From the NCBI RefSeq assembly GCF_016598535.1, contig NZ_CP066779.1, forward strand, positions 5,950,053-6,014,052: a stretch of DNA of 64,000 nt, written 5' to 3'. The notes under the pieces were generated by a model. It was not told the DNA's origin. It ran no database searches and saw only the letters and a program-made list of their open reading frames with translations. Source of the DNA: Rhodococcus sp. P-2 (lineage in GTDB: Bacteria > Actinomycetota > Actinomycetes > Mycobacteriales > Mycobacteriaceae). Of this stretch, positions 1-64,000 are shown piece after piece. The translations under genes and the position numbers were made by a program. Each line of letters begins with the position of its first letter. Position 1 is the stretch's first letter.

Positions 1-1478
1 CTGTCGTCCTGGGCGTCGGTGAACTGGTGGCGCTGCCGATCAACCCGGACGCGTCGCCCTTCTACGCCGTCGGTGCAACCACCGTCGACCGAACGCCGGC
101 TTGGGCTCGCGAGTTCGCGATCGACACCTTCGGCACCAACGACAAGCCGGCGCTGTTCATCGGAATGTCGATCTTGATAGTTCTGCTCGGCGCGGTGGCA
201 GGGCTCCTGGAACGGCGACGTCGCCCGATTGGCAGCCTCATCCTCGTTCTGCTCGGTGCGGTTGGCGTGTATGCGGCGTTGCAACGCCCGACTGCCGACG
301 CGATGTACGTGTTCCCGACGCTGGTCGGCGTGGTCGCGGGTGTCGCGACTCTGCGGTTGCTGATCACGCAACTGGAGGTGCCGCTCTCGCCGGGCGTCGC
401 CGACTCGTGGTTGCCTCGTCGTCAGTTCCTTCTGCTGGCAGGTGCGGCGTTGGCAGTGGCTGCGGCCGCGGGTGCCGCCGGGAAGTTCGTGGGGCAGAGA
501 ATCGCTGGAGCAGTCGCGAATCGTGAAGATTTCGTCGTGCCCACCGCCGCTGACCCGGCGCCGCCGATTCCGGCGGGTGCAGACATCGGGATTGCGGGTG
601 CGTCGACGTACATCACGCCCAACGACGACTTCTATCGCATCGACACCGCTCTCCTCGTTCCGCAATTGACGACGGACTCATGGGAACTGCGGATTCACGG
701 CATGGTCGACCGCGAGATGACGTTGTCGTTCGACGACCTGGTGGCGCGAACGCCCATCGAGCGGGTGATCACGCTGACGTGTGTTTCCAACGAGGTGGGT
801 GGTGTCCTGGCTGGGAACGCGAAGTGGATCGGTTATCCCATGAAGGACCTGCTCGACGAAGTCGGTGTCCATCCCGACGCCGACATGCTCCTGTCGACCA
901 GCGTCGACGGCTTCACAGTCGGCACCCCGGTCGAGATAGTCACCGACGGCCGTGACGCGATTCTCGCCGTGGCGATGAACGGTGAGCCGTTGCCGTTCGA
1001 GCACGGTTACCCCGTTCGGCAGGTAGTTCCCGGCCTGTACGGTTTCGTCTCCGCCACCAAATGGGTGACGGAGTGGGAACTCACGCGTTTCGACAAGGTC
1101 GAGGCCTATTGGACCCAGCGCGGTTGGGGTGCGCAGGCACCGATCAAGACGTCGTCGCGTATCGAGGTACCGGCAGCTCTGGCGCCGATCGAGCCGGGCC
1201 AGGTGCTGGTGGCGGGAACTGCCTGGGCTCAGCATCGTGGAATCGAGAAGGTCGAGGTTCGCGTGGACAACGGCGAATGGCAACCGGCGACACTGGCGCA
1301 GGAGTACTCGATCGACACCTGGCGGCAATGGTCGTGGATGTGGGATGCAGGCTCAGGTTTGCACACCGTGCAGGTCAGGGCGACGGATTTGGACGGGAAC
1401 GTTCAGGTGGAAGAGCGCACTCCGCCGATTCCCGGTGGCGCCACGGGATGGCATACGAGGTCGTTCACGGTGAAGTGA
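1..1478 (+). CDS. Membrane-anchored molybdopterin-dependent oxidoreductase (sulfite oxidase/YedY type), 5'-truncated by window edge
   Basis: The frame is open from base 3 onward, so the true start lies outside the window; an internal GTG at 27 would give 483 residues. Numbered from that GTG, there are hydrophobic segments near 43-61, 68-85 and 93-114. A twin-Arg-like stretch, RRQFLLLAGAAL, follows at 131-142. The rest is an oxidoreductase molybdopterin-binding domain. The cysteine in ITLTCVSNEVGG (about residue 252) sits where this family ligates Mo. The C-terminal part resembles the Mo-co dimerisation domain. This suggests a membrane-tethered catalytic domain outside the cytoplasm. The substrate cannot be read from sequence. 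Its 3' end overlaps the convergent TetR gene by 14 bp. Confidence 0.85.
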   Translation, partial: VVLGVGELVALPINPDASPFYAVGATTVDRTPAWAREFAIDTFGTNDKPALFIGMSILIVLLGAVAGLLERRRRPIGSLILVLLGAVGVYAALQRPTADAMYVFPTLVGVVAGVATLRLLITQLEVPLSPGVADSWLPRRQFLLLAGAALAVAAAAGAAGKFVGQRIAGAVANREDFVVPTAADPAPPIPAGADIGIAGASTYITPNDDFYRIDTALLVPQLTTDSWELRIHGMVDREMTLSFDDLVARTPIERVITLTCVSNEVGGVLAGNAKWIGYPMKDLLDEVGVHPDADMLLSTSVDGFTVGTPVEIVTDGRDAILAVAMNGEPLPFEHGYPVRQVVPGLYGFVSATKWVTEWELTRFDKVEAYWTQRGWGAQAPIKTSSRIEVPAALAPIEPGQVLVAGTAWAQHRGIEKVEVRVDNGEWQPATLAQEYSIDTWRQWSWMWDAGSGLHTVQVRATDLDGNVQVEERTPPIPGGATGWHTRSFTVK

Positions 1479-2100
1479 CAGGTAGATCCGAATGGGATTC
1501 GGTATACAGGCGGATGACGCACTGGGCCATCCATCCGGCGATCAGGGTTCTCAGGCCGAAGTCGAAGGTGTCGTCGGTTCGCAGTGGGGTCGTGGCCTCA
1601 CGGGTGATCTCGCTCGGGTTCGAGGATTGAGTCCACGCGACATCCGGCGTCGACAGCTTGACGACTGATCCGAGGACCAAACTGTCCAGCGTGGAAATTG
1701 CGTGACGAGTGTCGATCGGATCGAACCCGCCATCCGAAAATGCTTGGACCAGTGCGGTATCGATATCGAAAGTCACCTCGGTGCGGACGCTTCGCGTCAT
1801 GAGCAGCGGGATGAGACGCCAATGCTCGACCGCAGCTCGGCGATAGGCCCACCCCCAGGCGCTGACCCGCTCGCTCCATCCTGCGGGTGGTTGCGGGACC
1901 GAGATCGACGACATCACGCGGATGCGCATGAGTTCGACGATCTCGGATCGACCCGAAACGTGTGTGTAGAGCGAAGACGGAGTCACGTTCAATTGCTTGG
2001 CGATTCCGGGCATGGTGAAGTCACCGGTCGCGTCGACAGCATCCAGGGCGGCGTCGGTGATGTTGCCCGTGGACAGTATCGGCTGGGTGGGGCGCGGCAT
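1465..2100 (-). CDS. TetR-family transcriptional regulator
   Basis: 211 residues from the ATG at 2100. This start is preferred over the in-frame one at 2130 because AGGAGA lies just upstream. The N-terminal HTH reads FTMPGIAKQLNVTPSSLYTHV, the TetR recognition-helix pattern. The C-terminal half has the look of a TetR_C ligand domain (GWMAQCVIRLY near the end). The gene is divergent from the amidohydrolase at 2259, and the space between holds inverted repeats. It therefore probably represses itself and that enzyme. The ligand is unknown. Confidence 0.85.
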   Translation of the reverse strand: MPRPTQPILSTGNITDAALDAVDATGDFTMPGIAKQLNVTPSSLYTHVSGRSEIVELMRIRVMSSISVPQPPAGWSERVSAWGWAYRRAAVEHWRLIPLLMTRSVRTEVTFDIDTALVQAFSDGGFDPIDTRHAISTLDSLVLGSVVKLSTPDVAWTQSSNPSEITREATTPLRTDDTFDFGLRTLIAGWMAQCVIRLYTESHSDLPVTSP

Positions 2101-2172
2101 CGATTCTCCTGGTGAGGGATTCGTCGGCAATCTCGGACTCGATCGATTGATGACAACTCCTTGATTTCAGGA

Positions 2173-2216
2173 GCCGACATGCATCATACTAACCGAACCC
2201 TATTCGGTATGTCGGC
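2173..2216. promoter_or_regulatory. Candidate TetR operator between divergent genes
   Basis: Two nested inverted repeats are seen: ACCGAA-N5-TTCGGT at 2192-2208, and GCCGACAT (2173-2180) against ATGTCGGC (2209-2216). They lie between the start of the TetR gene (2100) and the amidohydrolase start (2259). Their position suggests control of both promoters; binding by this TetR is inferred. Confidence 0.5.
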
Positions 2217-2258
2217 GGATTCTTCCGGCGATCGGTACACGTCGGAGGAACATTCAAT

Positions 2259-3491
2259 ATGTCTGTCGTATGGCTGACCGGTGCAACGATCATCGACGGT
2301 ACGGGAGCCGAACCGATCGAGAACTGTGCTGTTGCTGTGGAAAGCGGACGCATCAGTGCGATCGGTGGCACGCCGCCCGAGGGGGTGGAGGTGTTGGACT
2401 GCACCGGGTTGACGATCACGCCCGGACTGATCGACGCACACGTTCATCTCGGTGGATCGAGTGATCTCGCCCCGAGCCTGCGGCGTCAGATATCGGTAGC
2501 CGAACTGGCCGCAGACATGTTCGCGACCTGCGCGTCTACTCTCGACGGGGGATTCACCACGGTTCGTGACTGCGGCGGAATCGACGGTGGACTCGCCGGA
2601 GTTGTCGCCTCGGGCAAGATTCCGGGGCCGCGGATCATTCAGTGTGGCCCGATCCAATGCCAGACCGGCGGACACGGACACCTGGCGGCCGAGTGGGAGC
2701 CGACTTCGGACTGGTCCGATCACGACATCCCCGGATTGCGTTGTATGTCTCTGCTTTCCGACGGCCCGCACGAAATGCGAAAGAACGTTCGTGAGACGTT
2801 CCGCAGAGGTGCCGACTTCCTCAAACTGTGCGTCACCGGGGGAGTGGTATCCACTCATGACAAGCTCACCGACACGCAGTTCACGGTCGACGAGATCGGA
2901 GTTGCCGTCGAGGAAGCCAATGCGCGCGGTACGTATGTCACGGTGCACGCTCACAACAACGAGGGAATCCGGAACGCGGTTACCGCCGGCGCGAAATGCG
3001 TCGAGCACGGTTCCGACATCGACGACGAGACTGCCAAGTTGATGGCCGAGCACGACGTCGCTTTGGTACCGACCTTGGCTGTGGTGCAGGCGCTCTCGGA
3101 CAGCGCGGCGTCAGCGGGTCTACCCGAATCGATTTCGGCGCGCATCGGCCAGATGATGCAGGGGCAGATCGACGGACTCCTCGCCGCTCGAAATGCCGGC
3201 GTCAGAGTGGGATTGGGATCGGACCTTATCGGTACCGATCAAACAGGTCGGGGGATGGAGCTTGTCCTGCGCGCCAAGGTCGAAACCCCGATGGACGCAT
3301 TGGTTTCCGCTACCCGGATCAACGCCGACATTCTCGGCATCGCCGACGAGGTCGGCACCATCGAAGTCGGCAAGTTCGCCGACCTCGTTGCCTTCCGCGG
3401 CAATCCGTTGACGGATCCGTCCATCTTCGCTGATCGTGAGCGCATCGCACTCGTCATTCAGAGCGGTCGAGTGGTGAAGGACGGCCGGTAG
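2259..3491 (+). CDS. Amidohydrolase-superfamily enzyme (imidazolonepropionase/prolidase-like)
   Basis: 410 residues from an ATG with GGAGGAA a few bases upstream. It has the amidohydrolase signature: GLIDAHVHLGG (HxH metal site) near residue 60, further metal-site candidates in VTVHAHNN and CVEHGSDID, and a late aspartate in GLGSDLIGTD. The C-terminus returns to the composite beta domain (GTIEVGKFADLVAF). This is the group often named imidazolonepropionase-like or Xaa-Pro dipeptidase, with members acting on amides, carbamates or peptides. It faces a TetR gene that probably controls it. The substrate is not predictable here. Confidence 0.85.
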   Translation: MSVVWLTGATIIDGTGAEPIENCAVAVESGRISAIGGTPPEGVEVLDCTGLTITPGLIDAHVHLGGSSDLAPSLRRQISVAELAADMFATCASTLDGGFTTVRDCGGIDGGLAGVVASGKIPGPRIIQCGPIQCQTGGHGHLAAEWEPTSDWSDHDIPGLRCMSLLSDGPHEMRKNVRETFRRGADFLKLCVTGGVVSTHDKLTDTQFTVDEIGVAVEEANARGTYVTVHAHNNEGIRNAVTAGAKCVEHGSDIDDETAKLMAEHDVALVPTLAVVQALSDSAASAGLPESISARIGQMMQGQIDGLLAARNAGVRVGLGSDLIGTDQTGRGMELVLRAKVETPMDALVSATRINADILGIADEVGTIEVGKFADLVAFRGNPLTDPSIFADRERIALVIQSGRVVKDGR

Positions 3492-3492
3492 C

Positions 3493-4194
3493 TCAACAGC
3501 GAGTGGCGAGTTCTGTCAACGCCGAGTGATCCGCCCGGCTGACCGGTAAGCCATAGGAAATCGCGACGGTCAAGTACTTGCCTGCGTAGAAACATCGGTA
3601 CGCAGGATTGGGCGGCAACCAGTCGCTGGGCGTGCTGTCGCCTTTCGACTGGTTGTCGGGGCCGTTGACGGCCAACAGGTTCAGTGACGTGTCGTTCGCG
3701 AACCTCATCCGAAGCTCGGGCGTCCAGGAGTTCGCGCCGAAGTCCCAGGCCGCGGCGAGTGGGAAGACGTGGTCGATCTGGACGGACTTGGCCCGGCTTC
3801 GTTCGAATTCGACGCGGTCACCGGAGTACGGGTCGGTCATCACGCCGGACAATACGAGGCAGTCACGTGTTCCCGGTTTGAACACCACGTCCGATAGATC
3901 GTGGGCCAGAACGTTGTTGCGGGTATCGCACCCGTCGTGGCCACCTGGTGCGTCCTGGTCGTCGGACCACGCGGGGCCGAATACGCAGGCCTCGCCGTTA
4001 CCGCAGCCGCGCTCGTATCCACCCGGATGTGGTCGGTTGTCGACGACCGCGGTCCGGGACAGGAGCTCCTCCAGGTCCGATCGAGTCGGGCTGCCCGGGG
4101 CAGAATCGAGACGCGCGTTCCCGAACCATCCGCAGGACGCAACGAGACATACGAGCACGAGCGTTGCAAGGATCGCAGTCAACCGTGCAACCAC
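3493..4194 (-). CDS. Secreted HNH-family nuclease-like lipoprotein (DUF1524/GmrSD C-terminal type)
   Basis: 233 residues from a GTG at 4194; the ribosome-binding site is weak. The frame stays open upstream to 5037, but that stretch is antisense to the neighbouring oxidoreductase and looks like a shadow. The N-terminus is a lipoprotein signal: basic start, hydrophobic run, then LVASC with Cys21 as the likely lipidated residue. The mature part has the HNH-type core VQIDHVFPLAAAWDFGA and the downstream NLLAV...KGD...PSDWLPPN pattern of secreted actinobacterial HNH nucleases. Two cysteine pairs (CGNGEAC and CDTR...DC) could form disulfides. It may degrade extracellular nucleic acid. The end lies one base past the stop of the upstream convergent gene. 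Confidence 0.75.
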   Translation of the reverse strand: MVARLTAILATLVLVCLVASCGWFGNARLDSAPGSPTRSDLEELLSRTAVVDNRPHPGGYERGCGNGEACVFGPAWSDDQDAPGGHDGCDTRNNVLAHDLSDVVFKPGTRDCLVLSGVMTDPYSGDRVEFERSRAKSVQIDHVFPLAAAWDFGANSWTPELRMRFANDTSLNLLAVNGPDNQSKGDSTPSDWLPPNPAYRCFYAGKYLTVAISYGLPVSRADHSALTELATRC

Positions 4195-4247
4195 CTGTGC
4201 CCCCGCCCGTCGTAGACGGTGATTGAACCATCGGCGTCCGACAGAGA

Positions 4248-5168
4248 TCAGCCGAAGTCGATCACCACCTTGCCGGCGGCATGGCCGTCTTCGACTGCAG
4301 CGAGCGCTTCCCCGGCGCGGGAGAACGGGTAGCGGCCGGACACGGAAGGGTCGAGGGTCCCGTCGTCCACGAGCGCCGCGACCTCCGTGAATACTGCTGT
4401 GGTCCTTCGGCGTTCGACACCACTGCCGCCGAGTCGGCTTGCCGCCAGAGGATCGGCGATGCTCAGGATTGGCGCACCCGGTCGGGTGAGCGCAGCACCG
4501 CGAGCGAGAGTGTCCCCGCCGACAAGGTCGAAAACCGCGTCCACCCCACCTGAGGACAGCGCGGACACTTCGTCTGCGAATCCGTCTCCCGACTCGACCC
4601 AGCGTGCTCCCGCGTCCTCGATCGCGGTTCTCTTGGATTCGCTCGCGACACCGATCACGTTGACACCCTGTGCCAATGCAAGCGCGATGGTGCTGCGACC
4701 GACGCCGCCACCGGCGCCGAGGAGCAGGAGTGTTGCCCCGGGCTTCAGTCCGAGGCCGTGGAGCGCGTCGTAGGCCGTCCCCGCCGCAACCGTCAACACC
4801 GCGGCATCCGCCCACGACACGGCAGGCGGCTTGTGTGCTGTCGACGAGACGTTGAGCATGGTCGACTCGGCGTAGCCGCCGAAGCCGGTCGCGGTAGCGC
4901 CGAACACTTCGTCGCCGACCTCGAACTCGGTGACCCGCGGACCCACTCCGATGACAACACCGGACACTTCGCGGCCCAGAACCGCAGGCAGCGTCACTGG
5001 CACGGTGTCTTTCCGCGTACCAGCGCGAACCTTCCAATCGGCTGGATTGACGCCCGCAGCTCGGACCGACACCAGCAGTTGTCCAGCACCGGGCGGTGGG
5101 AGGGTGACGTCGAAGTAGGACTGTGTGTCGGGGCCGCCGTACTCGGTGAAGCCGTATGCCGTCGTCAT
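4248..5168 (-). CDS. NADPH:quinone oxidoreductase-like medium-chain dehydrogenase
   Basis: 306 residues from the ATG at 5168, giving the typical N-terminus MTTAYGFTEYGGPDTQSY. The GroES-like domain contains VRAAGVNPADWKVRAG. The Rossmann domain has LLLGAGGGVGRSTIALALAQ for NADPH binding, and FDLVGGDTL follows. Length fits zinc-independent quinone oxidoreductase/enoyl reductase relatives, and no structural-zinc cysteine cluster is present. The gene stands alone between the HNH lipoprotein and the divergent helicase gene. The substrate is probably a quinone or enone. Confidence 0.85.
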   Translation of the reverse strand: MTTAYGFTEYGGPDTQSYFDVTLPPPGAGQLLVSVRAAGVNPADWKVRAGTRKDTVPVTLPAVLGREVSGVVIGVGPRVTEFEVGDEVFGATATGFGGYAESTMLNVSSTAHKPPAVSWADAAVLTVAAGTAYDALHGLGLKPGATLLLLGAGGGVGRSTIALALAQGVNVIGVASESKRTAIEDAGARWVESGDGFADEVSALSSGGVDAVFDLVGGDTLARGAALTRPGAPILSIADPLAASRLGGSGVERRRTTAVFTEVAALVDDGTLDPSVSGRYPFSRAGEALAAVEDGHAAGKVVIDFG

Positions 5169-5260
5169 GCCTGCCAGCCTATTGCCCCGGCATGCCGGAA
5201 GGGCGGTCCGGAAGGGTGGTGACGAACAGCGGTGTCGGTGGCACCTGATTGGATGGTCGG

Positions 5261-8077
5261 ATGCTGCATGGACTCTGGTCACCGGGATCGGGGCTCAAAC
5301 TGTGGGTCGACGGGCACGACGGTGCCGGGACCGACGATCCCCGTGATCCGGTCAGTGCTGTCCTGCACCGCAAGTTCCGTCATCGTGTCAACGTCCCCAT
5401 GCCGCCTGTGCCTGGCGGGCCTTTGCAGAGTGAGTACGCAGCCGTTGCGTTGGCACCGCCGGACGCGGTCGATCTCCTGTTGCGGTTCAAGGCTGATGAC
5501 CAGCGAATCGCGGGCGACCTGCATTTTCTCGTGCACGTGGCGCGAGGAATCGACCGTTGGGTTCGTGCCGGGCGGGTGGTGCCGGCGCTGACGCGGGCCG
5601 AAGGAAGTTGGTGGCCACGCTGGCAGTTGTCGGTGGGGGAACGCCAGCGCGCGTGGATCGGTGAACTGGTCGTGGCCATGCCACCGGTACAGCGGGCCGT
5701 CGGCTCGCCGAGGGCGATGATCGAAGACATCACCAACGAACTCACGGACCCGATCGTCCGCCGTGTTCTCGGTGGCTCGGTGCCGGTGATGCAGACCTCG
5801 CTCTGGCAGGCCGTGTTGTCCGGGGACCCTTTCGACGACGTGTCGGTACGAGCGGCCGAGGGACTCGCCGAATGGGGATCCACGTTCACCGCCGGAGAGC
5901 CGGACCTGGTTCTGCGGCTGATCGAGCCGGAACTCGACGACAATTCCGATCCGGACGACGATGCGCTGTGGCGTCTGCAGGTGTGCCTGCGTCCCGAAGG
6001 CGAAGCGCCCGAGCGTGTTCGACTGCACCGGGCCGACCCTAAACGCATCCAGCTCGGCAGTCGGAAGCTCGAAGAGGCGATCAAGGCGTACCCACGTTTT
6101 CGCGACGTGCCGCGCGACGAAGACAGTCTCGATCTGTTGCTGCCCACGCCGGTCGTGATGGACCTGGTCGGACACGGCGCGATTGTCTTGCGAGAGCGGG
6201 GAATCACGCTGCTGCTTCCCCGCGCCTGGAACGTGGTGTCTCCTTCGCTGCGTGTGCGGGTGACCTCGGCGTCGTCTCCGATCGTTGCGGAGAATCGCAC
6301 GGTCGGTATGGATCAATTGCTGGAATACGATTGGGAATTGGCGCTCGGAGACAAGGTGCTCACCGCCGAGGAAATGACCCGACTCGTCGACGCGAAGTCC
6401 GATCTGGTCCAGTTGCGCGGCGAGTGGGTGCAGGCAGACAAAGACGTACTGGCCCGCGCGGCTCGTTTTGTCAGTCAGCGGCATTCGAGCGGGGATCGAG
6501 CGATTGTCGATTTGATCAAGGACTTGATAGCCGACGACCTCAAAGACCTACCGGTCGAGGAAGTGAAGGCGACCGGATGGGCATCCGCACTGCTCGACCA
6601 GTCGGTGGCCCCGCGGCAGGTCGCGGTGCCGTCGACGGTCAACGCGACCTTGCGTCCGTATCAACGACGCGGTCTCGACTGGTTGGCCTACATGAGTGCA
6701 CTCGGTCTCGGCGCGGTTTTGGCCGACGACATGGGGCTGGGGAAGACGCTGCAATTGTTGGCATTACTTGCCCACGAGAAGTCCAAGACGGCAACACTTT
6801 TGGTGTGTCCGATGTCGGTCGTGGGAAACTGGCAGCGTGAAGCGGCGCGATTTGTGCCGAGCCTGCGCGTCTACGTTCATCACGGTTCGGACCGCGCTAC
6901 CGGGGCGGAGCTTGAACACGCTGTTCGTGAGAGTGATCTGGTGATCACCACCTACGCGCTCATGACCCGCGACGTCGCGGCCCTCAAGGAACTCGACTGG
7001 CGGCGCGTAGTGCTCGACGAGGCTCAACACATCAAGAACGCCAAGACATCTCAGGCGAGAGCTGCTCGCAGCATCCCCGCGGATCATCGCGTTGCTCTGA
7101 CCGGAACGCCGGTGGAGAACCGACTGGACGAGTTGCGGTCCATCCTCGATTTTGCCAATCGCGGTGTACTCGGCTCGGAGCAGATGTTCCGCAAACGGTT
7201 CGTCGTACCGATCGAGCGGGAAAAGGATCAACTTGCCGTCTCGCGACTGCGCGCCGTCACGTCCCCCTTTGTGCTGCGGCGCGTGAAGACCGATCCCGCC
7301 GTGATCGCGGATCTCCCGGAGAAGTTGGAGATGACGGTTCGAGCGAATCTCAGTGAGGAACAGGCCGCGTTGTACCGCGCGGTGGTGGACGAGATGATGG
7401 CGCAGATCAAGGGGACGGAAGGTATGAAGCGCAAGGGCGCCGTCCTGTCTGCGCTGACCAAACTCAAACAGGTATGCAATCATCCGGCGCACTTCCTGCG
7501 CGACGGATCGCCGGTGATGCGACGCGGGCAACACCGTTCGGGAAAGCTCGGACTGGTCGAGGACATCGTCGAGTCGGTCACCGGCGACGACGAGAAGGTT
7601 CTGTTGTTCACACAGTTTCGTGAGTTCGGCGAGCTGGTGGTGCCGTACCTGGCAGACCGGTTCACCACCGAAGTTCCGTTCCTCCACGGCGGAGTGTCGA
7701 AAGCCGGGCGCGACGCCATGGTCGAGGCGTTCCAAGGTGAAGGCGGCCCGCCCATCATGGTGCTCTCGCTCAAGGCCGGCGGCACGGGCCTGAATCTCAC
7801 AGCGGCCAACCATGTGGTTCACCTCGACAGATGGTGGAACCCCGCGGTGGAGAACCAGGCGACGGACCGTGTCTTCCGCATCGGTCAGAGAAAGAACGTG
7901 CAGGTCCGCAAGATGGTGTGCGTCGGAACCTTGGAAGAGCGAATCGACACGATGATCGCGAGTAAAAGTGAACTCGCCGAACTTGCAGTCGGGACCGGTG
8001 AGAACTGGGTGACGGAGATGAGCGTCGAGCAATTGGACGAGTTGTTGCGACTCGGCGACGACGCGGTGGGCGAATGA
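5261..8077 (+). CDS. SNF2-family ATP-dependent helicase with N-terminal SNF2-associated domain (DUF3670 type)
   Basis: 938 residues from the ATG at 5261; a TTG at 5249 is also in frame. The N-terminal 400 residues match the SNF2-associated region of bacterial homologues. The motor follows: Walker A in LADDMGLGKTLQ near residue 490, DEAQ box in VLDEAQHIKN near 585, SALTKLKQVCNHP, and the C-terminal helicase motif QATDRVFRIGQ near 870. SNF2 proteins translocate on double-stranded DNA and remodel protein-DNA complexes; bacterial roles are poorly defined. Its stop overlaps the start of a SWIM zinc-finger gene, so the two are translationally coupled and probably act together. Confidence 0.92.
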   Translation: MLHGLWSPGSGLKLWVDGHDGAGTDDPRDPVSAVLHRKFRHRVNVPMPPVPGGPLQSEYAAVALAPPDAVDLLLRFKADDQRIAGDLHFLVHVARGIDRWVRAGRVVPALTRAEGSWWPRWQLSVGERQRAWIGELVVAMPPVQRAVGSPRAMIEDITNELTDPIVRRVLGGSVPVMQTSLWQAVLSGDPFDDVSVRAAEGLAEWGSTFTAGEPDLVLRLIEPELDDNSDPDDDALWRLQVCLRPEGEAPERVRLHRADPKRIQLGSRKLEEAIKAYPRFRDVPRDEDSLDLLLPTPVVMDLVGHGAIVLRERGITLLLPRAWNVVSPSLRVRVTSASSPIVAENRTVGMDQLLEYDWELALGDKVLTAEEMTRLVDAKSDLVQLRGEWVQADKDVLARAARFVSQRHSSGDRAIVDLIKDLIADDLKDLPVEEVKATGWASALLDQSVAPRQVAVPSTVNATLRPYQRRGLDWLAYMSALGLGAVLADDMGLGKTLQLLALLAHEKSKTATLLVCPMSVVGNWQREAARFVPSLRVYVHHGSDRATGAELEHAVRESDLVITTYALMTRDVAALKELDWRRVVLDEAQHIKNAKTSQARAARSIPADHRVALTGTPVENRLDELRSILDFANRGVLGSEQMFRKRFVVPIEREKDQLAVSRLRAVTSPFVLRRVKTDPAVIADLPEKLEMTVRANLSEEQAALYRAVVDEMMAQIKGTEGMKRKGAVLSALTKLKQVCNHPAHFLRDGSPVMRRGQHRSGKLGLVEDIVESVTGDDEKVLLFTQFREFGELVVPYLADRFTTEVPFLHGGVSKAGRDAMVEAFQGEGGPPIMVLSLKAGGTGLNLTAANHVVHLDRWWNPAVENQATDRVFRIGQRKNVQVRKMVCVGTLEERIDTMIASKSELAELAVGTGENWVTEMSVEQLDELLRLGDDAVGE

Positions 8078-8847
8078 GTCCGCGCGGTAAGGGTCCCGAT
8101 TTCAGCGAGTACACCGGGCCTCGGCGGCGGGCACCCGCGCCGGTCAAGCCTCGTCCAGCGTTCGGGAGGACGTTCTGGGGCAAGGCTTTTGTCCGCGTCG
8201 TCGAAGAGATCGGCGACAAACCTCGCGTCACGCGTGGGCGTACGTATGCGCGTTCGGGTCAGGTCTTGGCGCTCGACATCGAACCGGGAGTGGTGACGGC
8301 CGAGGTTCAGGGCAGCCAACTTCAGCCGTTCGTTTCCACGCTGTCGATCGACACCCTCGATCAATCGGATATCGACGACATCATCACCAAGATCCGCCGC
8401 GTGCCGGGAAGCCTTGCCGCACTGGTGTCCGGCACTGTCCCGGACATGCTTGCCGCCCAACTGATACCGGACGGCCCGTCGGCTTTTCGCTTCGACTGCA
8501 CCTGCCCCGATGTCGGTTGGCCGTGCAAACACGCTGCGGCCGTGGCGTTCTTGACCGCCGAGCGGATCGACACCGATCCGCTGAGGTTGCTGAGACTTCG
8601 CGGGGTCGACCTGGAGCAGTTGATCGGGGGAGTGGAAGACGAGTCGACCGTTGCGGTGGACGTCGAGAATTGGTTCGGAATCGCGGCTGCCCTGCCGGCG
8701 CTACCGAAGGTGCCTTTTCGTGCGGCGATCGACGATCTGGATATCCGGCGGTTGCGCGAGGCGGTTGCGGCACTGGGATTGGACATGGCTCAGCAGAACG
8801 TCGCCTTGGACGAAATACGGTCCATCTACCGACGGTTGGACGGTTGA
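8074..8847 (+). CDS. SWIM zinc-finger protein, partner of SNF2 helicase
   Basis: 257 residues, starting in the ATGA overlap with the helicase stop. The SWIM finger (CxC...CxH) is seen as DCTCPDVGWPCKHAAAV at about residues 140-156. The N-terminus (RRRAPAPVKPRPAFGRTFWGKAFV) is the usual start of these proteins in actinobacteria. SWIM domains bind DNA or protein, and SNF2-SWIM gene pairs recur in bacterial genomes. No enzymatic motif is visible. It may be a targeting subunit for the helicase. Confidence 0.88.
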   Translation: MSPRGKGPDFSEYTGPRRRAPAPVKPRPAFGRTFWGKAFVRVVEEIGDKPRVTRGRTYARSGQVLALDIEPGVVTAEVQGSQLQPFVSTLSIDTLDQSDIDDIITKIRRVPGSLAALVSGTVPDMLAAQLIPDGPSAFRFDCTCPDVGWPCKHAAAVAFLTAERIDTDPLRLLRLRGVDLEQLIGGVEDESTVAVDVENWFGIAAALPALPKVPFRAAIDDLDIRRLREAVAALGLDMAQQNVALDEIRSIYRRLDG

Positions 8848-8905
8848 AATCGGACAACTCCGGACTGGTGCTAGTTTCCTGTCGTGAATTCCAGTATCGT
8901 TAATT

Positions 8906-8915
8906 GGACCGGTCC
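8906..8915. promoter_or_regulatory. Palindrome GGACCGGTCC in the dasR upstream region
   Basis: A perfect 10-bp palindrome in the 149-bp gap before the GntR regulator. It is placed where an autoregulatory operator could be, but it does not fit the dre consensus well. The function is unassigned. Confidence 0.3.
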
Positions 8916-8996
8916 GGTCGGGACCTGCCTGCGATTTCATATCCTTATCGTCGGCGAATAGACGGCTATTCATTTCTCGGAGGGACAGTCGCTGTG

Positions 8997-9746
8997 ATGC
9001 CCGTTCATTTGCGCGACAGCGCAATACCCAAACACGAACAGTTGCGCACCATTCTCCTGCGCAAGTGCACCCAAGAACTCCAGCCTGGCGACTTGATGAC
9101 CAGTGAGCGAAACCTGATGCAGGACTACGGCGTCAGTCGGATCACCGTTCGCGAGGCCATCGGACAACTGGTAAATGACGGACACCTCGTTCGCGTGCGT
9201 GGCAAGGGCACCTTCGTTGCGCACCGTGCCGTCCAGTCCAAGCTGCACCTTGCATCCTTCACCGAGGAAATGCGCGCCCAGGGGCATCACCCCACGACAG
9301 TGGTCCTGGTCAGCGAGCAGGGGCCGGTCCCCGAAAGCACTGCTGCCGCACTGAATATGCGACCGGGTTCCGACGGTTACCACGTCAAGCGCTTGCGCCT
9401 CGCCGACGGCGAGCCCGTGAGTGTGGACGACGGCTGGTTCAATCCCGAACTGTTGCCGGGTCTACTCGACATGGACTTGACGGGTTCGATCTACCGAGCG
9501 ACCGCCGACAAGTACGACAAGCCGATCGATCGGGCCGAACAGACGGTCAGTGCAGACGGTGCGAGTACGGAGATCGCGACTCTCCTCGGTACTCGTAAAG
9601 GCGCCCCGGTTCTGTACTTCGATCGAGTGTCGTTCAGCGAGATCGCACCGGTCGAGCACACTCGTAGTTGGTACCGATCCGACCGCTACCAGTTGCAGAT
9701 GGAAGTCCAGGGCCAAGCGCGGCCCAAGACACGCGGCGACCAGTAG
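8997..9746 (+). CDS. dasR: GntR/HutC-family regulator, probable DasR (amino-sugar regulator)
   Basis: 249 residues from the ATG at 8997; a GTG at 8994 is adjacent. GGAGGG lies at 8979-8984. The long upstream frame from 8904 has no support. The winged helix is clear (SERNLMQDYGVSRITVREAIGQL, then VRVRGKGTFVA). A UTRA ligand domain follows from about residue 90. This is the HutC/DasR class, which senses glucosamine-6-P or GlcNAc-6-P in Streptomyces and represses GlcNAc uptake genes. Here it sits beside a complete GlcNAc PTS-nagA-nagB set with a dre-like site on the nagE promoter. The family call is firm; the DasR identity rests on context. Confidence 0.85.
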   Translation: MPVHLRDSAIPKHEQLRTILLRKCTQELQPGDLMTSERNLMQDYGVSRITVREAIGQLVNDGHLVRVRGKGTFVAHRAVQSKLHLASFTEEMRAQGHHPTTVVLVSEQGPVPESTAAALNMRPGSDGYHVKRLRLADGEPVSVDDGWFNPELLPGLLDMDLTGSIYRATADKYDKPIDRAEQTVSADGASTEIATLLGTRKGAPVLYFDRVSFSEIAPVEHTRSWYRSDRYQLQMEVQGQARPKTRGDQ

Positions 9747-9761
9747 CCATCGTTCGGAACG

Positions 9762-9797
9762 AAAGGGCGGGCACACCTTCCGGTGTGCCCGCCCTTT
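9762..9797. terminator. Bidirectional terminator between dasR and the EIIA gene
   Basis: A 16-bp stem, 9762-9777 against 9782-9797, with loop TTCC. A-rich and T-rich ends let it serve the convergent transcripts from dasR (+) and the EIIA/EIIB operon (-). Confidence 0.85.
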
Positions 9798-9800
9798 GTG

Positions 9801-10259
9801 TTACGCCGACCAGTCGAACAGAGTGTCGCCGGTGGCGACGTCTCCACCGACGGAAGGGGATTCGACGGTGTCCGGTTTGGAATCCATCACGACTACCGGG
9901 CAGATCGCCGAGTAACCGGTCGTGTCGATGTGCGCTGGATCGAAGCTGACGACGGGATCACCGGCATTGACGGTGTCACCCTCGGCGGCGATGAGGGTGA
10001 ATCCGTCGCCTTCGAGTTTGACCGTGTCGATGCCGATGTGGACCAGCACGCCCGTGGCCTTCTCGCCGAAGATCACAAATGCGTGAGGGTGAAGTTTCAG
10101 GATCTTCCCGCTGATCGGCGCCACGACCGTGAGCGGGCCCTGACCGCGAGCGGGTTCGATCGCGACGCCCGAGCCGACCATCTGCTGAGCGAACACCGGG
10201 TCCGGTACGTCGGCAAGTGCGACGACCCGGCCGGGCAGCGGGGCGAGGACGACCGTCAC
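9801..10259 (-). CDS. PTS glucose/GlcNAc-type EIIA component (Crr-like)
   Basis: 152 residues from a GTG at 10259 that overlaps the EIIB stop by four bases (GTGA). It has the EIIA-Glc fold signature: LHPHAFVIFGEKATGVLVHIGIDTVKL, with the phosphorylated histidine in VHIGIDT. Enzyme I and HPr, encoded across the divergent promoter, would phosphorylate this histidine. It would pass phosphate to the EIIB cysteine. In many bacteria EIIA is fused to EIIC or EIIB; here it is free, as in Streptomyces. Confidence 0.9.
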   Translation of the reverse strand: MTVVLAPLPGRVVALADVPDPVFAQQMVGSGVAIEPARGQGPLTVVAPISGKILKLHPHAFVIFGEKATGVLVHIGIDTVKLEGDGFTLIAAEGDTVNAGDPVVSFDPAHIDTTGYSAICPVVVMDSKPDTVESPSVGGDVATGDTLFDWSA

Positions 10260-10486
10260 AGGATGTCCTCGATGTCCTCGGCAAGGGTGTCGGCCTCGGG
10301 CCCGACGATGACCTGGACAACCGTTCCGGCCTTGAGTACGCCGTGTGCGCCGGCAGCCTTGAGAGCGGACTCGTTCACCTTCGCTCCGTCCTTGACCTCG
10401 GTACGCAGGCGGGTGATGCAAGCCTCGATCTCGACGATGTTCTCTGCGCCGCCGAGGCCCTTGATGATTGCTTCCGCTTTCGACAT
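10256..10486 (-). CDS. PTS EIIB component, GlcNAc/glucose type
   Basis: 76 residues from the ATG at 10486, with AGGAG six bases upstream. The frame runs further up but without a second good start. The active-site cysteine is in EIEACITRLRTEV, the conserved EIIB CxTRLR motif. It would receive phosphate from EIIA and give it to the sugar bound by the EIIC permease at 10814. First gene of a two-gene leftward operon with EIIA, divergent from the permease gene. Confidence 0.92.
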   Translation of the reverse strand: MSKAEAIIKGLGGAENIVEIEACITRLRTEVKDGAKVNESALKAAGAHGVLKAGTVVQVIVGPEADTLAEDIEDIL

Positions 10487-10593
10487 TTGCTGCTCCTGAT
10501 TGTCGGGTTGGTCGTGATCGTTGAACGGTCGTACAGGTGGGCTGACTAGTTGCTGGTCAAGGCTATCCCGGTTACGTATGTCACATTTGGGTG

Positions 10594-10621
10594 TTGACAA
10601 CTCGCCTCCACCAGGTAAAAC
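10594..10621 (+). promoter_or_regulatory. Predicted nagE promoter
   Basis: A consensus -35 TTGACA (10594-10599) and a -10-like TAAAAC (10616-10621) are 16 bp apart. Transcription would start near 10628, inside the dre-like site. The 327-bp divergent region between EIIB (10486) and EIIC (10814) should also hold the leftward promoter. I could not place that one confidently. Confidence 0.55.
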
Positions 10622-10625
10622 TACA

Positions 10626-10641
10626 ACTGGTTATGACCGGA
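10626..10641. promoter_or_regulatory. dre-like operator for DasR-type regulator
   Basis: ACTGGTTATGACCGGA is an imperfect 16-bp inverted repeat close to the Streptomyces dre consensus A(C/G)TGGTCTAGACCA(G/C)T. The left half is exact and the right half differs at one or two bases. It covers the predicted nagE transcription start, so binding would block the PTS-nagA-nagB operon. Confidence 0.6.
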
Positions 10642-10813
10642 CAGTACCCGTTGGAAGTCCGGCTCCACAACAGTTTCGACAAAACGGTTTTGCCCTCACT
10701 TGCGAGCAAGAACCGTGACCTGCATTTTCACGAAACCTGCACGTGTACGACACCCGAATTTCCAGAACCAGCGGCCGATCGCGACGCGGCCCGGCGAACG
10801 AAGAAGGTCCTTG

Positions 10814-12157
<1,344 letters not shown>

Positions 12158-12159
12158 AC

Positions 12160-12429
12160 ATGGCGATCGCAACCACGACAATCGGATCCCGCGTCGGACT
12201 CCACGCACGACCCGCAGCGCTCTTCGCGCGCGCCGCAGCCGATCTACCGGCCGACGTCACCATTGCGCTCGGCGACGGCGAACCCGTCGATGCCTCCAGC
12301 ATGTTGTCTGTCATGACTCTCGGTGCCGCATTCGGGGATTCGGTGACCTTGCGTGCCGACGGTGACGGCGCCGATGCTGCGCTCGATTCGCTCGCCGAGC
12401 TTCTCGCATCCGAACTGGACGAAGCCTGA
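12160..12429 (+). CDS. ptsH: HPr phosphocarrier protein of the PTS
   Basis: 89 residues, two bases after nagE. The phosphorylated histidine is in VGLHARPAALFARAA near residue 15. The segment around DASSMLSVMTLGA corresponds to the Ser46 region of other HPr proteins. It carries phosphate from Enzyme I to EIIA. The stop overlaps the ptsI start. Having general PTS genes inside a GlcNAc operon suggests this sugar is the main PTS substrate here. Confidence 0.95.
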   Translation: MAIATTTIGSRVGLHARPAALFARAAADLPADVTIALGDGEPVDASSMLSVMTLGAAFGDSVTLRADGDGADAALDSLAELLASELDEA

Positions 12430-14102
12430 TGACGGCGAGTGTGGACAACCGCATCGCGGGTATCGGAGTGAGCGCGGGTTCGGTCTGTGCGCCGTGGTTG
12501 CGATTCTCCACGCCTGAGCCGACCTCGGCGTCGGACCCGATCACGGGCAGTCCCGAGGCGGAGCTGATCAGGATCCGTGAGGCGCTGGACGCCGTCGCGG
12601 AGGAACTGCTCTCGCGTGCAAAGACAGTCGAGGGCGTCTCCGCGGAGATTCTGACGACGTCGGCTGCGATGGCGCGCGATGCGGGCATCGTGAAGGCGGC
12701 CAAGACGAACCTGGAATCCGGGCTGCCGACCGCGCACGCCGTCGCAGTTGCCTTCGACGCATTCTGCGAAAAGCTCACGGCGCTCGGCGGGTACATGGCC
12801 GAACGGGCAACCGATCTGCGCGATCTCGGGCAGCGAGCCGTGGCCGTTCTTCGAGGGGAGCCGATGCCCGGAATCCCCACCCCCGGTTACCCGTACATCC
12901 TGGTGGCGCGCGACCTCGCGCCGGCGGATACAGCGACGCTGGGCAACAGTGACGTGGTCGGACTGTTGACTTCGGAAGGAGGTCCGACCAGCCATACGGC
13001 GATCTTGGCGAAGTCGCTCGGAATCCCGGCCGTGGTCAACTGCTCGGGAACCGATCAGCTGACGCAGGGCAAACTCCTCATCCTCGACGGCACCACCGGG
13101 ACGGTCACCATCGATCCCTCGGCAGAAATGCGTGAGCGCGCTGTCCTCGAAGCATCGTTCGTGGCAGAGCAGTCGGCTTCGGCACACGGCCCAGGACGCA
13201 CGCGTGACGGGTTCGCGGTGAGGTTGTCGGCCAACATCGGAACCCTCGAGGACGCTGCGCGGGCCGGGGCGGCCGACTGTGAGGGCGTCGGATTGTTCCG
13301 TACGGAATTCTCGTACCTCGGGCGCCACGACGCACCTTCGGTGGAGGAGCAAGCACAGACATACGCGTCGGTGCTCGGGCACTTCGCCGGCGAGAAGGTA
13401 GTGGTCCGCACTCTCGATTCGGGTTCGGACAAGCCGTTGCCGTTTCTCGATCTCGGGGTCGAGGAGAACCCGGCCCTTGGTATCCGCGGGCTCCGTGTCG
13501 GCACGGTCTATCCCGACACGCTCATCAGTCAGCTCGACGCTCTTGCTGCCGCAGGAAACACGTCTGGCGCCGAGTTGTGGGTCATGGCGCCGATGGTGGC
13601 CACGGCCGACGAAGCGAAAGACTTTGCAGAACTTGCGCGTTCGCGGGGGATCGGCAAGGTGGGGGCGATGATCGAGATTCCGGCCGCAGCTTTGCGGGCG
13701 AGGGACCTCCTGGAGCATCTCGATTTCGTCAGTATCGGCACCAATGATCTGAGCCAGTACACCTGCGCGGTGGATCGTATGGCCGGGAGCTTGGCGCAAT
13801 TACTCGATCCGTGGCAACCGGCGGTCCTCGATCTGATCGCGATGGTCGGTCAGGCAGGCGCCGACGCCGGGAAACCTGTCGGTGTGTGCGGTGAATCCGC
13901 GTCGGATCCGCTGTTGGCGCCGGTTCTGGTCGGTTTGGGCATCACGAGCCTGTCGATGTCGGTCCCCGCGTTGGGTGCCGTTCGCGCGCAACTGGCCTCT
14001 CTCGACCTGGCGGTGTGCAAGGACATGGCCGCGGCGGCACGGGGCGCGCGAAACCCGATCGAGGGTAGAGCGGCCGTCGCCCGGATCCGCGAGTCCGTAT
14101 GA
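12429..14102 (+). CDS. ptsI: PTS Enzyme I (phosphoenolpyruvate-protein phosphotransferase)
   Basis: 557 residues, starting on the last base of the ptsH stop. The active histidine is in SEGGPTSHTAILAKSLGIP near residue 189. The PEP-binding barrel follows (FRTEFSYLGR; GAMIEIPAAAL; FVSIGTNDLSQYTCAVDR; and VCGESASDP, whose cysteine is the conserved acid/base). It draws phosphate from PEP and loads HPr. Length is normal. The stop overlaps the nagA start by four bases. Confidence 0.95.
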   Translation: MTASVDNRIAGIGVSAGSVCAPWLRFSTPEPTSASDPITGSPEAELIRIREALDAVAEELLSRAKTVEGVSAEILTTSAAMARDAGIVKAAKTNLESGLPTAHAVAVAFDAFCEKLTALGGYMAERATDLRDLGQRAVAVLRGEPMPGIPTPGYPYILVARDLAPADTATLGNSDVVGLLTSEGGPTSHTAILAKSLGIPAVVNCSGTDQLTQGKLLILDGTTGTVTIDPSAEMRERAVLEASFVAEQSASAHGPGRTRDGFAVRLSANIGTLEDAARAGAADCEGVGLFRTEFSYLGRHDAPSVEEQAQTYASVLGHFAGEKVVVRTLDSGSDKPLPFLDLGVEENPALGIRGLRVGTVYPDTLISQLDALAAAGNTSGAELWVMAPMVATADEAKDFAELARSRGIGKVGAMIEIPAAALRARDLLEHLDFVSIGTNDLSQYTCAVDRMAGSLAQLLDPWQPAVLDLIAMVGQAGADAGKPVGVCGESASDPLLAPVLVGLGITSLSMSVPALGAVRAQLASLDLAVCKDMAAAARGARNPIEGRAAVARIRESV

Positions 14103-15340
14103 GTACGCCAGGCTCGGGCGCTGTAGGCGATCCGATCGTGTTGCGGGGAACGGTGATCGGCTCTCCGATCGGGAAGATTCACGACGGGGTTGTCGTCGTG
14201 GACGGCGAGAAGATCAGCTGGGTCGGCTCGGCTGCGGACTACGTGGCGTCCGCACCGGTCGTGGCTATTCCGGATCGGACCGACGCTGTGATCATGCCTG
14301 GGCTGATCGATGTACACAGTCACGGCGCAGCGGGTGCCGGTTTCCCGAACACCGACGCCGAGGGAGCGAGTCGCGCGGCGGCGCACCATTGCGAGCACGG
14401 CACGACCGGGATGTTGGCCAGCCTTGTTTCCGCGCCGCGCGCAGATCTGGTGCGACAAGCAACGATGCTCGCCGATCTGGTCGAACGCGGAGAACTTCTG
14501 GGTATTCACCTCGAGGGGCCGTTCATCAACGGCGTCCGCTGCGGTGCCCAGGATCCGGCGGCGATCATTCCCGGCGATCCGATTCTGCTCGAAGCCGTGT
14601 GTGACGCCGCACGGGGGACCGTCCGGTCCATGACTCTGGCGCCCGAGACCGAGAACTTCGAAGAGTTGCTCGCGATCATGCGTCATCGCAACATCGTGCC
14701 GAGTTTCGGTCACACGGATGCGGATGCGGCAACGACGTCGGCGCGCATCGGTGCTGCAGTGCAGGGGGATTGGGCCGGTCAGATCAGCGCGACCCACCTT
14801 TTCAACGGGATGCCGCCGCTGCACCATCGATCACCGGGGCCCGTCGCAGCGTGCCTGGCGGCTGCCGCGAGAGGCGAGATGGTGGTGGAACTGATAGCTG
14901 ACGGTGTGCATCTTGCACCCGAGACCGTGTCGATGGTCTTCGACGCTGTCGGACCGGACCAGATCGCCTTGGTCAGTGATTCCATGGCCGCTGCCGGAAT
15001 GGACGACGGCGACTACCAACTCGGTGCCCTCGACGTCACGGTTCACGGGGGAGTCGCACGGCTCGCGACAATCGACGGCTCGGCCGGCGCGATCGCAGGA
15101 GGGACCGCGAGGCTGCTCGACGTACTGCGCAGCACCGTCTTCGACGGCGGGGTTGCGATGGAAGACGCTGTTGCAGCGGCAACTCGGAGCCCAGCGCGGT
15201 TGCTGGGGCTTGGCGACCTGATCGGAACGCTGGCCGTGGGCTGCCGAGCCGACATCCTGGTCACCGATCGTCAATTGCGCCTGGGGCGTGTACTACTCGG
15301 CGGAAAAGCCGCCGGAAAGGAACAATCATGGAAATCGTAA
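14099..15340 (+). CDS. nagA: N-acetylglucosamine-6-phosphate deacetylase
   Basis: 413 residues, beginning in an ATGA overlap with ptsI. Family motifs are complete: MPGLIDVHSHGAAG, HLEGPFI, FGHTDAD, ATHLFNGMPPLHHRSPG and ALVSDSMAAAGMDDG. It converts GlcNAc-6-P, the PTS product, to GlcN-6-P and acetate in the cytoplasm. The last 13 bases overlap nagB in another frame. Confidence 0.95.
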   Translation: MSTPGSGAVGDPIVLRGTVIGSPIGKIHDGVVVVDGEKISWVGSAADYVASAPVVAIPDRTDAVIMPGLIDVHSHGAAGAGFPNTDAEGASRAAAHHCEHGTTGMLASLVSAPRADLVRQATMLADLVERGELLGIHLEGPFINGVRCGAQDPAAIIPGDPILLEAVCDAARGTVRSMTLAPETENFEELLAIMRHRNIVPSFGHTDADAATTSARIGAAVQGDWAGQISATHLFNGMPPLHHRSPGPVAACLAAAARGEMVVELIADGVHLAPETVSMVFDAVGPDQIALVSDSMAAAGMDDGDYQLGALDVTVHGGVARLATIDGSAGAIAGGTARLLDVLRSTVFDGGVAMEDAVAAATRSPARLLGLGDLIGTLAVGCRADILVTDRQLRLGRVLLGGKAAGKEQSWKS

Positions 15341-16107
15341 TTCAGCCGACACCCGCGGAGGTCGACTCGACCGTCGCGGACATCGTCGAAGGATATGTCA
15401 GAGCCGGGGCGACGACGCTTGGGCTTGCAACGGGGTCGTCGCCGATCGGAACCTATCGTGAATTGGCAGCGCGGCATCGCGACGCCGAACTCGACTTCTC
15501 GCTGGCCCGGGCATTCCTGCTCGACGAGTACCTCGGATTGCCGAAACGCCATCCGCAGTCGTACTACTCGGTGATTCGGGCGGAGTTCGTCGATCACGTC
15601 AACCTGGATCCGGCGATGGTGTCCAGCCCCAACGGTGAAGCGCCGTGCCCGGAGCAGGAGATCGCCCGGTACGACCAGAGCATCGCGGCGGCCGGGGGAG
15701 TGGACGTGCAGTTGCTCGGCATCGGTACCGACGGCCACATCGGCTTCAACGAGCCCGGATCGTCGTTGACCTCGAGAACCCGCGTGAAGACGCTGACCGA
15801 GCAGACCCGGATCGACAACGCACGCTTCTTCGACGGTGTGGACGACGTCCCACACCACGTGCTCACCCAAGGGCTCGGAACCATCAGCGATGCACGGCAT
15901 CTGGTGATGATCGCGACCGGCGAAGGGAAGGCCGATGCGATCGCCGCCGCCGTCGAAGGTCCGTTGTCTGCGTTCTGCCCGGCCTCGGTCATGCAATTGC
16001 ATCGCCATGTCACCGTCGTCATCGACGAAGCTGCGGCCAGCTCGCTCAAACTTGCCGACTACTACCGGTATGCGCTCGAACACAAGCCGTCGTGGCAGTC
16101 CTTCTGA
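15328..16107 (+). CDS. nagB: Glucosamine-6-phosphate deaminase
   Basis: 259 residues from an ATG inside the nagA 3' end, with GGAAAGG upstream. Motifs: LATGSSPIGTYRELA, LLDEYLGLP and GIGTDGHIGFNEPGSS (catalytic Asp/His region). It turns GlcN-6-P into fructose-6-P and ammonia, completing entry of GlcNAc into glycolysis. The C-terminus is short, without the extended allosteric tail of E. coli NagB. Confidence 0.95.
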   Translation: MEIVIQPTPAEVDSTVADIVEGYVRAGATTLGLATGSSPIGTYRELAARHRDAELDFSLARAFLLDEYLGLPKRHPQSYYSVIRAEFVDHVNLDPAMVSSPNGEAPCPEQEIARYDQSIAAAGGVDVQLLGIGTDGHIGFNEPGSSLTSRTRVKTLTEQTRIDNARFFDGVDDVPHHVLTQGLGTISDARHLVMIATGEGKADAIAAAVEGPLSAFCPASVMQLHRHVTVVIDEAAASSLKLADYYRYALEHKPSWQSF

Positions 16108-16108
16108 C

Positions 16109-16828
16109 ATGACGGTTCTGGAGCTGGCTGTGCAGGACGTGCGGGGGGCGAGGATCGCGCGTTCGGTAGGAGCGACTCGAGTCGAGTTGTGTGCGGCACT
16201 CGGCCCGACGGGGGGATTGACGCCCAGCATCGGAGTGATCGAGGCTGCGTCGGAAGTGGGGATCGCGGTTCACCCGCTGATTCGTCCGCGCGCCGGAGGT
16301 TTCGTGTTCTCACCCGACGAAGTGTGGGTGATGGAGCACGACGTACGTGCTGCCGTGGCCGGAGGAGCTTCCGGCATCGTGATCGGCGCACTGACAGAAG
16401 ACAATACGATCGACACCGTCGTGCTGCGTCGCATCATCGGATGCATGGACCGTGCGCGGGTCGAGGTGACGGTACATCGTGCGATGGACGTGGTGGCCGA
16501 CCGTCTGACCGCGCTGGACGAACTGATCGAGTTGGGCGTGACCCGCGTGCTGACGTCCGGGGGTGCGGATACCTGCAGTGAGGGTCTCGACGAGATCGGT
16601 CGAATGGTCGAACATGCCGCGGGCCGGATCCAGATCATGGCCGGTGGCGGAATCACCGTCGACGACATCCCGGCAATCGCTGCCGTCGGCGTCGATGCGG
16701 TGCATCTCTCGGCACGCAAGGTCGTCGCGGTGTCCGGCGGCCCTGGCGGGGGATCGGATGGCTACGACGTCACCGATGCCGACGTCGCGCAGGATGCGGC
16801 GTCAGCGCTCCGCGCTGTGAGTGCTTAG
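16109..16828 (+). CDS. cutC: CutC-family protein
   Basis: 239 residues from the ATG at 16109, one base after the nagB stop. It has the CutC TIM-barrel markers: LELAVQDVRGARIARSVGATRVELC near the N-terminus, then PLIRPRAGGFVFS, VTVHRAMD and RVLTSGG. CutC was named for copper homeostasis in E. coli, but that role is disputed and the biochemical function is open. Its tail position in the GlcNAc operon hints at a sugar-linked function. Last gene of the operon. Confidence 0.88.
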   Translation: MTVLELAVQDVRGARIARSVGATRVELCAALGPTGGLTPSIGVIEAASEVGIAVHPLIRPRAGGFVFSPDEVWVMEHDVRAAVAGGASGIVIGALTEDNTIDTVVLRRIIGCMDRARVEVTVHRAMDVVADRLTALDELIELGVTRVLTSGGADTCSEGLDEIGRMVEHAAGRIQIMAGGGITVDDIPAIAAVGVDAVHLSARKVVAVSGGPGGGSDGYDVTDADVAQDAASALRAVSA

Positions 16829-16883
16829 AGAGCCCTGGGACTCCTTAACCACTCACGGCCGTTCGGCTCTAGACATACATGGA

Positions 16884-16900
16884 CATCCAACTATAGGATG
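16884..16900. promoter_or_regulatory. Inverted repeat in the mmsA upstream region
   Basis: CATCC-N7-GGATG, overlapping a -10-like TAGGAT at 16894-16899. It is flanked by two TAGACAT direct repeats (16870-16876 and 16902-16908). It is a plausible operator for the valine operon; no regulator gene is adjacent. Confidence 0.35.
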
Positions 16901-16960
16901 GTAGACATATTCACTGCTGCCTCCTGGGTGGTCCATACGAGCAAGGAACGGGTTAGCACA

Positions 16961-18478
16961 ATGGTTGAAAATGCGACGGTTCACGAGTTGACGCACTTCG
17001 TCGGTGGCAAGCGTGTTCCCGGGACATCTGATCGATTTGCGGACGTGTTCGATCCCAACACCGGCAAGGTGCAGGCCCGCGTCCCCCTCGCGAGCAAGGC
17101 CGAGACCGAAGCCATCATCGCCAATGCCGAAGAGGCGCAGCTGGTGTGGGCGGCGTTCAACCCGCAGAAGCGCGCCCGTGTGCTGATGAAGTTCCTCCAG
17201 CTCGCTCAGGCCGAGATGGATTCTCTGGCGCGCCTCCTTTCGTCCGAGCACGGCAAGACCGTTGCCGACGCCAAGGGTGACATTCAGCGTGGCCTCGAGG
17301 TCATCGAATTCGCCGTCGGCGCTCCGCACCTGCTCAAGGGCGAATTCACCGAGAGTGCCGGCACCGGCATCGACGTGTACTCCATGCGTCAGCCGCTCGG
17401 CGTCGTCGCCGGCATCACGCCATTCAACTTCCCGGCGATGATCCCGCTGTGGAAGGCCGGCCCCGCCCTCGCTGCCGGTAACGCCTTCATCCTCAAGCCC
17501 TCCGAGCGTGACCCCTCCGTCCCGCTGCGCCTGGCTGAACTGTTCCTCGAAGCCGGCCTGCCCGCGGGTGTGTTCAACGTCGTCAACGGTGACAAGGAAG
17601 TTGTCGACGTCCTGCTCACCGACGATCGCATCAAGGCCGTCGGATTCGTCGGCTCCACGCCGATCGCCCAGTACATCTACGAGACCGCCGCAGCTCACGG
17701 CAAGCGTGCACAGTGCTTCGGTGGCGCCAAGAACCACGCGATCGTCATGCCGGACGCCGACCTCGACGAGGTTGCCGACGCACTGATCGGTGCAGGCTAC
17801 GGCAGTGCCGGTGAGCGTTGCATGGCCATCTCGGTTGCCGTTCCCGTCGGCGAGGAGACCGCGGACGCTCTTGTCGCGAAGCTGAAGGAGCGCGTCGCGA
17901 AGCTCAAGATCGGTCGCAGTGACGACGAAGGTGTCGATTTCGGTCCGCTCGTTTGCCAGGATGCCCTCGACCGCGTCAACAACTACGTGCAGATCGGCAT
18001 CGACGAGGGCGCAACGGCAGTCGTCGACGGCCGCGGCTTCACTCTCGAAGGCCATGAAGGCGGATTCTTCGCCGGCGCAACCCTGTTCGACAACGTCACC
18101 TCGGACATGCGCATCTACAAGGAAGAGATCTTCGGACCCGTCCTTCAGGTGGTCCGCGCTGCCGATTACGAAGAGGCGCTGCGTCTTCCGACCGAACACG
18201 AGTACGGCAACGGTGTCTCCATCTTCACCCGCGACGGCGACACCGCACGTGACTTCACCGCTCGCGTCAACGTCGGCATGGTCGGCGTCAACGTGCCGAT
18301 CCCGGTCCCGATCGCCTACCACACCTTCGGTGGCTGGAAGCGCTCCGGATTCGGTGACCTGAACCAGCACGGTCCCGACTCCTTCCGCTTCTACACCAAG
18401 ACCAAGACCGTGACGCAGCGCTGGCCTTCCGGCAAGAAGGAAGAGACCAACCACTTCGTCATCCCCACGATGAACTGA
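16961..18478 (+). CDS. mmsA: Methylmalonate-semialdehyde dehydrogenase (CoA-acylating)
   Basis: 505 residues from the ATG at 16961, with AAGGAA upstream. An in-frame start at 16898 would add 21 residues that do not look like the family. It is an ALDH superfamily member: [40 protein letters not shown], and catalytic cysteine in [17 protein letters not shown]. The C-terminal TKTVTQRWP is typical of MmsA. It oxidises (methyl)malonate semialdehyde to propionyl- or acetyl-CoA, the last step of valine and thymine breakdown. First gene of the operon through 22401. Confidence 0.95.
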
Positions 18479-18492
18479 TCGGAACACTTTCC

Positions 18493-19653
18493 ATGTTTAC
18501 TCTGACCGATGACGAGCGGGCGATTCGCGACACTGCCCGCGACTTCGCGGCCGAGCATCTGGCGCCCAACGCAGTGGAGTGGGATCAGACCAAGCATTTC
18601 CCGGTGGACGTCCTCCGTAAGGCGGCGTCCCTGGGGATGGGCGGTATCTACATTCGTGAAGACGTGGGTGGCAGTGAACTGAGCCGCGTCGACGCTGCCC
18701 GGATCTTCGAAGAACTGGCCAAGGGCGATCCGTCGATCGCCGCATACATCTCCATCCACAACATGGTCACGTGGATGATCGACCAGTTCGGCAACGACGA
18801 ACAGCGCCACAAGTGGGTGCCCGGACTCTGCTCGATGGATCAACTGGGCAGCTACTGCCTCACCGAACCCGGTGCGGGCTCCGATGCTGCGGGCCTGAGC
18901 ACCAAGGCCGTTCGCGACGGTGACGACTACATCCTGAACGGCGTCAAACAGTTCATTTCCGGCGCAGGCACTTCCGACGTGTACGTCGTGATGGCGCGCA
19001 CCGGATCTGCAGGTGCCAAGGGCATTTCGGCGTTCATCGTGCCCAAGGATTCACCCGGACTGTCGTTCGGCGCCAACGAGGTCAAGATGGGCTGGAACGC
19101 ACAGCCGACTCGTCAGGTGATCTTCGAAGACGTGCGCGTTCCCGCTGCCAACATGCTCGGTGAAGAGGGCAGTGGATTCCGCATCGCCATGAAAGGTCTC
19201 AACGGCGGCCGACTGAACATCGCCGCCTGCTCGGTGGGTGGAGCTCAAGCTGCGCTGGAGAAAGCCGTCGCATATCTGGTGGACCGCAAGGCTTTCGGTT
19301 CGGCGCTGATCGAGTCGCAGGCCCTGCAGTTCCAGCTCGCCGACATGCGCACAGAACTCGAAGCGGCCAGGACACTACTGTGGCGCGCCGCCGCAGCACT
19401 CGAAGACGGAGCGTCCGACGTCGTGGAGCTGTGTGCGATGGCCAAGCGCTTCGCGACCGACACCGGATTCGACGTTGCCAACAAGGCTCTCCAGCTTCAC
19501 GGCGGTTACGGCTATCTTGCTGAGTACGGGATCGAGAAGATCGTTCGCGATCTTCGGGTTCATCAGATCCTCGAAGGCAGCAACGAGATCATGAGGGTGG
19601 TCATCGCGCGCAGCGTGGTCGCATCAGGTCAGGGAAAGCAGGGAGCAGCATGA
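18493..19653 (+). CDS. Acyl-CoA dehydrogenase, probable isobutyryl-CoA dehydrogenase
   Basis: 386 residues, 14 bases after mmsA. FAD/acyl-CoA motifs are present: [26 protein letters not shown] and [21 protein letters not shown], the last spanning the region of the C-terminal catalytic site in this family. Context (mmsA, 3-hydroxyisobutyryl-CoA hydrolase, mmsB) points to isobutyryl-CoA to methacrylyl-CoA in valine degradation. Its stop overlaps the next start by four bases. Confidence 0.92.
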
Positions 19654-20708
19654 GCGACGAGCTCGAGGTATTGATCGAAAAGCGTGACGGACTGGGGCTC
19701 ATCACCCTCAACCGGCCCAAGGCGATCAACGCCCTCAACCATTCGATGGTCAAGGCGATGGCCAAGGCACTCGAGGAATGGAAGTCCGACGACGACGTCA
19801 AGGCAGTCGTACTCACGGGCGCCGGCGAACGCGGTCTGTGCGCGGGCGGCGACATCGTCTCGATCTACCACGACGCCAAGGACGGCAAGACCGGTTCGCT
19901 CGACTTCTGGCGTGAGGAGTACATCCTCAACTCCGAGATCGCGAACTACCCGAAGCCGTACGTCGCGATCATGGACGGGATCGTCATGGGTGGTGGCGTC
20001 GGAGTGTCTGCACACGGCGACATTCGCATCGTGACCGAGCGTTCGATGATCGGAATGCCCGAGACCGGAATCGGTTTCATCCCTGACGTGGGCGGAACGT
20101 ACCTGCTCTCGCGTGCTCCCGGTGAACTCGGAACGCACATCGCGCTCACCACGGCGCGACTGAGCGCCGGGGATGCCATCGCAGCGGGCTTCGCGGATCA
20201 CTTCATCCCGTCGGAGAACATCGAGACGTTCATCGCCGCTCTCGCGTCGTCCTCGGTTGCCGACGCCGTGGCGCAGTACGCGGAGCCGGCTCCGGTGTCG
20301 GAGCTGTTGGCCCAGCAGAGCTGGATCGACGCCGCGTACTCGGCCGACGACGTCTCCACCATCGTCGAGCGTCTTCGCTCGAGTGGAATCCCCGAGGCGG
20401 AGAAGGCGGCGGAGCAGATTCTCGGCAAGTCCCCGATCGCGCTGTCGGTGACCCTGCGATCCCTGCGACACGCCAAAGAAGCGGCAGGCCTGGAGGAGGT
20501 CCTCAACGAGGAGTTCCGGGTCTCGACGGCTGCGCTCGCCTCACACGATCTGGTCGAGGGCATTCGCGCTCAGGTCGTCGAGAAGGACCGAAACCCGAAG
20601 TGGTCGCCGGCAACTCTCGACGAGGTCACGGCAGAATCCGTCGATGCCTACTTCGCCCCGCTGGGCGACAACGAGCTCGGACTCACCCCCCAACCGCAAG
20701 GCAACTGA
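19650..20708 (+). CDS. 3-hydroxyisobutyryl-CoA hydrolase (crotonase superfamily)
   Basis: 352 residues, starting in an ATGA overlap. The crotonase N-terminal half shows [18 protein letters not shown], the oxyanion-hole loop [16 protein letters not shown] and [17 protein letters not shown]. It has the roughly 100-residue C-terminal extension that separates HIBYL-CoA hydrolases from the 260-residue hydratases. It releases 3-hydroxyisobutyrate for MmsB. Confidence 0.92.
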
Positions 20709-20731
20709 TCACCGCCGAAGGAGCATCACTA

Positions 20732-21628
20732 ATGAGCACCATTGGATTTATCGGACTCGGTCACATGGGTGGCCCGATGGCGGCCAACCTCGTCAAGGCC
20801 GGACACAAGGTCGTCGGTTTCGACCTGGCACCTGCGGCACTGGAGCAGGCAGTCAAAGACGGTGCATCGGTAGCGGATTCGGCGGTCGACGCCGTTCGCG
20901 GTGCCGACGTCGTGATCACGATGCTGCCGAGCGGTAAGCACGTTCTCGGTCTGTACGAGGAACTGCTGCCGGTGGCGACACCGGGCACGCTGTTCATCGA
21001 CTGTTCCACCATCGACGTCGCCGATGCCCGCGAGGCACACGACAAAGCCGAAGCAGCCGGTCACCGCAGCGTCGACGCACCGGTCTCCGGTGGAGTCGTC
21101 GGAGCAACAGCCGGCACGCTGGCTTTCATGGTCGGCGGCTCGGAAGCGGACTTCCAGGCAGCATCACCGTTGCTGGACGTGATGGGCCGCAAGGTCGTTC
21201 ACTGCGGCGACGCCGGTGTCGGCCAGGCTGCGAAGATCTGCAACAACATGATCCTCGGCATTTCGATGATCGCGATCAGCGAGGCGTTCGTGCTGGGCGA
21301 GAAGCTCGGCCTGAGCAATCAGGCGCTCTTCGACGTGGCGTCCAACGCTTCGGGACAGTGCTGGGCACTGACCACCAACTGCCCGGTGCCTGGACCGGTG
21401 CCCACCAGCCCGGCCAACAACGACTACCAGCCAGGCTTTGCCGTCGCACTGATGGACAAGGATCTCGGTCTGGCTGCAAATGCGCTGCGCACCAACGGCG
21501 TCGATGCAGAGATCGGGCTCAAGGCCGCCGAACTCTACAGTCGCTTCCATGCCGCGGGCGGTGGCGGTCAGGACTTCTCTGCCATCATCAACGACATCCG
21601 TGACCGTTCGACCGAAGGACAGCAGTGA
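20732..21628 (+). CDS. mmsB: 3-hydroxyisobutyrate dehydrogenase
   Basis: 298 residues from the ATG at 20732, preceded by GAAGGAG; the earlier in-frame start lies inside the previous gene. NAD-binding motif [20 protein letters not shown], substrate loop [22 protein letters not shown], catalytic lysine in [13 protein letters not shown]. It oxidises 3-hydroxyisobutyrate to methylmalonate semialdehyde, the MmsA substrate. Confidence 0.95.
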
Positions 21629-22401
21629 CCGACTTCAACACCATCATCCTCGAGCGTAAGGGTCGCGTCGGCGTCATCACGCTCAACCGCCCGAAGGCTC
21701 TCAACGCGCTGAACTCCGAGCTGATGAACGAGGTCGTCGCCGCGGTCGCCGACCTCGAAGCGGACAACGGCATCGGAGCCATCCTGATCACCGGCTCCGA
21801 GCGCGCCTTCGCTGCCGGCGCCGACATCAAGGAAATGCAGTCCAAGACGTACATGGACGCATACGTCGAAGATTTCTTCACCCCGTGGGACCGCGTCGCA
21901 GCAGCTCGTAAGCCGCTGATCGCCGCCGTCTCCGGGTACGCGCTCGGTGGTGGCTGCGAGCTGGCGATGCTCTGCGATTTCATCATCGCTTCGGATACCG
22001 CGAAGTTCGGCCAGCCCGAGATCAAGCTCGGTGTCATTCCGGGTATCGGTGGCTCGCAGCGTCTTACGCGTGCGGTGGGCAAGGCCAAGGCCATGGAACT
22101 GTGCCTCACCGGCCGCAACATGGACGCAGAAGAAGCCGAGCGCGCCGGCTTGGTCGCTCGGATCGTTCCGGCTGCCGATCTGCTCGACGACGCATTGAAG
22201 ACCGCAACCACCATCGCCGAGATGTCGCTGCCGATTGCGATGATGGCCAAGGAAGCAGTCAACCGCTCCTTCGAGACCACCCTCGCCGAGGGCGTCCGCT
22301 TCGAGCGTCGGGTGTTCCACTCGACCTTCGCGACGGAGGATCAGAAGGAAGGCATGACCGCGTTCGTGGAGAAGCGGTCGGCAGAATTCAAGCACCGCTG
22401 A
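21625..22401 (+). CDS. Enoyl-CoA hydratase
   Basis: 258 residues from a GTG in a GTGA overlap with mmsB. Crotonase motifs: [30 protein letters not shown] and the catalytic-Glu region [21 protein letters not shown]...[12 protein letters not shown]. In this operon it would hydrate methacrylyl-CoA to 3-hydroxyisobutyryl-CoA. Short-chain hydratases of this type are often broad, so it may also act in fatty acid oxidation. Confidence 0.93.
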
Positions 22402-22432
22402 ATTCGGGTACCGCTGAGTTCCGAAACAGCTG

Positions 22433-22474
22433 AAACTGCCCTCACACTCGTCGAGAGTGTGAGGGCAGTTTTTT
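22433..22474 (+). terminator. Intrinsic terminator of the valine operon
   Basis: A perfect 17-bp stem (22433-22449 with 22455-22471), loop GTCGA, ending in a T run at 22469-22474. It also lies just past the 3' end of the convergent MarR gene. Confidence 0.93.
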
Positions 22475-22493
22475 GTGTGTACGGGTGGTCGGT

Positions 22494-23039
22494 TCACCAC
22501 TTGGTGGGTGCGCCGCCGGTGTCGAAGTCACCCGCAGTCTTGCGAAGTTCAGTGAGGATCGTCACCAATTGCTCGAGCTTGTCCTGCTGGAGTCCGGGGT
22601 GTGCGAACACCTTGCTGTTGAGCATTTCGGTGGCTTCGAGGGCGAGCGCGCGACCCGCGTCGGAGATCTCGATGAGCGTCGCACGTCGATCGCTGGGATG
22701 GGGGACCCGCCGAACCAGCTCGGCTTTCTCCAAGCGGTCGACGGCATTGGTGACGCTGGTGGGGTGAACCTGGAGGCGGGCACTGGCCTTGGCCATCGGG
22801 AGTGCGCCCGACCTGGTGAAGGTGAGAAGCGTCAGCAATTCGTAGCGGGCGAAGGTCAGCCCGAGAGGCTTGAGTACCTCTTCGACCCGCGCCATCATGA
22901 TCTGCTGCGCACGCATCACCGACGTGACCGCAGCCATGCCGTCGGCGACATCGCTCCAACCGTGCTCCGTCCACTGACGATGCGCCTCTTCGATGGGGTC
23001 GAGGGGGAGCGGCGCGGGGGGAGACATAGGTTCGATCAT
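22494..23039 (-). CDS. MarR-family transcriptional regulator
   Basis: 181 residues from the ATG at 23039; MSPPAP at 23027 is an alternative start. The winged helix is evident: ALPMAKASARLQVHPTSVTNAVDRLEKAELVRRVPHPSDRRATLIEISDAGR. The length of the N-terminal helix region fits MarR/SlyA proteins. It is divergent from mraY by about 70 bp and convergent with the valine operon. The target is unknown; its own promoter is the obvious candidate. Confidence 0.88.
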   Translation of the reverse strand: MIEPMSPPAPLPLDPIEEAHRQWTEHGWSDVADGMAAVTSVMRAQQIMMARVEEVLKPLGLTFARYELLTLLTFTRSGALPMAKASARLQVHPTSVTNAVDRLEKAELVRRVPHPSDRRATLIEISDAGRALALEATEMLNSKVFAHPGLQQDKLEQLVTILTELRKTAGDFDTGGAPTKW

Positions 23040-23112
23040 CCCATGCTGCGAAGCGGTCGGGTGCCTTGTCTGATTGTGTGTCGCAGCCGCTTACGTCTGT
23101 AGAGTCCCACGG

Positions 23113-24189
23113 GTGATTTCAATCCTCGTAGCGGGTGGCGTCTCGTTGTTCGTCGCGCTCTTCCTGACTCCGTTTCTCATTCGTGTGCTTTCGCGGCAGG
23201 GGCTCGGGCACGAGATTCGGATCGAGGGTCCGCAGAGCCATCAGGGCAAGCGTGGCACCCCGTCGATGGGCGGCATCGCGATCATCGCAGGCATGTGGGC
23301 GGGCTACCTGGCGGCACACATCATCGGTTTCGGCTCGCGGCTACCGCGGTTGTCTGCATCCGGTTGGCTGGTTCTCGCGCTGGCGACGTCACTGGGAATC
23401 GTCGGCTTTCTCGACGACTTCATCAAGATCCGCAAGAAGCGCAATCTCGGGCTGAACAAGACGGCAAAGACTGTCGGTCAGCTGGCGAGCGCCATCATCT
23501 TCGGCATTCTGTTCCTGCAGTTCTCCAACAACAACGGAGTCACTCCCGGAAGCCAGTACCTGTCCCATGTTCGTGACATCTCGGTGTTCTCGATGGGTGC
23601 CATCGGCTTTGTGGTTTTCTTCTGCATTCTGGTGTTCGCCTGGTCCAACGCCGTCAATTTCACCGACGGCCTCGACGGTCTCGCGGCCGGTTCGATGGGC
23701 ATGATCCTGGGGACCTACGTCGTCATCGCCGGTTGGCAGTACCGGAACTCGTGTGTCCTCGAGCCTGCCGCCGGTTGCTACGACGTTCGTGACCCCCTGG
23801 ATCTCGCTATCGTCGCTGCTGCGGCAGGCGGGGCGTGCCTGGGCTTCCTCTGGTGGAATGCCGCCCCGGCTCAGATCTTCATGGGCGACACCGGCTCCTT
23901 GGCGCTCGGCGGCCTGGTGGTCGGTCTGTCCGTCACGACGCACACCGAGCTGCTGATGGTCATCATCGGAGCCCTGTTCGTGGCTGAGATCCTGTCGGTG
24001 ATCATCCAGGTTCTGGTCTTCCGATCGTCCGGTCGACGCGTATTCAAGATGGCCCCGATCCACCACCACTTCGAGTTACTCGGCTGGCCGGAAACCGTCG
24101 TGATCGCAAGATTCTGGATCTTCGTCGCGATCTCGTGCGTCCTGGGACTTGCCACCTTCTACAGCGAGTGGTTCTCCGCTGCCGGTTAG
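23113..24189 (+). CDS. mraY: Phospho-N-acetylmuramoyl-pentapeptide-transferase (MraY), outside a dcw cluster
   Basis: 358 residues from the GTG at 23113; about ten transmembrane segments. Catalytic motifs are intact: [68 protein letters not shown] and [15 protein letters not shown]. The enzyme makes lipid I on the inner membrane face. A -10-like TAGAGT (23099-23104) puts the transcript start next to the GTG, so the mRNA is probably leaderless. No mur, fts or other cell-wall gene is nearby. This is probably a second copy beside the one expected in the dcw cluster. Confidence 0.9.
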
Positions 24190-25490
24190 ACCGATTCGCT
24201 CGTTCGGGTCGGATCGCTCTTTCGGGTCCGATCGCTTTTCCGGGTCGTAGCCAGAAGCGCGATCAGACCGAGCGACACACACGCCGTCATCGTGACGGCC
24301 AGGGCTGTGCTCGTGTTTCCCAGTAGACCGACGGCCGGCGCGATGGCCGCACCGACGCCGAACTGGAATGCACCGAGCATCGCCGCCGCAGTACCGGCCG
24401 CCTCGCCGTGACGAGCGAGAGCCAGTGCCGGGGCGTTGGGGAGAACGAACCCGATTGCGCCGGCCATGACCCAGAGTGCGATCACGAATCCGGCGAGCCC
24501 GCCCAGTTCCAAAACCGCGACAGTAATGACTACAGCGCCGGAGACAACCGCAGCCACGAGGGCCCACTTGGTGATCTGCTGAGGAGTCCACCGGTCGAGC
24601 AGTCGGACGTTGACCTGCGAAGCACCGATCAACGCGATCGCGCCCGCGCTGAAGAGCAGCGCGAACTCCTGTTGATTGAGGCCGTACTGGTCCTGATAGA
24701 CAAACGACGCCCCGGAGACATACGCGAACAACGACGCCATTCCGACGCTGGAGACGAGCGTCAGGACCATGAACGTGCGGTCGCCGAGCAGCGAACCGTA
24801 GGTGCGGAGAACCGACGTCAATCCGCTCGGGCGACGCTTTTCCTTCGGCAGTGTTTCGGACAGTCCGAACGCACCGATCATCGCCGTGCCGACGCCGATC
24901 AGTGCCAGGACGACGAAGATCCCGCGCCAGTCGAGGGCGACGAGGAGGGCGCCACCGATGCTGGGCGCCAGGATCGGCGCAACGCCGAGCACGAGCATCA
25001 GCCGGCTCATCACGACGGCAACGGTGTTGCCGCTGTAGAGGTCGCGGACGATCGCCATGGTGACCACTGCCGCGGCCGCCGCGCCCATGCCCTGGAAGAC
25101 CCGCAGGATTCCGAGGACCGCAATGCTCGGTGCGAAGACCGCCAGCAGCGAAGCCAGGATGTGGACGCCGATTCCGGCCAGCAGCGGCTTCTTGCGGCCG
25201 AGCGTGTCCGAGAGCGGCCCGACCAACAGTTGGCCGAGCGCGAGGCCCATGAGGGTTCCGGTGATCGTCAGCTGAACCGTTGACGACGAGACTCCGAGAT
25301 CGGCGCCGATATCCGGTAGTGCAGGCAGGTACATGTCGATGGTGAAGGGTCCGAGTGCCGTCATGGAACCGAGGGCCAGGATCTTTCCGACACTCGGCTT
25401 GCGGTCGACACTGCTCGTTTCCAGCGGGGCCGCCTCCAAGGGCGGAGCTGCCTTCACAAGCGGGGCGATGGCGGTGTTCTCGGCACTCAT
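24186..25490 (-). CDS. Bcr/CflA-type drug efflux MFS transporter
   Basis: 434 residues with 12 predicted membrane segments after a 38-residue polar N-terminus. The family start is clear ([28 protein letters not shown]), with the motif A loop [14 protein letters not shown]. The C-terminal tail is a degenerate repeat ([18 protein letters not shown]) encoded by about 18-bp units at 24190-24245. Its stop overlaps the mraY stop by four bases on the other strand. It is a proton-driven exporter of the chloramphenicol/bicyclomycin class; the substrate is unknown. Confidence 0.9.
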
Positions 25491-25724
25491 GAAACCTTCT
25501 GGGTTGTCTGGGTCTGGCGAACTGCTCGGTCGTTCGGGCGAAATTCGGGCCGCACTTCGTATGACCTGCGCCCACCGAGGGAGTCAGCATCGAGACTGAC
25601 CGATTTGTTCCCGAAGGGCTCGCAGTTTTCCCAGAGACTGGAACGCCTTGTGGGATTGCATCCGAATCATGCTGAGCGGAACTGTGGTTCGGCGCCGTCA
25701 GTCGGGGCAGAGTTACTCACTGAC

Positions 25725-25795
25725 GCGGGTGTGGCTGAGTGGCTAGGCACCGGCCTGCAAAGCCGTTCACACGGGTTCGAATCCCGTCATCCGCT
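25725..25795 (+). tRNA. tRNA-Cys (GCA)
   Basis: 71 nt. The acceptor GCGGGTG pairs with CATCCGC (one G-U). The anticodon loop CTGCAAA has anticodon GCA. The T arm ACGGG-TTCGAAT-CCCGT is perfect. CCA is not encoded. Confidence 0.95.
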
Positions 25796-25802
25796 CGTGT
25801 CG

Positions 25803-25837
25803 GAGACCGGCAGGCATACCGCCTGCCGGTCTCTCTT
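25803..25837 (+). terminator. Terminator after tRNA-Cys
   Basis: A 13-bp stem, 25803-25815 with 25821-25833, loop ATACC, then TCTTG. It starts seven bases past the tRNA. Confidence 0.8.
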
Positions 25838-25915
25838 GTGCGGTCCTGGTTCGCGGTGTCGGCTGCGATAGTCTGGGCTGCCGGAGCGAGCGGACCACTT
25901 GAGTGAGGCACTGAA

Positions 25916-27250
25916 TTGATTTCGGGACAGGACCTGCGATCGCGGCGCTTGGACGTGGGGATCAGTCAGTTCCAGTTCGCCCGCCGAGCGGGAGTCTCGT
26001 CGGCCGTCGTCTCCGCGTGGGAACTCGACAAGGCGTATCCGAAGCCACCGGTGGCGCGCGCAGTTCTCACAGCCCTCTCCGCGTTGGAAGCGGCAAAGCG
26101 TGAGGGCACGTACGCGGCCCCGCGGAAGCGATCGAGTGGTAGTAGCCGTGCGCGTCGCGCGACACCGGTCAACGACCCCGCCTCGGTGGCCAGGCGTGCG
26201 GTCGCGGCGGCAGGAAGCGGAGCCCCCACCGTACTGACGGCGTTCTCCGGTTGTGGGGGTATGGCCGAAGGCTTTCGGATGGCGGGATTTTCGGTGGAGG
26301 GATACATCGAAGTCGTTCCTGAGGCGCGCGCGACCTTCGATCGGAACTTCCCCGGCGCGAGGTGCCTCGGCGAGGACATCCGGGCAATCGATGAAGCCCG
26401 TGTGAAAGACCTTCTGGCACAAGTGGACATCGATGTGTTGGCCGGGGGGCCGCCGTGTCAGGGCTTCAGCCTCGCCGGCCGACGCGACCGCGACGATCCG
26501 CGCAACCATCTCTTCCGGAACCTGCTCGAGCTCGCCGACCTGGTGAAGCCGAAGGTCGTGGTGATGGAAAACGTGCGATTGCTACTCAGCATGAATGACC
26601 CGGACGGTGGGATGGTCGTCGACCGGATACTCGGCGAGATGGCTGCACGCGGTTACGACGCGTCGGTCAACACGGTCAATGCGCAGGATTACGGCGTCCC
26701 GCAGTTCCGGGAACGAGTGTTCATCGTGGCGACCCGCCGCGACAGTGGTATCGGTCCGCTGCGTTTTCCGCCGAAGACTCACGGCGTGAATGGTGTTGCG
26801 CCACTGAGGACTTTCCGCGATGCCACCGTCGACCTGGCTCCGCTGGAATCCGGACAGGCCTGCGAAACGGACCCGCTGCACTGGGCCGTCGAGCATCCCG
26901 AGCACGTCCTGCGGTGGCTGCGTGATGTGCCGGAAGGAATGTCGGCTCACGACAACGAAGATCCGGCCATGCGACCGTCCTCCGGCTACAACACGACGTA
27001 CAAGCGATTGCGGTGGGACGAGCCGGCGTCGACGGTCGGAACCACCTTCGGGATGATCTCGGCTTCCCGCAACGTGCACCCGAAACACACGCGGTCGTTG
27101 ACCGTCCGAGAAGCTGCTCGCCTCCAGACATTTCCCGACGACTACGTATTCGAAGGCAAGTGGGGAGCGGTGCGCACGATGATCGGCAATGCGGTGCCGC
27201 CGCAGTTGGCGTCGGTACTGGCAGGAGAGATCAAGAAGGCCCTCGGCTGA
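25916..27250 (+). CDS. C5-cytosine DNA methyltransferase with N-terminal XRE-type HTH domain
   Basis: 444 residues from a TTG at 25916, chosen because it includes the whole helix-turn-helix (LRSRRLDVGISQFQFARRAG, then VSSAVVSAWELDKAYPKPP) at residues 7-45. A basic linker (RKRSSGSSRARR) leads into the methyltransferase: motif I FSGCGGMAEGF near 110, catalytic Cys181 in GGPPCQGFS, ENV at 218-220, FRERVFIV, and motif X MIGNAVPPQLA. All catalytic motifs are present, so it should be active. No restriction endonuclease is adjacent, so it is an orphan methylase or a self-regulating one. It lies just after tRNA-Cys, but no integrase or repeat marks an island. Confidence 0.9.
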   Translation: MISGQDLRSRRLDVGISQFQFARRAGVSSAVVSAWELDKAYPKPPVARAVLTALSALEAAKREGTYAAPRKRSSGSSRARRATPVNDPASVARRAVAAAGSGAPTVLTAFSGCGGMAEGFRMAGFSVEGYIEVVPEARATFDRNFPGARCLGEDIRAIDEARVKDLLAQVDIDVLAGGPPCQGFSLAGRRDRDDPRNHLFRNLLELADLVKPKVVVMENVRLLLSMNDPDGGMVVDRILGEMAARGYDASVNTVNAQDYGVPQFRERVFIVATRRDSGIGPLRFPPKTHGVNGVAPLRTFRDATVDLAPLESGQACETDPLHWAVEHPEHVLRWLRDVPEGMSAHDNEDPAMRPSSGYNTTYKRLRWDEPASTVGTTFGMISASRNVHPKHTRSLTVREAARLQTFPDDYVFEGKWGAVRTMIGNAVPPQLASVLAGEIKKALG

Positions 27251-27269
27251 GATAGTGCACCTATGGAAA

Positions 27270-27294
27270 ATGGGGCCGACAATGTCGGCCCCAT
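27270..27294 (-). terminator. Terminator of small peptide gene 1 (possibly bidirectional)
   Basis: A perfect 12-bp inverted repeat (27270-27281 with 27283-27294). On the minus strand it runs into TTTTCC. It also follows the methyltransferase stop on the plus strand, but there is no T run on that side. Confidence 0.75.
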
Positions 27295-27332
27295 CTCGAG
27301 TTACGCCCTGGCAGGGGTGTGGTGCAAGCGAA

Positions 27333-27416
27333 TCAGCTGAGGTTGAGCTTGGCGATCAACGGCTGGACGACCTTGATGATGTCGATGACGGCGCTGAGGG
27401 TGTTGATGGAACCCAT
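27333..27416 (-). CDS. Tiny peptide gene 1 (27 aa), amphipathic, function unknown
   Basis: 27 codons from an ATG at 27416 with a strong GGAGG eight bases upstream, and a terminator 40 bases past the stop. The peptide reads MGSINTLSAVIDIIK and continues VVQPLIAKLNLS. It has no signal sequence and no cysteine, one acidic and two basic residues, and hydrophobic residues spaced as in an amphipathic helix. A second tiny gene lies upstream in the same direction. Size, lack of signal and tandem pairing recall the mycomembrane channel peptides PorA/PorH of Corynebacterium. The sequence likeness is only general; a toxin or signalling peptide is also possible. Confidence 0.6.
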   Translation of the reverse strand: MGSINTLSAVIDIIKVVQPLIAKLNLS

Positions 27417-27434
27417 GTTTCGGTCCTCCGTGTC

Positions 27435-27506
27435 GTATGTACAGGTTTGTATGTACAAGGTTGTGTCTGCGTGGTGTTTCTGTACGACCTTGTGTCGCAG
27501 ACACAA
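27435..27506. promoter_or_regulatory. Repeat-rich control region upstream of small peptide gene 1
   Basis: Two direct copies of GTATGTACA (27435-27443 and 27449-27457). An 11-bp perfect inverted repeat, TTGTGTCTGCG (27461-27471) with CGCAGACACAA (27496-27506). Inside the latter is a compact palindrome, TTGTGTC-GCA-GACACAA (27490-27506). On the minus strand a TAACTT just beyond it could be a -10 box. This is dense operator-like structure for so small a gene. Confidence 0.5.
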
Positions 27507-27593
27507 GTTAGCAAACTGGACGCTTGTTTGGGTCGAAATGACCGCTTTGCGCTGAAGTTGCTGAAAAGTTCACGGTTTGTTCAGGAATGGAAA

Positions 27594-27629
27594 CAAAAAA
27601 CAGGCCGGACTCCCCGAAGTCCGGCCTGT
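27594..27629 (-). terminator. Terminator of small peptide gene 2
   Basis: A 12-bp perfect stem (27600-27611 with 27618-27629), six-base loop, then a run of six T on the minus strand. It separates the two peptide genes into independent units. Confidence 0.92.
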
Positions 27630-27645
27630 CGATGACGCTTTGCGA

Positions 27646-27762
27646 TCAGCTGAATGCCGAAAGTGCGCTGATGAGGCCGATGCCCGCAACTGCGACCTTG
27701 AGGACACTCAAGACGTCTTCGAGCTTGACACCCTCGGGCAATACGTTTTCGACAGACTCCAT
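27646..27762 (-). CDS. Tiny peptide gene 2 (38 aa), acidic head and hydrophobic tail, function unknown
   Basis: 38 codons from the ATG at 27762 with GAAGGA six bases upstream. It has a fair promoter and a strong terminator 16 bases past the stop. The peptide starts MESVENVLPEGVKLEDVLSV and ends LKVAVAGIGLISALSAFS. The N-terminal half is acidic; the C-terminal half is hydrophobic with several serines. There is no signal peptide. The expression signals argue that it is a real gene. Together with the 27-aa gene it resembles in layout the tandem PorH/PorA genes of corynebacteria. This is inference; I do not recognise the sequence. Confidence 0.65.
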   Translation of the reverse strand: MESVENVLPEGVKLEDVLSVLKVAVAGIGLISALSAFS

Positions 27763-27809
27763 GTTGGATCCTTCATGTGTTGGGGTCGTGGTCCAGTGCC
27801 ACTGCAAGC

Positions 27810-27837
27810 AAGATACCCAATCGTGACCACCTGTGAA
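27810..27837 (-). promoter_or_regulatory. Predicted promoter of small peptide gene 2
   Basis: Minus strand: -35 TTCACA (27832-27837) and -10 TATCTT (27810-27815), 16 bp apart. The start codon is about 40 bases further on. Confidence 0.5.
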
Positions 27838-27852
27838 ACCCCGGCGCGAAGA

Positions 27853-28500
27853 TCACGGTTGTGTTGCGCCGGACTCACTGGCCGTCGCGACGACGGTGGC
27901 TGCCACTATTTGCTCCACGCTGATGCCTGCTGCCGGTAGGCAGTGGTAGAAAATTCGTTCACAGAGGTCGACCATCTCGCCTCGCTCGAGCGTCGGCTCG
28001 TCGATCCAGTTGACGACGATTTCCTCCATGAACGCCTGCCACCCGGCGATTGTCGCCTCCACGGTCGCGTTCGATTCGATGCCCAGATTAGTGAGCGCAG
28101 CGACGATCCACGTGGTGAAAGTGCGGCGCATCCCACGGTAGATCGTGCGCATCCGGACGTCGCCACTGCCGGCCATCCGCATCACGGCGAGGTAAATGGT
28201 GGGGTGCTCGATAACGGCGTCGACGAAAGTTTCGATACCTGAACGCAGCTGGGACGTGATGGGGAGCTCGGGGTCAGGTCGCATTCGATCTTCGAGATCG
28301 GCCGAGGCAGCCTCGAGGATGGCGTTCTGGAAGCCCTTTTTGTTCTTGAAGTAATGGAACAGCAGTGGCGATGAGACGCCGGCCTCGGCGGCAACTCGGT
28401 CCATCGACAGTTGGTCGAAAGGCTCGGTCCGCAACATGCGTACTGCCACCTCGAGGATTTGCCTCTGACGGTCTTCGGGGGAGCGTGGGACTGCAGCCAT
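27853..28500 (-). CDS. TetR-family transcriptional regulator
   Basis: 215 residues from the ATG at 28500. HTH: LSMDRVAAEAGVSSPLLFHYFKNKKGFQNAIL near residues 31-62. The C-terminal part is a ligand domain of TetR type. It is divergent from the amidohydrolase operon at 28598 with a 97-bp gap, so it probably represses that operon and itself. It also sits upstream of the tiny peptide genes on the same strand, but these have their own promoters. Confidence 0.88.
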   Translation of the reverse strand: MAAVPRSPEDRQRQILEVAVRMLRTEPFDQLSMDRVAAEAGVSSPLLFHYFKNKKGFQNAILEAASADLEDRMRPDPELPITSQLRSGIETFVDAVIEHPTIYLAVMRMAGSGDVRMRTIYRGMRRTFTTWIVAALTNLGIESNATVEATIAGWQAFMEEIVVNWIDEPTLERGEMVDLCERIFYHCLPAAGISVEQIVAATVVATASESGATQP

Positions 28501-28533
28501 TCCGACATCTTATGTATTGGCTCCGAAGGTTCA

Positions 28534-28561
28534 TTGACTTTTACTCAACGCTGTCTATAAC
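28534..28561 (+). promoter_or_regulatory. Predicted promoter of the amidohydrolase operon
   Basis: -35 TTGACT (28534-28539) and -10 TATAAC (28556-28561) with 16 bp between, 36 bases before the GTG start. It lies in the gap shared with the divergent TetR gene. Confidence 0.6.
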
Positions 28562-28597
28562 GTGAGGTAACACATACGTGAGGCGAGGAGTCCGACA

Positions 28598-30388
28598 GTG
28601 TCTGCTTTCGACATCGTGGTCAACGACGGGTTGTGGTTCGACGGGACGGGGGCTCCAGGTCTGCGTCGTAATCTCGGAATTCGAGACGGCGTGGTCGCGG
28701 AGGTGTCCACGACAGGCCTCGAGATCGGGCCGGACACCGAGGTGATCGATGCGGCCGGCAAGTGGGTGCTCCCGGGTTTTGTCGACGTCCACACGCACTA
28801 CGACGCCGAGGCCTTGGTCAGTCCAGGGCTTCCGGAATCGGTTCGCCACGGCGTCACGACGGTCGTGCTCGGTAATTGCTCGTTGTCGACGGTGTATTCG
28901 ACCCCGCGCGAAATTGCGGACCTGTTCAGCCGGGTCGAAGCAGTGCCCCACGACGCGGTGCTGCGCATCCTCGAAGCGAACAAGACCTGGACCGGTCCCG
29001 CGGCGTACACCGCTGCACTCGAAGCCCTTCCCCTCGGACCGAACGTCGCGGCCTTCATCGGCCATTCCGACATTCGCACGCACGTACTCGGATTGGGGCG
29101 CGGCACCGACAAGAAGGTCAAGCCGACCCGCTCGGAACTCGGCCGGATGGGCTCGATGCTCGAGGACGCCATCGATGCGGGGATGTTGGGCCTGTCGTCG
29201 ATGACCAACGCCCTCGACAAGATCGACGGCGACGAATACCGTTCTCGCTCTTTGCCGTCGACGTATGCACGGTGGAAGGAGTTCCGATTCCTCAACCGCA
29301 TCCTTCGTGATCGCGGCAAGATCTTGCAGAGCGCTCCGACCATCAACCTGCATCCGAACGTCGCGGCGTTCTTCGCTGAAAGCTCCGCCATCGGACGCAA
29401 GAAGCCGCTCAAGACGTCGCTGCTCTCCGGTGCGGATTCGAAGGCCTACCCGGTGATCGTGTACTTCATGCTTGCTGCGGCCCCGCTGCTCAACCGCTTC
29501 GCCAAGACCGATTTCAAGTGGCAGCACCTTCCGGTTCCGTTCACCGTCTATGCAGACGGAATCGACCTCGTCGTATTCGAGGAGTTCGGTGCCGGCGCCG
29601 CCGCGTTGCACCTCAAGGACCAGGTGGAGCGCAACGAACTGCTCCAGGACGAGTCGTACCGCCGCGCATTCCGCAAGGACTACGACAACAAGTTCTCACC
29701 TCGCATCTGGCACCGCAATTTCTACGACGCCGTGATCGTCGGTTGCCCGGACGAGACGTTGATCGGCAAGAACTTCGGTCAGGTCGGCGACGTCCGGGGA
29801 GTGCACCCCGTGGACGCATACCTCGATCTGGTGGTGAAGTACGGACGAGAACTTCGCTGGCGCACCACTATTGCCAATCATCGTCCCAAGTTTGCCAAGA
29901 AACTCGCCGCGAGTTCCGGCGTGCAGATGGGCTTCGGCGATGCGGGTGCGCATCTGCGCAACATGGCGTTCTACAACTATCCGGTGCGACTCCTCAAGCG
30001 TGTCAAGGACGCCCAGAGTGACCGCAAACCGTTCCTCACCGTCGAACGGGCAATTCATCGCCTGACCGGCGAACTGGCGGATTGGTACGGCATCGATGCC
30101 GGGCATCTACGCCAGGGTGACCGCGCGGACTTCGTTGTCATCGATCCAGCCGGGCTCGACGAGTCGGTGGACGGCCTGTTCGAGGCAAAGGTCCCCGAGT
30201 ACGGTGGCATCAGCCGAATGGTCAACCGCAGCGACGACGCAGCCGTCGCGACGGTGATCAACGGCCGACTCGTCTACCGGGACGGCGAATTCGCCCCGGG
30301 ATTCGGAATCGAAAAGACAGGCCAGTTCCTGCGCGCTGGTGAAAAGGCTCCGATCACAGGGGTCACGAAGGCTAGCGTGGCGCTATGA
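28598..30388 (+). CDS. Amidohydrolase of the N-acyl-D-amino-acid deacylase family
   Basis: 596 residues from a GTG with GAGGAG upstream. D-aminoacylase-type features: DGTGAPGLRRNLGIRDG at the start, VLPGFVDVHTHYDAEA (HxH metal pair), VLGNCSLS (cysteine at the metal-ligand position of D-aminoacylases), GHSDIRTHVLG and the late GFGDAGAHLRN aspartate. Relatives of this length in Rhodococcus and Mycobacterium are annotated as D-amino acid deacylase or amidohydrolase 3 proteins with no proven substrate. The stop overlaps the following hydrolase start by four bases. Confidence 0.85.
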   Translation: MSAFDIVVNDGLWFDGTGAPGLRRNLGIRDGVVAEVSTTGLEIGPDTEVIDAAGKWVLPGFVDVHTHYDAEALVSPGLPESVRHGVTTVVLGNCSLSTVYSTPREIADLFSRVEAVPHDAVLRILEANKTWTGPAAYTAALEALPLGPNVAAFIGHSDIRTHVLGLGRGTDKKVKPTRSELGRMGSMLEDAIDAGMLGLSSMTNALDKIDGDEYRSRSLPSTYARWKEFRFLNRILRDRGKILQSAPTINLHPNVAAFFAESSAIGRKKPLKTSLLSGADSKAYPVIVYFMLAAAPLLNRFAKTDFKWQHLPVPFTVYADGIDLVVFEEFGAGAAALHLKDQVERNELLQDESYRRAFRKDYDNKFSPRIWHRNFYDAVIVGCPDETLIGKNFGQVGDVRGVHPVDAYLDLVVKYGRELRWRTTIANHRPKFAKKLAASSGVQMGFGDAGAHLRNMAFYNYPVRLLKRVKDAQSDRKPFLTVERAIHRLTGELADWYGIDAGHLRQGDRADFVVIDPAGLDESVDGLFEAKVPEYGGISRMVNRSDDAAVATVINGRLVYRDGEFAPGFGIEKTGQFLRAGEKAPITGVTKASVAL

Positions 30389-31230
30389 CTACACCGGCGG
30401 ATCGCCTCACCTCGTACTCCCGGTCCGGGCTGACCTTCGACGTACGCGACGAAGGGCCGGCAGACGGTCCGGTTGTTGTCCTCCTGCACGGTTTTCCGCA
30501 GGATTCGAGCTCGTGGGATCAGCTCGCACCGCTGCTGCACACCCGCGGCTTCCGCACGGTGGCGCCGGATCAGCGAGGGTACTCACCCGGCGCCAGGCCG
30601 AAAGCGCGCTGGGCGTACCGCGGGTCCGAACTCGCCGCTGACACTGTCGCACTGATCGACGCGCTCGCGGTGGGCAAGGTGCACCTGGTCGGCCACGACT
30701 GGGGTGCCGCAGTCGCATGGCAGGTCGCTGCCGAGCGGCCCGATTTGCTCAACACCGTTACCGCGGTGTCGGTTCCGCATCCACTGGCGTTCGTCAAGGC
30801 GATGGTGACCAGCACGCAGGGACTGAAATCGTGGTACATGGGGGCGTTCCAATTGCCCTTCGTTCCCGAGAAGGTTCTGTCCTCCACGTCGGCGGGTGAG
30901 AAGTTCCTGATCTCGAGCGGGCAGACGCCGGAGAACGCGCGGCGCGATCTGAATGCCATGCTGGCTCCCGGCCGCCTGCGGGGTGGTCTGAACTGGTATC
31001 GCGCGATGTGGATGACCAAGCCGAACCCCGCAACTGCCCGGGTCACCGTGCCGACCATGCACGTCTGGAGCGACGGCGATGCTGCCATCGGGCCCAAGGG
31101 ATCTGCGCTCACCCCCGCGTTTGTCGACGGCCCGTACCGGTTCGAGGTTCTCAGCGGCGTGAGCCACTGGATTCCGGACGAGGCGCCGGACGAGTTGGAC
31201 CGACTGCTGGGCGAGCATCTCGGCAGCTGA
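30385..31230 (+). CDS. Alpha/beta hydrolase, epoxide hydrolase-like
   Basis: 281 residues, starting in an ATGA overlap with the amidohydrolase. Oxyanion motif LLHGFPQDSSSWD near residue 33. The nucleophile elbow VGHDWGAAVAW carries aspartate, as in epoxide hydrolases and haloalkane dehalogenases, not serine. The catalytic histidine lies near the end in GVSHWIPDEAPDEL. It is probably soluble and acts on an epoxide or similar small molecule. Co-transcription with a deacylase suggests one degradation route. Confidence 0.85.
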   Translation: MTTPADRLTSYSRSGLTFDVRDEGPADGPVVVLLHGFPQDSSSWDQLAPLLHTRGFRTVAPDQRGYSPGARPKARWAYRGSELAADTVALIDALAVGKVHLVGHDWGAAVAWQVAAERPDLLNTVTAVSVPHPLAFVKAMVTSTQGLKSWYMGAFQLPFVPEKVLSSTSAGEKFLISSGQTPENARRDLNAMLAPGRLRGGLNWYRAMWMTKPNPATARVTVPTMHVWSDGDAAIGPKGSALTPAFVDGPYRFEVLSGVSHWIPDEAPDELDRLLGEHLGS

Positions 31231-31244
31231 CCGCGTTTCGATCA

Positions 31245-31274
31245 CTGAAGCCCCGCCGATCGGCGGGGCTTCAG
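31245..31274. terminator. Hairpin between convergent genes
   Basis: A 14-bp perfect stem around AT (31245-31258 with 31261-31274), with only a short T stretch. It lies between the hydrolase end and the sulfotransferase end and probably acts in both directions. Confidence 0.7.
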
Positions 31275-31303
31275 TTGTCAGCAAGGTCGTCGGCCAGCGG
31301 TTC

Positions 31304-32443
31304 TCAACGAGTTCCGAATCGCTCTTCCACCTGCTCCTTCGTCAGACCGAACTCCTCGAGCGTGTACTTGTGCGAAGGTTTGCGAGCACCCGAGCGGCTT
31401 TCCTCGTGCATGGCCTCCATCGACTGCTGGGCGGTAGATGTCAAAGGGATGTCGAAGTGCGCGTAGATGTTCTCGACGGTTCCCAGCGGATCGGTGACGA
31501 AGTCCTGATAGTCGACGTCGATGAACTGAGCCGGATTGTGGTGTGCGCGTGCACTGTCGAACTGCTCGAGTCCCCTGGCCCACAATTCGAGCTGACTTTC
31601 GCCGATCACCTTGTCGGTGAACGTGTTCGACCAACCCTCTGTCGCCTGGGCGGCCAGGCTGCATACCGACGGAATGATTGTCGTGGGGGAGCGGTGAGTC
31701 TGGATGACGAGAGCGTCGGGGTACGCCTCCATCAATTCGTCGAGCGCAAACAGGTGGCTCGGGTTCTTGAGGACCCACCGTCGATCCTGATCGGGCAGAC
31801 CGATCAGCTGCAGGTTCTTCTTGTGTCGTGCATAGGCGTTCGACCACTCCTGGTCCTTCAGCCATGCGGAGTACGTGGGTAGATTTGCCAGGCACTCGTA
31901 CGACACGGACTTGAACGTCTGACGCAAGAGTTGCCAACATTCTTCGACTTCACTGGCGGACATGTAGTGCACGCCCATGAATTCGGGATGCTCGACGTGG
32001 TGTTGGCCGAACGTCTCCTCGATCTTGGCGAAGACCGGGTTCGATTCCCAGGTATCGCGAGGTGGACGCGGCTGGGGGAACTCGGTCAGCCACATCTCGA
32101 GACCCTGGTGAGCCGGGTCGACCGTGAGGAGGCGGTGTAGCGCTGTGGTGCCGGTGCGTGGCAATCCGGTGACGAAGATCGGCCGCTCGATCTTGACGTC
32201 GGCGTGTTCCGGATGTTCCTTCCATGCGGATTCGCTGAGCAGACGTGCCACCAGGGCGCCGCGTAGGAATACCCGAGAGATCTTGCTGCCGAAGGGTGTC
32301 AGATCCTCGTCGCGGTCGTACGACTCGAGCAGGACCGACAGAGCTTCGGTGTAATCGTCGACGCCGAAGTCCGTCAGGCCGGTCATCCGCGTCGCCGAGG
32401 CATGGAGATCCTCGACGGTGCCGACGTGAGTGCGTTCAGTCAT
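31304..32443 (-). CDS. PAPS-dependent sulfotransferase family protein (Rv3529c-like)
   Basis: 379 residues from the ATG at 32443, with AGGAG six bases upstream. The 5'-phosphosulfate loop is PIFVTGLPRTGTTALHRLL at residues 88-106, and the 3'-phosphate region is VIQTHRSPTTIIPSVCSL. It would transfer sulfate from PAPS to an acceptor. It is the last gene of a leftward operon behind an SDR and a DUF1214 protein. The same three genes occur as Rv3531c-Rv3530c-Rv3529c in the mycobacterial cholesterol region, from memory. The acceptor is unknown; a steroid or lipid is likely. The nearby cysDNC-cysQ operon could supply PAPS. Confidence 0.85.
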   Translation of the reverse strand: MTERTHVGTVEDLHASATRMTGLTDFGVDDYTEALSVLLESYDRDEDLTPFGSKISRVFLRGALVARLLSESAWKEHPEHADVKIERPIFVTGLPRTGTTALHRLLTVDPAHQGLEMWLTEFPQPRPPRDTWESNPVFAKIEETFGQHHVEHPEFMGVHYMSASEVEECWQLLRQTFKSVSYECLANLPTYSAWLKDQEWSNAYARHKKNLQLIGLPDQDRRWVLKNPSHLFALDELMEAYPDALVIQTHRSPTTIIPSVCSLAAQATEGWSNTFTDKVIGESQLELWARGLEQFDSARAHHNPAQFIDVDYQDFVTDPLGTVENIYAHFDIPLTSTAQQSMEAMHEESRSGARKPSHKYTLEEFGLTKEQVEERFGTR

Positions 32444-32450
32444 GGTGCTC

Positions 32451-33233
32451 CTAGTGATGGAATTCGCCGCAGTTGACGTCGATACATTGGCCGGTGATCG
32501 CGCTGGCCATCGGGGACGCCAGGAAGATCGCCGCATCGGATACTTCATCCGTCGTCGGCAGGCGCTTGAGGTCGGTGTTCGACGCGGTGTGCTCGTAGAT
32601 CTGCTCGACGGTCATGCCGAACTTCTCCGCCTGGTGCGCGAAGTAACCCTTGAGGGTGTCGCCCCAGATATAGCCGGGTGCAATCGAATTGACACGAATT
32701 CCCTGCGGGCCGAGTTCGGTGGCCAGGGACTGCGACATGGCGAGCAGGGCCGACTTCGCCATCTTGTAGCTGCCGTAACGCTCTTGCGAATGCCGCAACA
32801 CCATCGAATTGATGTTCACCACGGAGCCGTCCGACTCGGCAAGTGCCGGCGTGAACAGCTGAGTCAGGCGCAGCGCACCCAGTACGGTCAGTTCGATGCT
32901 GTCGCGGATGTGCTGGTAATCGGTGCGAGCCAATGGCTTCATCGACGGAATCGAGAAGGCATTGTTGATCAGAGTGTCGACTTTGCCGTAGGCGGCAATG
33001 GACTCGGCCACCAGATTCTCGGCGGAAGCCTGGTCGGTGATGTCGGTGGCAACGGTGACGGCGCGCCCACCGGCATCGACTATTTCCTTCGCGACGTCGT
33101 CGAGCCGCGATTGCGTGCGCGCTGCGAGAACAAGACTCGCGCCGGCTGACGCACAGCGAAGCGCCAGAGCGCGGCCGAGAGCGGGGCCGACCCCGGAGAT
33201 GACTACTACACGGTCTTCGAGCAAGGCGGTCAT
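32451..33233 (-). CDS. Short-chain dehydrogenase/reductase (Rv3530c-like)
   Basis: 260 residues from the ATG at 33233, two bases after the upstream gene's stop. Rossmann motif VVISGVGPALGRALAL; NNA at 90-92; catalytic Ser143 and Tyr156-x3-Lys160 (SYKMAKSALL); GIRVNSIAPGYIWGDTLKGY after it. The oxidoreductase is complete and NAD(P)-dependent. Its place between DUF1214 and sulfotransferase genes suggests it creates or removes a hydroxyl on the same substrate. Confidence 0.9.
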   Translation of the reverse strand: MTALLEDRVVVISGVGPALGRALALRCASAGASLVLAARTQSRLDDVAKEIVDAGGRAVTVATDITDQASAENLVAESIAAYGKVDTLINNAFSIPSMKPLARTDYQHIRDSIELTVLGALRLTQLFTPALAESDGSVVNINSMVLRHSQERYGSYKMAKSALLAMSQSLATELGPQGIRVNSIAPGYIWGDTLKGYFAHQAEKFGMTVEQIYEHTASNTDLKRLPTTDEVSDAAIFLASPMASAITGQCIDVNCGEFHH

Positions 33234-33235
33234 GT

Positions 33236-34402
33236 TTACCCCAGCATTCGGTTGTCGATGGCGGCCTGGCGCTGGGCAATTCGCGCTGCCCAGTCCTCGG
33301 CGCTGATGGCGTTGGTGTCGAAATGCGGCAGGTGCTTCGCAATGTCTTCCACTGGAACGATCTCGACGGTGGGGCCGTCCTCGGGCGTCAGCTCGCGCGA
33401 GACCCGCTGCCACCGGAACTGAAGAATGCCGCGCGGGTGCCCGACGGTTTCGATCCAGTTGGTGACACCGGGGTTCTTCTCGCTGACCACCATCCGGACC
33501 ATCCCGTCCGGATCCACCTGTGCCTGGCCGTTGTTGAGGGAGGTCTGATGATTGACGTAGTCGAGTGAGATGTACCAGAGGCTACCGAGTTGGAAGCCGA
33601 GATACGGTGCGTCCGACGCCGGAACCGTGATGATCATCGCCTGCTCGTCGGTTAGTTCGTAATGTCCCACCGACGAGTACTGTGTCGCCAGTCCGCCCGG
33701 CGTCAGACGTGGTTCGGTCATGGTGTTGACCGTGAGCTTGAGGTAGAACCACTCCGGAAACTGCAGCCACGTCTTGACCCGCGTGACCAGTGCCTTTCCG
33801 GCCCGTGCGTACCGCTTCTCGGTCTCTTCGGCGGTCAGCGGTGGCGGTGCGATTCCGATCGAATCGGTGCGCTCGATTCGGATCACGCCGCGCTGCTGAC
33901 TCCAGTCGCTGTAGACCTCGCGAACGACCAACTGCGAGGAACCGGGCGCCAGGGTGTAGTAGTTGGCTCGGCCGTCGGCAGGGCCGGGGCCGAACCAAGC
34001 GACGAAGTTGCCGTCGTCGTCTATCTCGAGTTCGCGGTCGTCGAAGGCGATCTCGCTTCCGGGGACATTCGAGTTGGTGTAGTTCCCGCTCAACACCTGG
34101 AAGCTGAGATCGGCTGTGGTGCCGCGCTTTCCGGTGACCTTGTATTCTTTGTCGTCGTTGATACGGGCGCCGAAGTAGAGGGTGTCCGGGTTGTCGAGAC
34201 CCATCTTGGTGAACGGCCCAGTGCCCTGGATGAAACTCGGATGAGTCTTTTCGCTGGCCCAGGCGGCATGCGTCGTCGCGATGATTCCGCCGGCCAGATA
34301 TTGGTATCCCTCCAGTAGATCCTGTTCGGATCTGATGTGCGGCGCAGTCTCGATCAATTTCTCGGCTTCGGCGATCGCCTCGGCAAACGGGTCCGTCAGC
34401 AC
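33236..34402 (-). CDS. DUF1214-domain protein (Rv3531c-like)
   Basis: 388 residues from a GTG at 34402, with GAGGAG five bases upstream. It starts MLTDPFAEAIAEAEKLI. The central and C-terminal parts match the DUF1214 fold (TLYFGARINDDKEYKVTGKRG, FQLGSLWYISLDYVNHQTSL, MVRMVVSEKNPGVTNWIETV). No catalytic motif is known. First gene of the leftward operon, expressed from a promoter that carries both a KstR-type box and the GGTACA inverted repeat. Its function is unknown; co-occurrence with the SDR and sulfotransferase suggests a steroid or lipid substrate. Confidence 0.82.
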   Translation of the reverse strand: MLTDPFAEAIAEAEKLIETAPHIRSEQDLLEGYQYLAGGIIATTHAAWASEKTHPSFIQGTGPFTKMGLDNPDTLYFGARINDDKEYKVTGKRGTTADLSFQVLSGNYTNSNVPGSEIAFDDRELEIDDDGNFVAWFGPGPADGRANYYTLAPGSSQLVVREVYSDWSQQRGVIRIERTDSIGIAPPPLTAEETEKRYARAGKALVTRVKTWLQFPEWFYLKLTVNTMTEPRLTPGGLATQYSSVGHYELTDEQAMIITVPASDAPYLGFQLGSLWYISLDYVNHQTSLNNGQAQVDPDGMVRMVVSEKNPGVTNWIETVGHPRGILQFRWQRVSRELTPEDGPTVEIVPVEDIAKHLPHFDTNAISAEDWAARIAQRQAAIDNRMLG

Positions 34403-34448
34403 GCTGGCTCCTCACAGTTCCGACTATGTCGCCGGTCCAGAGCGTCGT

Positions 34449-34464
34449 GGTACAAATATGTACC
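34449..34464. promoter_or_regulatory. GGTACA-N4-TGTACC operator, copy A
   Basis: A perfect 6-bp inverted repeat with spacer AATA, 46 bases upstream of the DUF1214 start. An almost identical site lies before cysD (35529-35546). It is the likely target of the IclR regulator encoded between the two copies. Confidence 0.65.
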
Positions 34465-34493
34465 TATTTGGTAGATGTTGGGTATTCCGACAA

Positions 34494-34507
34494 TAGAACG
34501 CGTTCTA
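34494..34507. promoter_or_regulatory. KstR-type box TAGAACGCGTTCTA, copy A
   Basis: A perfect 14-bp palindrome that fits the published KstR consensus TnnAACnnGTTnnA. It is 29 bp from GGTACA copy A and 11 bp upstream of the iclR start codon. It could therefore control both the leftward operon and iclR. Confidence 0.7.
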
Positions 34508-34518
34508 GGGAGTGGTCA

Positions 34519-35454
34519 ATGGGTGGACCGGAGAAGGCGCCTGAAGATGGTCGCCCGAGGGGGAGGCAATCGCCTCCCACCGAGCGGGTGGTTCAGGTAC
34601 TCGATTACCTCGTCGGCCGCCCTGATCAGCGGTTCGGGCTGTCGGAACTGGCCCGCGCGCTCGAGATCAGCAAGCCCACCTGCCTGGGAATCCTCACGGC
34701 ACTGGCTGATCGTGGATACCTGACTCGGGACGAGGTGTCGAAGACCTACGGGCTCGGTCCGGCCTTGATTGCGGCCGGACGTGCAGCTCAGCGCGGATTT
34801 GCCGTCGGCCCTATTGCCCGCACCCATCTGGCGAAGGTGAGTGCGGAGTTCGGGACGACGTGCACGGCGTCCGGCGTGATCGGTGACCAGATCAGTGTTC
34901 TCGAGGTGACCGGACCGGTCGGAGCACGTCGCGCTGCCAAGGTCGGGCAGGTGTATCCGTTCGCTCCGCCGGTCGGACTGATGTACGTCCTCTGGGGTTC
35001 GGATCACGACATGGACAGTTGGCTGAGCAAGGAGCCGAGCCTGCCGGTGCGCTTGGATCGCGAGCGTCTGTGGAACGTGGTCCGCGAGTGCCGCGCCGCG
35101 GGGTACCTGGTCGAGAGTCTGGACCCCGTCGGGCAGCGACTTCACACGCTGATGGCGGGTGTTGCGACGCATGATCTCCCGCCCGAGGTGCGTGAACTGC
35201 TCGGTGAGATGGTGTCGAGCCTGGGCGAGAGGGTGTACCTCGGGCGCGACATCAGTTCCGACGACGAGCATCCCGTCAGTCTCATCGCGGCCCCGACCTA
35301 CGACGCCGAGGGGCATCAGGCGCTTGTGTTGACGCTGTATGTGGGTGGGGCGATTACGGGCGCCGAGATCGAGCGAAGGGCCGCGGCGCTGGTTGCGGCA
35401 GCGGATGCGGTGACGGCGGAAGTTGGTGGCCGGAGTCCGGTTCGCGGTCTGTGA
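34519..35454 (+). CDS. IclR-family transcriptional regulator
   Basis: 311 residues from the ATG at 34519 (GGGAG upstream); the frame opens earlier but without a good start. The N-terminal winged helix includes RFGLSELARALEISKPTCLGILTALADRGYLTRD. The effector domain follows, with the expected VLEVTGPVGARRAAKVGQ...PLFAPPVG-like stretch. Its gene lies between two divergent operons whose promoters share an inverted repeat. It is therefore the prime candidate to control both the sulfotransferase operon and the cysD operon. The effector is unknown. Confidence 0.88.
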   Translation: MGGPEKAPEDGRPRGRQSPPTERVVQVLDYLVGRPDQRFGLSELARALEISKPTCLGILTALADRGYLTRDEVSKTYGLGPALIAAGRAAQRGFAVGPIARTHLAKVSAEFGTTCTASGVIGDQISVLEVTGPVGARRAAKVGQVYPFAPPVGLMYVLWGSDHDMDSWLSKEPSLPVRLDRERLWNVVRECRAAGYLVESLDPVGQRLHTLMAGVATHDLPPEVRELLGEMVSSLGERVYLGRDISSDDEHPVSLIAAPTYDAEGHQALVLTLYVGGAITGAEIERRAAALVAAADAVTAEVGGRSPVRGL

Positions 35455-35483
35455 CGTCTGATTGCCGGACATTGACCTTTGGG

Positions 35484-35497
35484 TAGAACGAGTTCTA
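35484..35497. promoter_or_regulatory. KstR-type box TAGAACGAGTTCTA, copy B
   Basis: It fits TnnAACnnGTTnnA and differs from copy A at one central base. It sits 29 bp after the iclR stop and 101 bp before cysD. The following bases TT are also shared with copy A on the matching strand. Confidence 0.7.
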
Positions 35498-35528
35498 TTC
35501 TGTGGTTGCGTTCAAATTAGAACCAGTC

Positions 35529-35546
35529 CGGTACATAAATGTACCG
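35529..35546. promoter_or_regulatory. GGTACA-N4-TGTACC operator, copy B
   Basis: CGGTACA-TAAA-TGTACCG, a perfect 7-bp inverted repeat, 51 bases before the cysD start and 32 bp after the KstR-type box. Relative to its operon it has the same order and nearly the same spacing as copy A. A further small inverted repeat (GCGGAA-N6-TTCCGC) follows at 35549-35566. Confidence 0.65.
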
Positions 35547-35597
35547 ATGCGGAAATGGTGTTCCGCACGGAGTACGTGATGCTCAGGAGCGAAAGAC

Positions 35598-36524
35598 ATG
35601 GCAACACTCCAGACCCCGCCCGCCTACGAGTTGTCGCATCTGCGAGCACTCGAAGCGGAGGCGGTCCATATATTCCGCGAAGTCGCAGCGACTTTCGAAA
35701 AGCCGGTCCTCCTGTTCTCCGGAGGTAAGGATTCCGTCGTGATGCTGCACGTAGCGGCCAAGGCATTCTGGCCTGCCCCATTGCCGTTCGCCGTGATGCA
35801 CGTCGACACCGGTCACAATTTCGACGAGGTGATCGAATTTCGCGACCGCACGGTCGATCGCTTCAACCTGCGTCTTGTCGTCTCCAGCGTGCAGGACGAC
35901 ATCGACGCCGGTCGCGTCATCGAGGACACCGGAGTCGGTTCCAGTCGCAATCGCCTGCAGACACACGCGTTGCTGCGCGGAATTCGCGACAACAAGTTCG
36001 ACGCCGTGTTCGGTGGTGCTCGCCGAGACGAGGAGAAGGCACGCGCCAAGGAGCGGGTGTTCAGCTTCCGGGACGAGTTCGGGCAGTGGGATCCCAAGGT
36101 GCAGCGACCCGAACTGTGGAATCTGTACAACGGCAAACACCGTAAGGGCGAACATATTCGGATCTTCCCGCTCTCCAACTGGACAGAGCTCGACATCTGG
36201 CAGTACATCGAGAGCGAACAGATCGACCTTCCCGGCATCTACTACGCCCATCGTCGCGACGTGGTTCCGCGCGACGGAATGTTGTTGGCACGCACCCGCT
36301 TCCTCGAACTTCGCGACGGCGAAGAGTCCTACGAGGCGTTGGTGCGCTTCCGTACGGTCGGCGACGCAACGTGTACCGGATGCGTCGAATCGTCGGCCGA
36401 AACGCCGGCTGCTGTCGTGGAAGAAGTTGCAGCGAGCCGTATTACGGAACGTGGCGCAACCAGAGCTGATGACCGAATTTCCGAAGCCGGCATGGAAGAT
36501 CGTAAGAAAGAGGGGTACTTCTGA
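35598..36524 (+). CDS. cysD: Sulfate adenylyltransferase subunit 2
   Basis: 308 residues, with AGGAG upstream of the ATG. PP-loop ATPase motif LLFSGGKDSVVMLHVA near residue 40; FAVMHVDTGHNF; and GGARRDEEKARAKERVFSFRD, typical of CysD. With CysN it makes APS from sulfate and ATP. First gene of a four-gene operon with 1-4 base overlaps. No cysH or sulfite reductase gene is close, so this copy need not serve cysteine synthesis. Confidence 0.95.
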   Translation: MATLQTPPAYELSHLRALEAEAVHIFREVAATFEKPVLLFSGGKDSVVMLHVAAKAFWPAPLPFAVMHVDTGHNFDEVIEFRDRTVDRFNLRLVVSSVQDDIDAGRVIEDTGVGSSRNRLQTHALLRGIRDNKFDAVFGGARRDEEKARAKERVFSFRDEFGQWDPKVQRPELWNLYNGKHRKGEHIRIFPLSNWTELDIWQYIESEQIDLPGIYYAHRRDVVPRDGMLLARTRFLELRDGEESYEALVRFRTVGDATCTGCVESSAETPAAVVEEVAASRITERGATRADDRISEAGMEDRKKEGYF

Positions 36525-38368
36525 TGCCGCAACTGCTGAGAGTCGCCACGGCGGGCAGCGTCGACGACGGAAAATCGACACTCATCGGCCGGTTGCTCTA
36601 CGACTCCAAGTCGATCTTCGAGGACCAACTCGAGGCCGTGGAGCGGAGCAGTCGAGAGCGAGGAGACGAGTACGCCAACCTCGCGCTACTGACTGACGGT
36701 TTGCGCGCTGAGCGTGAACAGGGCATCACGATCGACGTGGCCCACCGGTATTTCGCGACCCCTCACCGGAAGTTCATCATCGCCGACACTCCCGGGCACG
36801 AGCAGTACACCCGCAACATGGTGACCGGCGCGTCGACGGCCGATCTTGCCCTGATCCTGGTGGACGCACGGAAGGGCGTGCTCGAACAGACGCGGCGGCA
36901 CGCATTCCTCTCCACGCTCCTGGGGATTCCGCACCTCGTGCTGTGCGTGAACAAGATGGATCTGGTGGGCTGGTCTCAGGAACGGTTCGAGGAGATCAAG
37001 GAAGAGTTTCGACAGTTCGCGATCAAGTTGGACGTCCACGACCTGACGTTCATTCCGGTGTCGGCGCTGTTGGGAGACAACATCGTTGCCCGGACCGAGA
37101 ACATGTCCTGGTACGACGGGCCTTCTCTGCTGCACCATCTCGAGCAGGTGCACATCGCTTCGGATCGCAACTTGATCGACGCTCGGTTTCCGGTGCAGTA
37201 CGTGATCCGTCCGCAGAAGCAAACAGATGCCGACCTCCACGATTTCCGTGGATACGCCGGAACGGTTGCCAGTGGTGTCTTCAAGCCTGGTGACGAAATC
37301 GTGGCGTTACCTTCAGGATTCACCTCGACGGTGAAGGCAGTCCACGGGCCGGGCGGTGACGTGATCGACGAGGCATTTGCGCCGTCGGCCGTATGTATCG
37401 AGCTGACCGACGATCTCGACGTCAGCCGCGGGGACCAATTGTGTCGGCTCAACAACCGGCCGCAGGTCGGGCAGGAAATCGATGCGATGGTCTGTTGGTT
37501 GACTGAACAGACCACCCTGTCGGAGAACAACCGCTACTCGTTGCTGCACACCACGCGCTCCACGAAAGCGCAGATCGTCAAGCTCGACTATCGCCTGGAC
37601 GTCAATTCTCTGCACCGCGACGAGAAGGCAGAATCTCTGTCCCTCAACGAGATCGGACGCATCTCGATCAAGACGCAGCAACCGTTGATGTTCGATCCTT
37701 ACCGCCGCAACCGGGTGACGGGCAGCTTCATTCTCGTGGACGAGACCACGGGCAATACCGTTGCTGCTGGAATGATCAACGGTCCGACGCTCAAGGAGTC
37801 GCGCGTCGTCTGGCACAGTTCGGAGGTTTCTCGCGAGGAGCGTGCGACCACCGGTGGGACTGTGTGGCTCACCGGACTCTCGGCCTCGGGTAAGTCGACG
37901 ATCGCGGTGGAACTCGAGCGCCGGTTGGTGGCCGCGGGTATCCCGGCGTACCGACTCGACGGCGACAACCTCCGGCACGGCCTGAATGCGGATCTCGGGT
38001 TCAGTGCCGAGGACCGAGCGGAAAACGTTCGCAGAGTCGGCGCCGTGGCGCAGTTGTTCGCTGATTCAGGTGCAGTGGCAGTGGCTTGCCTGATCAGTCC
38101 GTACCGCGAGGACCGCGATCGAGTTCGGGCGGCCCACGAGGCTGCTGGACTGAAGTTCGTCGAGGTCTATGTCGACACCCCGATCGAGCAATGTGAAGCC
38201 CGAGACCCCAAGGGTATGTACGCCAAGGCCAGGGCCGGGGAAATCAAGGGTTTCACCGGGGTCGACGATCCTTACGAGGCTCCAGCCAGCCCCGAGCTGG
38301 TGATCAGACCCGAAGACGGAACGCCTACCGAACTTGCGCTGCGAATTATGGAAGTGTTGGACCGGTGA
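36524..38368 (+). CDS. cysNC: Bifunctional sulfate adenylyltransferase subunit 1 / adenylylsulfate kinase
   Basis: 614 residues; the ATG shares one base with the cysD stop. The GTPase half has GSVDDGKSTLIGRLLYD (11-27), DTPGHEQYTRNM near 88 and NKMDL near 143. The APS-kinase half starts near residue 445 with WLTGLSASGKSTIAVELERR and DGDNLRHGLNADLGFS. The protein assists CysD and then phosphorylates APS to PAPS, the sulfotransferase donor. CysNC fusions are common in mycobacteria and relatives. Confidence 0.95.
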   Translation: MPQLLRVATAGSVDDGKSTLIGRLLYDSKSIFEDQLEAVERSSRERGDEYANLALLTDGLRAEREQGITIDVAHRYFATPHRKFIIADTPGHEQYTRNMVTGASTADLALILVDARKGVLEQTRRHAFLSTLLGIPHLVLCVNKMDLVGWSQERFEEIKEEFRQFAIKLDVHDLTFIPVSALLGDNIVARTENMSWYDGPSLLHHLEQVHIASDRNLIDARFPVQYVIRPQKQTDADLHDFRGYAGTVASGVFKPGDEIVALPSGFTSTVKAVHGPGGDVIDEAFAPSAVCIELTDDLDVSRGDQLCRLNNRPQVGQEIDAMVCWLTEQTTLSENNRYSLLHTTRSTKAQIVKLDYRLDVNSLHRDEKAESLSLNEIGRISIKTQQPLMFDPYRRNRVTGSFILVDETTGNTVAAGMINGPTLKESRVVWHSSEVSREERATTGGTVWLTGLSASGKSTIAVELERRLVAAGIPAYRLDGDNLRHGLNADLGFSAEDRAENVRRVGAVAQLFADSGAVAVACLISPYREDRDRVRAAHEAAGLKFVEVYVDTPIEQCEARDPKGMYAKARAGEIKGFTGVDDPYEAPASPELVIRPEDGTPTELALRIMEVLDR

Positions 38369-39519
38369 GCGAATCCACACACAGCAGAATCGCCGACGAG
38401 GCACTCGCGGCGGAATTGGCGCAGGCCGCTGGTGCGATCCTCCTGGGGATCCGAGCCGAGGGCCTGGGTGTCGACGACGGTCGTGAGCTGGGCCGACGAG
38501 GCGACAAGGCAGCCGATTCCTACATCCTCGACCGGTTGGCGGCCGAGCGGCCGGAAGATTCCGTGCTCTCGGAAGAGTCGGCCGATGATCGCAATCGTCT
38601 GGAGGCATCCCGGGTCTGGATCATCGATCCGCTGGACGGCTCCAAGGAATACGGCTTGCCGGATCATGCGGATTGGGCAGTGCACGTGGCGCTTTGGGAA
38701 CGCGGTCGTGGAATTACCGCAGCCGCGGTGTCGCAGCCGGCGCTCGGAGCGGTGTACTCCAGTGGCGACGAGGCAGTCTCGGTTGCCGCCAACTCGCCGC
38801 TCCGAGTGGTCGTCAGTGGCTCGCGACCGCCCGCATTCACCGAAGCCGTGGCGGCCGAACTCGGCGCAGACGTCGTGCACATGGGATCGGCCGGCGCCAA
38901 GGCGATGGCGGTGGTGCGCGGAGAGGTCGACGCGTACCTGCACGCCGGTGGGCAGTGGGAATGGGATTCGGCTGCACCCGTCGGCGTCGCACAGGCGGCC
39001 GGGCTGCATTGCAGCCGCATCGACGGTTCGCCGCTGCTCTACAACGAATCACATCCCTACCTACCGGATCTCGTGATCTGCCGACCGGAGTTGTCAGAGT
39101 CGATCCTGGGCGCAATTGCCAAGCACTCCACGGAGTCTGCGGTCAGCGGACGCGTCGCCATGGCGCGTGAATACGTGAACGCATTGCTCACTCACGACGC
39201 AACGAAGGTCCGATTCGCCGCCGACGCCTGGCGGGTCGAGAACGGTCAGCGAACGGGTGATACCGGCGCTTTCATCAGCAACGAACTCGAACAGGGGCAG
39301 CAATATCGCGGAATCGTGGCGATACGTGAACTCGCGCTGCGTGAGTGGGGCGAGAGCGTCGTGGCGCGGTACCTGCTCGACCTCGGAACACCTGGCCAAG
39401 CCCCGGCCAGTACGGTTTTCGTCACCGAGTACTTCGGGATACCGGCAGGCGAGATCGAGAGCATCCTGGCAATCATCGAACCCCACGAAAACGATTCGAA
39501 AGAGGCTGGCACACAATGA
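38365..39519 (+). CDS. cysQ: CysQ-type 3'(2'),5'-bisphosphate nucleotidase with extra C-terminal domain
   Basis: 384 residues from a GTG in a GTGA overlap. Residues 1-250 are an inositol-monophosphatase-fold enzyme: LSEESADD near 70, the metal motif IDPLDGSKEYG at about 86-96, and EWDSAAPVGVAQAAG near 200. It would hydrolyse PAP, the inhibitory by-product of sulfotransferases, or PAPS. CysQ is normally 250-270 residues. Here about 125 residues follow (VAMAREYVNALLTHDATKVR ... VARYLLDLG), resembling a SnoaL/NTF2-like fold. I do not recognise that domain surely. The fusion and the operon context suggest a tailored PAP-recycling enzyme. Confidence 0.85.
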   Translation: MSESTHSRIADEALAAELAQAAGAILLGIRAEGLGVDDGRELGRRGDKAADSYILDRLAAERPEDSVLSEESADDRNRLEASRVWIIDPLDGSKEYGLPDHADWAVHVALWERGRGITAAAVSQPALGAVYSSGDEAVSVAANSPLRVVVSGSRPPAFTEAVAAELGADVVHMGSAGAKAMAVVRGEVDAYLHAGGQWEWDSAAPVGVAQAAGLHCSRIDGSPLLYNESHPYLPDLVICRPELSESILGAIAKHSTESAVSGRVAMAREYVNALLTHDATKVRFAADAWRVENGQRTGDTGAFISNELEQGQQYRGIVAIRELALREWGESVVARYLLDLGTPGQAPASTVFVTEYFGIPAGEIESILAIIEPHENDSKEAGTQ

Positions 39520-39887
39520 CACCGGACAAGCTGATCACCGAATTCTGTGCACTCTGGGCGAACGCCGACGTCGCGAAGATCGTTGAGCACTTCACCGATG
39601 ACGTCGTTTATCACAACATCCCGATGGAGCCCGTGGTCGGTCGCGAGGCCGTCCGGGCGTTCATCGAGCAATTTGTCGGTGCCTTCGGCAACATCGACTT
39701 TCAGATCAAGCGTCAGGTTGCGGACGGCAACACCGTCATGAACGAGCGCGTCGACGTCTTCACCATCAACGGTGCCGAGGTAGCACTCCCGGTCATGGGG
39801 GTATTCGAAGTCGAGGACGGAAAGATCAGTGCCTGGCGCGACTATTTCGACATGGCGCCGATCAACGCGGCAGCCGGCCAGGCCTGA
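39516..39887 (+). CDS. Limonene-1,2-epoxide hydrolase family protein (SnoaL/NTF2 fold)
   Basis: 123 residues from the ATG at 39516, overlapping the cysQ stop. The LEH catalytic set is in place: Arg78 and Asp80 (NERVDVF) and Asp109 (SAWRDYFDM). Spacing is close to that in Rhodococcus limonene epoxide hydrolase. The fold (EHFTDDVVYHNIPMEPVVGR at the N-terminus) is NTF2-like. Mycobacterial EphG of this family acts on cholesterol epoxide, as I recall, which fits the KstR-type box on this operon. Last gene of the operon. Confidence 0.85.
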   Translation: MTPDKLITEFCALWANADVAKIVEHFTDDVVYHNIPMEPVVGREAVRAFIEQFVGAFGNIDFQIKRQVADGNTVMNERVDVFTINGAEVALPVMGVFEVEDGKISAWRDYFDMAPINAAAGQA

Positions 39888-39896
39888 TCGAGGCGC

Positions 39897-41048
39897 CTAC
39901 TCCGCGATGACAGCGTGCGGGTAGTCCGCCGAGCGGTGCTGGAAACGCGTAATGGCGGGATTCACGATGACGCCGTCACGGATTTCGATGGCGCGGTCGA
40001 CGGTCTCGTCTGCTTTCCAAGCCGTCTCTCCTGCCATCACAGTGGGCAAGTAGGGAAGAAGTGATTCGCTGATCTCCCATGACGCCGAGTTCCACAGGTA
40101 CGACGGGCTGTGATCGACGCCGTAGTAAGTGATGTTGTCGCCGACGATGAAGGTCGGATCCGCGAACGAGGTGGGACGAGCCCAGCTGAACCCCATGCCT
40201 TCGTCGCACGAGACGTCCACGATGAGGCTTCCCGGTTGGAAGTCCATGAGATCTTCCTCGGTCAGGAACGTCAGCGGGGCATCCGTGTTCTGCAGGACGC
40301 AGTTGACGACGATGTCGTGCTCGGCCAGGAAACCCGGCACCGGCACGCTGTGATTGTCGAGCATGACGTGGCTGCCGCGGACGTCACCGTTGTCGTTGTC
40401 GAAAGAAACCATGCGCGCCGAGTGGATAGGGGAGCTGACGGCGGTGACGCCGCGCTGAGTCAGTACGTCGACTTCATGGATACCGTGCGCCTTGAGTGCA
40501 GTGACGGCGCCGCGCGCTGTGGCACCGAAACCGATCACGGCAGCAGTGAGACGGCGGCCGTAGTCTCCGGTGGAACCGATCAACTGCAGGGCGTGCAGTA
40601 CCGAGCAATAGCCGGCCAACTCGTTGTTCTTGTGGAACACATGCAGATTGAACGATCCGTCGCTGTGCCAGAAGTTCATGGCTTCGAAGGCGATGAGGGT
40701 CAGTTTCTTGTCGATCGCGATCTGTGTCAGCTCGGTGTCCTGGACACAGTGCGGCCAGCCCCAGAGAACTTGACCCGATCGGAGTTCGGCGAGGTCACGC
40801 ACCAACGGCTTCGGCAGCAGAACCACATCGGTTTCCGCCAAAATCTGCTTGCGCGTGCGGATTCCGGCCACCAGGCGCGAGAGGTAGTCGTCGGAGTAAC
40901 CGAAGGGGTGGCCGTAGCCTTCTTCGAGGTAGATCCGAGAACGTAGTTCGGCATCGATGCGATCGAAATGCGCAGGATGGATCGGCAACCGGCGTTCTGC
41001 CGGTTTGCTCGACTGTCCGATGACTCCAAGGGTGCGTGCGTTGTTCAA
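39897..41048 (-). CDS. N5-(carboxyethyl)ornithine synthase-like protein (alanine dehydrogenase/PNT superfamily)
   Basis: 383 residues. N-terminal substrate domain VIGQSSKPAERRLPIHPAHFDRI resembles the RVPLTP-type start of alanine dehydrogenase and CEO synthase. AAVIGFGATARGAVTALKAHG is the NAD(P)-binding loop. DVSCDEGMGFSWARPTSF and YYGVDHSPSYLWNSASWEIS are markers I associate with N5-(carboxyethyl)ornithine synthases. Those enzymes join pyruvate to ornithine or lysine reductively. It is convergent with the cys operon and unrelated to it. The gene stands alone, with 230 bp of featureless sequence upstream. Confidence 0.75.
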   Translation of the reverse strand: MNNARTLGVIGQSSKPAERRLPIHPAHFDRIDAELRSRIYLEEGYGHPFGYSDDYLSRLVAGIRTRKQILAETDVVLLPKPLVRDLAELRSGQVLWGWPHCVQDTELTQIAIDKKLTLIAFEAMNFWHSDGSFNLHVFHKNNELAGYCSVLHALQLIGSTGDYGRRLTAAVIGFGATARGAVTALKAHGIHEVDVLTQRGVTAVSSPIHSARMVSFDNDNGDVRGSHVMLDNHSVPVPGFLAEHDIVVNCVLQNTDAPLTFLTEEDLMDFQPGSLIVDVSCDEGMGFSWARPTSFADPTFIVGDNITYYGVDHSPSYLWNSASWEISESLLPYLPTVMAGETAWKADETVDRAIEIRDGVIVNPAITRFQHRSADYPHAVIAE

Positions 41049-41281
41049 TTGTGTATCTCTCTATAGGAGCAGGTAGAGATGTCAGGCAGGCGCCTGAGGG
41101 ACTAGCAGAAGCCGCAGGAACGCTGGCAGATTGCCTCGGCCAGGATCGCGTGAAAGCGTGCCGGCTGCGCTGCTGTCGATCGCCGACGGCAACAGAAAGG
41201 CGCGTCGGTATGTGCTCAGTCTAGTCCGGAACGGTCCGTGCCCGGTGGCCGGGCGCGGTGCGGTGCTCCTCCGCCGTACGG

Positions 41282-41659
41282 CTATTGCTCGCGCAGGCGT
41301 GAATCCAATACGGCCAGTTGGATTTTGCTGGCGTCCGCGTGTACCTGACGTCCTTTGTCGGTGACGTCGACGAACACCCCGCGCCGGTCGGCTTCGCACA
41401 GTGCTCGCTGAACCAGTCCGGCCTTCTCGAGACGGGCCACGCTACGGGAGAGCGCGCTCGGACTCAGGTACATCTCCGAGGCAAGCTCCTGCATGCGTGG
41501 ACGTTCGCACGTGGCGTCCATGAGCCGGTCGAGAGCCTCGAAGTCGCTCATGCTCAGCCCATGCGCCGACTGCATCTGGCGATCGAGTTCGCACGCGATG
41601 TCGTTGTAGCTGGTCGACAGCGAGCGCCAGGTGTTGCGCAATTCGGATTCCGACGTCAC
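41282..41659 (-). CDS. MarR-family transcriptional regulator
   Basis: 125 residues from the ATG at 41659. Winged helix: RMQELASEMYLSPSALSRSVARLEKAGLVQRALCEADRRGVFVDVTDKGR. It is short, as many MarR repressors of efflux pumps are. It is divergent from a DHA2 efflux pump at 41745 with 85 bp between, rich in GCAT repeats that are likely its binding sites. Confidence 0.88.
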   Translation of the reverse strand: MTSESELRNTWRSLSTSYNDIACELDRQMQSAHGLSMSDFEALDRLMDATCERPRMQELASEMYLSPSALSRSVARLEKAGLVQRALCEADRRGVFVDVTDKGRQVHADASKIQLAVLDSRLREQ

Positions 41660-41696
41660 GACCGCATTCTAGTTGAAGACTCGATTACGTGCAATT

Positions 41697-41730
41697 GCAT
41701 TAAATGCTTGTGCATTATGTGCATGTGCAT
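41697..41730. promoter_or_regulatory. Candidate MarR operator cluster
   Basis: An 11-bp palindrome GCATT-A-AATGC (41697-41707) followed by three GTGCAT hexamers (41710-41715, 41719-41724, 41725-41730). It lies in the gap between the divergent MarR and efflux genes. Confidence 0.5.
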
Positions 41731-41744
41731 CTATTCTCGCTGAC

Positions 41745-43274
41745 GTGACTTGCACAGACTCGACACTCAAACCATTCGATTCGCCGGAAACCCCGGGTTC
41801 TACGGAATCCACGGACCCGGCCACAGGGGAGGGCTGGTCCCTCAAGCTGTGGGGCATCCTCGCGGTGCTCTGCCTCGTGTTGTTCCTCGACGGTCTCGAT
41901 GTGTCGATGGTGGGCGTCGCTCTACCGTCCATCGGCAATGAACTGGGCCTGTCCACTACTTCGCTGCAGTGGATCATCAACGGCTACGTCCTCGGGTTCG
42001 GCGGCTTGTTGCTACTCGGTGGACGTACCGCCGATCTTCTCGGGCGCAGGAAGGTCTTCCTGATCGCGCTGACCGTGTTCGCCATCGCCTCGCTGGTAGG
42101 TGGCCTTGTCGACAACGGAACACTGCTGATCGCATCACGATTCGTGAAGGGGTTGGCTGCGGCCTTCACCGCTCCGACCGCAATGTCCATTCTCACCACG
42201 ACGTTCAAGGAGGGCCCGGCCCGTAACCGTGCGCTGTCGGTGTTCTCCGTGTTCGGTGCCAGTGGTTACTCGTCGGGCCTGATCCTTGGCGGGCTGTTGA
42301 CCAGTGCCGGTTGGCGATTCACGTTCCTGATGCCGGTTCCGTTCGCCGTCATCGCGCTGATCGGTGGATACTTCCTCATTCCGCGGGACCGTCCCGCAGA
42401 TACCGGGGGACACGACCTCGTCGGCGCCGTCACCCTGGTGACGGGAATGCTTCTCACGGTCTACACGATGGTCTCGGCTCCGACCCGTGGGTGGGCACAC
42501 CCGATGACGCTGGGTTCGTTCGCCGTCGCAGCCGTGCTTCTTGCGACGTTCTTCTTCGTGGAGAAGAAGGTCGCTCATCCACTTGTACGACTTGGGCTTC
42601 TGCGCGTCGGCACCATCGTTCGTGCGAATCTGGCCATCATCGCTCTCTTCGGTTCCTACCTGAGCTTCCAGTTCATGATGACGATCTTCCTGCAGTCGGC
42701 CCTCGGCTGGTCGCCCCTGAAGATGGCGATGGCATTGCTCCCCGCGGGCATCATCGTCGCATTCGGATCGCCGTTCGTCGGACGGCTGGTCGACCTGTAC
42801 GGCAGTGCCAAGCTCATCATCGCGGCACTGACGTCGCTCAGCGTCGGGTACCTCTGGTTCCTCTTCGCGGGCAGCGATTCACCGTCGTACGTCGTGGCGA
42901 TTCTGCCGAGCGTCATCCTGCTCGGACTCGGATTCGCCTTGGGGTACACCTCGATCATGGCCCAGGCCACCTCCGGCGTCGACGACTCGGAGCAGGGTTT
43001 GGCGTCCGGGCTGGTGAACACGTCCGCTCAGGTCGGTGCGGCGCTCGTACTCGCTCTGACTACCGCCCTCGTGACCGCCGGATCGCACACCGCATCCGGT
43101 GCCGGTACCGCCGGATTCGAACAGTTCCATCCCGGACTGATCCTGGTTACCGGAGTCGCGCTGGTGGGCTTGGCGATCACCGTCTCGCCGCTGGTACGTG
43201 GAAGGTCGCTGAGGGGAAACTCGGCGAGTGACAGGCGCGCTGAGGAAGAAAAGGAATTGGCCGAGGTCAACTGA
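41745..43274 (+). CDS. DHA2-family (14-TM, EmrB/QacA-type) MFS efflux transporter
   Basis: 509 residues from the GTG at 41745; an earlier ATG at 41673 would place the start inside the operator cluster. After a polar head of about 35 residues come membrane segments starting LKLWGILAVLCLVLFLDGLD. DHA2 motifs: LDGLDVSMVGVALPSIGNELG, GGRTADLLGRRKVFL and the antiporter motif region GASGYSSGLILGGLLT. It is probably a drug or toxicant exporter repressed by the divergent MarR protein. Confidence 0.9.
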   Translation: MTCTDSTLKPFDSPETPGSTESTDPATGEGWSLKLWGILAVLCLVLFLDGLDVSMVGVALPSIGNELGLSTTSLQWIINGYVLGFGGLLLLGGRTADLLGRRKVFLIALTVFAIASLVGGLVDNGTLLIASRFVKGLAAAFTAPTAMSILTTTFKEGPARNRALSVFSVFGASGYSSGLILGGLLTSAGWRFTFLMPVPFAVIALIGGYFLIPRDRPADTGGHDLVGAVTLVTGMLLTVYTMVSAPTRGWAHPMTLGSFAVAAVLLATFFFVEKKVAHPLVRLGLLRVGTIVRANLAIIALFGSYLSFQFMMTIFLQSALGWSPLKMAMALLPAGIIVAFGSPFVGRLVDLYGSAKLIIAALTSLSVGYLWFLFAGSDSPSYVVAILPSVILLGLGFALGYTSIMAQATSGVDDSEQGLASGLVNTSAQVGAALVLALTTALVTAGSHTASGAGTAGFEQFHPGLILVTGVALVGLAITVSPLVRGRSLRGNSASDRRAEEEKELAEVN

Positions 43275-43298
43275 ATACTCGCTTCATCCGCGAATGCG

Positions 43299-43333
43299 CT
43301 CGGCCGCGTAGGAGACAATCCTGCGCGGCCGAG
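43299..43333. terminator. Hairpin between convergent transporter and monooxygenase genes
   Basis: A 10-bp GC-rich stem, CTCGGCCGCG (43299-43308) with CGCGGCCGAG (43324-43333). No strong T run; it probably serves both strands. Confidence 0.55.
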
Positions 43334-43347
43334 TTGCTGTGTCTGAA

Positions 43348-45216
43348 CTAGCGAGCAGCAGATTTCAGGGCTGCATCGATGCTTGTCGACGTAGCTTGCG
43401 AACCGAGAATCAGCGCCAGCCGCACCAACATGGCTTCGCGGTCGGACGGATCAGCCTGATCGAGTGCGTTCGACAGTGCCAACCAGACGTGTTCGCGGCG
43501 GCCCTCGTCGTCGATCACCGCAGTAGTCGCCGACGGTGCTGCATCGAAGTGCGTGGGCGCAGTACCGGCCGTCAGGTGCTTGGCCACGTCGTTCAATTGC
43601 GTGGGATCGCTGATGCGGCAGAGCACCAATCCGTCGGGCCGAATCACGATGATCTCGCCGACACGAGCACCGAGGGCAGATGCGAGATTGCCTTCGGCAT
43701 CGGGAATCGTGGAGTCGGTAGTTCCCGCGGTGATCACCCGTACGGTTTCCGGAGCAATCGCCTGAGCAAGAATCTCGGCCTGTGCGACGAGTTCGTGGAC
43801 CGACTCAGCTGACAGTCCGAAAGCCAGCAGGCCGAATCCAGTACCGCGCAGACTGTTCAAGGAGGTTTTCGAACCGTCGATCGAGACCTGGACGAATCTG
43901 TCTTCCAACGGATCCCCGGGTAGGACGCCCTCGGTGCCCGCAGCTGTGGGCCACGTCAGCGGCGAGAGTCGGGCATGCGTTGCACTCGACTGGCGCGGGT
44001 TGATGAGGTGCGCGAATTCGCTTCGCTTGGTGGCGAGTTCGAGTACGGCGTCGCGGGTGGTTCGGTAGCCGTGACTGCCGGGAGACATGATGAGCGTCGA
44101 CTTGCCTGCATTGTCGACGTTCTGCTGCCACGCGCTGCGACGTTCCTTCGAATACGCGTCGAGGATGGCGGTATCGGCAGCTCCGTTGATGACGGCGGCC
44201 AGTTGCCACACCAAGGTCTCGGCGTCTTCCATACCCGAGTTGAGGCCGCGAACACCGAAGATCGGAACAAGATGCGCGGCGTCGCCGGCAAAGAGCACAC
44301 GGCCGTGAGTGAAATCTTCCAGGGCGAGTGCATGGGCGCGGTAGAAACCGAACCATTCGAGGGTCCAGGGGATATCGCTCTGCAGCCATTCGAGGTGGCG
44401 GGTGATGCGGTCGCGGATGCGATCTTCTTGCGTCTCTGCCTCGGGATCGTCCGACGCGTCGAGCTGGTAGTCGATGCGCCAGATGTCCCGTGGTTGGCGG
44501 TGCATGATGATCGTGGACCCCGGGTTGCTGGGTGCGTCGAACCACACCAGACGCTCGGCCGGAAGTTCCGATTCCCAATGAATGTCGGCAATGACGTAGT
44601 TGCCCTCGTAGCTGTTGCCCTGCAAGCGGATTCCGCTGAGTTCGCGCATCTTGCTACGGCCACCGTCGGCAGCCACTACCCACGCCGCGCGCAGTTCGCG
44701 AGTTCCGAACGCGGTGTCGACGGTCAGCGTCACCTCGTCATCGCCGGCCACGATGCCCGCGATCGACGACGACCAGTGGAAGTTCACCAGAGGGTGAGCG
44801 AGCAGCTTGTCCGTCATGATCTGCTCGAACTCGGACTGCGACACGTTGACCATCGGACCGCGTGCGTCGTGATCGGCGGACGCCATGCGGAAGTGCAGCA
44901 CTTCCTGATCACGGTAGTAGCTCCGGCCACCCACCCACGGCAGAACGATGTCTTCGAGTTCGGCGCCGAAGCCGAGACGCTCGGCAACTTCGAGGCTGTG
45001 CCGTGACACGCAGATCGCGCGACTGCCGAACGAGACCTGATCGGCCGCTTCGAGAATCGTGACGGCAATGCCGCGCTGTGCCAAGCCCATGGCTACGCCC
45101 ATGCCGACGGGGCCGGCTCCGACGATCACGACGGGAAGTGCGTCGGCCGAAGGCGCCGTGGAAGCGAAATCCTCGGGTGCGTACTTCTTCGGATGAAAGT
45201 AGGTCGACATGGTCAC
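43348..45216 (-). CDS. FAD-dependent aromatic hydroxylase (PheA/TfdB/MhpA group)
   Basis: 622 residues from a GTG at 45216 (GTGA overlap with the transporter stop); an ATG at 45210 is also possible. Class A flavoprotein motifs: PVVIVGAGPVGMGVAMGLAQ, the DG motif AAWVVAADGGRSKMREL, and VLFAGDAAHLVPIFGVRGLN with the second GD. The C-terminal 190 residues fit the thioredoxin-like domain of phenol hydroxylase-type enzymes. It would hydroxylate a phenolic acid using NAD(P)H and oxygen. The cotranscribed MHS transporter probably imports the substrate. Confidence 0.88.
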   Translation of the reverse strand: MTMSTYFHPKKYAPEDFASTAPSADALPVVIVGAGPVGMGVAMGLAQRGIAVTILEAADQVSFGSRAICVSRHSLEVAERLGFGAELEDIVLPWVGGRSYYRDQEVLHFRMASADHDARGPMVNVSQSEFEQIMTDKLLAHPLVNFHWSSSIAGIVAGDDEVTLTVDTAFGTRELRAAWVVAADGGRSKMRELSGIRLQGNSYEGNYVIADIHWESELPAERLVWFDAPSNPGSTIIMHRQPRDIWRIDYQLDASDDPEAETQEDRIRDRITRHLEWLQSDIPWTLEWFGFYRAHALALEDFTHGRVLFAGDAAHLVPIFGVRGLNSGMEDAETLVWQLAAVINGAADTAILDAYSKERRSAWQQNVDNAGKSTLIMSPGSHGYRTTRDAVLELATKRSEFAHLINPRQSSATHARLSPLTWPTAAGTEGVLPGDPLEDRFVQVSIDGSKTSLNSLRGTGFGLLAFGLSAESVHELVAQAEILAQAIAPETVRVITAGTTDSTIPDAEGNLASALGARVGEIIVIRPDGLVLCRISDPTQLNDVAKHLTAGTAPTHFDAAPSATTAVIDDEGRREHVWLALSNALDQADPSDREAMLVRLALILGSQATSTSIDAALKSAAR

Positions 45217-46541
45217 GAGGCTTTCTGTGCGGCAGTGGTTTTCGGGATCAGTTGAGGTTCCGGGAGTAGCAGGATGGAAACCAGGCTGATCACGGCAATG
45301 ATCACGAAGTAGACGGTGATGGCGAACGAGGTGTCGAAGGCGGCGTAGAGCGCAGTGGCGATCATCGGGGCCAGACCGCCGCCGAGGATTGCGCCGATCT
45401 GGTATCCGAGTGACGCTCCGCTGTAGCGGATATGTGCGGGGAACAACTCGGCGAACAGTGCCGCTTGTGGCCCGGCGCAGCAGCCGAGCGTGAAGCCGAG
45501 GGCGATCATCGATACGAGCATCACCGGGACGATCGCCGTGTCGATCAGCGGAAAGAACACCGCTGCCGCCACTACCAGCGCGGTCGAACTGCGGATGTAG
45601 ACGGTTCGGCGTCCGAGAGTGTCCGACTTGTGAGCGCTGAAAGCCATTCCCGCCATCCAGAACGGGCAGGATGCGATGAGGAGGAAGAGCATCGTGGTTT
45701 TGCCGAAGCCGAGTTCGGTCTCGCCGTACTTGAGGACGTACACCATGTACGCGTACGCAATTCCGTTGGTGGCGATGAAGGTTCCGCCGGCGAGGAGCAC
45801 TGTCTTCCAGTGTCTGGTGAGAACCTCGAGAATCGGCATGGACTCCGCCGGTGCTTCGGACTTCGAAGCGGTGAACTCGTCACTTTCCTCGAGGCCGAGA
45901 CGGATCCACATCGCAACACCTACGAGAACTGCGCTGAGCAGGAACGGGATTCGCCATCCCCAGGAGTTGAATGCATCGTCGTCCATGAAGGCGGCGAGGG
46001 GGAGGTAGACGAGATTGGCCACCAGTACGCCTGCGGGAACACCGATTTGTGGTGCGCTGCCGTACAGCCCCTTCTTGCCCTCCGGTGCGTTTTCGGTGGC
46101 GACCAGAACTGCGCCGCCCCACTCGCCGCCGACGCCGAGTCCCTGAACGAATCGCAAAGCCACCAGGAGTATGGGGGCAAAGACGCCGATGGCGGCGTAG
46201 TTGGGTAGCAGGCCGATGGCAACGGTGGCGCAGCCCATCAGCATCAACGAGGTGACCAACATGGATTTGCGTCCGATGCGGTCGCCGAAGTGTCCCATCA
46301 CGATTCCGCCGATGGGTCGCGCGACGAATCCGACGGCGAGGGTGGCGAAGGCGGCCAGGGTGCCGGCCAGATCGGACGTGCCGGGGAAGAACTGCTTGCC
46401 GAGCACGAGCGCGGCGGCGGTGCCGTAGATGAAGAAGTCGTACCACTCGATGGCGGTGCCGACAAAGCTGCCGAGGGCGGCCTTGCGCGCCTTGACCGTC
46501 GCGGCGGTGCGCGTAGCGGTCGGTGAGGCGATGGAGGTCAT
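45213..46541 (-). CDS. MHS-family (metabolite:H+ symporter) MFS transporter
   Basis: 442 residues from the ATG at 46541. Twelve membrane segments with MHS markers: GTAIEWYDFFIYGTAAALVL, FVARPIGGIVMGHFGDRIGR, LRFVQGLGVGGEWGGAVLVA and AELFPAHIRYSGASLGYQIG. Family members import aromatic acids, shikimate, proline or betaine. The coupled FAD hydroxylase suggests an aromatic acid. A LysR regulator lies 128 bp upstream on the same strand. Confidence 0.9.
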   Translation of the reverse strand: MTSIASPTATRTAATVKARKAALGSFVGTAIEWYDFFIYGTAAALVLGKQFFPGTSDLAGTLAAFATLAVGFVARPIGGIVMGHFGDRIGRKSMLVTSLMLMGCATVAIGLLPNYAAIGVFAPILLVALRFVQGLGVGGEWGGAVLVATENAPEGKKGLYGSAPQIGVPAGVLVANLVYLPLAAFMDDDAFNSWGWRIPFLLSAVLVGVAMWIRLGLEESDEFTASKSEAPAESMPILEVLTRHWKTVLLAGGTFIATNGIAYAYMVYVLKYGETELGFGKTTMLFLLIASCPFWMAGMAFSAHKSDTLGRRTVYIRSSTALVVAAAVFFPLIDTAIVPVMLVSMIALGFTLGCCAGPQAALFAELFPAHIRYSGASLGYQIGAILGGGLAPMIATALYAAFDTSFAITVYFVIIAVISLVSILLLPEPQLIPKTTAAQKAS

Positions 46542-46669
46542 GAAGTGCCTTTCGAGATGAATGTGGCTTGAAGAAACAATGACGTGCGCCACAACAATTG
46601 AAAAGCGAAAGAATTGGAGGTTCTTGCACGGAAAATACGTGGAACCAGCTCCGCTGCCTGGTAGTGGGA

Positions 46670-47596
46670 CTATTGGGCAGGTTCCGAGGGTGAAACGAAT
46701 TCTATGAAAGCGCGTGCGACGCGGCTGAGACGAGTGTTCTGGTGCCACGCGAGAACTACGTGCACCGACGGCACGACAGGGGAAGCGATGGTCTTGACGA
46801 CCACCTCGAGCCCCTCGTACGTGACGTCCATCTTGGGGCGCTGGAGTAACAGCGTCCAGCCGAGTCCGCGCCCGACAAATGCCCGCGCCGTCTCGAAGTT
46901 CGCGGTTCTGTATGCAACCTTCGGGATGAATCCGCCTGCGCGACAGACATCGAGCGCGTGTTTGGTGCTCGGCGGAGCGTCGAGGAGAACCATCGGGTGT
47001 TCCGCGAGGTCCGGAAGATGGATCGGTCGCTCGGACCGCGCGAGCGGATGTTCGGCACCCAGGACGATCAAGGGTTCGCGGACGGCCAACGGAACCGTGC
47101 GCAATTGTGGCGAGAGGTCCAGGTCGTACGCGATCGCGAGGTCCAACTCGCCGTTCTCGAGATGTGTCTGGAGTCGATTCTGAGTGTCCTCGCGGAACTC
47201 CACCTGCGCGTCGGGATTCTCACGGGTGAACCCGGCGATCATCGACGGCAGAACCGTCGGCCCCAGAGCGGGATAACAGCCGATCGCAATGGGCCCTGAC
47301 ACGCTTCCGCCGGTTCCGAGTGCGTCGGACTCGAGTTCCCCGGCTTGCTGAAGTAGCGCGCGGGCGCGCACCAGAACGGATTCGCCGGTGCGGGTCAGTT
47401 GAATGCCGAATGAGCGACGGCGAACGCACAGTTGAACTTTGAGCGCGCGTTCGAGTTCGGTGAGCGCCGAGGACAGAGCGGAAGGGGAGAGGTGCAGGCG
47501 CTCGGCTGCGGCACTGATCGTTCCGGTCTCGGCCACCGCGACAAACGCAGCCAGCTGACGCATCGTGTACGTGGGAGCGGGATCGACGCGAGGCAT
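46670..47596 (-). CDS. LysR-family transcriptional regulator
   Basis: 308 residues from the ATG at 47596. HTH at residues 12-60: MRQLAAFVAVAETGTISAAA, then ERLHLSPSALSSALTELERA. The periplasmic-binding-like effector domain follows (GPIAIGCYPALGPTVLPSMI). It probably activates the downstream MHS transporter and hydroxylase in response to their aromatic substrate. It reads in the same direction as its likely targets, which is less usual for LysR. Confidence 0.88.
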   Translation of the reverse strand: MPRVDPAPTYTMRQLAAFVAVAETGTISAAAERLHLSPSALSSALTELERALKVQLCVRRRSFGIQLTRTGESVLVRARALLQQAGELESDALGTGGSVSGPIAIGCYPALGPTVLPSMIAGFTRENPDAQVEFREDTQNRLQTHLENGELDLAIAYDLDLSPQLRTVPLAVREPLIVLGAEHPLARSERPIHLPDLAEHPMVLLDAPPSTKHALDVCRAGGFIPKVAYRTANFETARAFVGRGLGWTLLLQRPKMDVTYEGLEVVVKTIASPVVPSVHVVLAWHQNTRLSRVARAFIEFVSPSEPAQ

Positions 47597-47688
47597 GAGA
47601 TCGACAGTAGTCGGGGAGAAGACTCTGGATCTGTTGGCATGGCACCGTAACGAGGTCGAAAATCTGTCGCCGACCTGCGTTTTCGTGG

Positions 47689-47761
47689 TGCCCCCGGCAG
47701 GATTCGAACCTGCGACCTTTCGCTCCGGAGGCGAACGCTCTATCCCCTGAGCTACGGGGGC
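47689..47761 (-). tRNA. tRNA-Arg (CCG)
   Basis: 73 nt on the minus strand. Acceptor GCCCCCG pairs with CGGGGGC, discriminator A. The anticodon loop CTCCGGA gives anticodon CCG. The T loop TTCGAAT is present. CCA is not encoded. Confidence 0.95.
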
Positions 47762-48004
47762 GCACCGAATACTCGGTGTGCCGATTGGGCTGCGTTAGCG
47801 TAGCGCATCACGGGGGGACAAGACCAAACCGGTCCCCGTCTCGGCATGGCGTCGTCGCGGGCGGCAGTCGAGGATGCGACCGGGGACCATGGTCGTCGAA
47901 TCATCTGTACCGACTGACTCGGATGCTTTTTACGCCTAGGCTCGGCTCTGAGCACAGGCTCGGGCGGACTGCTCGGGCACCCTCGTGAGGTACGGGAGTC
48001 GTTG

Positions 48005-50374
48005 ATGACCGATCACCACTATTCCGAAGACCAGCTCGCGCTCGACCTGAAGTGGTGGGCAGCGGCCAACTACCTGACCGTTGCGCAGATCTATCTGAAG
48101 GACAACACGCTTCTGCGTGAACCGTTGCGTGCAGAGCACATCAAGCCTCGATTGCTCGGGCACTGGGGGACCAGCCCCGGCCTGTCGATGATCTACACGC
48201 TCCTCAATCGGCACATCGTCGCCACCGGTGCGGACTGGCTGTACGTCACCGGTCCGGGTCACGGGGGACCGGCGCTGGTCGCGTCGACGTATCTCGAGGG
48301 AACGTATTCGGAGATCTATCCGGAAGTGTCGGACGACGCCGAGGGCATCCATCGGATGTGTCGGCGATTCTCGGCTCCCGGCGGGGTGCCCAGCCACGTG
48401 AGCGTGCAGACACCCGGAAGCATCCACGAAGGCGGCGAACTCGGCTACGCCCTTGCCCATGCGGCCGGCGCTGCCTTCGATCATCCGAATCTCGTGGTGG
48501 CCTGTGTGATCGGCGACGGCGAAGCGGAGACCGGGCCGTTGTCCGGCTCGTGGAAGCTACCGGCATTCTTGAATCCACGACGCGACGGCGCGGTGCTGCC
48601 GATCCTGCACGTGAACGGCGCCAAGATCGCTGGCCCGACCGTGTACGGACGCAGCAGCGACGAAGACATCCAGGCCTACCTCGGCGGCCAGGGGTGGGCG
48701 CCGATCGTCGTCTCCGGTGACGATCCCGACGCGGTGTTTCCTCAGTTGTATCAAGCGATCTCGCAGGCACACGAGAAGATCCGCGAGATGCAGGGTGCCG
48801 CACGCCGTGGCGAGGAGTGGTCGGGTTCGTGGCCGGCAATCGTCTTGCGAACGCCGAAGGGATGGACCGGTCCACACACCGTCGACGGAATCCTGGTCGA
48901 GGGCACACATCGTGCGCACCAGGTGCCGTTGTCCGGCGTGCGAACCAACGAATCACATCTGCGGCAACTCGAGGAGTGGATGCGGTCGTACCGTCCGGAC
49001 GAGTTGTTCGACGCAAACGGATCACTGGTCGCGGAACTCGCGGCGCTCTCGCCGGCGGGGGACAAGCGCATGGGGAGTACTCCCTACGCGAACGGTGGAC
49101 GACTTCGCGTCGATCTCCCGATGCCGCCGCTCGAAAAGTACGCGCTTCCCATTCAATCCCCGGGCTCGACCTTCCACGAGACGACGCGAGTGCTCGGCGA
49201 GCTTCTGCGCGACATCTACGCCGCGACCGAAACCGAGGACAGCGGCGGGATCTTCCGACTCTTCTGTCCGGACGAGACGTCGAGCAATCGACTCGGGGCC
49301 GTGTTCGAGACAACCGACCGCTGCTGGCAACTGCCGATCACCGACTACGACGACGGACTGTCCGCGGACGGTCGTGTCATGGAGGTCCTCAGCGAGCACC
49401 TCTGCGAAGGTTGGCTCGAGGGCTATCTGCTGTCCGGTCGACACGGGATGTTCGCGAGCTACGAAGCATTTGCGATGGTGAGCGTGTCGATGCTCATCCA
49501 GCACGCCAAGTGGCTCCAACATGCCGTCGACCTGCCGTGGCGGGCGTCCGTCGCTTCGCTCAACGTGCTGTTGACCAGTACGTGCTGGCGCAACGATCAC
49601 AACGGATTCAGTCATCAGGGCCCCGGCATGATCGACGCCGTTATTCCCTTGGCCCCCAGTGTGATCCGCGTGTGGCTACCGCCGGACTCCAACACCTTGC
49701 TCTCGATCTCGGATCACTGCCTGCGTAGTACCGACCACGTCAACCTGATAGTCGTGGACAAGCAACCGCATCTGCAGTACCTCACGCTCGAGCAAGCGCA
49801 CGAGCACTGCGCGGCGGGAGCTTCGGTGTGGGAATGGGCCGGAACCGAGGCTCGCGGACAGGAACCGGACGTGGTCCTGGCCGCCGCGGGAGATGTGCCG
49901 ACGCAGGAGATCCTGGCTGCTGCACAGTTGCTGCGCGATCACACACCCGAACTGATCACCCGCGTCGTCAACGTCGTAGATCTGATGGCCCTGCTGACCC
50001 CCACCGAGCATCCCCACGGATTCGGGGAGCGGGTCTTCCTCGATCTGTTCACCGCGCAGACCGACGTCGTGTTCGCATTCCACGGATACTCGCGTGCGGT
50101 GCACGAACTGATTCACGGGCGTCCGAGTCCCGAACGCTTCCACGTCCGCGGATTCAGTGAACAGGGAACAACCACAACACCGTTCGACATGGTTGTCCTC
50201 AACAAGATGAGCCGCTACCACCTGGTGATCGAGGCGCTACGACGCTCCAAGCGCCGGCCGGCCGGGGCGTCCGAGTTGGCGGAGTTCTGCCGCACACAGC
50301 TCGAAAAGCACTCGCGTTACATCGTCGAGCACCTCGAAGACATGCCGGAGGTAGAAAACTGGACCTGGTCCTGA
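48005..50374 (+). CDS. xfp: Xylulose-5-phosphate/fructose-6-phosphate phosphoketolase
   Basis: 789 residues from the ATG at 48005 (GGGAG upstream). Phosphoketolase landmarks: RAEHIKPRLLGHWGTSPGLS, TGPGHGGPALVASTYLEGTY, the thiamine-diphosphate motif CVIGDGEAETGPLSGSWK, ALVLHVNG-like PILHVNGAKIAGPT, and NVLLTSTCWRNDHNGFSHQG. It splits xylulose-5-P or fructose-6-P to acetyl-P, giving a carbon-saving route to acetyl-CoA. No acetate kinase or phosphotransacetylase is adjacent. The coding end is part of a hairpin. Confidence 0.95.
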   Translation: MTDHHYSEDQLALDLKWWAAANYLTVAQIYLKDNTLLREPLRAEHIKPRLLGHWGTSPGLSMIYTLLNRHIVATGADWLYVTGPGHGGPALVASTYLEGTYSEIYPEVSDDAEGIHRMCRRFSAPGGVPSHVSVQTPGSIHEGGELGYALAHAAGAAFDHPNLVVACVIGDGEAETGPLSGSWKLPAFLNPRRDGAVLPILHVNGAKIAGPTVYGRSSDEDIQAYLGGQGWAPIVVSGDDPDAVFPQLYQAISQAHEKIREMQGAARRGEEWSGSWPAIVLRTPKGWTGPHTVDGILVEGTHRAHQVPLSGVRTNESHLRQLEEWMRSYRPDELFDANGSLVAELAALSPAGDKRMGSTPYANGGRLRVDLPMPPLEKYALPIQSPGSTFHETTRVLGELLRDIYAATETEDSGGIFRLFCPDETSSNRLGAVFETTDRCWQLPITDYDDGLSADGRVMEVLSEHLCEGWLEGYLLSGRHGMFASYEAFAMVSVSMLIQHAKWLQHAVDLPWRASVASLNVLLTSTCWRNDHNGFSHQGPGMIDAVIPLAPSVIRVWLPPDSNTLLSISDHCLRSTDHVNLIVVDKQPHLQYLTLEQAHEHCAAGASVWEWAGTEARGQEPDVVLAAAGDVPTQEILAAAQLLRDHTPELITRVVNVVDLMALLTPTEHPHGFGERVFLDLFTAQTDVVFAFHGYSRAVHELIHGRPSPERFHVRGFSEQGTTTTPFDMVVLNKMSRYHLVIEALRRSKRRPAGASELAEFCRTQLEKHSRYIVEHLEDMPEVENWTWS

Positions 50375-50389
50375 AAATTCAGGACCAGG
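50364..50389. terminator. Hairpin at the phosphoketolase 3' end
   Basis: An 11-bp perfect stem (50364-50374 with 50379-50389) with loop AAAT. Its left arm is the last codons of xfp. It also lies beyond the convergent DUF305 gene. T-poor, so its strength is uncertain. Confidence 0.55.
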
Positions 50390-50413
50390 CCCAGTCGGGT
50401 CCGAGTTCTCAGT

Positions 50414-51145
50414 TCAGTTCATGGGCAGCGGCGCTGCGCCGCGAGCTGCCAACATGTCGGTCATCAGCTTGGACTCGCTCTGCTGCGTGTTGACCATGGT
50501 CTGTGCCAGGCTGCGCACCGGACCCTCGGTGGCGTCGGCTGCTGCGTACTCCATCATCGGAAGCCCACCTTCGTGGTGACGAAGCATCAGCTGCAGGAAC
50601 AGGGTGTCGAGTTGCAGGCCTTCCGCCGCGCGGAGAGCCGCGAGGTCCTCGGGGGACGCCATGCCGGGCATGGTGTCGACCGGACCGGAATGAGCCATGT
50701 CCATCGTGGCCGAAGTCCCGTGCGATCCGTGACCGGAACCCGAATCGGACGACATCCACTCCATGTACGGACCCACCTTGGACAGCGGCTGATCCCACAT
50801 GGTCAGCCACGCCTGCATCTGACCGAGCTGGTTCTGCTGCGTGGTCAAGATGTCGAACGCCAGCGTGCGTACGTCGTTGTCGGTGGACTTCGTCAGGGCG
50901 ATGGACGCCATGTCCACGGCCTGGCTGTGATGCACGCTCATGTCCTGCGCGAAGCCGACGTCCACCGAATCCGATGCCGGAACCGTCAGGGACGACTTCG
51001 CGTCGGGTCCCAGAAGATTGGTCAGTGCGCCGAGCGCAAAACCGACGGCGATCGCGCCGATCAGACCGATGATCAGCAGTGCGGTGCGCTGACTCGGCTT
51101 CGAAGACTGATCGGTGGTCACTGAACTGTTCACCGGACTATCCAC
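50414..51145 (-). CDS. DUF305 membrane-anchored protein, His/Met-rich
   Basis: 243 residues from a GTG at 51145, overlapping the DUF3105 stop by eight bases. A membrane anchor at about 22-45 (ALLIIGLIGAIAVGFALGAL) leaves the rest outside. DUF305 motifs: FAQDMSVHHSQAVDMA and the second LMLRHHEGGLPMMEYA. A Met/His-rich loop in between (TMDMAHSGPVDTMPGM) suggests metal, perhaps copper, binding. The function is unproven. Paired with a DUF3105 protein. Confidence 0.85.
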   Translation of the reverse strand: MDSPVNSSVTTDQSSKPSQRTALLIIGLIGAIAVGFALGALTNLLGPDAKSSLTVPASDSVDVGFAQDMSVHHSQAVDMASIALTKSTDNDVRTLAFDILTTQQNQLGQMQAWLTMWDQPLSKVGPYMEWMSSDSGSGHGSHGTSATMDMAHSGPVDTMPGMASPEDLAALRAAEGLQLDTLFLQLMLRHHEGGLPMMEYAAADATEGPVRSLAQTMVNTQQSESKLMTDMLAARGAAPLPMN

Positions 51146-51965
51146 CGGCGGGAATCTGTTCGTCGGTGGCCGGGGTAGCGCCCGTGCCGTCCATCTGGAT
51201 GGCGTCGGGACCCGGAGGAGTCGGATCGAACGGCGACGTCGACGGAGTGAACAGCGGGTTGGTGCAGCTCGCGCCGACCTCGGGGTAGACGTTCGGATTC
51301 TGGTTCAGCGCGGTGATGAACTGATCGATGCGATCGTCGTCGGCCTTGTCGATCTCGAGGCGATGGCCCCACGACTGCAGAGAAATGGGGCTGCTCTGGC
51401 CGGGGAACGGCGACATCAGCATGTAGGACTTGCCGTTGACGCGTCCGGCGAGGCTGTCGATCTGGTCCTGATCGACGAGATCGGGGTTGTACGTGATCCA
51501 GATGGCGCCGTGCTCGAGCGAGTGAACGGCGTTCTCGGTGCGGATCGGGTCGGCGTACACCGTTCCGGTGCAGTTAGCCCAGGTGGCGTCGTGCGGGCCA
51601 CCGAACGGCGGAGTCTGGTCGTATGCCACGCGCTGAGTGGAATCGACGTGCTGGCCGGCCGGGTACTCGATCTTGAGGACGCCGTCGATCTTGTCCGACG
51701 GATCCTTGTTCTCCGAGCTGTACTTGTACGGCTCGAGCGCCTGCCGCTCCTCGACCTTGGGCCACAGATTGATACCGAGCACGGCGATGAGTGCGAGCAC
51801 AGCCACACCGGCACCGATCGACAGCCAGGGGATCTGGCGGGGAGCGGGGACGCCACCCTTGCCCTTCTTGGCCGGCCGACTGTTCTTGTTGGCGGCCTTG
51901 ATGGCCTTGGCTGATTTGGCCCCGGAGTTCTTGTTGGGACCGCGACTATCGGAACCGCTTGGCAT
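51138..51965 (-). CDS. DUF3105 membrane protein
   Basis: 275 residues from the ATG at 51965. A basic Lys/Asn-rich head (KSAKAIKAANKNSRPAKKGK) precedes one membrane segment (WLSIGAGVAVLALIAVLGI). The DUF3105 domain outside has ATWANCTGTVYADPI, VHSLEHGAIWITYNP and ASCTNPLF. The two cysteines could pair. Function unknown. A gene of this kind beside argS is common in actinobacteria. The downstream DUF305 gene is translationally linked. Confidence 0.85.
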   Translation of the reverse strand: MPSGSDSRGPNKNSGAKSAKAIKAANKNSRPAKKGKGGVPAPRQIPWLSIGAGVAVLALIAVLGINLWPKVEERQALEPYKYSSENKDPSDKIDGVLKIEYPAGQHVDSTQRVAYDQTPPFGGPHDATWANCTGTVYADPIRTENAVHSLEHGAIWITYNPDLVDQDQIDSLAGRVNGKSYMLMSPFPGQSSPISLQSWGHRLEIDKADDDRIDQFITALNQNPNVYPEVGASCTNPLFTPSTSPFDPTPPGPDAIQMDGTGATPATDEQIPAGG

Positions 51966-52181
51966 CGATTGGGCTCTTTCGGTGTGTGGGCTTGAGGTGT
52001 AGCGCGCCCGCGCATGAAGGTACGCGGTGGTAGCTCGGGCATTACCACTGTACTTTCCGAGTCTGAGGGCAAACTTTGAGAGTGGCGTGCGACACGCCAC
52101 AGCTGCCTCGGACAGGTTCACGGAGAGTGAGGCGTGAGGCGAGTCTCCACTTCCGGTGTGCAGGCAATAGGATGAATACCT

Positions 52182-53834
52182 GTGACTCCAGCTGACCTTG
52201 CCGAACTGCTCCGCGGAACCGCAGCGAGCGTCCTTGCCGATCGTGGCCTCGACGTATCCGTGCTACCCGAAACCCTCACCGTCGAGCGACCACGCAACCC
52301 CGAGCACGGCGATTACGCCACCAACATTGCCATGCAGGTAGCCAAGAAGGTCGGCACGAATCCCCGCGAGCTGGCGGGCTGGATCGCCGAAGCCCTCACC
52401 GCTGCCGACGGAATCGAATCCGCCGAGATCGCCGGACCCGGCTTCCTCAACATCCGCTTGGACAAGGACGCCCAGGGCGCGATCGTCGTGTCGGTACTCG
52501 AAGCCGGTGCGTCGTACGGCTCGGGTGATTCCCTCGCCGGCAAGAAGATCAACCTCGAATTCGTCTCGGCCAACCCCACCGGCCCCATTCACCTCGGTGG
52601 AACCCGTTGGGCCGCAGTCGGAGACGCGCTCGGACGCATTCTGTCCGCGCAGGGCGGACTGGTCACCCGTGAGTACTACTTCAACGACCACGGTGCCCAG
52701 ATCGACCGCTTCTCGCGTTCGCTGATCGCTGCGGCGAAGGGTGAACCCGCTCCCGAAGACGGCTACGCCGGTGCATACATCGCCGACATCGCCGCCTCGG
52801 TTCTGAAGCAGCGTCCCGACGTCATGGACCTGCCCGCCGACGAGCAGCAGGAAACCTTCCGCGCCATCGGCGTCGAATTGATGTTCACGCACATCAAGCA
52901 GACACTCCACGACTTCGGCGTCGACTTCGACGTCTACTTCCACGAGAACTCGCTCTTCGAATCCGGTGCGGTCGAGAAGGCCGTCGAATCCCTCAAGGGT
53001 TCGGGCAACCTCTTCCACGAAGCCGGTGCGTGGTGGCTCAAGAGCACCGACTACGGCGACGACAAGGACCGCGTCGTCATCAAGAGCGACGGCAACGCCG
53101 CCTACATCGCCGGTGACATCGCCTACTTCCAGAACAAGCGTGCCCGCGGGTTCGACCTCTGTATCTACATGCTCGGCGCCGACCATCACGGGTACATCGG
53201 CCGCCTCAAGGCTGCCGCTGCCGCTTTCGGCGACGATCCGGACACCGTCGAGGTGCTGATCGGCCAGATGGTCAACCTCGTCAAGGACGGCACTGCCGTC
53301 AAGATGAGCAAGCGCGCAGGCACCGTCATCACCCTCGACGATCTGGTCGAGGCAATCGGCGTCGACGCCTCGCGCTACGTGATGATCCGCTCGTCGGTCG
53401 ACTCGAGCATCGACATCGACCTCGATCTGTGGACCAAGACCAGCAGCGAGAACCCCGTCTACTACGTCCAGTACGCGCACGCACGTCTCTCTGCGATCGC
53501 TCGCAACGCCGCAGACCTCGGCCTGTCCGCCGACGCGAGCAACCTCGCCCTGCTCACTGTCGAGCAGGAGGGTGACCTCATCCGCACGATCGGCGAGTAC
53601 CCAAGCGTCGTGTCGAGCGCAGCGAATCTGCGTGAGCCGCACCGTATTGCCCGCTATCTCGAAGAGCTCGCGGGTGCGTACCACCGCTTCTACGGCGCGT
53701 GCCGCATCCTTCCGCAAGGCGACGAAGACGCCACCGACGTGCACCGCGCGCGTCTGGCTCTCTGCGCCGCCACCCGACAGGTCCTGGCCAACGGCCTCGA
53801 ACTGCTCGGCGTCACCGCACCGGAGCAAATGTGA
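52182..53834 (+). CDS. argS: Arginyl-tRNA synthetase
   Basis: 550 residues from a GTG at 52182. A -10-like TAGGAT ends about ten bases upstream, so the message is probably leaderless. Class I motifs: [18 protein letters not shown] (HIGH variant HLGG) near 137 and [11 protein letters not shown] (KMSKS) near 374; DALR anticodon domain at the end. Charges tRNA-Arg, one isoacceptor of which lies 4.5 kb away. First gene of a run of overlapping genes through thrB. Confidence 0.96.
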
Positions 53835-55252
53835 ACGCGCACCCCGCCGGCCCCAAGCATGCCGAGCAGTTGCAGGCCCCCGGCTTGCCCGACCGTCCGA
53901 CCAGCCCCGAAGCCTTCGGTGAACTCTCGCCGCAGGTGTGGCCGCGCAACGCTTCTCGCGGCGACGACGGTGAAGTGACCCTTGCCGGTGTCAAGGTCAG
54001 TGAGCTCGCCGAGAAGTACGGCACCCCGCTGTTCGTCATCGACGAGGACGACTTCCGCTCGCGCTGCCGTGACATGGCCCGTGCCTTCGGTCCGGATGCC
54101 AAGGTGCACTACGCATCCAAGGCGTTCCTCTGCGGCGAGATCGCACGCTGGGTTGCCGACGAAGGTCTATCGCTCGACGTCTGCTCCGGCGGCGAACTTG
54201 CGATTGCGTTGCATGCCGATTTCCCGGCTGAGCGAATTGCGATGCACGGCAACAACAAGTCCGTCGCCGAACTGGCCGCCGGTGTCGCCGCAGGTGTCGG
54301 GCACGTCGTGCTCGACTCGGCGATCGAGATCGACCGACTCGATCGTGTCGCCGGTGAGGCCGGTGTCGTTCAGGACGTGTTGATCCGCCTGACCGTCGGC
54401 GTCGAAGCGCATACCCACGAATTCATCTCCACCGCACACGAGGACCAGAAGTTCGGTTTCTCGCTGGCCGGGGGAGCGGCAATCGACGCGGTCCGCCGTG
54501 TCTTCGCTGCCGACAACTTGCGACTGGTCGGCCTGCACAGCCACATCGGTTCGCAGATCTTCGACGTCGACGGTTTCGAGGTGGCCGCGCACCGCGTGAT
54601 CGGTTTGCTCCGCGACGTCGTCACCGAGTTCGGAGTCGAGAAGACCAAGCAGATTTCGATCATCGACCTCGGCGGCGGCATGGGGATCTCGTACATCCCG
54701 TCCGACGACCCGCCGCCCGTCGACGAACTGGCAGCAAAGCTCGGTCACATAGTGCGCAACGAGTCCGCCCTGGCCGGATTGCCGGAGCCGACGCTTGCCG
54801 TCGAACCCGGCCGCGCCATCGCCGGACCTGGCACGGTGACGCTCTACGAGGTCGGCACCATCAAGGACGTCACGGTGGGTAGCTCGCTGACACGCCGCTA
54901 CATCAGCGTCGACGGCGGGATGAGCGACAACATCCGCACGTCCCTCTACGGTGCGGAGTACGAAGCCAAGTTGGTTTCGCGAACTTCCGAGGCTGATCCG
55001 GTCGTTGCACGTATCGTCGGTAAGCACTGCGAGTCCGGTGACGTGGTCATTCGGGACACCTGGATGCCCGAGGACGTCGGGCCCGGTGATTTACTAGCGG
55101 TAGCAGCGACCGGTGCATACTGCTATTCGATGTCGAGCAGGTACAACCTGCTCACCCGCCCAGCCGTGGTGGCGGTGCGTGACGGAGTCTCACGCGTGAT
55201 TCTGCGGAGGGAAACAGTGGAAGATCTGCTCAGCTTGGAGGTATCGCAGTGA
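53831..55252 (+). CDS. lysA: Diaminopimelate decarboxylase
   Basis: 473 residues from a GTG in a GTGA overlap with argS. PLP lysine in [16 protein letters not shown] near 97; [24 protein letters not shown]; and the C-terminal half [20 protein letters not shown] and [10 protein letters not shown] with the active-site cysteine. It makes lysine from meso-DAP. The argS-lysA order is the rule in actinobacteria. Confidence 0.96.
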
Positions 55253-56558
55253 CGAGCGAATCGGCGCATCGCGCTATCGGTGTGGCCGTTCTCGGCCTCG
55301 GCAACGTCGGGAGCGAGGTCGTCCGGATCATTCGTGAGCAGGCCGAGGAACTCGAAGCTCGCGTCGGTGCCCCGTTGGAACTGCGGGGAGTTGCCGTTCG
55401 CCGTATCGGCTCGGACCGCGGAATTCCCGAGGAACTGCAGACGACGGACGCCGAGTCCCTGGTCGGTCGTGACGACGTCGACATCGTGGTCGAGGTGATC
55501 GGCGGAATCGAGCTCCCTCGCAAGCTGATTCTCTCCTCCCTCAACTCCGGTAAGTCGGTCGTGACCGCCAACAAGGCGCTGCTCGCGGACCACACCGGTG
55601 AATTGGCGGAGGCTGCAGAGGCCAATTCTGTCGACCTGTACTTCGAGGCCGCTGTTGCCGGTGCGATCCCCGTGATCCGCCCGCTCACGCAGTCCCTGGC
55701 CGGAGACCGCGTCAACAAGGTCGCCGGAATCGTGAACGGCACCACCAACTTCATCCTCTCCGCGATGGACGAGACCGGGGCCGACTACGAGGAGACCCTC
55801 GCCGAGGCCGGACGCCTCGGGTACGCGGAAGCAGATCCGACCGCCGACGTCGAAGGCTACGACGCCGCGGCAAAGGCTGCGATCCTCGCGTCGATCGCGT
55901 TCCACACCCGCGTCACTGCCGCGGACGTGTACCGCGAAGGAATCTCCACGATCACCTCTGCCGACCTGGCGTCGGCGAAGGCACTCGACTGCACCATCAA
56001 GTTGCTCTCGATCTGCGAGCGCATCGTCACGCCCAAGGGCAAGGAGCGGATTTCCGCTCGCGTGTACCCGGCGCTGGTTCCGCTCAGCCACCCGCTCGCT
56101 TCGGTCAACGGCGCATTCAACGCCGTTGTCGTGGAAGCAGAGAACGCCGGCCGGCTCATGTTCTACGGCCAGGGCGCAGGCGGCGCCCCCACCGCGTCCG
56201 CGGTCATGGGTGACCTGGTGATGGCGGCGCGCAACAAGGTTCACGGCGGTCGCGGCCCCCGCGAGTCCAAGTACGCCAAGCTCAAGGTCGCGCCGATGGG
56301 CGACATCCTCACCCGCTACTACGTGAACATGGAGGTCGCGGACAAGGAAGGCGTGCTGTCCGCAGTCGCCGCCGAGTTCGCCAAGCACGGCGTGAGCATT
56401 TCCGTCGTCCGCCAGGAGGGCGCCGGCGCCGGCGCGCGTCTGGTGGTCGTCACTCATGTAGCAACCGACGCGGCTCTGTCCGAGACCGTGGCGGCCCTCA
56501 ACGAACTCGAATTCGTCACCGCTGTGACCAGCGTGCTGCGACTGGAAGGCACTGAACA

Positions 56559-56562
<4 letters not shown>
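55249..56562 (+). CDS. hom: Homoserine dehydrogenase
   Basis: 437 residues from a GTG overlapping lysA by four bases. NAD(P) motif [18 protein letters not shown]; catalytic region [14 protein letters not shown]...[19 protein letters not shown]; a C-terminal ACT domain ([19 protein letters not shown]) that likely gives threonine feedback inhibition. It provides homoserine for threonine and methionine. Its stop overlaps thrC by four bases. Confidence 0.96.
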
Positions 56563-58630
<2,068 letters not shown>

Positions 58631-58656
58631 TCCCTGCCTTGGTCCTGGTGATTGCC

Positions 58657-58674
58657 CACTACCGATCGGTAGTG
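58657..58674. promoter_or_regulatory. 18-bp perfect palindrome between thrB and rho
   Basis: CACTACCGATCGGTAGTG, 26 bp past thrB and 28 bp upstream of the predicted rho -35. There is no T run after it, so it is either a weak terminator for thrB or an operator for the rho promoter. Confidence 0.5.
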
Positions 58675-58701
58675 AACTGACACACCCAGTCGCCCAAATT
58701 C

Positions 58702-58730
58702 TTGCCGGACTCAGGTTTGGGCGCTATCCT
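58702..58730 (+). promoter_or_regulatory. Predicted rho promoter
   Basis: -35 TTGCCG (58702-58707), 17 bp, -10 TATCCT (58725-58730). Transcription would start near 58736, giving a rho leader of nearly 400 nt. Confidence 0.6.
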
Positions 58731-58735
58731 GGGCT

Positions 58736-58822
58736 ATGTCCGTACATCGTGCGCGTCAGTCGCCGGTGCATCACCAGGGGGCAAAACTCCTTCCCAATCG
58801 GGGTCCACAGTCCTTGGCATGA
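58736..58822 (+). CDS. Possible leaderless upstream ORF (28 aa) in the rho leader
   Basis: The predicted rho transcript starts at or next to an ATG (58736) that opens 28 codons ending TGA at 58822. The product begins MSVHRARQSPVHHQG, basic and His-rich. There is no ribosome-binding site, as expected for a leaderless start. It may be a regulatory uORF of rho autoregulation. The remaining 311 nt of leader to 59133 contain no other convincing gene. Confidence 0.4.
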   Translation: MSVHRARQSPVHHQGAKLLPNRGPQSLA

Positions 58823-59133
58823 TTCTCGCAGGCATGATCCTCGCGCTTGTACCTTCTCCGAAGGTTTGAATCCTCCGCGGATCGAACACTCAGAGGTTCC
58901 ATGACTCTGGGGTTCAGCACACGGGGGAGTGAATCGTCGACGAAGGCGCGTTGGGCAGGTTTGCGAGCGCATGAAAAGTTTGAGGCGAGAGTTTCCGACA
59001 ATCATGTGACGGCGGACAAGCCGGCAGTTCTGGACAGCAACCACGTACGGCACCACCGAGTTCGGTATTCAATCGAACTGCGGGACGAACCCTCGACTTT
59101 GCGCAGTGCGAGTGAGGGAAGGAAAGGACCTCC

Positions 59134-61281
<2,148 letters not shown>

Positions 61282-61294
61282 TCGACTCGACGTC

Positions 61295-61328
61295 AAAAGG
61301 CCCACAACCAGCTGGTTGTGGGCCTTTT
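61295..61328 (+). terminator. Intrinsic terminator after rho
   Basis: A perfect 34-bp palindrome (17-bp arms) beginning AAAAGGCCC and ending GGGCCTTTT, 13 bp past the rho stop. Confidence 0.9.
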
Positions 61329-61507
61329 GCATGGGCGGAACAAAACCGAAGGGCAGTGCGTTGACAACTTCGTACAGCCACCCCGAGGCGTGCGAGACGC
61401 GGATTATCCGGTGAGGTACCGCATCTGGCATACTGAACGGCCGAGTCCGGTTCCGGTTCACGATGTCGATTGGCGACGTCGACCCGGCGACCATTGAAAG
61501 GGACACC

Positions 61508-61744
61508 ATGAAGGCAGGAATCCACCCAACTTACGTAGCGACCACCGTCGTCTGCGGTTGCGGTAACACGTTCGAGACCCACAGCACCAAGGAGTCCGGA
61601 CGCATCAACGTCGAGGTTTGCTCGCAGTGCCACCCGTTCTACACGGGCAAGCAGAAGATTCTCGACACCGGTGGACGCGTCGCTCGCTTCGAGGCTCGCT
61701 ACGGCAAGCGCGCAGACAGCAAGGTCCCGGCCACCGAGTCCTAG
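61508..61744 (+). CDS. rpmE: 50S ribosomal protein L31, zinc-binding form
   Basis: 78 residues from the ATG at 61508 with AAAGGGA upstream. Cysteines C16, C18, C38 and C41 (VVCGCGNTF and [14 protein letters not shown]) make this the C+ zinc form, which in other actinobacteria is replaced by a C- paralogue under zinc limitation. It has its own promoter region and terminator. Confidence 0.96.
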
Positions 61745-61751
61745 CTGTTCC

Positions 61752-61796
61752 GCCGACGCCCGATCTGCCATGCGCAGATCGGGCGTCGGCTTTTTT
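61752..61796 (+). terminator. Intrinsic terminator after rpmE
   Basis: A 16-bp perfect stem (61752-61767 with 61775-61790), seven-base loop, then six T. Confidence 0.95.
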
Positions 61797-61890
61797 GTGC
61801 CTGCACTCGGTTTGCGCGTTTCCCGGGTCCCGGCGTCGAAACACCTTCAAGCGCGCACCGTAGGAATCGAAACTCAGAGCGGAGCGAACC

Positions 61891-62970
61891 ATGGCAGGCG
61901 CAACCCAGCCCTCGGCCATCGACGACATCTTGGCGGAGCACGCCGGTCTCGAAGCACAGATGTCCGATCCGGCGCTGCACAACGACCCTGCCGCTGCCAG
62001 GCGCGTCGGTAAGCGGTTCTCCGAGCTCTCGCCGATCATGTCGACGTACAACAAGCTCACGGCTGCGCAGGACGATCTGGAAGCCGCGCGCGAACTCGCT
62101 GCCGACGATTCCAGCTTCGCCGCCGAGATCCCCGATCTCGAAGCCGAGGTCGCGCAGCTCGAGCAGACGCTGACCGATCAGTTGGCGCCGCGTGATCCGC
62201 ATGACGGCGACGACATCGTCCTCGAAGTGAAGTCCGGTGAGGGCGGCGAAGAATCCGCGCTCTTCGCCTCGGACCTGGCCCGCATGTACGTCCGCTACGC
62301 GGAACGGCACGGCTGGCGCGTCGAGATCCTCGACGCGACGGTTTCCGATCTCGGCGGATACAAGGAAGCAACGCTGTCGATCAAGAGCAAGTCAGATACC
62401 CCGGACGGAGTGTGGGCGAGGCTGAAGTTCGAGGGCGGTGTTCACCGCGTCCAGCGAGTGCCCGTCACCGAATCCCAGGGACGCGTTCACACTTCGGCCG
62501 CCGGCGTGCTGGTCTACCCGGAGCCGGAAGAGGTCGAGCAGGTCCAGATCGACGAGAGTGACCTGCGCATCGACGTCTACCGTTCGTCCGGCAAGGGTGG
62601 TCAGGGCGTCAACACGACCGACTCTGCTGTCCGAATCACGCACCTTCCGACCGGCATCGTCGTCACCTGCCAGAACGAGCGTTCGCAGCTGCAGAACAAG
62701 GCGCGCGCCATGCAGGTCCTTGCCGCCCGCTTGCAGGTAGTCGCCGAGGAAGCCGCGGACGCAGAAGCGTCGGCAGGTCGCCAGAGTCAGGTCCGGACGG
62801 TGGACCGTTCGGAGCGCATCCGCACCTACAACTTCCCGGAGAACCGCATCACCGATCACCGCATCGGGTTCAAGTCGCACAACCTCGACGCGGTGCTCGA
62901 CGGTGAGCTCGACGCACTTCTCGACGCATTGGGTAAGGCGGACCGAGAGGCGCGTCTCGCGGCCGAGTAG
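61891..62970 (+). CDS. prfA: Peptide chain release factor 1
   Basis: 359 residues. The catalytic GGQ is in [20 protein letters not shown] near residue 238. The stop-recognition loop lies earlier, and [19 protein letters not shown] is the RF1 C-terminal signature. It ends translation at UAA and UAG. Followed by prmC, the methylase that modifies its GGQ glutamine. Confidence 0.96.
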
Positions 62971-63047
62971 ATGCAGACGATGACTGACCTCCATACTGCT
63001 GGGAACTCGGTGAACCGCGTGTCGGTCGAGCGTGGCAGGCTGTACCC

Positions 63048-63980
63048 GTGAGTCGACTTCCACTTCGTTTGGCGCTGATCGAAGCTGCAAAACAGCTCGA
63101 CGCCGCAGGTGTGCCCAGCCCACGCACCGACGCCGAGTTGTTGGCATCCCACCTGCTCGGCGTCGAACGCACGCGTCTCGGGCTGATTCCGTTGGTCGAT
63201 CCCGAGGTCATCGCGGCGTTCGACGAGTTGGTTGCGCAACGCGTGAAGCGGATTCCTTTGCAGCACATCATCGGAGTCGCATCGATGGGCAACATCGACG
63301 TCGCCGTCGGTCCGGGTGTCTTCATTCCGCGGCCCGAAACCGAATTGCTCATGGGTTGGGCGCTCTCGTTCCTCGAAGGTTGCGGAAGCAAGCCGCCGGT
63401 AGTGCTGGACCTGTGCACGGGATCGGGTGTACTCGCGCTGTCCATCGCCGAGGCCCGTCCCGACGCCGTCGTTCACGCCGTGGAGAAGGAACCCGCCGCG
63501 CTGGCGTGGGCGCGTCGTAATGCCGCCGACCGCGAGGCCGCCGGTGATACACCGATCCATCTGCATCAGGGCGACGTCACCGATCGGAACTTGTTGCCGG
63601 GGCTCGAGGGCGGCGTCGATCTTGTCGTTTCCAATCCGCCGTACATCCCCGAAGGCGCGCAATTGCAGCCTGAGGTCATGGATTACGACCCACACACCGC
63701 GCTGTTCGGCGGTGCCGACGGTCTGTCCGTCATCAAACCGATGATCAGCAACATCGCGCGGTGGCTTCGCATCGGCGGCGCGGCAGGCATCGAGCACGAC
63801 GACACCAATGGCGACGGCGTCGCTGCGCTGTTCTCGGCGCGCCGGGTATTCGGCGAGGTCGCGCAGCATCCCGATCTTGCCGGTCGTCCGCGATTCGTCG
63901 TCGCCAGACGTGTCGCCACCGACGTCGAAGCCCAGCGGAATCGAACGCCCGAAGTGCAGAGTGAAAGGATGGCTGAGTGA
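63048..63980 (+). CDS. prmC: Release factor glutamine methyltransferase
   Basis: 310 residues from a GTG at 63048. SAM motif VLDLCTGSGVLALSIAEARP near 125 and the catalytic LVVSNPPYIPEGAQLQPEV near 196. It methylates the GGQ glutamine of RF1 and RF2. There is no clear ribosome-binding site, so the start may be leaderless. A tail of about 20 residues (VEAQRNRTPEVQSERMAE) exceeds E. coli PrmC. Its stop overlaps the next start. Confidence 0.95.
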   Translation: MSRLPLRLALIEAAKQLDAAGVPSPRTDAELLASHLLGVERTRLGLIPLVDPEVIAAFDELVAQRVKRIPLQHIIGVASMGNIDVAVGPGVFIPRPETELLMGWALSFLEGCGSKPPVVLDLCTGSGVLALSIAEARPDAVVHAVEKEPAALAWARRNAADREAAGDTPIHLHQGDVTDRNLLPGLEGGVDLVVSNPPYIPEGAQLQPEVMDYDPHTALFGGADGLSVIKPMISNIARWLRIGGAAGIEHDDTNGDGVAALFSARRVFGEVAQHPDLAGRPRFVVARRVATDVEAQRNRTPEVQSERMAE

Positions 63981-64000
63981 GCACCGTGTACGACTGCAGT
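63977..64000 (+). CDS. Start of probable threonylcarbamoyl-AMP synthase gene (partial)
   Basis: A GTG in a GTGA overlap with prmC opens a frame reading MSTVYDCS at the window edge. Its place after prmC is that of sua5 (YrdC family) in related genomes. Only eight codons are visible, so the identity rests on gene order. Confidence 0.5.

Follow-up and report, generated by a model that had tools for sequence, protein, structure and literature searches.

A putative sulfonation module behind predicted KstR and IclR-type operators in Rhodococcus

Genes and promoters at the locus

The window, i.e. the whole 64,000 bp stretch of DNA analysed here, represents 5.950–6.014 Mb of the single 6.34-Mb contig of Rhodococcus sp. 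P-2. Two divergent operons flank a gene for an IclR-type regulator, and the gene order is sulfotransferase-SDR-DUF1214< iclR> cysD-cysNC-cysQ>. The left operon, on the minus strand, begins with a gene for a DUF1214-like protein (33236–34402; Pfam DUF1214, E 0.004). This protein scores 18.1 bits vs a Pfam gathering score of 25, which a paralogue at another locus of the same genome, L402, passes with 28.3 bits; the gene is matched at E ≤ 1e-40 in 299 of 401 genomes of the family. The second gene encodes a short-chain dehydrogenase/reductase (SDR; 32451–33239; NCBIfam PRK07890, 424 bits vs a cutoff of 258), with GTG at 33239 or ATG at 33233 as candidate start codons. The third encodes a sulfotransferase (31304–32443; Pfam Sulfotransfer_3, E 2.4e-59, 201.7 bits vs a gathering score of 27) that matches PDB entry 2zq5 with E 5.8e-163, an entry which we take to be Stf1/Rv3529c of Mycobacterium tuberculosis. 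The TGLPRxGTT motif of the enzyme is invariant in 20/20 aligned orthologues and resembles a PAPS site; presumably it is the PAPS site of this sulfotransferase. A separate alpha/beta hydrolase gene (30385–31230) is found convergent with the sulfotransferase gene.

The regulator gene is on the plus strand (34519–35454; Pfam HTH_IclR, E 8.4e-8, 32.3 bits vs a gathering score of 22), and its HTH region is conserved in an alignment of 24 sequences. The protein shares 99% identity with one from Rhodococcus qingshengii IEGM 1359 and 97% with one from R. erythropolis. The right operon, also on the plus strand, consists of cysD (35598–36524; ATP sulfurylase subunit 2; TIGR02039, 453 bits vs a cutoff of 396.6), cysNC (36524–38368; ATP sulfurylase GTPase subunit fused to APS kinase, for PAPS synthesis; NF004035, 968 bits vs 715) and a cysQ-like gene (38365–39519; PAP/PAPS phosphatase; Inositol_P, E 1.3e-29). 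CysD and the CysN/APS-kinase protein both exceed the cutoffs of their curated models. The cysQ-like product scores 94.6 bits with the curated CysQ model, below the cutoff of 228.8, and belongs to the broader Inositol_P family; its putative CysQ role is based on that family and on gene context. Comparison of the gene families supports the view that the set can make PAPS, use PAPS and clear PAP, as the initial annotation had proposed.

That annotation also placed a separate epoxide hydrolase gene after cysQ. Such a gene was rejected in view of the 384-aa cysQ frame, which is open throughout, and of the presence of the ∼120 C-terminal residues in 12 of 14 aligned members of the CysQ family (they are missing in L212 and L217). 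The extension (39133–39516) models as an NTF2-like fold with a mean pLDDT of 80. Ketosteroid isomerase and limonene epoxide hydrolase are among its best Foldseek matches, at TM ∼0.5–0.6 and E 0.003–0.04, with none below E 0.001, and a PDB sequence search with the extension gave no significant match (best E 0.49). The fold resemblance is suggestive only, and the presumed hydrolase is probably the C-terminal NTF2/limonene-epoxide-hydrolase-like domain of CysQ.

Mirror-image promoters with two boxes each had been described on either side of iclR, and they are confirmed: TAGAAC-N2-GTTCTA (the K box) is followed by GGTACA-N4-TGTACC (the G box). The K-to-G spacings of 29 and 32 bp hold, as does the distance of 46 bp from the left G box to its start codon (GTG 34402); on the right the distance is 52 bp (ATG 35598), not 51. 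Between the two promoters, the cores differ as reported, at one base in the first box and two in the second. From the sequence and the promoter comparison, the predicted KstR operators are TAGAACGCGTTCTA on the left (34494–34507) and TAGAACGAGTTCTA on the right (35484–35497), neither assigned to a strand. The predicted IclR-type operators are TACC-N5-GGTACATATTTGTACC (34449–34473, minus strand; G box at 34449–34464) and AACC-N5-GGTACATAAATGTACC (35521–35545, plus strand; G box at 35530–35545). Each of these includes an upstream half-site, ACC, five bases before the G box, such that the full element reads ACC-N5-GGTACA-N4-TGTACC; this third half-site had been overlooked.

Also absent from the initial annotation were the conservation across genera, described below, and the −35 and −10 elements around the K boxes. 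In the left promoter, a predicted −35 TTGACC (34514–34519, minus strand) shares one base with the iclR start codon, and the predicted −10 is TATTGT (34490–34495, minus strand). The predicted −35 of the right promoter, again TTGACC (35472–35477, plus strand), starts 17 bp past the iclR stop codon and is followed by a predicted −10 TATTCT (35496–35501, plus strand). Read along the direction of transcription, each K box is situated between −35 and −10, in a spacer of 18 bp, and each G box is in the predicted leader, downstream of the predicted start.

Occurrence of the boxes in the genome and across genera

In the window, TNNAACNNGTTNNA has 2 matches vs 0.33 expected, and GGTACAN4TGTACC with up to 2 mismatches has 3 matches (2 exact) vs 0.55 expected. 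A motif search of the genome (6,340,135 bp) located exact copies of GGTACAN4TGTACC at these two places only; at one mismatch there are 6 further places, and 3 for a reversed control. The looser three-half-site pattern ACC-N5-GGTNCA-N4-TGNACC is likewise exact at these two places only, and with one mismatch allowed occurs 8 times per strand vs 4–5 for the control. On the window expectations and the genome-wide counts, an explanation by chance palindromes was rejected. A G box that is widespread in its own genome was also rejected, there being two exact sites in 6.34 Mb. In the family, exact GGTACAN4TGTACC is present in 86 of 401 genomes vs 14 for the reversed control, and several of the exact G boxes among the matches listed there are not beside iclR.

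K-type sequences are more frequent: TNNAACNNGTTNNA is found at 69 places in the genome vs 38 for its reversed control, and TAGAACNNGTTCTA at 9 places exactly and, with one mismatch allowed, at 22 vs 16 for the control. Seven exact TAGAACNNGTTCTA sites are outside the module, and the open frames next to them were classed by Pfam and NCBIfam. One site adjoins the gene for the KstR orthologue and a divergent acyl-CoA dehydrogenase gene. The others are beside genes for another acyl-CoA dehydrogenase, an HsaA-like monooxygenase (under its curated cutoff), a ferredoxin reductase-type protein, a SnoaL-like protein and a wax ester synthase, and beside an F420_Rv3520c gene with a divergent ChsH2-like gene. 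The core of this last site is identical to that of the published Rv3520c/Rv3521 site (PMC1995591, in part). Judging from the gene classes beside these seven sites, the K box has the kind of neighbours that a KstR operator should have.

In Rhodococcus-type genera the architecture has both boxes on both sides, and one-sided forms extend to Nocardia, Amycolatopsis, Kutzneria and Microtetraspora. Within the genus, a G-N20–45-K pair is present in 25 of 28 genomes, this one included. For a wider comparison, 80 loci from 12 genus groups were selected by an iclR orthologue beside a DUF1214 orthologue, the boxes not being a criterion, and promoters were scored within 230 bp for K as TnnAACnnGTTnnA and for G at no more than 2 of 12 mismatches. 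The loci are related by descent, and the counts that follow treat relatives as separate rather than as independent events. On the DUF1214 side, K is found at 75/80 and G at 76/80. A cysD gene is not within the fetched stretch at 7 of the 80 loci; at the remaining 73, the cysD-side promoter has K at 59 and G at 61. TTGAC stands 5–6 nt before K in 73/75 and 59/59 K-bearing promoters of the two sides, respectively, and the same fractions have a TANNNT −10. The K-to-G gap is mostly 28–33 bp. Every promoter with a G box (76/76 and 61/61) has ACC at positions −8 to −6 of that box. In random 233 bp windows from the same loci, the best G match had at least 4 mismatches in 3,741 of 4,000, true sites included.

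A set of named loci, the best 80 of 354, is not independent of the first, as many genomes are shared. DUF1214 is present in 79 of these, and on that side G (up to 2 mismatches) is found at 79/79 and K at 77/79, 57 of which are exact TAGAACN2GTTCTA (L287 and L313 have no K); on the cysD side of this best 80, G is at 40/73 and K at 37/73. Genera in this best 80 of 354 include Rhodococcus, Prescottella, Antrihabitans, Skermania, Speluncibacter, Aldersonia, Nocardia, Amycolatopsis, Kutzneria, Actinophytocola, Actinomadura, Microtetraspora and Sphaerisporangium. Judged from these sequences, the cysD side is less conserved than the DUF1214 side, and the right-hand boxes are missing in the Antrihabitans, Skermania and Nocardia loci examined. 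Three Nocardia-group loci display a K-like sequence on the right side that is short of the first T.

Predicted operators of KstR and of the IclR-type protein

The initial annotation held that the first box fits the KstR consensus, and the exact palindrome TnnAACnnGTTnnA is indeed present in both promoters. A KstR orthologue with an HTH nearly identical to that of the PDB KstR is encoded 126 kb away. The kstR promoter carries TAGAACACGTTCTA and faces the divergent acyl-CoA dehydrogenase gene; the K boxes of the module are the same as this box except for the two central bases. Of 101 family genomes, with relatives counted separately, 78 have a KstR orthologue (E ≤ 1e-55), and 70 of these also carry the DUF1214 gene (E ≤ 1e-40), vs 0 of the 23 KstR-less genomes. 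Here, three KstR-negative genomes were assigned by elimination, and absence of DUF1214 means that it is missing from the match list. The other 8 of the 78 have KstR and no DUF1214 match. In a separate set of 25 genomes, a KstR match (E ≤ 1e-20) was found in 24 and is absent from one metagenome-assembled genome, L345. Best identity is 59–100% in 20 of the 24, and four relatives, presumably of the order Streptosporangiales, have KstR-like proteins that are 38–40% identical, with 75–78% of the HTH region kept. The evidence supports the K box as a predicted KstR operator.

The second box had been assigned to the neighbouring IclR protein, and loci that differ in iclR support the assignment. Twenty more DUF1214 loci, for which iclR matches were weak or not listed, were scored, iclR being called by tblastn at >150 bits. 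Four of the 20 carry iclR, all with a G box, and 16, spread over eight genus groups, do not. Altogether, with kin loci counted separately, a G box with up to 2 mismatches is present at 80 of 84 DUF1214 loci with iclR vs 1 of 16 without it. The single match at an iclR-less locus (L270) is on the cysD side. Exact TAGAACN2GTTCTA is kept at 8 of the 16 iclR-less loci, and two of these loci, L267 and L268, have decayed G boxes beside exact K boxes. Thus, it is the G box, and not the K box, that follows the iclR gene. The iclR carriers without a G box are a Nocardia-group locus (L243) and three loci of group g29 (L248–250). Three of the four g29 loci have no G box on the DUF1214 side, and a G-like sequence with at least 3 mismatches is found on the iclR side of K. 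The natural losses of iclR point to the predicted operator of an IclR family, and a description of this family was not found among the matches listed in open-licence PubMed Central papers. By this comparison, the G box is a supported candidate for the operator of the IclR-type protein encoded between the operons.

Other readings of the two boxes were considered. The K box might be recognised by a different TetR-family protein, such as a KstR paralogue in the same genome (46% identity), and the module would then be unrelated to steroids. Palindromes of this kind are also recognised by other TetR regulators, and the paralogue, which retains 75% of the HTH region, might by its sequence read the same site. 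This reading is nevertheless improbable: apart from the two central bases, the K boxes are identical to the one at kstR, 23 of 23 KstR-less genomes have no DUF1214 gene, and the corresponding Rv3531c site is positive for M. tuberculosis KstR (PMC1995591, in part). Slightly less probable still is that the G box folds into an RNA hairpin within the 5' leader (GGUACA-N4-UGUACC), or is bound by some regulator other than the IclR-type protein. The G box is palindromic and in the predicted leader, and in several lineages the paired changes GGTCCA/TGGACC preserve the palindrome. However, the box tracks the iclR gene, its symmetry is broken in group g27 and in Nocardia-group copies (GGTACATATTTGGACC, GGTACATATATGGAAC), and the ACC-N5 half-site, which a hairpin would not need, is kept at 76/76 and 61/61 G-bearing promoters of the two sides. 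As for the sign of control, members of the IclR family are known as activators, repressors or both. Perhaps the protein activates both operons, so that the logic is KstR off and IclR on rather than that of two repressors; this is unlikely, although less so than the two foregoing readings, as the predicted operator follows the predicted start in each promoter, a position that suits a repressor.

A putative sulfonation module and its relation to known systems

The left operon resembles Rv3531c-Rv3530c-Rv3529c of M. tuberculosis, a locus known here from published descriptions. These are consecutive genes annotated as hypothetical, possible oxidoreductase and conserved hypothetical, respectively (PMC6429209, in part). 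The last is presumably the 2zq5 protein matched by the window sulfotransferase. Kendall (2007) found a KstR motif and tabulated an Rv3531c/Rv3532 probe, the site of which is listed as positive for M. tuberculosis KstR (PMC1995591, in part). Beyond that promoter is PPE61 (Rv3532), where the window has iclR, and neither an IclR operator nor sulfonation appears in the parts of the published account available (PMC1995591; PMC6429209). Given this positive site, control of the left operon by KstR cannot be called new. As for its link with PAPS synthesis and IclR, no example of PAPS synthesis or IclR in the context of a KstR operon was found among the matches listed in open-licence PubMed Central papers. 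A search of the same literature for sulfotransferases linked to KstR, steroids or Rhodococcus gave no description of the module among the matches listed. Genes of the module may be contained in the lists of Van der Geize 2007, which is said to report genes that cholesterol induces in R. jostii RHA1.

CysD-CysNC and CysQ of M. tuberculosis form the same enzyme set, for PAPS synthesis and PAP/PAPS phosphatase activity, but belong to general sulfur metabolism and respond to sulfur and stress signals (PMC3141025, in part), whereas the cysNC of the window is one of three and is behind KstR and IclR boxes. In a close relative, R. qingshengii IGTS8, CysN2C-CysD2-Stf0 places PAPS synthesis beside a sulfotransferase (PMC8557817, in part). 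Identity of the module with this cluster was rejected: the order sulfatase-CysN2C-CysD2 (PMC8557817, in part) fits a cysNC copy at 2.88 Mb of the present genome, which adjoins a sulfatase gene and has none of the module boxes, and the IGTS8 cluster is probably a different locus. In all, three cysNC copies and one cysN were counted in the genome. L402, at ∼1.196–1.203 Mb, has cysQ, cysD, cysNC, SDR, sulfotransferase and DUF1214 families that are 27–54% identical to those of the window; unlike the latter, they are arranged as cysQ-cysD-cysNC-SDR-sulfotransferase-DUF1214 on one strand beside a TetR gene, and no KstR, KstR2 or G box was found in 16 kb. The recurrence of these six families as a group under different control argues for a single biochemical unit.

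It is considered likely that the two operons represent one sulfonation module that has its own PAPS supply and is under KstR and IclR control with repressor logic. At the sequence level, this view draws on promoter geometry, conservation, the tracking of the G box with iclR, the co-occurrence of DUF1214 and KstR, and the gene families. CysD-CysNC would make PAPS, from which the sulfotransferase would move the sulfuryl group onto a substrate, perhaps a sterol metabolite or related lipid, with the SDR and the DUF1214 protein serving to prepare or handle it, and CysQ would remove PAP. KstR bound to the spacer palindrome between −35 and −10 would block RNA polymerase, and would be released by an early sterol metabolite, either an acid or a CoA thioester. 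The KstR ligand has been given as 3-oxo-4-cholestenoic acid (PMC4881515, in part) and as the CoA thioester of an early cholesterol metabolite (PMC8228715, in part). The IclR-type protein, on its three-half-site leader operator ∼20–35 nt past the predicted start, may act as a second, local repressor, i.e. a roadblock, that its own ligand would release. Joint induction of the two operons would then require both sterol degradation and the IclR signal. Such control would offer a ready two-input promoter for Rhodococcus.

A broader proposal, for which the chances seem evenly balanced, is that a conserved and hitherto undescribed sulfonation branch belongs to the sterol metabolism of actinobacteria that degrade sterols, with a dedicated PAPS supply, a sulfotransferase and, in Rhodococcus-type genera, an NTF2/ketosteroid-isomerase-like domain fused to CysQ. 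It would be switched by KstR and by an IclR-type protein with a three-half-site operator, which may sense a sulfonated or late steroid product. The module predicts that the bacteria sulfonate a compound while feeding on steroids, and to our knowledge no sulfonated intermediate is known in actinobacterial sterol breakdown, a process studied for the manufacture of steroid drugs and for pathogen nutrition. It also gives a concrete candidate function to a set of KstR genes that is tabulated as hypothetical or oxidoreductase (PMC6429209, in part).

Doubtful, though the least so of the alternatives weighed, is a role of the module in making a sulfated cell-envelope lipid, with KstR only tying it to lipid supply and a substrate other than a sterol metabolite. 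The mycobacterial sulfotransferase Stf0 reportedly initiates the synthesis of sulfolipid-1. The KstR regulon has been judged larger than cholesterol use alone would explain, and anabolic genes may be among its members (Kendall, 2007; PMC1995591, in part). Against such a role, the DUF1214 gene and KstR are jointly absent inside genera, namely in one genome of the same genus (G013), three of group g6 (G032, G097 and G112) and one of group g19 (G045); this joint absence suggests that the module depends on the sterol pathway.

Operator arrangement and the iclR gene in related genera

At the level of operator placement, three iclR-bearing loci of genus group g29 (L248–L250) have a G-like box, i.e. 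one resembling the predicted IclR-type operator, between iclR and the K box (the predicted KstR operator) and not on the DUF1214 side. The DUF1214 gene starts only about 10–11 nt past the K box in these loci, and its transcript would therefore be leaderless or near-leaderless. Two loci of genus group g6 (L270, L271) have no iclR gene; both operons are directly divergent and KstR-like boxes are found between them. This is a natural loss of iclR.

The CysQ C-terminal domain

CysQ of the module carries a C-terminal fusion (window 39133–39516), which a fold model predicts to be an NTF2/ketosteroid-isomerase-like domain. In the alignment of CysQ members, the predicted domain is found in Rhodococcus-type genera, and the aligned Speluncibacter and Skermania proteins are without it. 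An exact TAGAACAGGTTCTA box is situated ∼18 bp ahead of a gene for a stand-alone SnoaL-like protein (minus strand, about 1109–1483 of L024, own genome C1:2668853–2671866); it is a further gene of NTF2 type that has a KstR-like site.

Paralogous genes and other regulators

The genome has a second, paralogous run, cysQ-cysD-cysNC-SDR-sulfotransferase-DUF1214 (27–54% identical; minus strand, 5390–12378 of L402, own genome C1:1190500–1206500), at which no KstR, KstR2 or G boxes were found. A TetR gene adjoins this run, and genes for a family-5 solute-binding protein and a luciferase-like monooxygenase are downstream. A KstR paralogue in this genome (L387, G000:C1:1999967–2000512) shows 46% identity, and its HTH region is 75% identical. 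Left of the module is a TetR-family regulator gene (window 27853–28500, minus strand).
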